This document shows positions 1-42,123 of a DNA stretch of 42,123 bases, piece by piece. The number at the start of each line of letters is the position of its first letter. Position 1 is the stretch's first letter. The translations under genes and the position numbers were made by a program. The stretch lies in assembly GCA_023245195.1 (NCBI GenBank), contig JAHFKU010000004.1, positions 1-42,123 of the forward strand. The letters run 5' to 3'. This stretch comes from Candidatus Staskawiczbacteria bacterium (GTDB lineage Bacteria; Patescibacteriota; Minisyncoccia; Minisyncoccales; Staskawiczbacteraceae). Under the pieces are notes generated by a model. The model was not told the DNA's origin, did no database searches, and saw only the letters and a list, made by a program, of their open reading frames with translations.

Positions 1-71
1 CTTACCGCCAAAGCAACTAGAGGAAATAAGAGATACAGCACTAATCCAGTGATAGCTAATTTTTTAGACAT
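1..71 (-). CDS. Partial small secreted/TM protein (N-terminus only), probably a fourth paralog of the T4SS pilin-like array
   Basis: Reverse-strand ATG at 71 opens MSKKLAITGLVLYLLFPLVALA..., a signal/TM N-terminus like the neighbouring paralogs; truncated by the window edge. Confidence 0.55.
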   Translation of the reverse strand, partial: MSKKLAITGLVLYLLFPLVALAV

Positions 72-77
72 AGTGTA

Positions 78-431
78 TTAAACTCCAAGTAATCTTAAAA
101 ATTCAGGCACAACACCACGTGCCAATAATCCCACAACTACTCCAATAATCCCCCAAAAAAGAGCTGCCCTTGCTTGCTTGATTTTTTCTGGCTCTCCACG
201 GGCTGATAAAAACAAAATGCCGGCCACAAAAAACATCACCACCGCAAAAGCGGCGAATAAGCCAGCAACAACGCCCAAGGTAACATCAATGAATACTTGG
301 AGGGGTTTTGCATCAGGATAATAATCTGCAACAACAACAAAAGGCAATACCAATAAAGCGGTAGATACAAACAAAGCAACTGATTTTTTTTTCATCATCC
401 TAAACATGCATTTTGTAAGATATTTTACCAC
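78..431 (-). CDS. T4SS pilin / TrbC-VirB2-like two-TM small protein
   Basis: Signal peptide plus two hydrophobic helices and motif 'LFLSARGEPEKIKQARAALFWGIIGVVVGLLA', shared with ORFs at 528-854 and 1171-1521. Confidence 0.75.
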   Translation of the reverse strand: MVKYLTKCMFRMMKKKSVALFVSTALLVLPFVVVADYYPDAKPLQVFIDVTLGVVAGLFAAFAVVMFFVAGILFLSARGEPEKIKQARAALFWGIIGVVVGLLARGVVPEFLRLLGV

Positions 432-460
432 AAAAGCGCTTCCGCAAGAACGGTCCTTAC

Positions 461-516
461 GCTGTGAATTACGGAACCCCTCTAAAGTCTTATTTTGGAG
501 TTTCGTAATTCACAGC
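461..516. repeat. Long intergenic inverted repeat (hairpin)
   Basis: GCTGTGAATTACG (461-473) pairs with CGTAATTCACAGC (504-516); outer CGCAAG/CTTGCG extends it. Confidence 0.85.
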
Positions 517-527
517 TTGCGAAAGAC

Positions 528-854
528 CTAGCACCCCAAAAGAAACGATCCAAGTCCAAAAAAAGAGGTAACAGCATTTACAATACCAAGTGCCAATGCT
601 CCAACCACAATTCCGACAACTCCCCACAAAACGCCCTGTCGTGCTTCTGCTACTTTGTCTGCTTCACCTCTGGCGGTCAAAAACATAATTCCGTATACCA
701 AAAAATAAATGGCACCAGCGGCAACAAAGATTACTTCCAAGAAGCTAACGACCGCACAGACAAGACTCTGGAGCGTATATGCCATGCTTAAGGCAGGAAG
801 TGCCAATAAAATCGATGAGGCATAGATGATAGCTAATTTTTTACTATTTTCCAT
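528..854 (-). CDS. T4SS pilin / TrbC-VirB2-like two-TM small protein
   Basis: Paralog: 'FLTARGEADKVAEARQGVLWGVVGIVVGALA'. Confidence 0.75.
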   Translation of the reverse strand: MENSKKLAIIYASSILLALPALSMAYTLQSLVCAVVSFLEVIFVAAGAIYFLVYGIMFLTARGEADKVAEARQGVLWGVVGIVVGALALGIVNAVTSFFGLGSFLLGC

Positions 855-964
855 GATAATGTTTAGTTTAAGGCTTTGGTTATTTAGTTTTTAGTTTAGC
901 AAACTATTAACTACATAACTAGACTTTAAACGTTCGACTGATAATTTTTAATTTTTTTCAATTT

Positions 965-1035
965 TTTACCCGGTTAAATAAAATCCTTTTGGATTTTAAT
1001 TTTCGGTTTTGCCGAAAATTATTTAACTGGGTGAA
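965..1035. repeat. Palindromic element, family P copy 1 (TTTACCC...GGGTGAA)
   Basis: TTTACCCGGTTAAAT ... ATTTAACTGGGTGAA termini with two internal hairpins (AAAATCC/GGATTTT, TTTTCGG/CCGAAAA). Confidence 0.85.
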
Positions 1036-1060
1036 TTTCTAGTAAACCGACCTTTCCAGT

Positions 1061-1104
1061 CCTGGATTGCGAAATGACATTTAAATGTCATTTCGCAATC
1101 CAGG
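1061..1104. repeat. 44-nt perfect palindrome
   Basis: CCTGGATTGCGAAATGACATTT followed immediately by its exact reverse complement. Confidence 0.95.
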
Positions 1105-1170
1105 GTTAAATATATTTCTAATATTACATTAAGATTGCTTCGGTGCGCCTCGCAATGACGATTAAAAAAC

Positions 1171-1521
1171 CTAACTACCGCAACCCGGCCCGCTGGAAGC
1201 GCCAATAACATTGGCTATCAGGCCAATCAACCCACCGCCCGCCAGGGCAAGAGCTGTCCCATAAACAGCGTATTTTAATACATCTTTTGCTTTTTGAATT
1301 TTTGCAGGATCTCCGGCAGAAAGCACATACAACGTACCAGCCCACACAAACATAACCACTGATAACGAAGCTACTAGCCCTCCAATATAAACAACCACTT
1401 TGCATATCAGCCCCGCAAAATCCTGGTTACCAAGAGGATTATTTAGCACCACCGCGGAAGCAAACCCGGCAAAACCCAGAAAAACCGCTAACGTTGCTAA
1501 AAAAGTTAAACTCTTTTTCAT
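1171..1521 (-). CDS. T4SS pilin / TrbC-VirB2-like two-TM small protein
   Basis: Signal peptide, two TM helices, 'YVLSAGDPAKIQKAKDVLKYAVYGTALALAGGGLIGLI'. Confidence 0.8.
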   Translation of the reverse strand: MKKSLTFLATLAVFLGFAGFASAVVLNNPLGNQDFAGLICKVVVYIGGLVASLSVVMFVWAGTLYVLSAGDPAKIQKAKDVLKYAVYGTALALAGGGLIGLIANVIGASSGPGCGS

Positions 1522-1536
1522 ATCTTACTGATAATG

Positions 1537-1815
1537 TTATTTTTTAGGCACATTTAAGATATTTTCAACGTAGTCAACCCGCATTTCCAACTTTGCTTCA
1601 TCATAACGTTCAACAAAACTATCGATTTTTCCTTCAACTTTACCTAATCTATTTTCAACTTTATCTAGCCTATTTTCAACTTTATCTAGTCTATCTTCAA
1701 CTTTATCAAACCTTTCATCAACGTGCTCTTTAGCCGATTGGAAACTATTTTTTATCAAAACAACTAGATCTGGTATGGTGGTTATTTCTTCTTTATTTTT
1801 TTCTTGGTTTTCCAT
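1537..1815 (-). CDS. Small coiled-coil protein with heptad repeats
   Basis: 'DERFDKVEDRLDKVENRLDKVENRLGKVEGKID', encoded by ~21-nt tandem repeats. Confidence 0.7.
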   Translation of the reverse strand: MENQEKNKEEITTIPDLVVLIKNSFQSAKEHVDERFDKVEDRLDKVENRLDKVENRLGKVEGKIDSFVERYDEAKLEMRVDYVENILNVPKK

Positions 1816-1819
1816 GTTT

Positions 1820-2341
1820 TTAACCTTTAATAAAAATCAAGCCGTAATGGTAATCTCCCAGGGCGAATTCTTTTTTTAGTGAAATTTCAAGAATATTTGC
1901 TAATTCTTTAACTTCTTTTGGATCTATCAGATTCTCTTTTGGTCCAAAGGCAACCGGTTTTAACCAATCTATCACCAACAACTGCCCCCGTGGCTTTAAA
2001 ATTCGCTTGGCCTCTTCCATTATAGCATGCCTATTTTCTGATTGAAATAAAACATTGGGGATAAGTACGATATCTAAAAAATTGCTTTTTAAGGTAGATC
2101 CATTGGGCGCTTCTAAGTCACATATAATCGTAGAAATATTATAGATTTTTTGCAGTGCCATCTTGTTTTTTAAAACTGATAATTTATCTTGCTGGATATC
2201 TAAAGCATAAACCCGGCCCTTGTCCAAGGCCTTTGCCAAAGCCAAGCTAAAATCAGCGGTACCACAACCAAATTCAGCGGCGCTATAACTTTCTTTTAGA
2301 TCAAGATAGCCTAATGCTTCGTTGACGTTTAAAAAATCCAT
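1820..2341 (-). CDS. Class I SAM-dependent methyltransferase
   Basis: Motif I 'AAEFGCGTADFSLALAKAL', 'VYALDIQQDKL', 'AKRILKPRGQLLVIDW'. Confidence 0.85.
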   Translation of the reverse strand: MDFLNVNEALGYLDLKESYSAAEFGCGTADFSLALAKALDKGRVYALDIQQDKLSVLKNKMALQKIYNISTIICDLEAPNGSTLKSNFLDIVLIPNVLFQSENRHAIMEEAKRILKPRGQLLVIDWLKPVAFGPKENLIDPKEVKELANILEISLKKEFALGDYHYGLIFIKG

Positions 2342-2343
2342 TT

Positions 2344-2470
2344 TGTGACGAATTTACACGAATTGACGGACGAATAAACACGAATCACGAATTAAAAGAT
2401 TACTTTCATAATGAATTGGATTTATATTCGTGATTCGTGAAAATTCGTAAAGAATTCGTGTTAATTCGTT
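2344..2470. repeat. Long imperfect hairpin of ACGAAT-type repeats, family R copy 1
   Basis: Left arm TGACGAATTTACACGAATTG...CACGAATCACGAAT versus right arm ATTCGTGATTCGTGAAAATTCGTAAAGAATTCGTGTTAATTCGT. Confidence 0.8.
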
Positions 2471-5400
2471 ATTCTTTCAGGCAGGCTCCCGAAGCCACTT
2501 TATCGCCCTCATCCAATCGCATAATTCTTACTCCTTGCGTGGCCCGCCCGAGCACTGATATAGATTTGGTCGATGTCCTAATCACCTGGCCTTTTTGCGA
2601 TATCACAATCAAATCTTCATCATCAGCCGAATCATCTAAAATAGAAGATAGCACAATATTTCCGGTTTTACTGGTAATTTTGGCAGTTTTTACTCCGGCT
2701 CCACCCCGCCCTTGGATTTTATACTGCGAAACTTCCGTCCTCTTTCCATAACCGTTTTCCATAACCACCATTAAGAATGTTTTTACTTTTTGCTTGTCCG
2801 CCGAAGCTTTAGCGGAGGCGGAACCATCGATAGCTTGCGGAACTGAAGCCGAAACAACATCCATACCTACCACCTCATCATCCTTGTGAAGCCGTATTCC
2901 TTTCACTCCCGCCGCCGAGCGACCCATGGGCCTGATGTCTTTTTCGCGAAATCTAATGGCCGCCCCGCTCTTGGTAACCAGCACAATGTCATCCTGTCCA
3001 GTCGTTTTTACCACCTTTTTTAACAAATCCCCTTTTTCCAATTTAATGGCGATAATTCCCGATTTCCTGACATTCTCAAATTCATCCAAGGCGGTTTTTT
3101 TAATTCTACCATTTTTGGTTACCATCACCAAAAACTTTTCGGTTCTGGCTTCGCCATCTTTTATTTTAGCCATTGGAACTAGCGATAAGACTTTTTCTTC
3201 CGGTGAAATTTCTAAGAAATTTACCAAACCCCGGCCGCGGGCCACCCGAGTTCCTTCGGGAATTTCATACACCTGCGACTGAAACACCTTTCCGGAATCG
3301 GTAAAAAACATTAAATTATCATGGGTCCAAGCGGTAAGGAAATGCTCTACAATGTCATCTTGCATAGTTTTCATTCCCATAATGCCTTTGCCACCGCGCT
3401 TTTGGATTTTATACGTAGCCGGGTTGATGCGCTTAATGTATCCGCCGGTGGTCAAGGTAACCATGGTTTCTTCCTGGGGCACCAAATCGATTTCAGTAAT
3501 TTCGCCTAATTTTCCCTTAATCACTTTTGTTCTTCTAGCATCTCCGAATTTTTCCTTTAACTCTCCTAATTCTTTAACAATCAAAGCTTTTAATTTTTCC
3601 GGGCTTTTTAAAATAGCCAGCAATTCTTTGATTCTTTCTAAAATAGCTTTTAATTCTTCTTCAATTTTTAACCGTTCTAATCCCGCCAAAGTTTGCAATC
3701 GCATTTCCAAAATGGCCACGGCCTGGATTTCCGTTAATTTGAATTTTTTAATTAAATTAACTTTTGCTTCTTCTTTGTCTTTAGATTTTTTAATAACCTG
3801 GATAACGGCATCAATATTGCGAAGCGCAATCATCAACCCTTCTAAAATGTGGGCGCGCTGTTTGCATTTTTCCAGTTCAAATTTAGTACGGCGAGTAATA
3901 ACTTCCTGGCGATGCTTGATAAAATACTTTAAAACATCAGAAATTGATAAAATCTCCGGCTGAATGCCATCTACCAGCGCCAGTAAATTTAAGTGAAAAG
4001 TTTTTTGTAAATTGGTAAATTGGTACAGCCGATTTAAAATTCGTTGCGATTGATAGCCCCGCTTGACATCAATGACAATTCGCATGCCTTCTCTATCAGA
4101 CAAATCTTTCATATCACGGATTCCCTCCACTTTCTTTTCTGAAACTAATTCGGCCATGGATTCAACCAATTCAGATTTTAACACCTGGTAAGGAATTTCG
4201 GTAATGACAATCTGCTCGGAGTCGTCTTTTTTGGTGATTATGTCTGCTCTTCCGCGCATAATAATAGACCCTTTACCCTGGGAATACGCTGAAATAATTT
4301 CTTTCTGGTCGTAAATAATGCCGCCGGTAGGAAAATCCGGGCCCTGGATAAACTGAAATAAATCAGGAGTTTCGGCTTTTGGATGATCAAGCAAATAGAC
4401 AATGGCGTCTATTAATTCGCCCAAGTTATGGGGAGGAATATTGGTCGCCATTCCCACCGCAATTCCCAAGCTTCCGTTTAACAACAACTGGGGTAGAGGC
4501 GAAGGCAGAACAGTTGGTTCTTGCTTCGTTCCATCGTAGTTATCCATAAAATTAACCGTGTCCATATCAATGTCAGCCATCATCACCTCGCCCAGTTTTG
4601 ATAATCGAGCTTCAGTATACCTTGAAGCAGCCGCCCCATCCCCGTCGATCGAATTGTGAACAAAAATTCCAGCTGCTAAAGCAAAATTATGGGTTTTATC
4701 AACGGTTAAATCATAGACATCCTCACTTACATTTAAAAATTCTTTTTTAACCACTTTGTGGTTTTTATTCAGCTCAAACAGTAAAGAATTTTTACTGTTA
4801 TCAAAATATTTACCAAATCCAGTCATCCACATGGTAAAATTCTTACCTCCAAATACCTGAATTCGCGCCCTTTCGTAATTTTCTTCTGTAATTTCTATAT
4901 TATGTTCTGATAAGTATTTGCAAATCCGTAAAAATTTAACTTTTCCAGTTAAATTGGTTTCTCTCCTTTTGTTAGAAGCTACAATTTTTTCGTGGAATAA
5001 CTGCTTATATTCTGGAATTTGCCAAAGCCTAGTCATGGTCTTTTTGGCAGTCTTGCTAATTTCCTTAATTCTTTCAGGGTGATTTGCTAAAAATTCCTTG
5101 TTCATTTGGCTCAAAAATGCCTTCATCTTTTCTCGATAGCCAGATTTTTTCCAATTCTTAATATTCTTTAAGCTCATCCTTTCAGAATACTTTTCCCTAT
5201 TTTCTGCGTTAGCCCAAAAATTCTGCCTTCCTCGCGCAATTTTTTCTCTATAAACAGCATCTTCTTTGTGCCTTTTTGAAGCAAGATTATAGTGTAACTG
5301 CCAATGCTCTTTCCAACCAAGCCTCATAATATTTTCTGGGCTGTTATTTAATTTATTAAAATCAATATGGTGTCGAATCCTACCTTTTGATTTTTGGTAT

Positions 5401-6230
5401 ATACCCTGTTCTAGATTAAATTCATCGGCTAGAATATGCGAAAAATTCCAATCGTTTAACGCGGGTTGGAAAATCATGTTATACCCCCCTAAATTAATAT
5501 CGTTTTCTTTTTCTGAAATTTTAAAGTATAGCGGCATCAAAGAATCACCGGACTCCAAATCTCGGGCTTCCTTGTAAAGACCCGTTTTTAACATGAACTT
5601 GTGGTTTAAAGTGCATTTTACTTCTTCTCCATTATCCAAAACTACCTTCATTATTCTGGCGTTTTCTATGGTTTTTCTTGGGTTTAAAATCTTGGCAATT
5701 TTAATTTTTCCATTACCATCAACAGTGTAAGTAAAATTATTCTTGCCTTGTTTTTGTTCTTCTATCAAATCCTCAAATGACAGATTTCTCCCATCGGCAA
5801 GTTTTACTTTAGTGTCTTTGGTAAAACAACCAAAATTTCCCTGAGGCGCAACCAAAGGATAGCGCAAGTTAAAATCCTGCGCCATTCGAGTCAAACTGTC
5901 GTAAATGGCCATGTCTCCGTGCGGGTGGTACTTGGCCATTACCTCTCCTACCACCGCCGCACACTTTCTGAATTTAGCGCCAGCACCAAGACCAAGTTCA
6001 TTCATGGCAAACAAAATCTTCCGGTGAACCGGTTTTAATCCATCACGAACATCTGGCAACGCCCGAGCCACAATCACCGACATCGCATAATCAATGTAGG
6101 ACTCTTTAAGTTCATCAACAATTTCCCGACGATTGACTTGCCCGATGGCATTGGTGCCAGGATCAGAATCTGTAGCTTTACGGACTTGTTTTTTAGGCTC
6201 TTCTTTTTCTTGATCTTTTTCTTTGGCCAT
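2469..6230 (-). CDS. gyrA: DNA gyrase subunit A containing an in-frame intein
   Basis: GyrA N-domain ([35 protein letters not shown]), '[20 protein letters not shown]' active-site region, GyrA-box-like 'QKRGGKG', C-terminal beta-pinwheel repeats. Confidence 0.95.
2795..2822 (-). repeat. In-frame palindromic insertion in gyrA (GCCTCCGCTAAAGCTTCGGCGGACAAGC type)
   Basis: Encodes [10 protein letters not shown]; same DNA motif family occurs in infB and upstream of three prepilin genes. Confidence 0.75.
4653..5828 (-). other. Intein (392 aa) with HNH-type homing endonuclease region inside GyrA
   Basis: Starts [13 protein letters not shown] at Cys135 after ...APQGNFG; block with NHKF; HNH-like '[29 protein letters not shown]'; ends GIFVHN followed by Ser. 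Confidence 0.93.
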
Positions 6231-6298
6231 ATTAAGAAAATTCCTAATTTCTAATTTTTAATTTCTAAACAATTTTTAAATTTTCTAATTTCCAAATA

Positions 6299-7519
6299 CT
6301 AATTAGTGAATTTAAAGGTGGAAAGTATTTTTTTAAGGCTATAAACCATATTTTTTTGGTTCCCGCCTTCTGTAGCATTGGTTGCATAATATCTTTGGCC
6401 AGACGCATCAGTCCAGAAAACCTCAAGAACAGGACCACCCGCCGTTTTATATTCATACATATCCATGATAACGCCGTTGTTTTCTATAGTTGAAACAGAT
6501 ACCGAGCTAAATATTGCATTGCTATCAGATTTACCGATTTTCAAATCATTTTCTTTTTGCAATGAAGATTCTTCTTTTGAATGTGAAATCCAAACACCTT
6601 GAAAATCTGGCCGCGAATTTTCTTTATTCGTTTCATTGAGAGTATTTGTTATATATACCCTGTCATAGGCTGGATCATCTTTAGTATACCAATCTTTGGG
6701 ATACTTAAATTCAAATCCATATTCTTCATTTTTATACGTTTTCCAATCGGTAATACGAGTAAATTTAAAACTTTCTATCATTCTTGGATCAAACATATCA
6801 TCTTTTATTCTAAAATAATATGCCTGACCCGTGCCCCAAAAAACAGCTCTGTGTTCTTGCGGATAATACTTTAATATATAACTATATCCAAGAAAACAAT
6901 CACCCCCCTCAAAACCAAGCCCTTTTATCTTTATATCAAAAACCCCTGGTTGAGTACTTTCTTTCTTACTTTCTATCTTACATTGGCTGCCAGACTTAGA
7001 ATCGCCATAAAAATTATTAGTAAAAAATTTCAGCAATTCAGCATCATTGTCTATTTTTGAAAATACTATTTGCCATGCACCCCTTTGCCATGAATTTATC
7101 CCTAATTTATCAAGAATTTCAAAACTATTAGGAGTATCATTCTTTAAATCCGACATTTGATCAGCTGACTGGGATGGCGCAATGTATATTAAATTACTTT
7201 TACCATCATCAAAAACTTCTAGTTTCGTAACTTTATCGTTTTCTATTCCCGTTATATTCGGCAGATCCATAGAAAAGCCAAGCCGGTTGTTTTCGTAATT
7301 CTTCCAATTCACATTCAAAGTTGGCTCGACTACATCTGTTGGTGCTTCTAGATTGGTTAAATCAGCTGATTTGAAAGATTGACTTATACTTGAAATACTG
7401 TGCACGGTAGACTGAATCCAAAAAAAGCCCATCCCCAAACCAACCATCAAAACTACCGTAAAAATAATGGCCAGCTTTACATGTTCAGAAAGGGATTGTA
7501 GTTTTTTAATAAATTCCAT
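6299..7519 (-). CDS. Membrane-anchored hypothetical protein with two PsbP-like/'W-x-Y-x-N-x-x-x-x-G-F' modules
   Basis: N-terminal TM; 'NWKNYENNRLGFSMDLP' and 'DWKTYKNEEYGFEFKYPKDW' repeats. Confidence 0.6.
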   Translation of the reverse strand: MEFIKKLQSLSEHVKLAIIFTVVLMVGLGMGFFWIQSTVHSISSISQSFKSADLTNLEAPTDVVEPTLNVNWKNYENNRLGFSMDLPNITGIENDKVTKLEVFDDGKSNLIYIAPSQSADQMSDLKNDTPNSFEILDKLGINSWQRGAWQIVFSKIDNDAELLKFFTNNFYGDSKSGSQCKIESKKESTQPGVFDIKIKGLGFEGGDCFLGYSYILKYYPQEHRAVFWGTGQAYYFRIKDDMFDPRMIESFKFTRITDWKTYKNEEYGFEFKYPKDWYTKDDPAYDRVYITNTLNETNKENSRPDFQGVWISHSKEESSLQKENDLKIGKSDSNAIFSSVSVSTIENNGVIMDMYEYKTAGGPVLEVFWTDASGQRYYATNATEGGNQKNMVYSLKKILSTFKFTN

Positions 7520-7576
7520 AATGTATTTTAAGGATAGATTGCTTCCAGGTACAAGACTGCACCTGGCTACGCGTTT

Positions 7577-7632
7577 GTAATTACGAATTTGTGATTCGTG
7601 AAAATTCGTAAAAGATTCGTGTTAATTCGTCA
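7577..7632. repeat. ACGAAT-type repeat, family R (single arm) copy 2
   Basis: GTGATTCGTGAAAATTCGTAAAAGATTCGTGTTAATTCGTCAT nearly identical to the right arm at 2430-2470; overlaps the 3' end of the MBL-fold gene. Confidence 0.85.
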
Positions 7633-8281
7633 TTACCACGATTTCCATCGCTCCTTCCTTTGGCAACGCACTGCTTTTGATGGTTAACTTATCAACTGGC
7701 ACGACTGAATTTTTTCCCATGGCCTTTAAAAACTTTTCTACTCCATCTAATTCGTATTTTAACTTTGGCAATCCGTAATGCATTGGGACAACGATTTTCG
7801 GCTCTATTTGTCCTATCACTTTAGCTGCTTCAGATGAATCGATCGTAAATGTCCCACCCACCGGAATCATTAAAATATCAACTCTTCCTATTTTATCAAG
7901 CTGTTCATCCGTTAATTGTTTTTGGCCAAAATCGCCCAAATGGCAAAATCGCATATCTTCCGCTTCAATAGTGTAAATGGTATTTTTTCCCCGTTCCTTG
8001 CCTTCACTTTCATCATGGAAAGAATCAATACCCTGCACAAAAACGCCTTTAACTTCGTACTCACCGGGATTTTGTATTAAAAAAGGACTGCCTTTTATGG
8101 CACCTGTATTATTATGATCAGGATGGTTATGGGTAACCAACAAAATATCAGCCGAAAAATTCGGGACTTTTAACCCGATCTTTTCATCAAATGGATCAAT
8201 AACAACCTCAGCGGAATGATCCTTTCCATTTGAAACCGAAATTTGAAAGCAAGCCTGACCAGCCCAAATTATCTTTGCCAT
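7622..8281 (-). CDS. MBL-fold metallo-hydrolase (UlaG-like)
   Basis: 'LLVTHNHPDH' metal-binding motif, 'HLGDFGQ', 'PMHYG'. Confidence 0.85.
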   Translation of the reverse strand: MAKIIWAGQACFQISVSNGKDHSAEVVIDPFDEKIGLKVPNFSADILLVTHNHPDHNNTGAIKGSPFLIQNPGEYEVKGVFVQGIDSFHDESEGKERGKNTIYTIEAEDMRFCHLGDFGQKQLTDEQLDKIGRVDILMIPVGGTFTIDSSEAAKVIGQIEPKIVVPMHYGLPKLKYELDGVEKFLKAMGKNSVVPVDKLTIKSSALPKEGAMEIVVMTN

Positions 8282-8499
8282 AATTTTTTAAAATCTTCTT
8301 TTGAAATGCCAGCTTCTTGTAAAATATTCACTGCCGTTCCCTTGGGAATATCTTTATTATGACAGGGCACAACGGCTCTTTTCTTGGTTGCTGAATTGTA
8401 GAAAATAAAATGACTTCCCGTAGAATGATCCAATGTAAAATTAAGTGATTGCAAAACTTTGATTAATTTTTTGGAATCGACTATGGGGAATTTAGGCAT
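8269..8499 (-). CDS. HicA-like mRNA interferase toxin (YcfA family)
   Basis: 'SKKLIKVLQSLNFTLDHSTGSHFIFYN...VVPCHNKDIPKGTAVNILQEAGIS'. Confidence 0.9.
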   Translation of the reverse strand: MPKFPIVDSKKLIKVLQSLNFTLDHSTGSHFIFYNSATKKRAVVPCHNKDIPKGTAVNILQEAGISKEDFKKLWQR

Positions 8500-8737
8500 G
8501 AACGGGAGTGTTTTTAACCTCTACTGAAGCAAAAAAGTTTTCTTCATCGGTAGGAATCAATTCGTTGTGTTTTTTTAAAGAAGCAATGTATCCACTAATA
8601 GCATCAATAATCATCTTTTTAGCTTCGGTTAGATTTTTCCCATAGCTAACACACCCAGGCAAACTTGGAACAATAGCAGTAAAACCGCCCCCTGGCTCGG
8701 GCCGAAAAATAATATTATACCTAAGATGTTTTTCCAT
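8492..8737 (-). CDS. HicB-like antitoxin
   Basis: 'YNIIFRPEPGGGFTAIVPSLPGCVSYGKNLTEAKKMIIDAI'; overlaps the hicA-like gene; start at 8737 preferred over 8773. Confidence 0.9.
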   Translation of the reverse strand: MEKHLRYNIIFRPEPGGGFTAIVPSLPGCVSYGKNLTEAKKMIIDAISGYIASLKKHNELIPTDEENFFASVEVKNTPVHA

Positions 8738-8779
8738 ATTCAGTATTTTATCACAACCATTTTTTTGTTTCAATATCTT

Positions 8780-8846
8780 GCCCCGCTAGAAACAGCCCGC
8801 CCAAACCCTTCGGGTGCGTCAGCGCGGGCGCGGTTTCTAACGGGGC
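8780..8846. repeat. Multi-stem palindromic element
   Basis: Outer stem GCCCCGCTAGAAAC / GTTTCTAACGGGGC with internal CCCGC/GCGGG and ACCC-TTC-GGGT hairpins. Confidence 0.8.
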
Positions 8847-8944
8847 TTGTACAATTATAGAAATAATGTATTATGTGCTTATTATTATTAATTGACCAGC
8901 TGGGAAAATTAACACATTTTCCGCCTGGCTAAAAAAATTTCGTT

Positions 8945-10117
8945 ATGAAAACAGAAGTAAATCCAAAACAATCCGCCCCTGCTAAAAGCTACAGCGGACA
9001 AGGAAAAAACAGTGACTCTATCATTCCTCCATCGATTGGATCAATTGTAGAAGGCAAAGTGGTGGCCAGAGATAGGTCTTCACTTTTTATTGATTTGGGA
9101 AACCAGGGCACCGGCATTATTTATGGCCGGGAATTTTACGAAGTCAAAGATGCTATTAAAAGCCTGGAAATCGGCGACATTGTGCATGCTAAAATTGTTG
9201 ATTTAGAAAACGAAGACGGCTATCGCGAACTTTCACTAAGAGACGCCACCAAAGACATCAACTGGCAGAAATTACGGGATATGAAAGAAAAAGAAGAAAT
9301 TATTAGCGTAAAAATAACCGGCGTAAACAAAGGGGGATTGCTGACCAATATTAACAACATTCCCGCATTTTTGCCGGTTTCACAGCTTTCTCCAGAAAAC
9401 TACCCCAGAGTGGTTGATGCTGACAAAGCTAAAATTTTAAAAGAACTGCAAAAGTTTATCGGTAAAACCCTGGAAGTTAAAGTGCTAGATTTGCTAGCTG
9501 AAGAAAATAAGCTAATTTTATCTGAAAAAGCCAAGACGGAACAAATGACCAAGGCGGTGTTAAATAACTATAAGAAAGGGGATATTGTGGAAGGGAAAAT
9601 TACCGGAATTGCGGATTTTGGGGCCTTCATACGCTTTCCATTGCAAGCAATGGAAACGCAGACTAACGCTGACTTAACGCAGACTAACGCAGACACGGCT
9701 GCAAGCGGCAAGAAAGATGAATCTATTGAAGGCTTAATCCACATTTCAGAATTAGATTGGCAATTAGTTTCAAACCCGGCCGAAGTGGTAAAAGTAGGCG
9801 AAGTGATAAAAGCCCAAATTATCAACATCAATAATAATCAAGTCTTTTTATCGCTCAAAAGCTTGAAAGAAAATCCTTGGGAAAAAATTGAAAAGGATTA
9901 CAAAAAGGGAGACACTATTAAAGGAAATGTTATTTCTTTCTCTCCCTTTGGAGCCTTTGTGGAAGTCTTGCCGAAAATAAGGGGACTGTGCCACATTTCC
10001 GAATTTACCAGCCAAAAAGAAATGGAAGAATCGCTAAAAGTCGGCGAATCTTACCAATTTGAAATTTTACTCATTGAACCCAAAGAACACCGAATGAGCT
10101 TGAAGCTGGTGAAGTAA
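8945..10117 (+). CDS. rpsA: S1 RNA-binding domain protein (ribosomal protein S1-like)
   Basis: Repeated S1 motifs 'GSIVEGKVVARDRSSLFIDLG', 'GDIVEGKITGIADFGAFIRF', 'EGLIHISELDW', 'GDTIKGNVISFSPFGAFVEV'. Confidence 0.85.
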   Translation: MKTEVNPKQSAPAKSYSGQGKNSDSIIPPSIGSIVEGKVVARDRSSLFIDLGNQGTGIIYGREFYEVKDAIKSLEIGDIVHAKIVDLENEDGYRELSLRDATKDINWQKLRDMKEKEEIISVKITGVNKGGLLTNINNIPAFLPVSQLSPENYPRVVDADKAKILKELQKFIGKTLEVKVLDLLAEENKLILSEKAKTEQMTKAVLNNYKKGDIVEGKITGIADFGAFIRFPLQAMETQTNADLTQTNADTAASGKKDESIEGLIHISELDWQLVSNPAEVVKVGEVIKAQIININNNQVFLSLKSLKENPWEKIEKDYKKGDTIKGNVISFSPFGAFVEVLPKIRGLCHISEFTSQKEMEESLKVGESYQFEILLIEPKEHRMSLKLVK

Positions 10118-10129
10118 AAAATTTAGTAA

Positions 10130-10168
10130 ATCAAAAATCCACATAATATGTGGATTTTTGATTTGCTA
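10130..10168 (+). terminator. Rho-independent terminator-like hairpin
   Basis: AAATCAAAAATCCACATA/TATGTGGATTTTTGATTT followed by a T-rich stretch. Confidence 0.75.
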
Positions 10169-10211
10169 AAAAAAGTTTTTTTAACTACAATGACAAAATT
10201 AACCAATCATC

Positions 10212-11630
10212 GTGGAAAGGAAAGACATCAAAGAGCAGGAGTTAAAATTTTTAGCAGGGGAATTTAAAAAAAATCCCGGGCTTTTTTTGCGGGAAACTCA
10301 TATTGACGATGCCCAATTTTTAGAAAAAATTGGCATCTCGTTTCCTGATCAGCTCCAAAAAAATATTTTCCCAGGCTATCTTAAATTATGGCCCCAAGAT
10401 TTTATCGTGGAAGAAATATTAAAAGACGGCACTACTCAAACCATTGATTTTAATGATTTTCTAAAAAAGGGGGCCTCAGAAAAACAGCTGACTCTTTATG
10501 CTACTCTGATAAAATGCGGACTCTCAACCATTGAAGCTATTGAGGAAATAAGCTCGTTTTTGGCCATGGATAAAAAACAAATCCAATTCGCTGGTATCAA
10601 AGACAAAGATGCGATCACTGCCCAGTTGATGAGTTTTAGGGGACTAGAAATCGAAAAAATGAAAGAAATTTCTTCCCCTTACTTCTTTTTTAAAGATGTC
10701 CACTATGGAAAAGGGGTAGTGGAAATAGGCGGATTACAGGGAAACAAATTTACTATTTTAATAAGAACCAACGATGTTTTTGAAAAAGAAAAATTTCTTG
10801 AAAATATAGAATTTATTAAAAAAGAAGGTTTTTTTAACTTTTTTTATTCCCAAAGATTTGGAAGTCCGAGATTTATTAATTGGTTTTGGGGACTTTCCAT
10901 AATGCGTGGCGAATACGAAAAAGCGACAATGAGTTTTCTTTGTTCCCAAGGACAGCGAGAAACTCTTTATTTTAAAAAAATTCGACAAGAAATAAAACAT
11001 CATTTTGGTGACTGGCAAAAAATATTGGAAATTTGCAAACCATTCCCAATTATTTTTCAAAATGAGATAAAGGTTATAAGTTATTTAAATCTTAATCCTG
11101 CAGATTTTATTGGAGCTTTAAAGCAAATTCCTGAACAAATGCAACTTTGGATATATGCCTACGGCTCTCTATTATTTAATAGAAAATTATCTGAATATAT
11201 CCACACAGGAAACCCATTACCTAAAAAGATCCCTCTTATACTAAGTGCCAACAAAAATGATTGGTCGGAATATAATGAGTTTTTAAAAGAAGATGGAATT
11301 TTGGAAATCCCTTTTAATAATTTAAAACCATTCAGCTTTATACAGTGGAAAAAAAGGGAAGTTACGACAAAAGAAAAGATAGAAATTCATGCGCTAAAAA
11401 TAATCCCCGAAGGGGTTGTATTAAGTTTCAGCTTGCCTAAAGGCTGTTATGCAACCTCATTTTTATGCCATTTATTTCAGTTAGCTTCTGGAATGCCCCC
11501 AGAAAATATTTCCAATAAACAAATAGACATCAAAGAAGCATTAGGTAAAGAAAGTATTCAAACGATTTTAGAAAAATTTAAACCTATTATATTTTCCAAA
11601 ACCGAAAACCAATTTGATAAATTTGAGTAA
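10212..11630 (+). CDS. truD: tRNA pseudouridine synthase TruD-like (GTG start)
   Basis: 'FAGIKDKDAITAQLMSFRGL', 'GNKFTILIRTND', 'FFNFFYSQRFGSPR'. Confidence 0.85.
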   Translation: MERKDIKEQELKFLAGEFKKNPGLFLRETHIDDAQFLEKIGISFPDQLQKNIFPGYLKLWPQDFIVEEILKDGTTQTIDFNDFLKKGASEKQLTLYATLIKCGLSTIEAIEEISSFLAMDKKQIQFAGIKDKDAITAQLMSFRGLEIEKMKEISSPYFFFKDVHYGKGVVEIGGLQGNKFTILIRTNDVFEKEKFLENIEFIKKEGFFNFFYSQRFGSPRFINWFWGLSIMRGEYEKATMSFLCSQGQRETLYFKKIRQEIKHHFGDWQKILEICKPFPIIFQNEIKVISYLNLNPADFIGALKQIPEQMQLWIYAYGSLLFNRKLSEYIHTGNPLPKKIPLILSANKNDWSEYNEFLKEDGILEIPFNNLKPFSFIQWKKREVTTKEKIEIHALKIIPEGVVLSFSLPKGCYATSFLCHLFQLASGMPPENISNKQIDIKEALGKESIQTILEKFKPIIFSKTENQFDKFE

Positions 11631-11637
11631 ATTAATA

Positions 11638-11680
11638 GGCGCGGTTTCTGTTGAAACCGCGCCCCGCCTCTTGTGGAGGC
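11638..11680. terminator. Double hairpin between the convergent genes truD and 11681-12361
   Basis: GGCGCGGTTTC-TGTT-GAAACCGCGCC followed by GCCTC-TTGT-GGAGGC. Confidence 0.7.
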
Positions 11681-12361
11681 CTAGACCACTAAAACCTTGA
11701 CGGGCTGGACATCCCACCGCCCATCATCGAATCCAACGAACTGCTTGGGTTGCGCACCGTCTTGGCGGTGGGCGCTATTGACCGTATGAATGATCCGCCC
11801 ATCATCTTGGGGCGGATTCGCCCACACGTGAACGTGTCCCCAGCACGACGATGCCAAAAACCTCATGAGCTCCTGGAAGGCGTCTGTGTTTCCGACGAAT
11901 TCTTCTCCGTCTGAGAAACTGACGACCAAGACTTCCATGTGCGGGTTTCCGCCAGGCTTGGTCGGCCGTAGGTGGATGTCCACGACGTTGTAGATCGTGG
12001 AGAGTTCCTGGAGCAGTTCGTACAAGGAGACCTCCTTGAGGCCATCCTTGCCGAACACAGGGACCCCACTGTCCGCGATCTCGCCGCGGAACTTGAACGG
12101 TTCTCGACCGAACCTCTTGGCATGATCGATGTGCTTTTTCTCCTTGGCCTCGAAATCGGGGTTTTTGAGTTGAACCCCGAGCTCTTTCAACCTCTTGCTC
12201 CAGTTCTTGTTGACGTTGGTCTTGTACAAGACCACGTCAGGTTGATCCGAAACGACGAGACTCGGAACTTCCGAGTGAGTGGAACAGAGTCCACCCAGAT
12301 CGCTGACCATGTTCCGGCACCGGGCGTTGCCACGCGTCGCGGCTTTGCAAGCGAACTTCAT
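11681..12361 (-). CDS. Hypothetical protein with N-terminal CxxxxxxxxC...CxxH putative zinc motif
   Basis: ATG at 12361 preceded by AAGGGGGAT RBS; 'MKFACKAATRGNARCRNMVSDLGGLCSTHS'; GC-rich codon usage. Confidence 0.75.
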   Translation of the reverse strand: MKFACKAATRGNARCRNMVSDLGGLCSTHSEVPSLVVSDQPDVVLYKTNVNKNWSKRLKELGVQLKNPDFEAKEKKHIDHAKRFGREPFKFRGEIADSGVPVFGKDGLKEVSLYELLQELSTIYNVVDIHLRPTKPGGNPHMEVLVVSFSDGEEFVGNTDAFQELMRFLASSCWGHVHVWANPPQDDGRIIHTVNSAHRQDGAQPKQFVGFDDGRWDVQPVKVLVV

Positions 12362-12413
12362 CAAAAAATCCCCCTTGTTGAAGAATAGCTCAATATAAGC
12401 TATCCGTGGTTTA

Positions 12414-12442
12414 ATGGTATCACACATATAATATCATGTCAA
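12414..12442 (-). promoter_or_regulatory. Putative sigma70-type promoter for 11681-12361
   Basis: Reverse strand TTGACA - 17 nt - TACCAT. Confidence 0.6.
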
Positions 12443-12455
12443 TAGTCGCAGGGGC

Positions 12456-12484
12456 TTGACAAGATTATTATATTTTTCTATAAT
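12456..12484 (+). promoter_or_regulatory. Perfect-consensus sigma70-type promoter for the NYN gene
   Basis: TTGACA - 17 nt - TATAAT. Confidence 0.85.
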
Positions 12485-12540
12485 AAGATCATTACCTAAT
12501 TTGGAGGGAACCTTAACAACATATAACACTAGGGGGCATT

Positions 12541-13404
12541 GTGCAGCTTTCAATCTTGATCGACTTTCATAACCTCTTTATGATGTTATCAAAAGACATG
12601 GGGAAAACCCAGGGCGCGATTGATGAAATCATGAAGATGGGAAGAAGGAAAGGCGAGATTCTTGAAGCTCGGCTGTTTGTGCCAATATATTTCTTTGACG
12701 ATGAAAAAGACAAGATATGGCGTTTCATAAATGCCATGTCGCTTCGATTCGGCTTGGAAATTGAGGCTTGCCCAGTTTCATCGATAGCCACCGATGAAGG
12801 GAGAAAGATGAAAGATTCCGTTGATAACGGTGTTATGATGCACGTCGTAAAAAATGTGCATATGAACATCGGCGCGGAATTGATTGTCTTTGTTACCGGA
12901 GACGGAGATTTTGTAAAATTCAGCACACAAGCTCAAAACAAAGGAAAGAAGACTGAGTTTTGGTCAGTAGATCCATCTAAAACTAACTGGGTCATCAAAC
13001 GGGAGGGTAACTTCCGAGAGATACTAATAGACCCAGATCTCCAAGAAAACTCCTTCCTAATTGCGTTAAGCAAAGAAAGAAGGGGTTCGGAATTATCAGA
13101 GAAAGAAAAAGAAGATCTAAGGTTGGTTGCAAAAGTAGCAGACATGCATTTGGAAGGACGAGAAATTGGCGAAATGTCACATCTCATAAGCGACCATCTT
13201 GGCATATCATGTGCCCAGGGGGACCGCCTATTAGAAATGTTGACTACTCTTAAGGTTGCCGAGGTTAGCCTCGTAGCAAGAAGAGTCATTAACATTGACT
13301 ATCTCCATGCTCTTTTTCCTTACCTCAAAAACTTGGGGTCAGGAGAAAATCGTCCTTTAGAATCCGGGGTCAAATCGCCCGAGATGTTCTCGGACGCTCT
13401 TTGA
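12541..13404 (+). CDS. NYN (LabA/DUF88-like PIN-fold) putative RNase with C-terminal helical/winged-helix-like region
   Basis: 'LSILIDFHNLF', 'KMKDSVDNGVMMHVV', 'AELIVFVTGDGDFVKF'; GTG start with upstream AGGGGG. Confidence 0.8.
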   Translation: MQLSILIDFHNLFMMLSKDMGKTQGAIDEIMKMGRRKGEILEARLFVPIYFFDDEKDKIWRFINAMSLRFGLEIEACPVSSIATDEGRKMKDSVDNGVMMHVVKNVHMNIGAELIVFVTGDGDFVKFSTQAQNKGKKTEFWSVDPSKTNWVIKREGNFREILIDPDLQENSFLIALSKERRGSELSEKEKEDLRLVAKVADMHLEGREIGEMSHLISDHLGISCAQGDRLLEMLTTLKVAEVSLVARRVINIDYLHALFPYLKNLGSGENRPLESGVKSPEMFSDAL

Positions 13405-13422
13405 TACGTTAGTACCGATTAT

Positions 13423-13453
13423 CAAAACAACCGAGGAGGTCTCGGAAGTTTTG
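13423..13453 (+). promoter_or_regulatory. Leader hairpin containing an AGGAGGT (SD-like) sequence
   Basis: CAAAAC-AA-CCGAG-GAGGT-CTCGG-AA-GTTTTG. Confidence 0.65.
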
Positions 13454-13485
13454 GTAAGTCCGCAAACCTCACAGGGAGCACGCTC

Positions 13486-15132
13486 ATGTCGTCGAAGGAA
13501 ACCAAGAAGCCTGTGCACAAGGGATTCGACAGCGCGACGCTCATCGCAGATGTCGCCAAGCTCGAAGCCCAGAGACAGGGTTCACCGCAAGAAGGGCAGA
13601 ACGGTCGTTCGGTTCCACCGGAGACCCAGAAGCCCAGCGAGCCCAAGAAGAGCCTTCGGGATCTTCTGCGCGAAACGGTCAACAAGCAAGAGGTCAAGGA
13701 ACTGAGTGAAGAACTGGGCCAAGCCCAGTTCAAGCCCGAAGACATTCAACAGTACGTGGGTCTGCGCTGGGAAATCAACCGACTGCCGGGGATGGTCGAT
13801 GGGTGGGCGAGCAAGACCTGGGAGGACCAGGTTAAAGTGCTCGGCCCGATGACCAAGAGAAGCCCCGGCATGAAGATGATGGTTAGCACCATCGAGCAAC
13901 TGCACAGCAACACCTTTCTGGTGACGACCCTCGAAGGGGTTATGAAACACTTCGGGATCCCTCTCCAGAATGTGAAGACGCTGCTGCAGCTCAAGAACTT
14001 CCTAGACGAAGCAGTCAAGGCCGATCTGCTGGTGGTGGAGGAAAACCCCAAACATCAGTCCGAGGGTATCACCATCCTCGCTGATCTGGGAGACCATACC
14101 AACCATGCGGAGCGGACCTACTCGCCTCGAAAGGGAAGCAAGGTCGCTCACGATGCCTGGGTGATCGTCACAGAGAAGTACGACGAAGCCCTCGAAGCCT
14201 GGCAGGATTTCGAGAAATTACGGAAACTGGCGCGACCCTGGCTGACTCCTTTCAAGGCCTCCGACAAGGAAGGCCGAGATGGAAAAAACTCCAGGCGCGG
14301 ACAGTCCGGCGAACTTTTCGTCATGCCCGCTTCGGCTGATTGGGCCGTTCTACTGAACGTACATGATGGCAAGGATGATCGCAAGGTCGCCACCATCATC
14401 AAGTACGTCGGCCTGGAAGAAAAAGATCTTCCGACTCCCAACATCATCGACTGGAATCACAAGGGGCACTGCCTCTACGGTTCCGAACGATCCGACGTCT
14501 GGGATCGAATCAATACCGAACTGCTGGAACTCAATTCGCGGCAACGCGAACGGGGCCAGGCAGAGATGGAGAGAAACAAGGTAGCTCGAGACAAACTCGA
14601 CAAGCTGGCGACGATGCCATCCGAGCCCAGGGATCAGGGGTTGCACCGGATCTTGGACAACGAAGCGGGAACGGTGAGCATCTTCCTTCCAAACTTCACG
14701 TTCCGTAAAAAGAACGGGAAGATCAAGACGGGACATTTCGGCGTCGCAATCAAATGCGACGATGACCGGATGCCTGTCCTGGTGGGAGTGGAAACCTCGG
14801 AGTGTTTCTGCTTCCACAGGGAGATGTTGGGCAAGAAGCTCCCCTTCAGCTGGTGGTACGACGAGAACAACAGAAACCAACTTCGGGTCAAGGTCGACAT
14901 CGGGGCTTTCTGCAAAGAAAACCTCATCCGCACGACCCTCGACCAACAGTGGTTTGAGAGCATCTGGATGCTCTCAAAATTACTCGAACGTCGCATCGGC
15001 CGAGAAGACGACCTCTTCGAGGCACCCCAAGAAGAAGACGCAAACCTCAACGATGATCCGATGGACGCAGAACCGGAAGGGGAAGCCGACATCGAGATCG
15101 AAGAAGAAGTAGAGTCATCGCCCAGCGAGTAG
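13486..15132 (+). CDS. Hypothetical 548-aa protein, GC-rich gene, acidic C-terminal tail
   Basis: Long ORF, 'CAGGGAGCACGCTC' upstream of ATG, C-terminal 'NDDPMDAEPEGEADIEIEEEVESSPSE'; no family recognised. Confidence 0.75.
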   Translation: MSSKETKKPVHKGFDSATLIADVAKLEAQRQGSPQEGQNGRSVPPETQKPSEPKKSLRDLLRETVNKQEVKELSEELGQAQFKPEDIQQYVGLRWEINRLPGMVDGWASKTWEDQVKVLGPMTKRSPGMKMMVSTIEQLHSNTFLVTTLEGVMKHFGIPLQNVKTLLQLKNFLDEAVKADLLVVEENPKHQSEGITILADLGDHTNHAERTYSPRKGSKVAHDAWVIVTEKYDEALEAWQDFEKLRKLARPWLTPFKASDKEGRDGKNSRRGQSGELFVMPASADWAVLLNVHDGKDDRKVATIIKYVGLEEKDLPTPNIIDWNHKGHCLYGSERSDVWDRINTELLELNSRQRERGQAEMERNKVARDKLDKLATMPSEPRDQGLHRILDNEAGTVSIFLPNFTFRKKNGKIKTGHFGVAIKCDDDRMPVLVGVETSECFCFHREMLGKKLPFSWWYDENNRNQLRVKVDIGAFCKENLIRTTLDQQWFESIWMLSKLLERRIGREDDLFEAPQEEDANLNDDPMDAEPEGEADIEIEEEVESSPSE

Positions 15133-15147
15133 CAGGCGAAGACCAAA

Positions 15148-15185
15148 CGCCCACATTTGATGAAAATCAAGGTGGGCGTATTTAT
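15148..15185 (+). terminator. Rho-independent terminator-like hairpin
   Basis: CGCCCACATTTGAT-GAAA-ATCAAGGTGGGCG followed by TATTTATTT. Confidence 0.75.
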
Positions 15186-15364
15186 TTACAAAATTTTTAA
15201 GAATTGAAAAATATTTAAAACAATGCTAGGATAACGCTAGTTTAAAATTTAAAAATTAAAATTCAAAGTGACAATTTAAAATTAAAAATCAGTTAGATTT
15301 AAAACCATTTTACATTTTGCACTGTCATTTTGCATTTTGATATTTGCATTTTTAATTAATTATT

Positions 15365-17245
15365 ATGAAGATTAATCCTTTACTTAAAAATTTTATCGTG
15401 GTCATTTTAATTCTCCTGGCGGTTGGAGGCGTTTTTAGTTTGGTGTACTTGCCTCAAGAAAAAACAACTCAAATTTCCCTTTCCCAATTGGTGGGGGATA
15501 TTAATTCTGACAAAGTCAAAAAAATTGAGGTGTCGGGCGATAACATTAAAGTAACTTATACCGATGATAAAACCGCTGATTCCATGAAAGAATCCAATTC
15601 TGTTTTACCGGTGGTATTAACCAATCTGGGAGCCAATCAAGACAAGTTGCAAAAAGTTGAAATCAGCGCTTCCGCGGTAAAAGAAAGCGTTTGGTCTTGG
15701 CTTTTGCCAACATTAATTTATGGCATTTTGCCGTTATTATTGATTGGATTTTTCTTGTGGACCATGATGCGCCAAGCCAAAAATGGCGCCGGCCAAGTGT
15801 TTGATTTTACCCGATCCCGAGCTAAAATTTTTGGCGCCGATCCGAATAATAAAGAAAAGGTAACTTTCAAAGATGCCGCGGGATTAAAAGAAGCCAAAGA
15901 AGAATTAACCGAGATTGTAGACTTTCTAAAATTTCCTAAAAAGTATTTGGCCATGGGAGCAAAAATCCCGCGCGGTGTTTTACTTCTGGGGAGCGCTGGT
16001 GTGGGAAAAACCCTTTTGGCGCGTGCCGTCGCCGGTGAAGCCAATGTGCCGTTTTTCAGTATTTCCGGGTCGGAATTTGTGGAAATGTTTGTGGGAGTCG
16101 GATCAGCCCGCGTGCGAGATTTGTTTGCCACGGCCAAAAAAGCCGCCCCTTCTATTATTTTTATTGATGAATTAGATGCCATTGGCCGGCATCGGGGTGC
16201 AGGTATTGGCGGAGGACACGATGAACGCGAACAAACCCTTAACATGATTTTAGTGGAAATGGATGGATTCCAAAAAGAATCGGGAGTCATTGTGATGGCG
16301 GCAACTAATCGGGGAGATATTTTAGACCCGGCACTTTTGCGCCCAGGCCGATTTGACCGAAAAATTATTTTAGATCCGCCAGATGTGCATGACCGGGAAG
16401 AAATTTTAAAAATCCACTCAAAAGAAAAACCCTTGTCTTCAAATGTCAACTTTAAAGAAATTGCTGAAAGAACCCCGGGCTTTTCCGGCGCTGATTTAGC
16501 CAATGTTGCCAACGAAGCCGCATTAATGGCCGCGCGAGAAAACAAAACCCAAGTGTTTGAAAAAGATTTTTTGGAAGCCATTGAAAAAGTGCTACTGGGG
16601 CCGGAAAGAAAAAGCCATTTATTATCTAAAAAAGAAAAAGAAATTGCCGCTTACCACGAAGCCGGGCACGCGCTGGTTTCAAGTTCAATCCCCGGGACGG
16701 ATCCGGTACGGAAAGTTTCTATTATTTCACGAGGAATGGCCGGCGGATACACCTTGCAGGTGCAATCGGAAGAAAACAAAATGCGGACCAAAACCCAATT
16801 TTTAGCGGAAATAGCTACTTTGATGGGCGGGATGTGCGCTGAACGGTTGATGTTTGGCGAAATGACCACGGGAGCTTCTAATGACTTGGAAAAAGCTTCT
16901 CATCTGGCACGGAAAATCGTGAAAGAATGGGGTATGTCTTCGCTCGGACCGATTTCTTTTGGCGAAAAAGATGAAATGATATTTTTGGGCAAAGAAATTT
17001 CGGAGCAAAAAAATTACTCTGAAAAAGTGGCTGAAAAAATTGATAAAGAAATAGAAGACATTTTAAGGGGCGCCGAAAAAGTAGCCACGGAAATTGTAAA
17101 AAGGAGAAAACCACTATTAGAAAAAATTGCTAAAACCTTAATTGAAAAAGAAACAATAGAGCGGGAGGAGTTTGAGAAAATTATTAGCGCGAAATCACAA
17201 ATTACAAATTCCAAATCCCAAATAAATCCTAATTTCAAAAAGTAA
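15365..17245 (+). CDS. ftsH: ATP-dependent zinc metalloprotease FtsH
   Basis: N-terminal TM helices; AAA module with Walker A 'GSAGVGKT', '[13 protein letters not shown]', SRH '[20 protein letters not shown]', 'HEAGH' zinc site. Confidence 0.97.
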
Positions 17246-17261
17246 CATTCAAAAATATGCG

Positions 17262-17297
17262 ATACCCTAAATTGTAAAGCTTTACAATTTAGGGTAT
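17262..17297. terminator. 36-nt perfect palindrome after ftsH
   Basis: ATACCCTAAATTGTAAAG|CTTTACAATTTAGGGTAT. Confidence 0.8.
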
Positions 17298-17305
17298 ATG
17301 CACAT

Positions 17306-17380
17306 GGGCCTGTAGCTCAATGGCGGAGCAGACGACTTATACTCGTCCGGTTGGGGGTTCGAGTCCCTCCGGGCCCACCA
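17306..17380 (+). tRNA. tRNA-Ile(TAT), CCA encoded
   Basis: Acceptor GGGCCTG/CGGGCCC, anticodon arm GACGA-CTTATAC-TCGTC, T-loop TTCGAGT. Confidence 0.85.
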
Positions 17381-17382
17381 AA

Positions 17383-18309
17383 ATGGCCAAACAAGATATT
17401 AAAAAACCAAAGCACCAAGTTTCTTTAAAACTTGGTGCTCGGCCGAGCACTTCAAAAAAAGTGCTCCGGTTCCAAAAAACTGTCTGGGATTTTTATAAAA
17501 AGAATAAGCGCGATTTTCCTTGGCGCAAAACCAAAGATCCTTACAAAATCCTGGTTTCAGAAATCATGCTTCAGCAAACCCAGGCTGATAGAGTAGTAAA
17601 ATTTTATGAAACGTGGATTAACCGGTTTCCAGACTTTAAAAGCCTAGCACAGGCCAAATTTAGCGAAATTTACCCCTTCTGGCAGGGATTGGGCTATAAC
17701 CGCCGAGCCCTGGCACTTCAAAAAACCGCTCAAAAAGTAATGGCAGAATTTGGTGGGAAATTACCAAAAGACATTTTACAATTAGAAACATTTCCCGGTA
17801 TTGGTCCTTACACCGCCCGAGCCGTGGCAATTTTTGCCTATCAGGCAAAAATTGCCTGCATTGAAACCAATATCCGGCGAGTTTTTATCCATCACTTTTT
17901 TGGTGATAAAACGGATATCGAAGACAAACAAATTTTAAAAATCGCTGAGCGGGCGTTGCCCGCAGACGGGCGATCCGGCAAAGCCGGCCTCGCTCGCGTC
18001 TCGCCGGGCAATGCCCGTAAATGGCATTGGGCTTTGATGGATTATGGTGCTTATTTAAAATCGCAAGTTCCAAACCCTAATCGTCGCCATAAAAATTATA
18101 GTGTCCAGCCAAAATTTGAAGGCTCATTTCGCCAAATCCGCGGTGCTTTATTGAAGATGCTTTCGGGCAAACCCATGGAAGCAAAAGAATTAGCAATGAG
18201 AATTAAAAAACTCACTGGACAAAATTCAGACAGAACGAAAAAAGTTATTGCAGATTTAGAAAAAGAGGGGTTAATTATAAGAAATGAAAATGTGTATTCC
18301 TTGAATTAG
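17383..18309 (+). CDS. mutY: MutY-family A/G-specific adenine glycosylase, apparently without the Fe-S cysteine cluster
   Basis: 'DFPWRKTKDPYKILVSEIMLQQTQADRVVKFYETWINRFPDFKSLA', 'LETFPGIGPYTARAVAIFAY', 'ETNIRRVFIHHFF'; no CxxxxxxCxxCxxxxxC after 'MDYGAYLK'. Confidence 0.85.
   Translation: MAKQDIKKPKHQVSLKLGARPSTSKKVLRFQKTVWDFYKKNKRDFPWRKTKDPYKILVSEIMLQQTQADRVVKFYETWINRFPDFKSLAQAKFSEIYPFWQGLGYNRRALALQKTAQKVMAEFGGKLPKDILQLETFPGIGPYTARAVAIFAYQAKIACIETNIRRVFIHHFFGDKTDIEDKQILKIAERALPADGRSGKAGLARVSPGNARKWHWALMDYGAYLKSQVPNPNRRHKNYSVQPKFEGSFRQIRGALLKMLSGKPMEAKELAMRIKKLTGQNSDRTKKVIADLEKEGLIIRNENVYSLN
17951..18016. repeat. In-frame palindromic insertion in the mutY-like gene
   Basis: GGGCGTTGCCCG ... 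CGGGCAATGCCC outer stem with inner CCGGC-AAA-GCCGG hairpin; encodes the extra 'GRSGKAGLARVSPGNAR' region. Confidence 0.75.
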
Positions 18310-18312
18310 CGC

Positions 18313-18341
18313 TTGACATATATGTATCTGTTGTGTATACT
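18313..18341 (+). promoter_or_regulatory. Sigma70-type promoter for the TA module
   Basis: TTGACA - 17 nt - TATACT. Confidence 0.75.
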
Positions 18342-18371
18342 TCTGGTATATAATTAACGATATTAAAAACT

Positions 18372-18644
18372 ATGAAAACAACCATGCATATCAAAGTTGA
18401 TAAGGATATTAAGGAAAAATCCGCTAAAATTGCTCACAGTTTGGGTTTGTCTTTGAGCACCATTGTAAACGCTTCTCTGCGTAACTTTATTAGAACTGAA
18501 ACCTTTAGCGTTAGTACCGCAGAACACATGACTCCCTACATGGAAAGCTGGCTGGCTGAGGTAGGAAAAGATATTAAAGCTGGAAAAAACATGAGTAAAC
18601 CTTATGATTCCGCTGAGGAATTAATTAAAAGTCTTGTAAAATGA
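18372..18644 (+). CDS. RelB/DinJ-like ribbon-helix-helix antitoxin
   Basis: 'MKTTMHIKVDKDIKEKSAKIAHSLGLSLSTIVNASLRNFIRTE'; overlaps the downstream toxin start. Confidence 0.8.
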   Translation: MKTTMHIKVDKDIKEKSAKIAHSLGLSLSTIVNASLRNFIRTETFSVSTAEHMTPYMESWLAEVGKDIKAGKNMSKPYDSAEELIKSLVK

Positions 18645-18901
18645 AAGTCATAAAATATAGACTTTTTGAAAAATCCTTTCAGAAAGCACCACGTGAGATA
18701 AAATTAAGATTTAATGAACGAATTAGAATATTTTATCAAAACGCTACAGACACGGTTCTTGAAAATCACGCACTACACGGAAAATACACTGGATACCGTA
18801 GCATAAAAATAACTGGTGACTGGAGAGTTATTTACAAGGAAACAAATAACAATACCGTTGTATTGGTTAATATCGGTACTCACAGTCAATTATATGGATA
18901 A
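18641..18901 (+). CDS. RelE/YafQ-like mRNA interferase toxin
   Basis: 'LHGKYTGYRSIKITGDWRVIYKETNNNTVVLVNIGTHSQLYG'. Confidence 0.85.
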   Translation: MKVIKYRLFEKSFQKAPREIKLRFNERIRIFYQNATDTVLENHALHGKYTGYRSIKITGDWRVIYKETNNNTVVLVNIGTHSQLYG

Positions 18902-18907
18902 AAACCA

Positions 18908-18979
18908 GCGCGATTAGCTCAGTGGTAGAGCATTCCCTTGACGTGGGAAGGGCCAGGGGTTCGAATCCCTTATCGCGCA
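18908..18979 (+). tRNA. tRNA-Val(GAC)
   Basis: Acceptor GCGCGAT/ATCGCGC, anticodon arm TTCCC-TTGACGT-GGGAA. Confidence 0.9.
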
Positions 18980-18993
18980 CAATTTAAAATTTT

Positions 18994-19428
18994 ATGGAAG
19001 AACGACAAAAACAACCAAATTTTGCTTTCAGGGTTTTAATTTTCAAAGATGGTAAAGTGTTACTCGGAAAAAACCTGGGCGCGTTTGCGCCAGGAAAATT
19101 TGGACCCCCAGGGGGACATCTTGAATATCGTGAATCTTTCGCGGATTGTTTGAAAAGAGAAACTGCAGAAGAATGTGGAGTTACCATAGACAATATTAAG
19201 TTTCATTCGATTGTTAATATTATGGAGGGCACCGGCCCATATCATAATATTCACGTAATGTTCACGGCTGACTGGAAATCGGGTGAGCCAAAAGTGCTAG
19301 AACCCGAAAAGTGTGAATCGTGGGATTGGTATGATTTGAACAACTTACCCACGTCGCTATTTAAAAACATTGAGTTGTCATTAAAAAATTGGCAAAATCC
19401 CAAAAATTGTTTTGATCTTGAAAAATAA
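18994..19428 (+). CDS. NUDIX hydrolase
   Basis: Nudix box 'GGHLEYRESFADCLKRETAEECGV'. Confidence 0.9.
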   Translation: MEERQKQPNFAFRVLIFKDGKVLLGKNLGAFAPGKFGPPGGHLEYRESFADCLKRETAEECGVTIDNIKFHSIVNIMEGTGPYHNIHVMFTADWKSGEPKVLEPEKCESWDWYDLNNLPTSLFKNIELSLKNWQNPKNCFDLEK

Positions 19429-19430
19429 TT

Positions 19431-20150
19431 ATGGACCTAAAAATAATCTACGAAGATAGTGATGTGCTGGTAGTCGATAAACCTGCGGGGATTATTGTGT
19501 TTAATGAAGGCAATCCTTCGACAGGCTCAGGACAATTCCTCATAGATGAATTAATTCATCTATATCCGGAATTGAAAAACGTCGGCGAAGCGCCACGGCA
19601 CGGAATTGTCCATAGGCTAGATAAAGATACATCAGGTATACTTTTGATCGCGAAAACACCAGAAGCCTTGATTTTTTTGCAAAAACAGTTTAAAAATAGA
19701 GAGGTAGTAAAGAAATATCTGGCCTTAGCAACCGGGGCGGTAAAAGACGATCAAGGCACTATTCATACCCTAATCGGCAGAGCCAAATCCGATCCGCGCA
19801 AGCAAGCGGCACATTCGCTAGAATACAAAGGTAAAAAAGACTTGCGCGAAGCGATTACTGACTACAAGGTACTACAACGGTTTGAAAATTACACTCTATT
19901 GGAAGTGCAAATAAAAACCGGACGAAAACATCAGATAAGATGCCATTTAGCCTATATCCATCATCCGATTGCGGGTGATAAAATGTATGGCTTTAAAGAT
20001 TCGCCAACACCAGAAGGATTACAAAGACAATTTTTACATGCTTCATACTTGAAAATACAATTATTAGATGGTCAAATTAAGGAATTTACATCAGAATTAC
20101 CTGAAGAATTACAAACAATTATTATGAATCTAGAAGCTAGAAGCTTGTAG
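19431..20150 (+). CDS. RluA-family 23S rRNA pseudouridine synthase
   Basis: 'HGIVHRLDKDTSGILLIAKT', 'KKYLALATG', 'GRKHQIRCHLAYIHHPIAGDKMYG'. Confidence 0.93.
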   Translation: MDLKIIYEDSDVLVVDKPAGIIVFNEGNPSTGSGQFLIDELIHLYPELKNVGEAPRHGIVHRLDKDTSGILLIAKTPEALIFLQKQFKNREVVKKYLALATGAVKDDQGTIHTLIGRAKSDPRKQAAHSLEYKGKKDLREAITDYKVLQRFENYTLLEVQIKTGRKHQIRCHLAYIHHPIAGDKMYGFKDSPTPEGLQRQFLHASYLKIQLLDGQIKEFTSELPEELQTIIMNLEARSL

Positions 20151-20240
20151 CTTGAATGGAATCTTGAATATAGAATTTTATCCACACCCAATATTCCAAA
20201 TTCCATTCCAGCTTCCAGCTACAAGATACGAGATTCAAAT
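20128..20240. repeat. Imperfect long inverted repeat between the rluA-like gene and rplS
   Basis: GAAGCTAGAAGCTTGTAGCTTGAATGGAATCTTGAAT versus ATTCCAAATTCCATTCCAGCTTCCAGCTACAAGATAC. Confidence 0.65.
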
Positions 20241-20243
20241 TTT

Positions 20244-20678
20244 ATGTCAATAAAATTACAAGCATTCAATAAAGCCCAAGAAAAAAAGATGCCAGACATC
20301 CGCCCTGGCGATATTATTAAAGTACACCAAAAAATTAAAGAAGGGGATAAAGAAAGAATCCAAGTATTTGAAGGTGTGGTTATTGCCAGAAAACATGGCA
20401 AGGGCATTTCAAGCATGATTACGGTAAGAAAAGTAGTTGATCAAGTTGGAGTAGAAAGAATTTTTCCAGTGCATTCCCCAAGCATAGAAAAAATAGAAGT
20501 GGTAAAATCAAGCAAGGTGCGAAGATCAAAGTTGTATTACTTGCGAACTGCCAAGGGAGCTAAGGGAAAATTAAAGAACAAAGATTTAGCCGTGGCCATT
20601 GCGCCAGAACCAGTTATGGAAACTCCTACAGAAACTACTTCAGAAACTGTTACAGAAAAACCGGAAGGAAATATATAA
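20244..20678 (+). CDS. rplS: 50S ribosomal protein L19 with acidic C-terminal extension
   Basis: '[47 protein letters not shown]...RRSKLYYLR'. Confidence 0.97.
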
Positions 20679-20683
20679 ATTGT

Positions 20684-20769
20684 GCGCGGGTGGCGAAACG
20701 GCAGACGCACTACCTTGAGGTGGTAGCGCTCGAAAGGGCATGCAGGTTCGACTCCTGTCCCGCGCACCA
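20684..20769 (+). tRNA. tRNA-Leu(GAG), CCA encoded
   Basis: Acceptor GCGCGGG/CCCGCGC, anticodon arm CTACC-TTGAGGT-GGTAG, variable arm, T-arm GCAGGTTCGACTCCTGT. Confidence 0.93.
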
Positions 20770-20914
20770 AAAGGAGGCGAACCCCAAAGGGGGTCGGGGA
20801 AAAGGATTTTCCCCGTGTAGGAAATACTTCAAAACCGAGGGTTTTGAAAGAGGAGTGTAGCGACGATTGGTTCTAGTCCCGCGAAACGGGGCGGACTCCT
20901 GTCCCGCGCACCAA
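20770..20914. repeat. Structured tRNA-adjacent element A, ending in a duplicate tRNA-Leu 3' end
   Basis: Downstream copy GACTCCTGTCCCGCGCACCAA (20894-20914) is identical to 20750-20770; contains two hairpins shared with element B. Confidence 0.8.
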
Positions 20915-20929
20915 TTCAACTATAATTAG

Positions 20930-21002
20930 GCGCGATTAGCTCAGTGGCCAGAGCATCCCGTTTACACCGGGGGGGCCGTAGGTTCGACTCCTACATCGCG
21001 CA
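20930..21002 (+). tRNA. tRNA-Val(TAC)
   Basis: Acceptor GCGCGAT/ATCGCGC, anticodon arm TCCCG-TTTACAC-CGGGG. Confidence 0.9.
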
Positions 21003-21013
21003 CCGAGCAACCT

Positions 21014-21085
21014 GCCGTGGTAGCTCAGTGGTAGAGCATTCGCCTGAAGAGCGATTGGTCGGGTGTTCGATTCACCCCCGCGGCA
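21014..21085 (+). tRNA. tRNA-Phe(GAA)
   Basis: Acceptor GCCGTGG/CCGCGGC, anticodon loop CTGAAGA. Confidence 0.88.
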
Positions 21086-21102
21086 CAGGAACATTCAAAA
21101 AT

Positions 21103-21174
21103 GCGGGCGTGGTATAGTGGCTATTATACGTCCTTGCCAAGGACGAGATGGCGGTTCGATTCCGCTCGCCCGCT
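21103..21174 (+). tRNA. tRNA-Gly(GCC)
   Basis: Acceptor GCGGGCG/CGCCCGC, anticodon arm CGTCC-TTGCCAA-GGACG, U73. Confidence 0.92.
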
Positions 21175-21175
21175 C

Positions 21176-21220
21176 AGATAAAAAACAATCCAAATTTACT
21201 TTGGGTTGTTTTTTTATCTT
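21176..21220 (+). terminator. Hairpin between tRNA-Gly and element B
   Basis: AGATAAAAAACAATCCAAA...TTTGGGTTGTTTTTTTATCT. Confidence 0.8.
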
Positions 21221-21222
21221 GA

Positions 21223-21339
21223 CGAGCGGAATCGAACCGCAAAAGGGGTCGGGAAAAAGTATTTTTCCCGTGGCGAAATTCTTCAAACCGAGGGGTTTGA
21301 AAAAACCCAGAGGGTTCTAGGTTTGCATTCCGCTCGCCC
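21223..21339. repeat. Structured tRNA-adjacent element B, bounded by inverted and direct copies of the tRNA-Gly 3' region
   Basis: CGAGCGGAATCGAACCGC (21223-21240) is the exact reverse complement of 21151-21168; ATTCCGCTCGCCC (21327-21339) duplicates 21159-21171. Confidence 0.85.
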
Positions 21340-21343
21340 ACTT

Positions 21344-21392
21344 CAAAAACCACCAAAAAGGCCTGAAAATCAGGCCTTTTTTGGTGGTTTTT
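21344..21392 (+). terminator. Strong terminator hairpin
   Basis: AAAACCACCAAAAAGGCCTGA-AAA-TCAGGCCTTTTTTGGTGGTTTTT. Confidence 0.85.
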
Positions 21393-21516
21393 GGCAAGAT
21401 TGACACCTGTGGATAACTATGGTCTAACTATTGACAAGGTCGCTTGAATATGCTAGTATTAGGGTATCCTCCAGAGATGGAGTTTTTTGTTAAAAGCACC
21501 TAGATTAGACATATTA

Positions 21517-21576
21517 TTTACCCAGTTAAATAGCGCTTTACGCTAATTTGCGAAGCAAATTATTTAACCGGGTAAA
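21517..21576. repeat. Palindromic element, family P copy 2
   Basis: TTTACCCAGTTAAAT ... ATTTAACCGGGTAAA with AGCG/CGCT and AATTTGC/GCAAATT internal hairpins. Confidence 0.9.
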
Positions 21577-21586
21577 CCCTAATTTT

Positions 21587-22066
21587 ATGTATAAATCCTT
21601 AGTAAATAGGTTGTTAGTCATAGGTTTTATCTCGTTAAGATTACTGTGTGCCATAGCTTTTCCTGGAGTAGTTGATGCCCAATCAAACGACTCGCAAGCC
21701 GACTACTGCCTAGCGATAGATACGCCAAATGGCCATTATACAGGATCTGCATTTCCTTATGTAACCGTAAAAACGGTAAAAATGTTGGTTACCGCTTACT
21801 CAAGCACCCCTGACCAAACTGACGACACCCCTTTTCTTACGGCTTCAGGAAAGCATGTTGCCGACGGAATTATTGCAAACAATAAATTACCGTTTGGAAC
21901 CAAAGTAAAAATTCCTGAATTATACGGTGATAAAATTTTCACGGTGGAAGACAGGATGCATGCCAGAATGGGAAACAACCATCTTGATATATGGTTTCCC
22001 CAGTATAGCCAGGCAAAGAATTTTGGAGCTAAGTATGATGTCAGCGTAGAAATATTAGAAAGCTAA
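21587..22066 (+). CDS. Secreted 3D (Asp-Asp-Asp) domain protein
   Basis: Signal peptide; 'MLVTAYSSTPDQTDDTPFLTASGKHVADGIIANNKLPFGTKVKIPELYGDKIFTVEDRMHARMGNNHLDIWF'. Confidence 0.8.
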   Translation: MYKSLVNRLLVIGFISLRLLCAIAFPGVVDAQSNDSQADYCLAIDTPNGHYTGSAFPYVTVKTVKMLVTAYSSTPDQTDDTPFLTASGKHVADGIIANNKLPFGTKVKIPELYGDKIFTVEDRMHARMGNNHLDIWFPQYSQAKNFGAKYDVSVEILES

Positions 22067-22073
22067 AAAAATT

Positions 22074-22107
22074 AAAAACCCGCGCCATTCGGCGCGGGTT
22101 TTTAATT
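22074..22107. terminator. Bidirectional terminator between convergent genes
   Basis: AAAAACCCGCGCC-ATTC-GGCGCGGGTTTTT. Confidence 0.9.
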
Positions 22108-25100
22108 ACTGGCTGGCTGCTTTAAATAAAGCTCCTATTTGCGCCCATGGGCCGCCAGATGATAATGAGAAATTAGCTGGCAGGGGAGAAGTATTATTAA
22201 TCACCCTGTATTCCGTTGCCAAAGGTTGATGAGAAGTTCCCTCTTCGGTAGCAATAGCCAACATCGTAAAACCTGAACCGGGACTGGTAACAATATTGCT
22301 GACATCGTGGGTGCCGGTTCCAATAACCAAATCTCCGGTTACCGTAGGAGTCAAATTACCAGATGAAGGAGTTGTACCAGAACCCGAAACTCCAACTACG
22401 CTATCAAGAGGTGAAACTCGATCAACTCCGGAAAATTCTGAAATGGTTACTGACAGTTGAGTACCCGAAACCCCATTACTTAAGGTTACGGTATCAGTTC
22501 CTCCAATAACATTTTTAGCATAAAAAATGGCGGTAAAAGAATTACCTGAAGTTAGCTGGATATTGCCCGCCCGAGTATAGGCATTTCCTCTGCTATCAGT
22601 TACTGCTATCGTGCCTCCATTTGGCCAACCCGAGGCCGTGACTAAGATAAAGTTTCCTTGCGTAACGGAAGAGGTAAAGGTAGTAGCTAACGACGAAGCG
22701 CCACTGGTAATATTGGAAAATTTTTGCACCAAATTAATGGGCGCGGCAACATTATTTACCGTCACATTAACGATAATGGCCGTAGCGGTGTTGCCGGCAT
22801 TGTCTCTGGCAACAGCGGTTAACACATGGCTTCCATTGGTAGTTGTGGCGCTGTCCCAGGAAATAGCATAGGGACTTACCGTATCTTCAGTCCCCAGATT
22901 ATTGCCATCAAGCTTGAATTGAACACCGGCTACGCCAACATCATCAGAGGCATTGGCAGAAACCGTAATCGATCCGGTTACGTTTGCTCCATCAAGAGGC
23001 GCGGTCAAAGAAACGGTAGGAGGAGTGGTATCGCTGGTGATAATGGCAGAGGCTTCATTTGAGACAGGACCAATATTGCCAGCGGCATCTTGGGCCGTTA
23101 TCAGGTAGTAATATGTGCCGGCCGGGGCAAAATCAGTATAAGTCAAACCTGTGGTTTGGCCGATTTTATTGGCTGGAGCAGCCGTAAAACCAGAAACTGT
23201 AGAACGATATATGTTATAGGCGGTAACACCAATGTTGTCGGTAGCAGCACTCCAAGTTAATACGGCATTTCCAATATTTCCGCTACCAGCCAAAGAACCG
23301 GGATTTGAAGGAGGAATAGCATCAATGAAAGCCAAACCCGTTAGAGTAAAGACGCTATTGGCAGGAGCTACAAAAGAAAATGCATTGCCACTTACGGCTA
23401 TATCGCTTCCTTTTTGGAAATTAGACGATAAATCAGTTTTATAGAATTCCAATGCAGTTAGAGAAGGCAAGTTCTGCAGAGTCGTGTTAAAGGTTACAGC
23501 GCTTCCCGTATTTTGTCCAACAATGGTAAATCTTCCATTGGTTTGGTTGTAAAACGCATATTCAGTCACATTGCCATTTGATTCTACGGCACTGATGCGA
23601 ACTGATCCTGGCGGAACAAATTTGAAAATTTGTTCATTCTGGTAAAATCCTAAACGGGGGGTGTAGGTATGCGTCAAACTATTATAGGCTAGGGGAGCTG
23701 GACCGAAACTATCATCATTGCCAGGCGCAGAACCAAAACCATTTAAAATCGCGTGGTTAAATACGCTATCAAAACCTTCCCAAATCATCAGGCCCGAAGG
23801 GTTTCCAGCCAGCAAAGAAAACGCATCGGTGGCAGTAGTATATTCTGTCATCCAGAAATTTTTATTGGGATAGGCAGAATTTTTGATGGCATTATCGGCT
23901 CCGCCCGTGCTGCTTGAATAACTATGAAAAGCAAAGTGATCCGTTTTATTAACCACCACGCTATCGGCCATCATTTCGGGCATGTAAGTATTTACCCCAG
24001 AATTAACATCGGCGGTATTAGGTCCCATGAAGCGGATATCGCCAAGGCCCATAGTATCCAATTTATCCGAAATTTTATGAAGCAGTCTCACATACTGCGT
24101 GGAACTAAGGGTTGGTCCTTCATTGTGGCCCCAATCTGATTCATTAAAGGGATCCAACATGCCAAATTGGACATTGGCGGTATTTCGTGCGTAATACACC
24201 AAGGTGGTAATCATTTCCACGGCTTCGTCTTCTTGAGCTGTATTAATCGTGGCTCCTCCCATCCATGACGGTGTTATCCCCATGAAACTTAAGGCAATGG
24301 TGGAATTAAACCCTTTTTGATTTAAGTAGTGAAGCGTGCCCCATAAATTCTGGAATTTAGTGTTTGAATAAAGCGCGTTGTAGTAAGTCCAATTTGGGGT
24401 GTTGGGATCGGCATTATCATTCGTTGATTCCCAATCTTCCATATCAAAAACCACTCGCCAAGTAGTTTGGCCCATGGTGTCGGCTAACATATCTATAGCG
24501 GCAGCAGAATTATCATTGTTCCAGCTAAGAGAATTGATATTCGTACCAAAACCATCTATGGTTTGGAATTTTTGAGAACCATTAACGGTTAGTGCGGTTC
24601 CAGTTGCGGTCGTTGTGAATGTAACATCTCCGGAAGTGGCTAAGTTACCCGCGGCATCACGTGATTTAACACGATAATGGTAAAGGGTTGATGCGGCCAG
24701 CCCACCTAAAGAAATCGAATGACTTGTTAGTAAGCTTACATTTAACGCTGATGATGATCCATAGGAAATAGTGGTGCCATATTCTACTTGACTATCAGAG
24801 GCTTCATTGGTTGTCCAAGTAATCGTTGCGCCGGTAGTGGTAATTGAAGATGCCGCAACCGAAGAAATTATCGGCGGGGTAGTATCGGTATTGTTTACCG
24901 TTACATTCACATTGGCAGCGGTAGCCGTATTTCCAGCCGCATCGCGGGCAACGGCAGTTAGGACATGGGATCCATTGGATGTGGTGGTTGTATCCCAACT
25001 AATAGAATAAGGCGAAGTAGTATCTTCGACTCCCAGACTAGCCCCATCAAGCTTGAATTGCACCCCAACTACGCCGACGTTGTCGGAGGCACTAGCAGAA

Positions 25101-27076
25101 ACCGTGACGGCGCTTCCTGACACCGTAGATCCATCAAGGGGAGCGGTGAGGGAAACGGTGGGCGGGGTGGTGTCGGGGGGTGCCGCAGTAGTAAAAGTGC
25201 CATCAGAAGAAACTGCTAGCACACCACTACCATCCTTAGATAGTATTTCATAATGATACAAAGTACTAGAAACAAGCCCGCTTAATGTCTGCGAATGAGA
25301 AGTTATCAAAGTTGTATCAAGTGTTGTTGATAAATCGTAATTAATCGTCGTGCCATACATTATTTGAGAATCAGCGAGAACATTCGTATTCCAAGAAATA
25401 ACAGCCGAATTGTAAGTGATTGAAGCGACATTAATTCCCGAAATAATGGGAGGATTATTAACCATCACACTAACATCGCTTGTGATAGCCGTATTCCCTG
25501 CAGCATCCCGAGCAACGGCAGTTAGGACATGGGATCCATTGGTGACAGCAGTAGTATTCCAGGTGATGGAATAGGGACTGGTGATGTCTTCGGTTGATAA
25601 GTTAGCTCCATCAAGCTTGAATTGGACACCGACGACGCCGACGTTGTCAGAGGCGGTTGCTGAAACGCTGATACTTCCACTCACTGTTGTCCCATCAAGA
25701 GGCGCCGTCAAAGAGACTGTAGGCGGAGTAGTGTCAGGGGGCGGAAGCGTAGTAAAAGTATTATCTGATGAACTCGCCAATACTCCTGTTGCATCACGAG
25801 ATAAAACTTGATAATGATAGGTAGTATTTTCAACAAGCCCGCTAAGTAATTGAGAATGAGAAGTGACTAATGCTGGATCAAGAACTGTAGAGGAATCATA
25901 GGGCAATACCGTGCCATAATTAATTTGAGAATCTGCGGGAACATTGGTGGTCCAATTAATGAGCGCTGAAGTTTGTGTAATTGAACTTGCAGAAATTCCT
26001 GAAATAAGAGGAGGGTTGCTTACGGTCACATTCACATTGGTAGCGGTGGCCGTATTTCCAGCGGCATCTCGGGCAACGGCAGTTAGGACATGGGATCCAT
26101 TGGTGATAGTCGTGGTATTCCAGGTGATGGAATAGGGACTGGTGATGTCTTCGGTTGATAAGTTAGCTCCATCAAGCTTGAATTGGACACCGACGACGCC
26201 GACGTTGTCGGAGGCGTTAGCAGAAACGGTAACAGTGCTTCCCGAAACGGTAGAACCATCAAGGGGAGCGGTGAGGGAAACGGTGGGTGGGGTGGTGTCA
26301 GGGGGACCATTTGGCTTTACTTCAAATCCCACCCAATTCCATTGAACGGCTCCGGTTCCGGCAGCATCAAAATTGATGGTAACTGGGGTTCCGACAACTG
26401 AAGTTGAAGCCGATTTATAGGCACTCAAACCAGAAATATATCCTGCCAAGGTAAAGGCATCTTTTTGATCAGTGGAAGTGGGAAGGCCGGCGGCACTCCA
26501 ATCATTTGATACGCCAAAACCCAATGAACCAGCCGTTGTAGATGTATAGATGATTGGCGTAATATTATTGGTCGTAGAACTACCCTCGCCTACGGCGCCG
26601 ATAGGACTTACAGGATTATGCCCGGTAATAACATAGACCTTAATTGATATTCGTTGATTTTGATCAGTGATAGTTGCGGTAACGGTCATTCCAGTTCGAG
26701 CCGTAGGCAAGATTGCATAAAAGGCGCTGGCTTCTCCATCTTGCGCACCGGTATCTCCCTTACTTCGTTCGGCAATAAGGTTCCAAGTGAGCGCCGCTCC
26801 ATTATTAGTTATAGCGATCGTAGGATTTGAACCTAAAGCTGAATCAGAAGATACCATGGCCAAGAGCAGAGAATTTGCCGGCGGACTAAATGAAGCCGTC
26901 GTGCGGGGATCACTGCCGCTGGTCCTAGCCGGAGTAGAAGGATCAATTGCCAGTGCCGCTTGCGCTATCTGAAAAGGACTGAAAATAAAAACAAAAGACA
27001 GCCCTAGTAATGCTGCCAAAAATGTGGTGCGCGCAAATGTACGTTTCTTTTTCTGTTTAAGAAAACTCACGTCCAT
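22106..27076 (-). CDS. Very large secreted multidomain protein: beta-sandwich N- and C-terminal domains, repeated Ig-like and Fn3-like modules, internal GH30-like glycoside hydrolase domain
   Basis: N-terminal signal/TM (RTTFLAALLGLSFVFIFSPFQIAQA); 'DTTPPTVSLTAPLDG' repeats; 'NGSQKFQTIDGFGTNINSLSW', 'FGMLDPFNESDWGHNEGP', 'NFWMTEYTT'; M at 27076 preferred. Confidence 0.8.
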   Translation of the reverse strand: MDVSFLKQKKKRTFARTTFLAALLGLSFVFIFSPFQIAQAALAIDPSTPARTSGSDPRTTASFSPPANSLLLAMVSSDSALGSNPTIAITNNGAALTWNLIAERSKGDTGAQDGEASAFYAILPTARTGMTVTATITDQNQRISIKVYVITGHNPVSPIGAVGEGSSTTNNITPIIYTSTTAGSLGFGVSNDWSAAGLPTSTDQKDAFTLAGYISGLSAYKSASTSVVGTPVTINFDAAGTGAVQWNWVGFEVKPNGPPDTTPPTVSLTAPLDGSTVSGSTVTVSANASDNVGVVGVQFKLDGANLSTEDITSPYSITWNTTTITNGSHVLTAVARDAAGNTATATNVNVTVSNPPLISGISASSITQTSALINWTTNVPADSQINYGTVLPYDSSTVLDPALVTSHSQLLSGLVENTTYHYQVLSRDATGVLASSSDNTFTTLPPPDTTPPTVSLTAPLDGTTVSGSISVSATASDNVGVVGVQFKLDGANLSTEDITSPYSITWNTTAVTNGSHVLTAVARDAAGNTAITSDVSVMVNNPPIISGINVASITYNSAVISWNTNVLADSQIMYGTTINYDLSTTLDTTLITSHSQTLSGLVSSTLYHYEILSKDGSGVLAVSSDGTFTTAAPPDTTPPTVSLTAPLDGSTVSGSAVTVSASASDNVGVVGVQFKLDGASLGVEDTTSPYSISWDTTTTSNGSHVLTAVARDAAGNTATAANVNVTVNNTDTTPPIISSVAASSITTTGATITWTTNEASDSQVEYGTTISYGSSSALNVSLLTSHSISLGGLAASTLYHYRVKSRDAAGNLATSGDVTFTTTATGTALTVNGSQKFQTIDGFGTNINSLSWNNDNSAAAIDMLADTMGQTTWRVVFDMEDWESTNDNADPNTPNWTYYNALYSNTKFQNLWGTLHYLNQKGFNSTIALSFMGITPSWMGGATINTAQEDEAVEMITTLVYYARNTANVQFGMLDPFNESDWGHNEGPTLSSTQYVRLLHKISDKLDTMGLGDIRFMGPNTADVNSGVNTYMPEMMADSVVVNKTDHFAFHSYSSSTGGADNAIKNSAYPNKNFWMTEYTTATDAFSLLAGNPSGLMIWEGFDSVFNHAILNGFGSAPGNDDSFGPAPLAYNSLTHTYTPRLGFYQNEQIFKFVPPGSVRISAVESNGNVTEYAFYNQTNGRFTIVGQNTGSAVTFNTTLQNLPSLTALEFYKTDLSSNFQKGSDIAVSGNAFSFVAPANSVFTLTGLAFIDAIPPSNPGSLAGSGNIGNAVLTWSAATDNIGVTAYNIYRSTVSGFTAAPANKIGQTTGLTYTDFAPAGTYYYLITAQDAAGNIGPVSNEASAIITSDTTPPTVSLTAPLDGANVTGSITVSANASDDVGVAGVQFKLDGNNLGTEDTVSPYAISWDSATTTNGSHVLTAVARDNAGNTATAIIVNVTVNNVAAPINLVQKFSNITSGASSLATTFTSSVTQGNFILVTASGWPNGGTIAVTDSRGNAYTRAGNIQLTSGNSFTAIFYAKNVIGGTDTVTLSNGVSGTQLSVTISEFSGVDRVSPLDSVVGVSGSGTTPSSGNLTPTVTGDLVIGTGTHDVSNIVTSPGSGFTMLAIATEEGTSHQPLATEYRVINNTSPLPANFSLSSGGPWAQIGALFKAASQ

Positions 27077-27256
27077 AATTTTTTTATAATAATTATTTTT
27101 AAAAAATTGGCTTGGCAATTTTTAAAATCAAATAATTATTATTTTTATTTACTTTGAATCATTATACCACGGGCTTGAAAAATGATGCAAATCTTAAATG
27201 TCCTAACTAGAATTGAATTACAAAATAACTAAGCTTGATGGGAAAATTTTGTACAT

Positions 27257-27290
27257 AAAAAAATCCAAGACTTGTGTCTCAGATTTTTTA
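27257..27290 (-). terminator. Terminator downstream of tRNA-Leu(TAA)
   Basis: AAAAAAATCCAAGACTTGTGTCTCAGATTTTTT hairpin. Confidence 0.6.
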
Positions 27291-27294
27291 AATG

Positions 27295-27376
27295 TGCCCG
27301 GGGCGGGAGTTGAACCCGCAAGCCTTGCGGCGCATCATCTTAAGTGATGTGCGTTTGCCAGTTTCGCCACCCGGGC
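27295..27376 (-). tRNA. tRNA-Leu(TAA)
   Basis: Reverse strand acceptor GCCCGGG/CCCGGGC, anticodon arm CATCA-CTTAAGA-TGATG, long variable arm. Confidence 0.92.
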
Positions 27377-27394
27377 GTTATTTTGTCAATCTTG

Positions 27395-27466
27395 AGGCGC
27401 CGGTGGGAATCGCACCCACGTATAAAGGTTTTGCAGACCTTTGCTTTACTACTTAGCTACGGCGCC
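27395..27466 (-). tRNA. tRNA-Cys(GCA)
   Basis: Reverse strand acceptor GGCGCCG/CGGCGCC, anticodon loop CTGCAAA, U73. Confidence 0.92.
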
Positions 27467-27495
27467 AAATTCATTTTCATCTTAGCATTTTTTGC

Positions 27496-27837
27496 CTATT
27501 TTTCAACTTCCTTTATTTTCTCCAACAGCTCTTCAATTTTGGCGGCTTTGGCGATTATTTCGTCTTTTACAAACTTGATTTTAGGGATCGGCCGCATATT
27601 GAGCATTTTATTTATTTTTTGCTGGATATCATAGACCCCCCTATTTAATGTCTTAATTACTTGATCCGTCTTGTCTTCCGGCAAGACGGAAATATAGGCT
27701 TTGGCCTCAATTAAATTAGGCGTGACATCAACGCGAGTTAAGGTGACTAAAGATTCTTGAAAATTAAAATCCCGCACGATAATGTTGCTGATTTCGTGTT
27801 CCAAAAGAGAATTCACTTTTTCTAGACGGTTAGACAT
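27496..27837 (-). CDS. rbfA: Ribosome-binding factor A
   Basis: 'RLEKVNSLLEHEISNIIVRDF...LVTLTRVDVTPNLIEAKAYISVLPED...MRPIPKIKFVKDE'. Confidence 0.93.
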   Translation of the reverse strand: MSNRLEKVNSLLEHEISNIIVRDFNFQESLVTLTRVDVTPNLIEAKAYISVLPEDKTDQVIKTLNRGVYDIQQKINKMLNMRPIPKIKFVKDEIIAKAAKIEELLEKIKEVEK

Positions 27838-27915
27838 GTATAGCCGTTTATTGACAATTTATATTCTACAGTTATAATTAACCAGAACTATCTTCCCTTT
27901 TCCAAGGAGAGAGTT

Positions 27916-28152
27916 ATGGAAAGGCTCCTTAACGTGCTTGGCATTAAAGACGCTTCCAAAGTCAAAGATGCTCTTAAGTTTCTTGACCAAACCGAAGAAG
28001 AAGTTATTACCTTAAATTTTGGACTCAAAGGAAAAGCTTACACTCCGAATCGGATTAGTAAAATAACCAGAATACCCAAGGAAGTAATTATTCGAATCAA
28101 AAAAGAAGCCCTTGAAAAAATCCGATCTGTAATTCAATCATTTGCTCAATAG
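27916..28152 (+). CDS. Small stand-alone sigma-70 region 4-like HTH protein
   Basis: 'LDQTEEEVITLNFGLKGKAYTPNRISKITRIPKEVIIRIKKEALEKIRSVI' resembles region 4 layout. Confidence 0.6.
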   Translation: MERLLNVLGIKDASKVKDALKFLDQTEEEVITLNFGLKGKAYTPNRISKITRIPKEVIIRIKKEALEKIRSVIQSFAQ

Positions 28153-28306
28153 GGGATCTTAAAGGATCTTTTAGATCTCGGCTCCAACCCTTCAAAGTTG
28201 CGGGCTTTTTTATTGCAAAGTTTTTTAACAAGATTGCTTCCCGCCACGCTCCTGCTCGCGGCTAAAGGCCATAGTTGGCGATAGCAAATTCGCAATGACG
28301 ACAATG

Positions 28307-28356
28307 GCTATCCGTGATTCGTGTTCATTCGTTTTTTAATTCGTGTTAATTCGTCA
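28307..28356. repeat. ACGAAT-type repeat, family R copy 3
   Basis: CCGTGATTCGTGTTCATTCGTTTTTTAATTCGTGTTAATTCGTCAC, overlapping the infB stop codon. Confidence 0.8.
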
Positions 28357-29985
28357 CAAAACCCCTTTCTGCCGTTCTTCCACGTACGCCACCAAAATAT
28401 CCTGGGCTTCTACTTTAACATTACCTTCAAATAAAATTCCGCATTCGTCGCCCTTTTTCAGTAAATCCATATCTTTTTTGTCCCTTTGCAAATTGATAAT
28501 TCTGCCACCGCCTACTTTTTCAGTACCCCGCATAACATCAAGCTTTAATCCTTTTTTAATTTCACCTTCAGTGATTTTACCGCCCACAATCTGGCGGTTT
28601 TTTTCGGCAAAGAAAATAATTAAAGCTTTGATTTTACCGATATCCTTACGCACAGTTTCGGCTTCCAGTGATTTTTCCATGCCATTTCTAATCTCTTGGA
28701 TTAATTCGTAAATAATATCAAAGGTTTTTATCCTTACTCGTTTAGTGGCATCTTTACTTAAAATTTGCATGACTCCCGGGGTTATTTTCACTCGAAAACC
28801 AATAATAATAGCCTTGGAATATTCGGCTAACTTAACATCGGTTTCGTTAATGTCGCCCACTTCTACTTTTAAAATTCTAAGTACCACCTGGTCTTGCGGA
28901 AGATTTTTTAACATTCCTTCAATGGCTTCAATAGAACCGAATACATCCCCTTTTAGGATAACATTTACGACTTTTTTATCGCCAACCATTTCGAGGACAG
29001 TGGTATTAATTTCTCTCTTTGAAACTTCTGCTTTCAAATGGATAGCAGCTTCTTTTTCGGTTTTATAGCTTTTAAATTTTTCCCCGACACCCGGCACTTT
29101 TTCAAATCCCAAGACTACCGCCGGCTGGCTGGGCAGAACTTGGGTTATTTCTTTCCCGGCAAAATCCCGTAAGTGCTTGATTTTTGCCAAAGCCAAATCG
29201 GTCGCAATAATATCTTTGGCGTGCAAGGTGCCTTTTTCAACGATCACCGTCGCAATAGGGCCCTTCAAACTATCCATGTAAGATTCTATCACTAGGCCTT
29301 CTGCCGGCACTTTTAAGTCGCCTGTCAGTTCTTGCAATTCAGAAACCAACAAAATCATTTCCAACAATTCGTCGATGCCGGTTTTTTCGCGGGCGCTAAC
29401 TTCTACCGATGGAATAGTCCCGCCCATCGATTCAACTAAAATATCAATTTTAGCCAATTCCCGCTTGATTTTTTCCGGATCAGCCGTTGGTAAATCTACC
29501 TTATTAAGCACCACAATCATGGGAATTTCAGCTTTTTTTATAGCCATAATAGCCTCTTTGGTTTGAGGCTGGACGGTTTGAGCAGCATCTACCACCAAGA
29601 GAGCAATATCAGCAACACTAGCTCCACGGGTACGCATGGCTGAAAAGGCCTCGTGACCGGGGGTGTCAATAAAGGTAATTTTTCTTTGGCTCGCCGTAGC
29701 CTTGGCGGAGGCGGCTTCCTTGGATTCTACTTCAACTTCATAGGCGCCGATGTGCTGGGTAATTCCCCCTGATTCGTTAGATGTAATATTCCAGCCAGAG
29801 GCTGGTCCGCCTTCGGCGGAAAAATCTTTAATGGCTTCCAAAAGCGAACTTTTACCATGATCCACGTGACCTAAAACCACCACGACGGGAGGTCGCTGCC
29901 ATGTTTGTTCCACTGTTTTTTTGGCCCCGATAGCAGAAAATTTCGTTTTCGCTACAGGGCTTCGCTTCGCTTGTTTTTTAACCAT
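28354..29985 (-). CDS. infB: Translation initiation factor IF-2 (short N-terminus)
   Basis: 'VVVLGHVDHGKSSLLEAI', 'GGITQHIGAYEV', 'ITFIDTPGHEAFSAMRTRGASVADIALLVVDA', 'VVLNKVDLP'. Confidence 0.97.
   Translation of the reverse strand: MVKKQAKRSPVAKTKFSAIGAKKTVEQTWQRPPVVVVLGHVDHGKSSLLEAIKDFSAEGGPASGWNITSNESGGITQHIGAYEVEVESKEAASAKATASQRKITFIDTPGHEAFSAMRTRGASVADIALLVVDAAQTVQPQTKEAIMAIKKAEIPMIVVLNKVDLPTADPEKIKRELAKIDILVESMGGTIPSVEVSAREKTGIDELLEMILLVSELQELTGDLKVPAEGLVIESYMDSLKGPIATVIVEKGTLHAKDIIATDLALAKIKHLRDFAGKEITQVLPSQPAVVLGFEKVPGVGEKFKSYKTEKEAAIHLKAEVSKREINTTVLEMVGDKKVVNVILKGDVFGSIEAIEGMLKNLPQDQVVLRILKVEVGDINETDVKLAEYSKAIIIGFRVKITPGVMQILSKDATKRVRIKTFDIIYELIQEIRNGMEKSLEAETVRKDIGKIKALIIFFAEKNRQIVGGKITEGEIKKGLKLDVMRGTEKVGGGRIINLQRDKKDMDLLKKGDECGILFEGNVKVEAQDILVAYVEERQKGVL
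29690..29718 (-). repeat. In-frame palindromic insertion 1 in infB (encodes EAASAKATASQR)
   Basis: GCCTCCGCCAAGGCTACGGCGAGC, same family as the gyrA insertion and the prepilin leaders. Confidence 0.7.
29791..29820 (-). repeat. In-frame insertion 2 in infB made of two adjacent perfect hairpins
   Basis: CCAGCC-AGA-GGCTGG + TCCGCC-TTC-GGCGGA, encoding SAEGGPASGW. Confidence 0.85.
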
Positions 29986-30102
29986 GCCATCATATTACTT
30001 CAATCCCCCTCAAAATTCAACGTCTCGTTCAACCAGATGATAATTTGTTTTCCACACCAGATTTTTTAATTGTATTTTTGTTTATGGTACAATTGAGTTG
30101 TC

Positions 30103-30187
30103 GCTACGAAATACGAATATTTACCAATATACGAATTAGAACGACGTTTTGCATTCGTATATTCGTATGCTATTCGTATTTCGTAGC
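30103..30187. repeat. Long hairpin, family Q copy 1
   Basis: GCTACGAAATACGAAT ... ATTCGTATTTCGTAGC with inner ATATACGAAT/ATTCGTATAT. Confidence 0.92.
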
Positions 30188-30193
30188 TAAATT

Positions 30194-31957
30194 ATGAAGG
30201 TTGACCCTAAAAAATTATTAAAATTTATCCTGGAAGCCGGCTTAATTGACGAACACCAATTTGCCAAAGTCCTTGAAACCAGCAAAGCTAGCAAAAAAGA
30301 TGTTGGAGAGATTTTAATTTCCGAAAAATTACTAACCCAAAGAGAACTAATAAAGATAGAGGCTTATTTGCTGGGAATTCCTTTTATCAATTTAGAAAAT
30401 GAAATCATTCCCCTGGATACCTTAAATATTATTCCCCAATCGATTGCTAGAGCCCACAACATTATCGCTTTTAAAAAAAGAGAGAATGATCTTGAAGTAG
30501 CTATGGTTGACCCCGAAGATTTAAGGATCATCAAATTCATAGAAAAAACCATTCCTGATATCAAAATACTACCAAGGCTCACCACCCCGGAAGGCATAAA
30601 AAGCGCCTTGTCCCAATATCAAAAAACCCTGGAAACGGAATTTAAGGATATTATCCAAGACAAAGAAGAAGAAGGAGGAGGAGAAATCAAACACATCAAA
30701 GAGTGGGATATTTTAGGGGGCAAAGAAGAAGTAAAAAAAGCCTCAGAAGAAGTACCGATCATAAAAATCGTAGACACCTTGTTAAAACACGCTATTTTAC
30801 AGGGAACATCAGACGTCCATATTGAACCGCTAGAAAAAGAAGTGGTTGTCCGTTACAGAATTGATGGAATACTACACGATGTGATGACCCTTCCCATCAG
30901 CACGATCCTTGGCGTAGTGGCCCGCATCAAAGTTCTTTCTAACTTAAAACTTGACGAACATCGCCTGCCCCAGGACGGCCGATTTAAAATTGAAACCGAA
31001 GATTTTAAGTATTCTGTCAGGGTTTCTATACTGCCAGTTTTTAATGGCGAAAAAATTGTGATGAGGCTTCTGGCTGAAAACACCAAAGCTACTAATTTGG
31101 AAAAATTGGGTTTTTCCGGATTAGTTTTGGAAAAAATCAAAGACAGCTTGAATAAATCTTCAGGAATGATTTTAATTACCGGGCCTACGGGATCCGGAAA
31201 AACCACCACCCTGTATGCCATGATGGATATTTTAAACACTCCAGAAATTAATATTTCCACCGTAGAAGACCCGATTGAATACCGGATGCCACGGGTCAAC
31301 CAAACCCAAGTTAATGCCCAAATAGGACTCACGTTTGCGGCGGGATTACGCGTTTTGGTGCGGCAAGATCCGGATGTTATCATGGTTGGAGAAATCCGAG
31401 ACGATGAAACCGCGGGCCTGGCTATTAACGCCGCGCTTACGGGACACTTGGTGCTTTCTACCCTGCACACCACCGAAGCCGCCGGCGCTATCCCGCGATT
31501 AATTGATATGAAGGCTGAACCATTTTTAGTTTCATCAACGCTGGATTTGATTATTGCCCAGCGCCTGGCTCGAAAATTTTCAGGGGCAACTGAAAAATAT
31601 ACCTTAACCGATGACCAGTTAAAAAACTTGCAAAAACACTGCGACATGGAACGGATTTTACAAATTCTAAAAGACGAAGAGATTCTAAAGCCAAAAGCCA
31701 CCATTAAAGATATTGAATTTTACCGCCCAAAGTCGGGCAAGGATTCTAATGAAGAATACAAAGGCCGGCTGGGCATTGTAGAGGTACTGAAAATATCAGA
31801 GCCCATCAGAGATTTGATTATTAAAAAATCCAGCACCAAAGAAATTGCCAATCAGGCCATTCAAGAGGGAATGCGGACCATGATTGAAGACGGATTTGTC
31901 AAAGCCGCGCAGGGATTAACTTCAATTGAAGAAATTTTACGCGTCATCACGGAATAA
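30194..31957 (+). CDS. pilB: Type IV pilus assembly ATPase PilB/GspE family
   Basis: 'GSSDVHIEPLEKEVVVRYRIDG'-type region, Walker A 'ITGPTGSGKTTTLYAMM', 'VEDPIEYRMPRVNQTQVN', 'DPDVIMVGEIRDDETAGLAINAALTGHLVLSTLHT'. Confidence 0.95.
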   Translation: MKVDPKKLLKFILEAGLIDEHQFAKVLETSKASKKDVGEILISEKLLTQRELIKIEAYLLGIPFINLENEIIPLDTLNIIPQSIARAHNIIAFKKRENDLEVAMVDPEDLRIIKFIEKTIPDIKILPRLTTPEGIKSALSQYQKTLETEFKDIIQDKEEEGGGEIKHIKEWDILGGKEEVKKASEEVPIIKIVDTLLKHAILQGTSDVHIEPLEKEVVVRYRIDGILHDVMTLPISTILGVVARIKVLSNLKLDEHRLPQDGRFKIETEDFKYSVRVSILPVFNGEKIVMRLLAENTKATNLEKLGFSGLVLEKIKDSLNKSSGMILITGPTGSGKTTTLYAMMDILNTPEINISTVEDPIEYRMPRVNQTQVNAQIGLTFAAGLRVLVRQDPDVIMVGEIRDDETAGLAINAALTGHLVLSTLHTTEAAGAIPRLIDMKAEPFLVSSTLDLIIAQRLARKFSGATEKYTLTDDQLKNLQKHCDMERILQILKDEEILKPKATIKDIEFYRPKSGKDSNEEYKGRLGIVEVLKISEPIRDLIIKKSSTKEIANQAIQEGMRTMIEDGFVKAAQGLTSIEEILRVITE

Positions 31958-31960
31958 ATC

Positions 31961-32044
31961 GCTACGAAATACGAATAGTTACGAATATACGAATCAAAAT
32001 GAGGTTTGTATTCGTATATTCGTATGAAATTCGTATTTCGTAGC
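31961..32044. repeat. Long hairpin, family Q copy 2
   Basis: GCTACGAAATACGAATAGTTACGAATATACGAAT ... ATTCGTATATTCGTATGAAATTCGTATTTCGTAGC. Confidence 0.92.
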
Positions 32045-32051
32045 TAAAATT

Positions 32052-33266
32052 TTGCCTAACTATTTTTATACCGCTAAATCTTTTGACGGACAGACCAAAA
32101 CTGGCACCATTTTTGCCAAAGATGTCCAACAGCTTGCTTCCAGTTTGAAAAATGAAAATATGCTTTTAGTTAAAGCCGTATCTGAAGAAGATCGAAAAAA
32201 GCATGCCTTTTCGTTTTCTCTCCCGTCTTTTGGCATCTCGGCCACCGAAAAAATCATGATGACCAGAAACTTGTGGGTCATGTTTGGCGCCGGGCTTTCT
32301 TTGGTGAAAATTTTTTCTATTTTGTCTGCCCAAGCCAAAAAACAAAAGACTAAAGACATGATGCTTGATATCAATGTACGGTTAAATAAAGGAGAAGGGT
32401 TTTCTGATTCTTTGACCAAGTACCCCAAAGTATTTAATGATTTTTTCTTGAGCATGGTAAAAATCGGAGAGGAATCTGGAACCCTCGAAAGCGTCTTTGA
32501 AATTTTATCCACCCACATGGACCGAGACCATGAATTAAAATCCAAAATCAGGGGGGCCTTGATTTATCCTTGCATTATTTTAATCGTCATGGGTGGCATT
32601 GGAGCCGTGGTATCAACCTTTGTCTTGCCAAAATTTTCTGCCTTTTTACTAGGAATGAATATTCCCCTGCCCATTTATACCCGGATTTTAATTTGGCTTG
32701 GAGCGTTTTCCCAGCATTACTGGTATGTAATCATGCTGATGCCCTTTTTATTGGGTTATCTTTTTTTTCTGGCAATGAAAACCCATAGCGGCAGATGGGC
32801 CAGAGACACTTTTTTAATAAAATTTCCTCTTTTATCTCCTTTCATAAAAAAGGCTAATTCGGCCATTATTATCCGTTCATTAAGTTCGTTAAATGCTTCC
32901 GGAATATCACTGGTAAGATCATTAGAAATTACTTCAGCAACGGTTGGCAATATCTATTTTAAAAATGCCTTAAATCAATCTATTGAGAAAGTGAAAAAAG
33001 GAGACAAATTATCTAGCGCATTAAGATCGCATCAAAATATTTTCCCTTTTGGCGCGATTGATATGATGGAGGTCGGAGAAGAAACCGGAAAAACTTCGGT
33101 GGTACTAAAAAAATTATCAGAATTTTACGAACAAGAAGTGCTGGAAGAAACTAAAAACTTTTCGGTTGTTATTGAGCCGATTTTACTGGTGTTTTTGGGG
33201 CTGGTAGTCGCCTTTTTTGCCATTTCGGTCATCGAACCGATGTATTCATCGCTCAAATCCATATAA
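32052..33266 (+). CDS. pilC: Type IV pilus inner-membrane protein PilC/GspF family (TTG start)
   Basis: 'NYFYTAKSFDGQTKTGTI', 'MMTRNLWVMFGAGLSLVKIFSIL', 'VKIGEESGTLESVFEIL', 'MMEVGEETGKTSVVLKKLSEFYEQEV'. Confidence 0.93.
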   Translation: MPNYFYTAKSFDGQTKTGTIFAKDVQQLASSLKNENMLLVKAVSEEDRKKHAFSFSLPSFGISATEKIMMTRNLWVMFGAGLSLVKIFSILSAQAKKQKTKDMMLDINVRLNKGEGFSDSLTKYPKVFNDFFLSMVKIGEESGTLESVFEILSTHMDRDHELKSKIRGALIYPCIILIVMGGIGAVVSTFVLPKFSAFLLGMNIPLPIYTRILIWLGAFSQHYWYVIMLMPFLLGYLFFLAMKTHSGRWARDTFLIKFPLLSPFIKKANSAIIIRSLSSLNASGISLVRSLEITSATVGNIYFKNALNQSIEKVKKGDKLSSALRSHQNIFPFGAIDMMEVGEETGKTSVVLKKLSEFYEQEVLEETKNFSVVIEPILLVFLGLVVAFFAISVIEPMYSSLKSI

Positions 33267-33330
33267 CATAAAACATGAAACACATAACACGTAACAAGAA
33301 AAATTTTAGTTTGTTCCATGTTTTATGTTC

Positions 33331-33361
33331 CCCGCCTGCGCCAAGGCTTTGGCGGGCAGGC
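33331..33361. repeat. CCCGCCTGCGCCAAGGCTTTGGCGGGCAGG palindromic repeat, leader copy 1
   Basis: Immediately upstream of the prepilin ATG at 33362. Confidence 0.85.
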
Positions 33362-34231
33362 ATGTTCCATGACAAGGGATTCACCATTATTGAATTAATG
33401 GTCGTAATAACTATTTTAGTGATTTTATTGGCAATGTCTGTTGCAAGCGTGGTGTTACTGGTTAAAAATCCTCCAGTCAACAACGCTTCAGAAGAGGTAA
33501 TAAATGCGTTAAAACTGGCTCAAAACAGAACGCTTTCTTCTGAAGGAAATAGCCAATATGGAGTGTACTTTAACACTACAGCCGACCCTCATCAGTACAC
33601 CATATTTAAGGGATCAAGTTATGCTTCAAGAACCAGCTCATTTGACCAAACCTATCCCCTGTCAAACACCATTGAATTTTATGCTATAAATCTTGGCGGA
33701 GGAAACGAAGTGGTTTTTAATAGGATAACCGGCACTACTCAAAATCCGGGCGATATATCGTTGAGATTAAAAGACGACCACAGCCAGACAAAAACTATTT
33801 ACATTGATGCTTTCGGCAATTCCAGTTTTAATAATTCATCCGCAGCTTCTGACAGCGCCAGAGTAAAAGATTCGCGGCATGTAGATTTTACCTATAGCAG
33901 AGTTATTAATACGGCTACGGAAAACATCATACTAACATTCAATGGATCTACAACCGTTACGATACCTATGAGTTCATATTTAAATAATGGCCAATTCGAA
34001 TGGACTGGTACTACGAGTGTTGCCGGATCAAATCAAACTATAACTATTCACACCTTAAGACTCAATAATTCCGATACCCAATTTTCTGTTTTCCGGGATA
34101 TGCGCTTTAATAATAAAACACTAACCATACAATTATCGGCAGATAATACTGGCACGCTGGCAGAATATACCGCCAACGGAAGCGCCACCGACCACCATTC
34201 AATTTATGTTGGTAATTTTACCTGGCAATAA
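33362..34231 (+). CDS. Prepilin-like protein (GspH/pseudopilin type)
   Basis: Class III leader 'MFHDKG|FTIIELMVVITILVILLAMS'. Confidence 0.85.
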   Translation: MFHDKGFTIIELMVVITILVILLAMSVASVVLLVKNPPVNNASEEVINALKLAQNRTLSSEGNSQYGVYFNTTADPHQYTIFKGSSYASRTSSFDQTYPLSNTIEFYAINLGGGNEVVFNRITGTTQNPGDISLRLKDDHSQTKTIYIDAFGNSSFNNSSAASDSARVKDSRHVDFTYSRVINTATENIILTFNGSTTVTIPMSSYLNNGQFEWTGTTSVAGSNQTITIHTLRLNNSDTQFSVFRDMRFNNKTLTIQLSADNTGTLAEYTANGSATDHHSIYVGNFTWQ

Positions 34232-34271
34232 CAGGCGACAATTAACCATTGACCATTAACATTTAACAAAA

Positions 34272-34847
34272 ATGAACCAAAAAAAACAAAAAAATAAAAC
34301 TGGATTTTCACCTGTCAAATGCCTGCCCGCCAGAGCCTTGGCGCAGGCGGGTCAAATGTCAAATGTTCAACGGGGTTCTCTGCTTTTAGAAGCGTTCATC
34401 GCCATCATGATCATTGGCGTCGCCTTTGCGGTTATTTTAGATGTCGGCACGCTGGCAATTAAAAATTCTACTTCTATCAGAAATAGCAGCCAAGCTAATT
34501 TTTTATTGCGAGAATCAATGGAAACCGTCAGAAGCTTTAGAGATGGCACAACCTGGTCAACTAATGGCTTGGGCACCGTTAATACCGGCAGCGCCAGTCC
34601 CTATTATTTTGCACTAGACACCAGCATAACTCCCAATAGATGGGTTTTGACCTCTGGAACGGAAACCACCGGCATTTTTACCCGAAAAATAGTTTTTGAT
34701 AAAGCTTCCCGCGATCCATCAACTCAAAATATCGAAAGCACCTATAATGCCTCCCACGACGACCCCAATACCAAAAAAGCTACTGCTACCGTAACTTGGC
34801 CGGGCAAAACATTACAGCTGATAAGCTATTTTACTAACTGGAAATAG
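34272..34847 (+). CDS. Prepilin-like protein (PilV/GspI-like); true start uncertain because a repeat lies in the N-terminal region
   Basis: 'RG|SLLLEAFIAIMIIGVAFAVIL' TM helix. Confidence 0.7.
   Translation: MNQKKQKNKTGFSPVKCLPARALAQAGQMSNVQRGSLLLEAFIAIMIIGVAFAVILDVGTLAIKNSTSIRNSSQANFLLRESMETVRSFRDGTTWSTNGLGTVNTGSASPYYFALDTSITPNRWVLTSGTETTGIFTRKIVFDKASRDPSTQNIESTYNASHDDPNTKKATATVTWPGKTLQLISYFTNWK
34321..34351. repeat. CCCGCCTGCGCCAAGGCTTTGGCGGGCAGG-family repeat, inverted leader copy 2
   Basis: GCCTGCCCGCCAGAGCCTTGGCGCAGGCGGG. Confidence 0.85.
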
Positions 34848-34885
34848 TTGGACAATTAACCATTGACCATTAACATTTAACAACA

Positions 34886-35410
34886 ATGAACTATAAAAAT
34901 AGAAAATGTTTGCAAAAAGGTTTTTCCATTATAGAAGTCATTATTTACCTTGGTCTTTTATCTCTCATTGCCTTACTGGTCAGTTCGGTGGTTATTTACT
35001 TTACCAACTTAAATAACCAGTCCAAAGGCGACCGGGAAGTTTTGGAAAACGCCAGGAGAGTTTTAGAAGAAATGACCTACGAAATTGCCGCTGCCAAAAG
35101 CATTTATACTCCCACAACTACTGCCAGCCAGCTTTCTTTGGAAACTTCCAAGTATGTGCCAACCGGCGAAACCACATCTTACATTGATTTTTTTATCTGC
35201 GATAATCGTGTCTGTTTTAAAAAAGACGGACAAAATCCAATATATATTACCGATGACGCCATCCAGGTAAGCAGTTTAGCTTTTAATCAAATTTCCACGA
35301 ATGGATCCACATCAATTAAAATAAGCACAACCATGCGCTACAACAATGCCATTAATGGGGTTCAACCATCGGTCAGCTTCACATCAACGGCTGCTTTGAG
35401 AAACAATTAA
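34886..35410 (+). CDS. Prepilin-like protein (PilW/GspJ-like)
   Basis: 'QKG|FSIIEVIIYLGLLSLIALLVSSVVIYF'. Confidence 0.85.
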   Translation: MNYKNRKCLQKGFSIIEVIIYLGLLSLIALLVSSVVIYFTNLNNQSKGDREVLENARRVLEEMTYEIAAAKSIYTPTTTASQLSLETSKYVPTGETTSYIDFFICDNRVCFKKDGQNPIYITDDAIQVSSLAFNQISTNGSTSIKISTTMRYNNAINGVQPSVSFTSTAALRNN

Positions 35411-35483
35411 ATCACATACCATGGAACACATAACACATAACAAAAAAAACATAAAAAAAGCGGGGCAAAAGATTTGTTCCATG

Positions 35484-35545
35484 TTTACCCGGTTAAACAG
35501 CCTGAAGGCTAATTTCGCAAAGGCGAAATTGTTTAACTGGGTAAA
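35484..35545. repeat. Palindromic element, family P copy 3
   Basis: TTTACCCGGTTAAAC ... GTTTAACTGGGTAAA with AGCC/GGCT and AATTTCGC/GCGAAATT internal hairpins. Confidence 0.92.
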
Positions 35546-35548
35546 TGT

Positions 35549-35580
35549 CCCCCGCCTACGCCAAGGCTTTGGCGGGCAGG
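35549..35580. repeat. CCCGCCTACGCCAAGGCTTTGGCGGGCAGG palindromic repeat, leader copy 3
   Basis: Immediately upstream of the ATG region at 35590. Confidence 0.85.
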
Positions 35581-35589
35581 CATGTTCTA

Positions 35590-36809
35590 TGAAGCAGCGG
35601 GGCTTTGTTGCCTCCCTTAATACGCTTTTAGTTTTAATTTTCCTGCTAAGCCTCGCCATGACCATGAGCGTTTTAATATCCACCCGGCAGAAAATTTCAA
35701 CCAATGCCATCAACGCAACCCAGTCATATTATACTGCCCAGGCCGGAATTGAAGATTCGTTAATGCGCTTAAAAAACAATCCCCAAATGGCACCTTTAAA
35801 TTATACTTTCACTATTAATAATTCAACGGCTGATGTGATTATCCCAGCCCTTTTGGGTGGCTCAAGGACTATCAATTCACAGGGGAATAATAATGGGCTC
35901 ATTAAAACAACCCAAGTGGTTTATGCCATCGACAGCGATGGGATTTCTTTTCGCTATGGAGCACAAGTAGGAAGCGGAGGATTGGTAATGAACAATGGAA
36001 GCAAAGTCCAAGGCAATGTGTTTTCTAATGGAAATATTACTGGTTCCGGAACCATTGACAATGACGTTATTATTGCCGGCAATGGGCACAGCGTTAAAGA
36101 TGTCTATGTAGGAGGAAACGCATTGACCTATAGTTGCCTGTCTTCTGCAAGCGTCCAAAATTTAACCTACGTTACTGGAGGATCCCATACTTGCACTATC
36201 AGAGGAACTACTACCAGCCAGTCGAGCGAAATTCCAACTCAAGCCCTGCCAATTTCCCAAGGCCAAATAGATGAATGGAAAACCGCAGCAGCCAGCGCTG
36301 GAACCTTGGGCAATACCACAATTGATGGAACCCAATCCCTAGGACCGATTAAAATTAACGGATCATTAACTCTTTTAAATAACGCCACGCTAAAAATAAC
36401 CGGCACTATTTATGTGACTGGCAACATTACCACTGGCAATGGTGCTACGATAAAATTAGATACTTCCTATGGCTCATTGGGCGGAGTTATTTTATCTGAC
36501 GGGCTCATAAGTTCTGGTAATAGCGTCGTATTAAATGGATCAGGGCAAACCGGAAGCTATCTTTTGGTACTTTCCACTAACGCATCAGATAATGCGATTA
36601 CCGTCAGCAACAATGCAACAGGAGCAGTATTTTACACGAGTGCCGGCGCAGTTGAGCTAAGCAATAATGTTACCGTAAAAGAAGTAACTGGCTATAAAAT
36701 AATATTAAAAAATAATTCAACCGTCACTTACGATAGCGGCTTAGCGGACACTTTTTTTTCCAGCGGTCCGGGGGGCGGCTGGAAAGTGACTAGTTGGCAA
36801 GAACAGTAA
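35590..36809 (+). CDS. PilX-like minor pilin with beta-solenoid-like extracellular region
   Basis: 'MKQRG|FVASLNTLLVLIFLLSLAMTMSVLI' then repetitive G/N/T/V-rich strands; ORF-track start at 35421 lies in repeat DNA. Confidence 0.75.
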
Positions 36810-36813
36810 TTTT

Positions 36814-36894
36814 GCTACGAAATACGAATTTTTACGAATATACGAATAACCAGTCTTGAATTCGTATATTCGTATTTATTTCGTATTTCGTAGC
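36814..36894. repeat. Long hairpin, family Q copy 3
   Basis: GCTACGAAATACGAATTTTTACGAATATACGAAT ... ATTCGTATATTCGTATTTATTTCGTATTTCGTAGC. Confidence 0.92.
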
Positions 36895-36971
36895 CTAATT
36901 ATAAAAATGAATTTTATTCCAATTTTGTTTAATGATATAATATTATAAACATACCTAATTTAAAAACAAAC

Positions 36972-38063
36972 TTGAAATTTTTAACCCTAGAAAAAGACGT
37001 ATTCGGATTAGACATTAGCGACCGGTCCCTGAAATTAGTCAGCCTTAAAAAGAAAAAAAATTCTTTTGTTTTGGATTCTTTCAACCATATGGAGATAGAG
37101 CCGGGCATCATTGAAGAAGGAGTGATTAAAAATGAAGATGCTTTGGCAAAAATCATCAGGGCTTTGTGCAAAAATACAAAAGGCAAAAGAATTAAAACCA
37201 AATATGTGGCCGTTTCCCTGCCAGAAGAAAAATCTTTTTTGCAGGTAATCCAAATGCCGAAAATGGAAGCGGCAGACTTGGTTTCAGCCGTCCCCTACGA
37301 AGCTGAAAATTACATTCCTCTTCCGATGAGTGAAGTGTATTTGGATTTTCAAAGAATCATACCAACTAAAGACCACCTTGACCACTTAGACGTACTCATC
37401 GTTGCAACGCCAAAAAAGATCGTTAATTCCTATGTTTCATGTTTAAAAAAAGCTGGCTTAATACCTGTCATATTCGAAGTTGAATCGCAAGCTATTGCGA
37501 GGGCCTTGATAAAAAATGATGTCAGCGAGCGCCCCATAGCCTTGCTTGATTTTGGAAAAACTTCCACTGATTTCATCGTGTTTGCCGGTAGATCCATCCA
37601 ATTTACCTGTTCCCTACCGATTTCTTCCCAGCAATTAACCCAAGCCCTGGCAACAGCGCTACAAATAGATTTGGATAAAGCCGAAAAAATTAAAGTAAAA
37701 TGCGACGTATCTAATCCAAAAAAAGACCAAAAATCAGGGAAAATCTTAGAAGCCTTAAATCCTATTTTTGAAGAACTAACCCAGCAAATTAAAAAATACA
37801 TAAACTTCTACCAAGACCACGCTTCCCACGAACATCTTTCTTCTAATTATAAAATAGAAAAATTGTTACTGTGCGGAGGAGGGGTGAACTTAAAAGGATT
37901 CCCCAAGCTCCTTTCAGAAAAACTAGGGATTAGCGCAGAACTTGGAGATTTTTGGACTAACCTTTCTTCAAAAAAACCTACTGATGCCATGTATAAAGAT
38001 TCTTTATCTTTTACCACCGCCTTGGGATTAGCGTTGCGCGGGATGAACAATACCGATGATTAA
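36972..38063 (+). CDS. pilM: Type IV pilus assembly protein PilM (TTG start)
   Basis: 'FGLDISDRSLKLVSLK', 'VAVSLPEEKSFLQVIQMPKM', 'ALLDFGKTSTDFIVF', 'LLLCGGGVNLKGF'. Confidence 0.92.
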   Translation: MKFLTLEKDVFGLDISDRSLKLVSLKKKKNSFVLDSFNHMEIEPGIIEEGVIKNEDALAKIIRALCKNTKGKRIKTKYVAVSLPEEKSFLQVIQMPKMEAADLVSAVPYEAENYIPLPMSEVYLDFQRIIPTKDHLDHLDVLIVATPKKIVNSYVSCLKKAGLIPVIFEVESQAIARALIKNDVSERPIALLDFGKTSTDFIVFAGRSIQFTCSLPISSQQLTQALATALQIDLDKAEKIKVKCDVSNPKKDQKSGKILEALNPIFEELTQQIKKYINFYQDHASHEHLSSNYKIEKLLLCGGGVNLKGFPKLLSEKLGISAELGDFWTNLSSKKPTDAMYKDSLSFTTALGLALRGMNNTDD

Positions 38064-38152
38064 TTAATTCTAAATTCGTAATTCGCTTGGATTCGTAAGC
38101 ACCGGCGGGGAGTCCCTGCGGGTACAGCGTAAGAAATTTTTCGCAAAAAATT

Positions 38153-38695
38153 ATGATCAATCTTCTGCCACCAGAAGAAAAAATAAAACTGCTTTCCCAA
38201 AAAAGGGAAAAGTTAGTCGTAATTTTAGGAATAACCATTACCATTCCCCTGCTTTGTTTTATTTTAATTTTACTATCAATACGATTTTATATTTTAGGAG
38301 AAATAAATTCCCAAAAAATCCTACTGCAACAAGCCGAAAAAGAATATCAAACCCCTGAATTTTTGGTATTTAAGGATATTATCCAAAAAAATGATAAAAT
38401 TTTGGATAGGATTGAACCTTTTTATAAAAAAGAAACCTATATCACCCAAGTGCTAGAAACAATATCGCGCATTGCGCGCCCCGAAAACCTATACCTGACC
38501 AACATCTCTGTCATAAGAAGCAAAGACCAGAAAATAAAAATTACCGCTTCGGGCTTCAGCAAAACACGGGACAGCCTATTGGTTTTCCAAAAAAATATCC
38601 AAGAAAATGCTATGATCCAAAACGTGTCCTTTTCGCCCGAAAGCTGGGTAGCTCCGCAAGACGTCAAATTTAACGTAGCATTTGAAGTAAAATAA
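38153..38695 (+). CDS. pilN: PilN-like protein
   Basis: 'MINLLPPEEKIKLLSQKR' with one TM helix, downstream of pilM. Confidence 0.8.
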   Translation: MINLLPPEEKIKLLSQKREKLVVILGITITIPLLCFILILLSIRFYILGEINSQKILLQQAEKEYQTPEFLVFKDIIQKNDKILDRIEPFYKKETYITQVLETISRIARPENLYLTNISVIRSKDQKIKITASGFSKTRDSLLVFQKNIQENAMIQNVSFSPESWVAPQDVKFNVAFEVK

Positions 38696-38705
38696 CTCCA
38701 AAACC

Positions 38706-39254
38706 ATGATTCAATTTTTTAAAAACAATACCTTCAAAGTTTCTGTAATTTTTGGATTACTTGTTTTATCCTTGGTATTGTTTTTAATCTGGCCACTATT
38801 ATCAAGCATTAGCGACAGCTCGCAAGATTTATTTTCAGAAAAAAATGATACCGCGGTCCTAAAAATACAATCAGATGAAATAGAAAATTTCAAAAAGGTA
38901 TACGAGGTTTACAAACCCGATCTGGAAAAAATCGGCCAATTATTCATTGACCCGAAAAACCCGGTTGATTTCATAAAATTTCTGGAAACCAGCGCTTCTG
39001 ATTCCAACATCAAACTGCAGGTTTCACTGGCGGGCGGCTCAAAAGACCAGAGCGTCGTTGGATTCCAGCTTTTTGCCAGCGAAAATTTTACAAAAATATT
39101 AGATTTTTCAAGAAAACTGGAAAATGGGCCGTACCTGGTTGAAATCCAAAGCATAGCGATCAAAAACGCTGGCGCCAATGTTGCTACTGCTGAAAATTCT
39201 CCTTCGGGAAAAGTTGATGCTACTTTTTTAATAAACGTTTTTGCAAAACAATAA
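38706..39254 (+). CDS. pilO: PilO-like protein
   Basis: N-terminal TM and ferredoxin-like layout; position after pilN. Confidence 0.65.
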   Translation: MIQFFKNNTFKVSVIFGLLVLSLVLFLIWPLLSSISDSSQDLFSEKNDTAVLKIQSDEIENFKKVYEVYKPDLEKIGQLFIDPKNPVDFIKFLETSASDSNIKLQVSLAGGSKDQSVVGFQLFASENFTKILDFSRKLENGPYLVEIQSIAIKNAGANVATAENSPSGKVDATFLINVFAKQ

Positions 39255-39258
39255 ATGT

Positions 39259-39579
39259 ATGAAGTTGTTTAATCTTCTGAAAATCGTAGGCATAAAAAAA
39301 GAACGGCTGCAGAAAATCCACTGGGTCTTGGGATTCCACGCTTTTTCCATTATCCTATTTTTGGTTTTTCTTGATATAATGCTGGGAATATTCTTATTTT
39401 ATAATTACGTTATTATCATCCAAATAGAAAAACAGGATATGCCCGTAGGCGCGGTTAAATTTGAATATGACAAATTCCAAACTGTTTTAAAGGAATTAGA
39501 GGCAAAGCAACAGATGTTTCAAGAAAATCCGAGCGGCGCGCCAGATGGAAGCTACCAAAATCCCTTTACTCCAATATAG
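39259..39579 (+). CDS. Small single-TM protein of the pilus cluster
   Basis: TM 'HAFSIILFLVFLDIMLGIFLFYNYVIII'; MKLFN start preferred. Confidence 0.6.
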   Translation: MKLFNLLKIVGIKKERLQKIHWVLGFHAFSIILFLVFLDIMLGIFLFYNYVIIIQIEKQDMPVGAVKFEYDKFQTVLKELEAKQQMFQENPSGAPDGSYQNPFTPI

Positions 39580-39658
39580 AAACTCATCTTTAGCCTATTG
39601 ATTTTTATTTCTGAAATGATAACATTCAAAACGTGTAGTTAAACCTTAAATCTGTACC

Positions 39659-40036
39659 ATGGACACTATAAATAAAAAAATTCTGATTGTAGAAGATGAC
39701 GAGGACTTCGTTTTTATTCTTGAAAAAAAATTCACCACTGCGGGGTTTTCCGTGGTTACGGCCCATAATGGCCAAGAGGGGATAGCGGCCGCAGAAAAAG
39801 AAAAGCCGGATTTGATTATTTCCGACATGTTGATGCCCAAAGTTGACGGCATGGGCATGGCCAAAAAAATAAGAGAAACTAATCCCAGTGTGCCCATTAT
39901 TTTTTTAACAAACATCAAAGACGAAAACTACATGGCTTCCATTAAAGAATCTGACCACCTTGAATATCTGATCAAATCCAACACCAGCATTGATGACATT
40001 ATTGCCAAATCAAAAGTTACGCTGGGAATAGCATAA
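39659..40036 (+). CDS. Single-domain response regulator (CheY-like receiver)
   Basis: 'KILIVEDDEDFVFILEKKFTTAGF', 'DLIISDMLMPKVDGMGMAKKIRE', 'PIIFLTNI'. Confidence 0.92.
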   Translation: MDTINKKILIVEDDEDFVFILEKKFTTAGFSVVTAHNGQEGIAAAEKEKPDLIISDMLMPKVDGMGMAKKIRETNPSVPIIFLTNIKDENYMASIKESDHLEYLIKSNTSIDDIIAKSKVTLGIA

Positions 40037-40052
40037 GACGATTATCTAAACA

Positions 40053-40080
40053 AAAGCCCATGAATTCATGGGCTTTTTTG
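40053..40080 (+). terminator. Terminator after the response regulator
   Basis: AAGCCCATGAATTCATGGGCTTTTTT. Confidence 0.85.
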
Positions 40081-40088
40081 TTGTTGGA

Positions 40089-40282
40089 GCGGAGAGGGTG
40101 GGATTTCCCTCCGGTAAATTTCCTAACGAAAATTTCCTCCGGGCCTGCCCTCGCGGTGTTCGCCTTTCGTCCGCTGTTTGACGGACTCAAACTCACACCG
40201 CGCTCCGGGCTTCAAATCTTTTAAGCACACTTTTTTACCTAAATTATTTTAGGTAAAAAAGCGTGCGGAGAGGGTGGGATTT
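40089..40282 (-). repeat. Element C: structured segment flanked by 18-nt direct repeats derived from a tRNA 3' end
   Basis: GCGGAGAGGGTGGGATTT at 40089-40106 and 40265-40282; inner CGCGGTGT/ACACCGCG and GTCCG/CGGAC nested stems. Confidence 0.75.
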
Positions 40283-40292
40283 GAACCCACGA
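40265..40292 (-). pseudogene. Orphan tRNA 3'-half (T-arm plus acceptor), tRNA-Ser-like
   Basis: Reverse strand CGTGGGTTCAAATCCCACCCTCTCCGC without a matching 5' half nearby. Confidence 0.6.
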
Positions 40293-40331
40293 GACTCTTT
40301 CGAGCCATAGTTTTTTTCACTCGCCCAAAAG

Positions 40332-40414
40332 CGGAGGGTACAGGACTCGAACCTGTAAGGGATTGCTCCCACTGGTTTTCGAAACCAGCGCATTAGCCAT
40401 TCTGCCAACCCTCC
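40332..40414 (-). tRNA. tRNA-Ser(CGA)
   Basis: Reverse strand acceptor GGAGGGT/ACCCTCC, anticodon arm CTGGT-TTCGAAA-ACCAG, long variable arm, G73. Confidence 0.92.
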
Positions 40415-40443
40415 GCTTTGTGGCGAGCGAACTATTCCGTTTA

Positions 40444-40711
40444 GGGGCGTGGAAAGGAATTATAATAAATTTAGAAACCAAAAAATGAGATAATTTCAAG
40501 GCGTGACGAGGAAACATAGCCTTGCGCTATGTTGACGAAGTCGCAACGCAGAAATTAGCTATTTTTTGATTTCCCGTCGGGCGGGCGGATTAGGGCAAAC
40601 TTCTTCGTTGCTTGTCGAGAACGATGCGCAAAGGCATCGTTCTTCTCCTCGCGCCTTGAATCTTGTTCTAATCCGCTCCGCTAAATTTATTATAATTCCT
40701 TTTCACGCCCC
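40444..40711. mobile_element. ~268-bp MITE/IRU-like element with 30-bp terminal inverted repeats
   Basis: GGGGCGTGGAAAGGAATTATAATAAATTTA versus TAAATTTATTATAATTCCTTTTCACGCCCC (1 mismatch); two divergent inner inverted half-units with hairpins. Confidence 0.7.
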
Positions 40712-40750
40712 AGGCCGCTCCGGCACCTCTCCAAATCATCAAATTCTACC

Positions 40751-40778
40751 AAAAATGCCCCGCTCAAGGGGCATTTTT
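40751..40778. terminator. Terminator hairpin
   Basis: AAAAATGCCCC-GCTCAA-GGGGCATTTTT. Confidence 0.85.
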
Positions 40779-40786
40779 ACATATTT

Positions 40787-41185
40787 TTAAGCTTTTACTT
40801 CATCAACTGCAGAATTTTTTACTATCACCTTATGCCAATCATTGTAATCATAAATATCTTGGATAATGATTCCACAAATAGCTCCGGCAAAAAACGTAGG
40901 CAAATAGTAGTGATCAATAACCCATACGATCGCTAATAAAACAAGTCCCACAGCCCAATGGTGCACATGAATCTTCCATTTTCCAAAATCCAAAAAGACC
41001 ATATCGATTTTTCCGTTATGGACGAAAAAATGGCTAAAAATCTTGCAAAGCACATAACCTATTACTATCCCTCCTGTAAAAGAAAGCGAATAGTAAAAGG
41101 ATGTTGCTACTACCACTGCTGGTAAAACCATTTTAACCTTGGTTTGCTTAACCCGAACTTTTTTAAAATGTTCAATTTCGGCCAT
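40787..41185 (-). CDS. Small multi-TM hypothetical protein
   Basis: Several hydrophobic segments, 'KIHVHHWAVGLVLLAIVWVIDHYYL'. Confidence 0.6.
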   Translation of the reverse strand: MAEIEHFKKVRVKQTKVKMVLPAVVVATSFYYSLSFTGGIVIGYVLCKIFSHFFVHNGKIDMVFLDFGKWKIHVHHWAVGLVLLAIVWVIDHYYLPTFFAGAICGIIIQDIYDYNDWHKVIVKNSAVDEVKA

Positions 41186-41276
41186 ATTTTTAACTTAAAT
41201 AAGCTTATTATAGCGCAAAATGGGACTGACATACCCATTGGAATAACCTAATTTCAGGTTATTCACAATTGTGCTT

Positions 41277-41305
41277 ATTATAGTCCTTTTAAAGGCCTTA
41301 GTCAA
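41277..41305 (-). promoter_or_regulatory. Sigma70-type promoter for 40787-41185
   Basis: Reverse strand TTGACT - 17 nt - TATAAT. Confidence 0.65.
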
Positions 41306-41401
41306 TAGCCAAGATATTCATGGTTGGTTGAGCAAAATCTCTATTTTTTGGCAAAAAAAATGGCTACATTTTGATGTTATCAAAGGTAGCCCTTCAAGAA
41401 G

Positions 41402-41740
41402 TTAAGCCTCTGCGGTAATCCCGCTTGACTCAACCAGCGTAAGCTCTAGAACGTCCTTGTAGATTTTTCGGAACACCTCTTCTGTGGGATTTACTCCAAG
41501 AATCTTTATGGTGCCAAGGGTTTCAGGGTGATGGTGTTGAATGTGGTCCATATAGTGCCACTCCAAGCGAGTTAATACTTTATGAACCTTTCCCTGAGCA
41601 ACAGCATACGATAACGCTGTAAACACCTTATAGCTATACAATTTTCTGTACCTACGAAAAATAGTGAAAGCGCGATCCCAAAAATCTTCCAATTTGGTTT
41701 CTAAACGCTCCCTGAATTGGTCGTCGTTGACTTCAGGCAT
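41402..41740 (-). CDS. Hypothetical 112-aa protein
   Basis: ORF with strong AAGGAGG RBS just upstream of ATG at 41740. Confidence 0.7.
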   Translation of the reverse strand: MPEVNDDQFRERLETKLEDFWDRAFTIFRRYRKLYSYKVFTALSYAVAQGKVHKVLTRLEWHYMDHIQHHHPETLGTIKILGVNPTEEVFRKIYKDVLELTLVESSGITAEA

Positions 41741-41755
41741 AGCTAGCCTCCTTGT

Positions 41756-41783
41756 GCATTCGAGTCCACCATGGCTCGAATGC
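41756..41783 (-). promoter_or_regulatory. 5'-UTR hairpin immediately upstream of the RBS of 41402-41740
   Basis: GCATTCGAG...CTCGAATGC stem with inner CCA/TGG. Confidence 0.65.
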
Positions 41784-41864
41784 TATTTATTCTAATCGTA
41801 ATAAACCTAATGTCAAGCCAAAGAAAAAAGAGAAGTCCAGAAAACTTCTCCTCGAATCAATTGG

Positions 41865-42123
41865 TCATAAAAGCCTCGCAATTACCCTGAAAAACTTTTC
41901 CTTTTCAGAATCATTCTCGAAAGGACTTTTTTTAAACTCATTAATTATATAATAATCCCAGAGTACGTTTTTCTTGCCCAATCCATTGGGATTAGAAACA
42001 GGATCATAGGTATCAGGATCTGGAGGAGTTTTTCCAGTAACTCTTCCCAATTCATTTACCTTTTCATAAATCTTCTTGGCATTTTCATGGGCAAAATCAA
42101 CGAATTCCTGGGTTAACGGTTCT
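41865..42123 (-). CDS. Hypothetical protein, 5' end beyond the window
   Basis: Reading frame stays open to the window edge (EPLTQEFVDFAHENAKKIYEKVNELGRVTGK...). Confidence 0.6.
   Translation of the reverse strand, partial: EPLTQEFVDFAHENAKKIYEKVNELGRVTGKTPPDPDTYDPVSNPNGLGKKNVLWDYYIINEFKKSPFENDSEKEKFFRVIARLL

Follow-up and report, generated by a model that had tools for sequence, protein, structure and literature searches.

Phages, ICEs and other integrative elements are inserted at the ends of tRNA or protein genes, as Tn5253 is at rbgA and SGI1 at trmE, where the gene is restored by a copy of its end and direct repeats flank the insertion. The elements described here have the same habits, but they are ~100-300 nt long and without genes, one core is used at many unrelated targets and an inverted copy of the target lies beside that core. 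As short, non-coding, multicopy and non-autonomous hairpin repeats they are also similar to MITEs and to the REP/BIME sequences that are mobilised by RAYT, although the elements here had no RAYT association, and to our knowledge neither MITE nor REP/BIME families have a target-derived inverted copy or a gene-end duplication. Integron attC sites and CTX-phage attachment sites act via a folded DNA strand with hairpins and bulges, and the small palindromes of the Rickettsia palindromic elements and of other small bacterial mobile sequences are tolerated in coding and RNA genes. Compared to attC and CTX sites the arms here were target-specific and no integrase core site was recognised, while the Rickettsia palindromic elements are located inside reading frames and those described here are located at gene ends, which they duplicate. 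Integron integrases use single-stranded partners (PMC4792948), and the small mobile sequences of bacteria have been reviewed (PMC2229807). IStrons and group I and II introns would likewise render insertions harmless, although the core here is too small, one copy is antisense and the conservation is DNA-like. The elements are new in that traits of small palindromic and of gene-end integrative elements, both of them known, are combined with an inverted arm that is derived from the target, at many targets unrelated to one another, and as far as was searched no known mobile element explains the layout of direct and inverted gene-end copies. A literature search of open-access papers, preprints excluded, found no description of such a family, and Rfam contained no match to the core family, a lax search giving weak and unconvincing matches only, tRNAs apart.

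The stretch of DNA that was analysed, referred to as the window, consisted of 42,123 nucleotides from a Candidatus Staskawiczbacteria bacterium and includes, in order, rplS (L19), tRNA-Leu(GAG), element 1, tRNA-Val, tRNA-Phe, tRNA-Gly(GCC) and element 2, with both elements and their host tRNAs on the forward strand. The common layout was the gene with Y1 (its whole end, often with a terminator behind it), X' (the first part of Y1 in inverted copy), the core and Y2 (the gene end again), where Y1 and Y2 denote the first and second gene-end copies of an element and are distinct from the Y1 transposase family. Element 1 follows tRNA-Leu(GAG) (20684-20769; ARAGORN and an Rfam tRNA match), whose 3' part from the T-loop break point J, between GGTTC and GACTCC, is Y1 (20750-20770) and is repeated exactly and directly as Y2 (20894-20914). 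Its X', identified by reading, is GGAGGCGAACC (20773-20783), an inverted match at 10 of 11 positions to the T-arm sequence GGTTCGACTCC, and an X' was present in 66 of the 71 tRNA elements considered below. The conserved core of element 1 (20783-20867; R1 model match 7.6e-24) includes stem 1, GGGGAAAA/TTTTCCCC (20796-20814), and stem 2, TTCAAAACC/GGTTTTGAA (20828-20848), both predicted by DNA folding and supported by covariation, and is followed by GGTTCTAG and a small hairpin (20869-20893), a T-loop mimic and insert common to tRNA-type elements, as the block recurs in others of that type.

Element 2 is located behind tRNA-Gly(GCC) (21103-21175; ARAGORN) and has a terminator-like hairpin between Y1 and X' (21178-21221), identified as an inverted repeat and from its fold. 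Its X' (21223-21240) is an exact 18-nt inverted copy of the T-arm at 21151-21168, its conserved core (21238-21319; R1 model match 3.5e-11) includes the start of a T-loop mimic, GGGTTCTAG (21312-21320), that was found by reading and recurs in tRNA elements, and its Y2, ATTCCGCTCGCCCACT (21327-21342), gives the tRNA-Gly 3' end a second time, exactly so over 13 nt (21327-21339, repeating 21159-21171). The two direct repeats and the 18-nt inverse reported in the preliminary description were thus present as given, and so was the lack of a recombinase, no protein being encoded between the gene-end copies. That description had noted an inverted T-arm copy for element 2 and none for element 1; the former was borne out and the latter was not, given the match at 20773-20783, and with an X' in each the two elements are built on one plan. 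Further along the window, the reverse strand at 22106-27118 encodes a probable surface protein of 1670 aa, in which Big_7 and fibronectin type III domains were found.

The core is ~85 nt long and consists of two hairpins with conserved joints, of which elements 1 and 2 are copies. About a dozen more copies were found when the genome was searched with element 1, and a covariance model built from 13 cores gave 19 matches in this 787-kb genome (two overlap at one tRNA-Pro site), which places the homology noted earlier between the two interiors beyond chance. Of the 39 genomes searched with the model, from 24 genera, 21 had matches, which fell in 10 of the genera. The core pattern occurred in at least 114 stretches of GTDB genomes, nearly all from Patescibacteria among the matches listed (Staskawicz-, Yonath-, Taylor-, Colwell-, Niyogi-, Nealsonbacteria and others), and in one stretch of viral contigs. 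At a tRNA-Arg gene (L020) the core was circularly permuted, and an AT-rich array of GAATATACAAAT-type repeats (L025, 960-1110) was observed behind the permuted element, with similar motifs near other elements of genome G000.

A set of 191 distinct elements across Patescibacteria was used for positional analysis. Seventy-one of these were located no more than 130 nt behind a tRNA 3' end, all in sense orientation and none antisense, at tRNAs for 15 amino-acid types, where position alone would by our own estimate give ~0.4%; the enrichment behind different tRNAs that a covariance model had been proposed to reveal was therefore found. At these sites J falls in the T-loop. The flanks were specific to the adjacent tRNA, as had been described for the window, in that the direct copy fitted its own tRNA better than did elements at other tRNAs in 70 of 71 cases and the inverted copy in 66 of 71. 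An X' that is target-specific at so many tRNAs suggests that the inverted arm was written from the target, either at insertion or in an ancestor of the site lineage.

Elements were also located at the ends of protein genes, which we take from sequence recognition to be gyrB, rpsI, rpmB, pgk, rplK, uvrC and a peptide-binding-protein gene, and at a glycosyltransferase-like gene the element occupied the same point in several genomes. One copy was at the 5' end of typA and antisense to it. When an initial 91 elements were compared with mismatched pairs, the 99th percentile of the latter was exceeded by 34 of the direct copies and 47 of the inverted ones; for many non-tRNA elements the direct copy was not clear. 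Cores from the same genome were alike at unrelated targets (0.88 for rpmB and tRNA-Glu, 0.88 for pgk and rpsI) and their flanks were at 0.4-0.5. Many elements included a terminator-like hairpin. A second class had the core in the 5' leader directly upstream of ATG with no visible duplication. Cores of this class start CTGGAAGGGGG or TCGGAAGGGGG, are often preceded by a TATTAT-like box (L031, L052, L053, L056, L062, L063, L071, L075 and similar) and have right ends that recur (CTCTGTGACTTCAATG or TAGTATTACCACTATG, for instance) and no gene-end duplication.

Occupancy was patchy at orthologous sites inside one genus. Among the orthologues read, the gyrB site was occupied in G000 and G034 only and the rpsI site in G000 and G013 only, most others having a plain gene end, and empty sites were also seen for the glycosyltransferase-like gene. 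Comparison of orthologous loci, which had been suggested in the preliminary description, revealed empty sites for both tRNAs of the window as well: the G050 operon rplS-tRNA-Leu-Val-Phe-Gly has no element behind tRNA-Leu and one behind tRNA-Gly, and in that of G007 the Leu element is present and a plain terminator follows tRNA-Gly.

The two coding copies at protein-gene sites were compared in 18 pairs, which were clear cases that had been picked and aligned by hand. Y1 and Y2 were homologous from J onward and encoded nearly the same peptide with different codons (synonymous differences at 93.8 of 121.5 sites, nonsynonymous at 51.2 of 508.5), giving a synonymous divergence of 0.77 and a pN/pS of 0.13, and in several copies the two were identical or near-identical. 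X' was closer to Y1 than to Y2 in 74 cases and to Y2 in 3. In the gyrB gene of G000, Y2 was equal or nearly so to the native ends of relatives, and in its rpmB gene the loop was the short SGKR form of other species in Y1 and, in Y2, the TGKKER form of the clade to which G000 belongs. These two cases indicate that, there at least, Y1 is probably foreign and was brought by the element from another species, with Y2 the displaced native end. In G008 it was Y1 rather than Y2 that looked native, which suggests that the donor direction is not uniform, and for rpsI and pgk the native copy was ambiguous. A rule that Y2 is always the native end was rejected in view of the opposite tendency in G008. Drift of Y1 in place after duplication was set aside, short of full exclusion, because the synonymous divergence is large despite empty sites in close relatives and because the rpmB Y1 has the loop of another clade.

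From these sequence comparisons we consider it likely that the elements form a mobile, DNA-folding and gene-end-duplicating family. They are best read as non-coding and non-autonomous, with target copies in both orientations, and as having moved, at least sometimes, between species together with a foreign gene end; the case for movement comes from the comparison of occupied and empty sites, in assemblies where no excised form was seen. The earlier proposal of a mobile non-coding element that targets tRNA 3' ends was supported by this, although the targets extend to the ends of protein genes. Insertion would occur at the break point J close to the gene end (the T-loop for tRNAs), where a folded single strand of the core would be joined, X' would arise as the other end of the joined core copied ~8-25 nt of the target, and ~35-100 nt would be duplicated, leaving the gene intact and the insertion nearly harmless. 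Occupied alleles would then spread among species by recombination, with a foreign Y1 carried in and the native Y2 displaced downstream; the enzyme involved presumably acts in trans. The fold-back copying step, taken by itself, is offered tentatively, as we hold it somewhat less probable than its negation. A broader reading is more speculative still, namely a mobile DNA hairpin with no enzyme of its own that settles at almost any gene end and spreads as a gene-end swap with a recoded, functional replacement end. Such a hairpin could use nearly any gene end because its own ends would be written afresh from the target at each insertion, in forward and in inverted copy, and the recoded swap, if true, would be the natural equivalent of a recoded-rescue homing element.

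If the family is of this kind, Patescibacteria, with their notably small genomes, would have an abundant class of mobile elements by which essential genes and tRNAs are edited at their ends yet left unbroken. It would provide a test case for target-templated insertion and for folded-DNA recombination sites that do not depend on one sequence, and displaced gene ends, as records of gene exchange among uncultured species, would allow such exchange to be traced. For the annotation of these genomes it also matters that tRNA fragments and gene ends that occur twice can be flanks of elements and not pseudogenes or assembly errors.

A folded circle that undergoes recombination is the chief rival to the fold-back scheme; X' and Y1 would lie on either side of the core in such a circle and pair as a near-perfect stem, much as in folded single-strand attachment sites. 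More generally the elements might be attachment-site scars or satellites of integrase-driven elements, where a recombinase inserts a circle that carries the gene end, attL restores the gene and attR is the fragment. The logic is that of the elements that target rbgA or trmE (PMC8571831, PMC8409611), the gene-end direct repeat and the intact upstream gene were both found and the far better pairing of X' with Y1 than with Y2 would be expected if the circle folds. Known integrases are, however, site-specific, whereas here a single core family occurs, with arms specific to each target, at tRNAs of 15 types and at numerous protein genes that are unrelated, and the intervals between copies encode no protein; this explanation is considered unlikely.

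Mobilisation by a known system, be it a TnpB/IS605 guide RNA, RAYT/REP or a reverse transcriptase, is improbable, as none of the three tracked the element distribution across the 39 genomes. The size is REP-like, and genes of the Y1/RAYT type were present in 26 of 39 genomes and reverse transcriptases in 24 of 39. The distribution of Y1 transposases did not follow that of the elements, with none found in the element-bearing G004, G005 and G012 and 15 copies in the element-free G031, and no core was near any of the 16 Y1/RAYT loci checked, so RAYT/REP mobilisation was rejected. The TnpB-type domain PF07282 was found in one of 39 genomes, which was not element-rich, and a TnpB guide RNA with Y2 as the guide was rejected as the element-rich genomes have no TnpB. 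Reverse transcriptase (PF00078) had no match in G000, G013, G026 and G038, and mobilisation by such an enzyme was rejected on the same grounds, though such an enzyme may have acted in the past. As in MITEs there were many short copies and empty sites, but constant terminal inverted repeats in common with an autonomous transposon were not found, the ends being target-derived and site-specific, nor was an autonomous relative noticed. The single RAYT-type gene of G000 (L393, C32, 2367-3297; L028) has flanking hairpin repeats of its own, TTGCGAGGT...ACCTCGCAA, which appear to be a separate REP family unrelated to the core and are found elsewhere in G000 too.

An RNA element was also considered, either a structured non-coding RNA or a small intron or ribozyme through which Y2 would be joined to the upstream gene, in view of the homology of Y1 and Y2 from J onward, of the peptide that they have in common, and of a compact core with invariant joints in which circular permutation is tolerated. 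In 200 aligned cores, 95% of stem cells were Watson-Crick with many double changes, and mismatches were G-T in 44 and A-C in 37 cases compared to 46 and 6 in the tRNA acceptor stems of the same loci (Fisher p=2.7e-5, from small counts and related sequences). With G-T and A-C equally rare, selection seems to treat both strands alike, and the structure noted in the preliminary description, which was recovered as the two-hairpin core, appears to be conserved as DNA and not as RNA. Minihairpins of GCGAAGC/GCGAAAGC were found in the 3' part of the core in 58 of 191 elements, compared to 1.8 in shuffles; GCGAAGC is a very stable DNA minihairpin and has been used as such (PMC10527192, PMC4686876). 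Elements 1 and 2 have good predicted folds as DNA and also as RNA, and folding energy alone is thus not decisive. The antisense typA copy, the absence of an Rfam match and the completeness of the gene end in Y1, which a terminator often follows, also argue against an RNA, as does an in-frame stop in the Y2 of the peptide-binding-protein gene of G005, from which translation of Y2 is not required, and an RNA element is regarded as very unlikely. Regulatory or 3'-processing elements that are immobile and kept vertically, as the cores in 5' leaders beside start codons and the terminator-like hairpins of many elements might suggest, are the least probable of all given the patchy occupancy inside one genus and the similar cores at unrelated genes.

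Two other arrangements were observed in these genomes. The 3' end of pgk in G010 (L338) has a different insertion, without a core of the gene-end hairpin family, in which a new pgk end is followed by an ORF that is PemK/MazF-like by eye, a long imperfect palindrome and then the displaced pgk end in a long copy, and a second pgk fragment in G004 was similar. In G000, two halves that resemble another tRNA-Ser enclose a complete tRNA-Ser(GGA) (L027, contig C4, ~1100-1420 of the reverse strand), with the inverted repeats TTTTTAGTG/CACTAAAAA as flanks.
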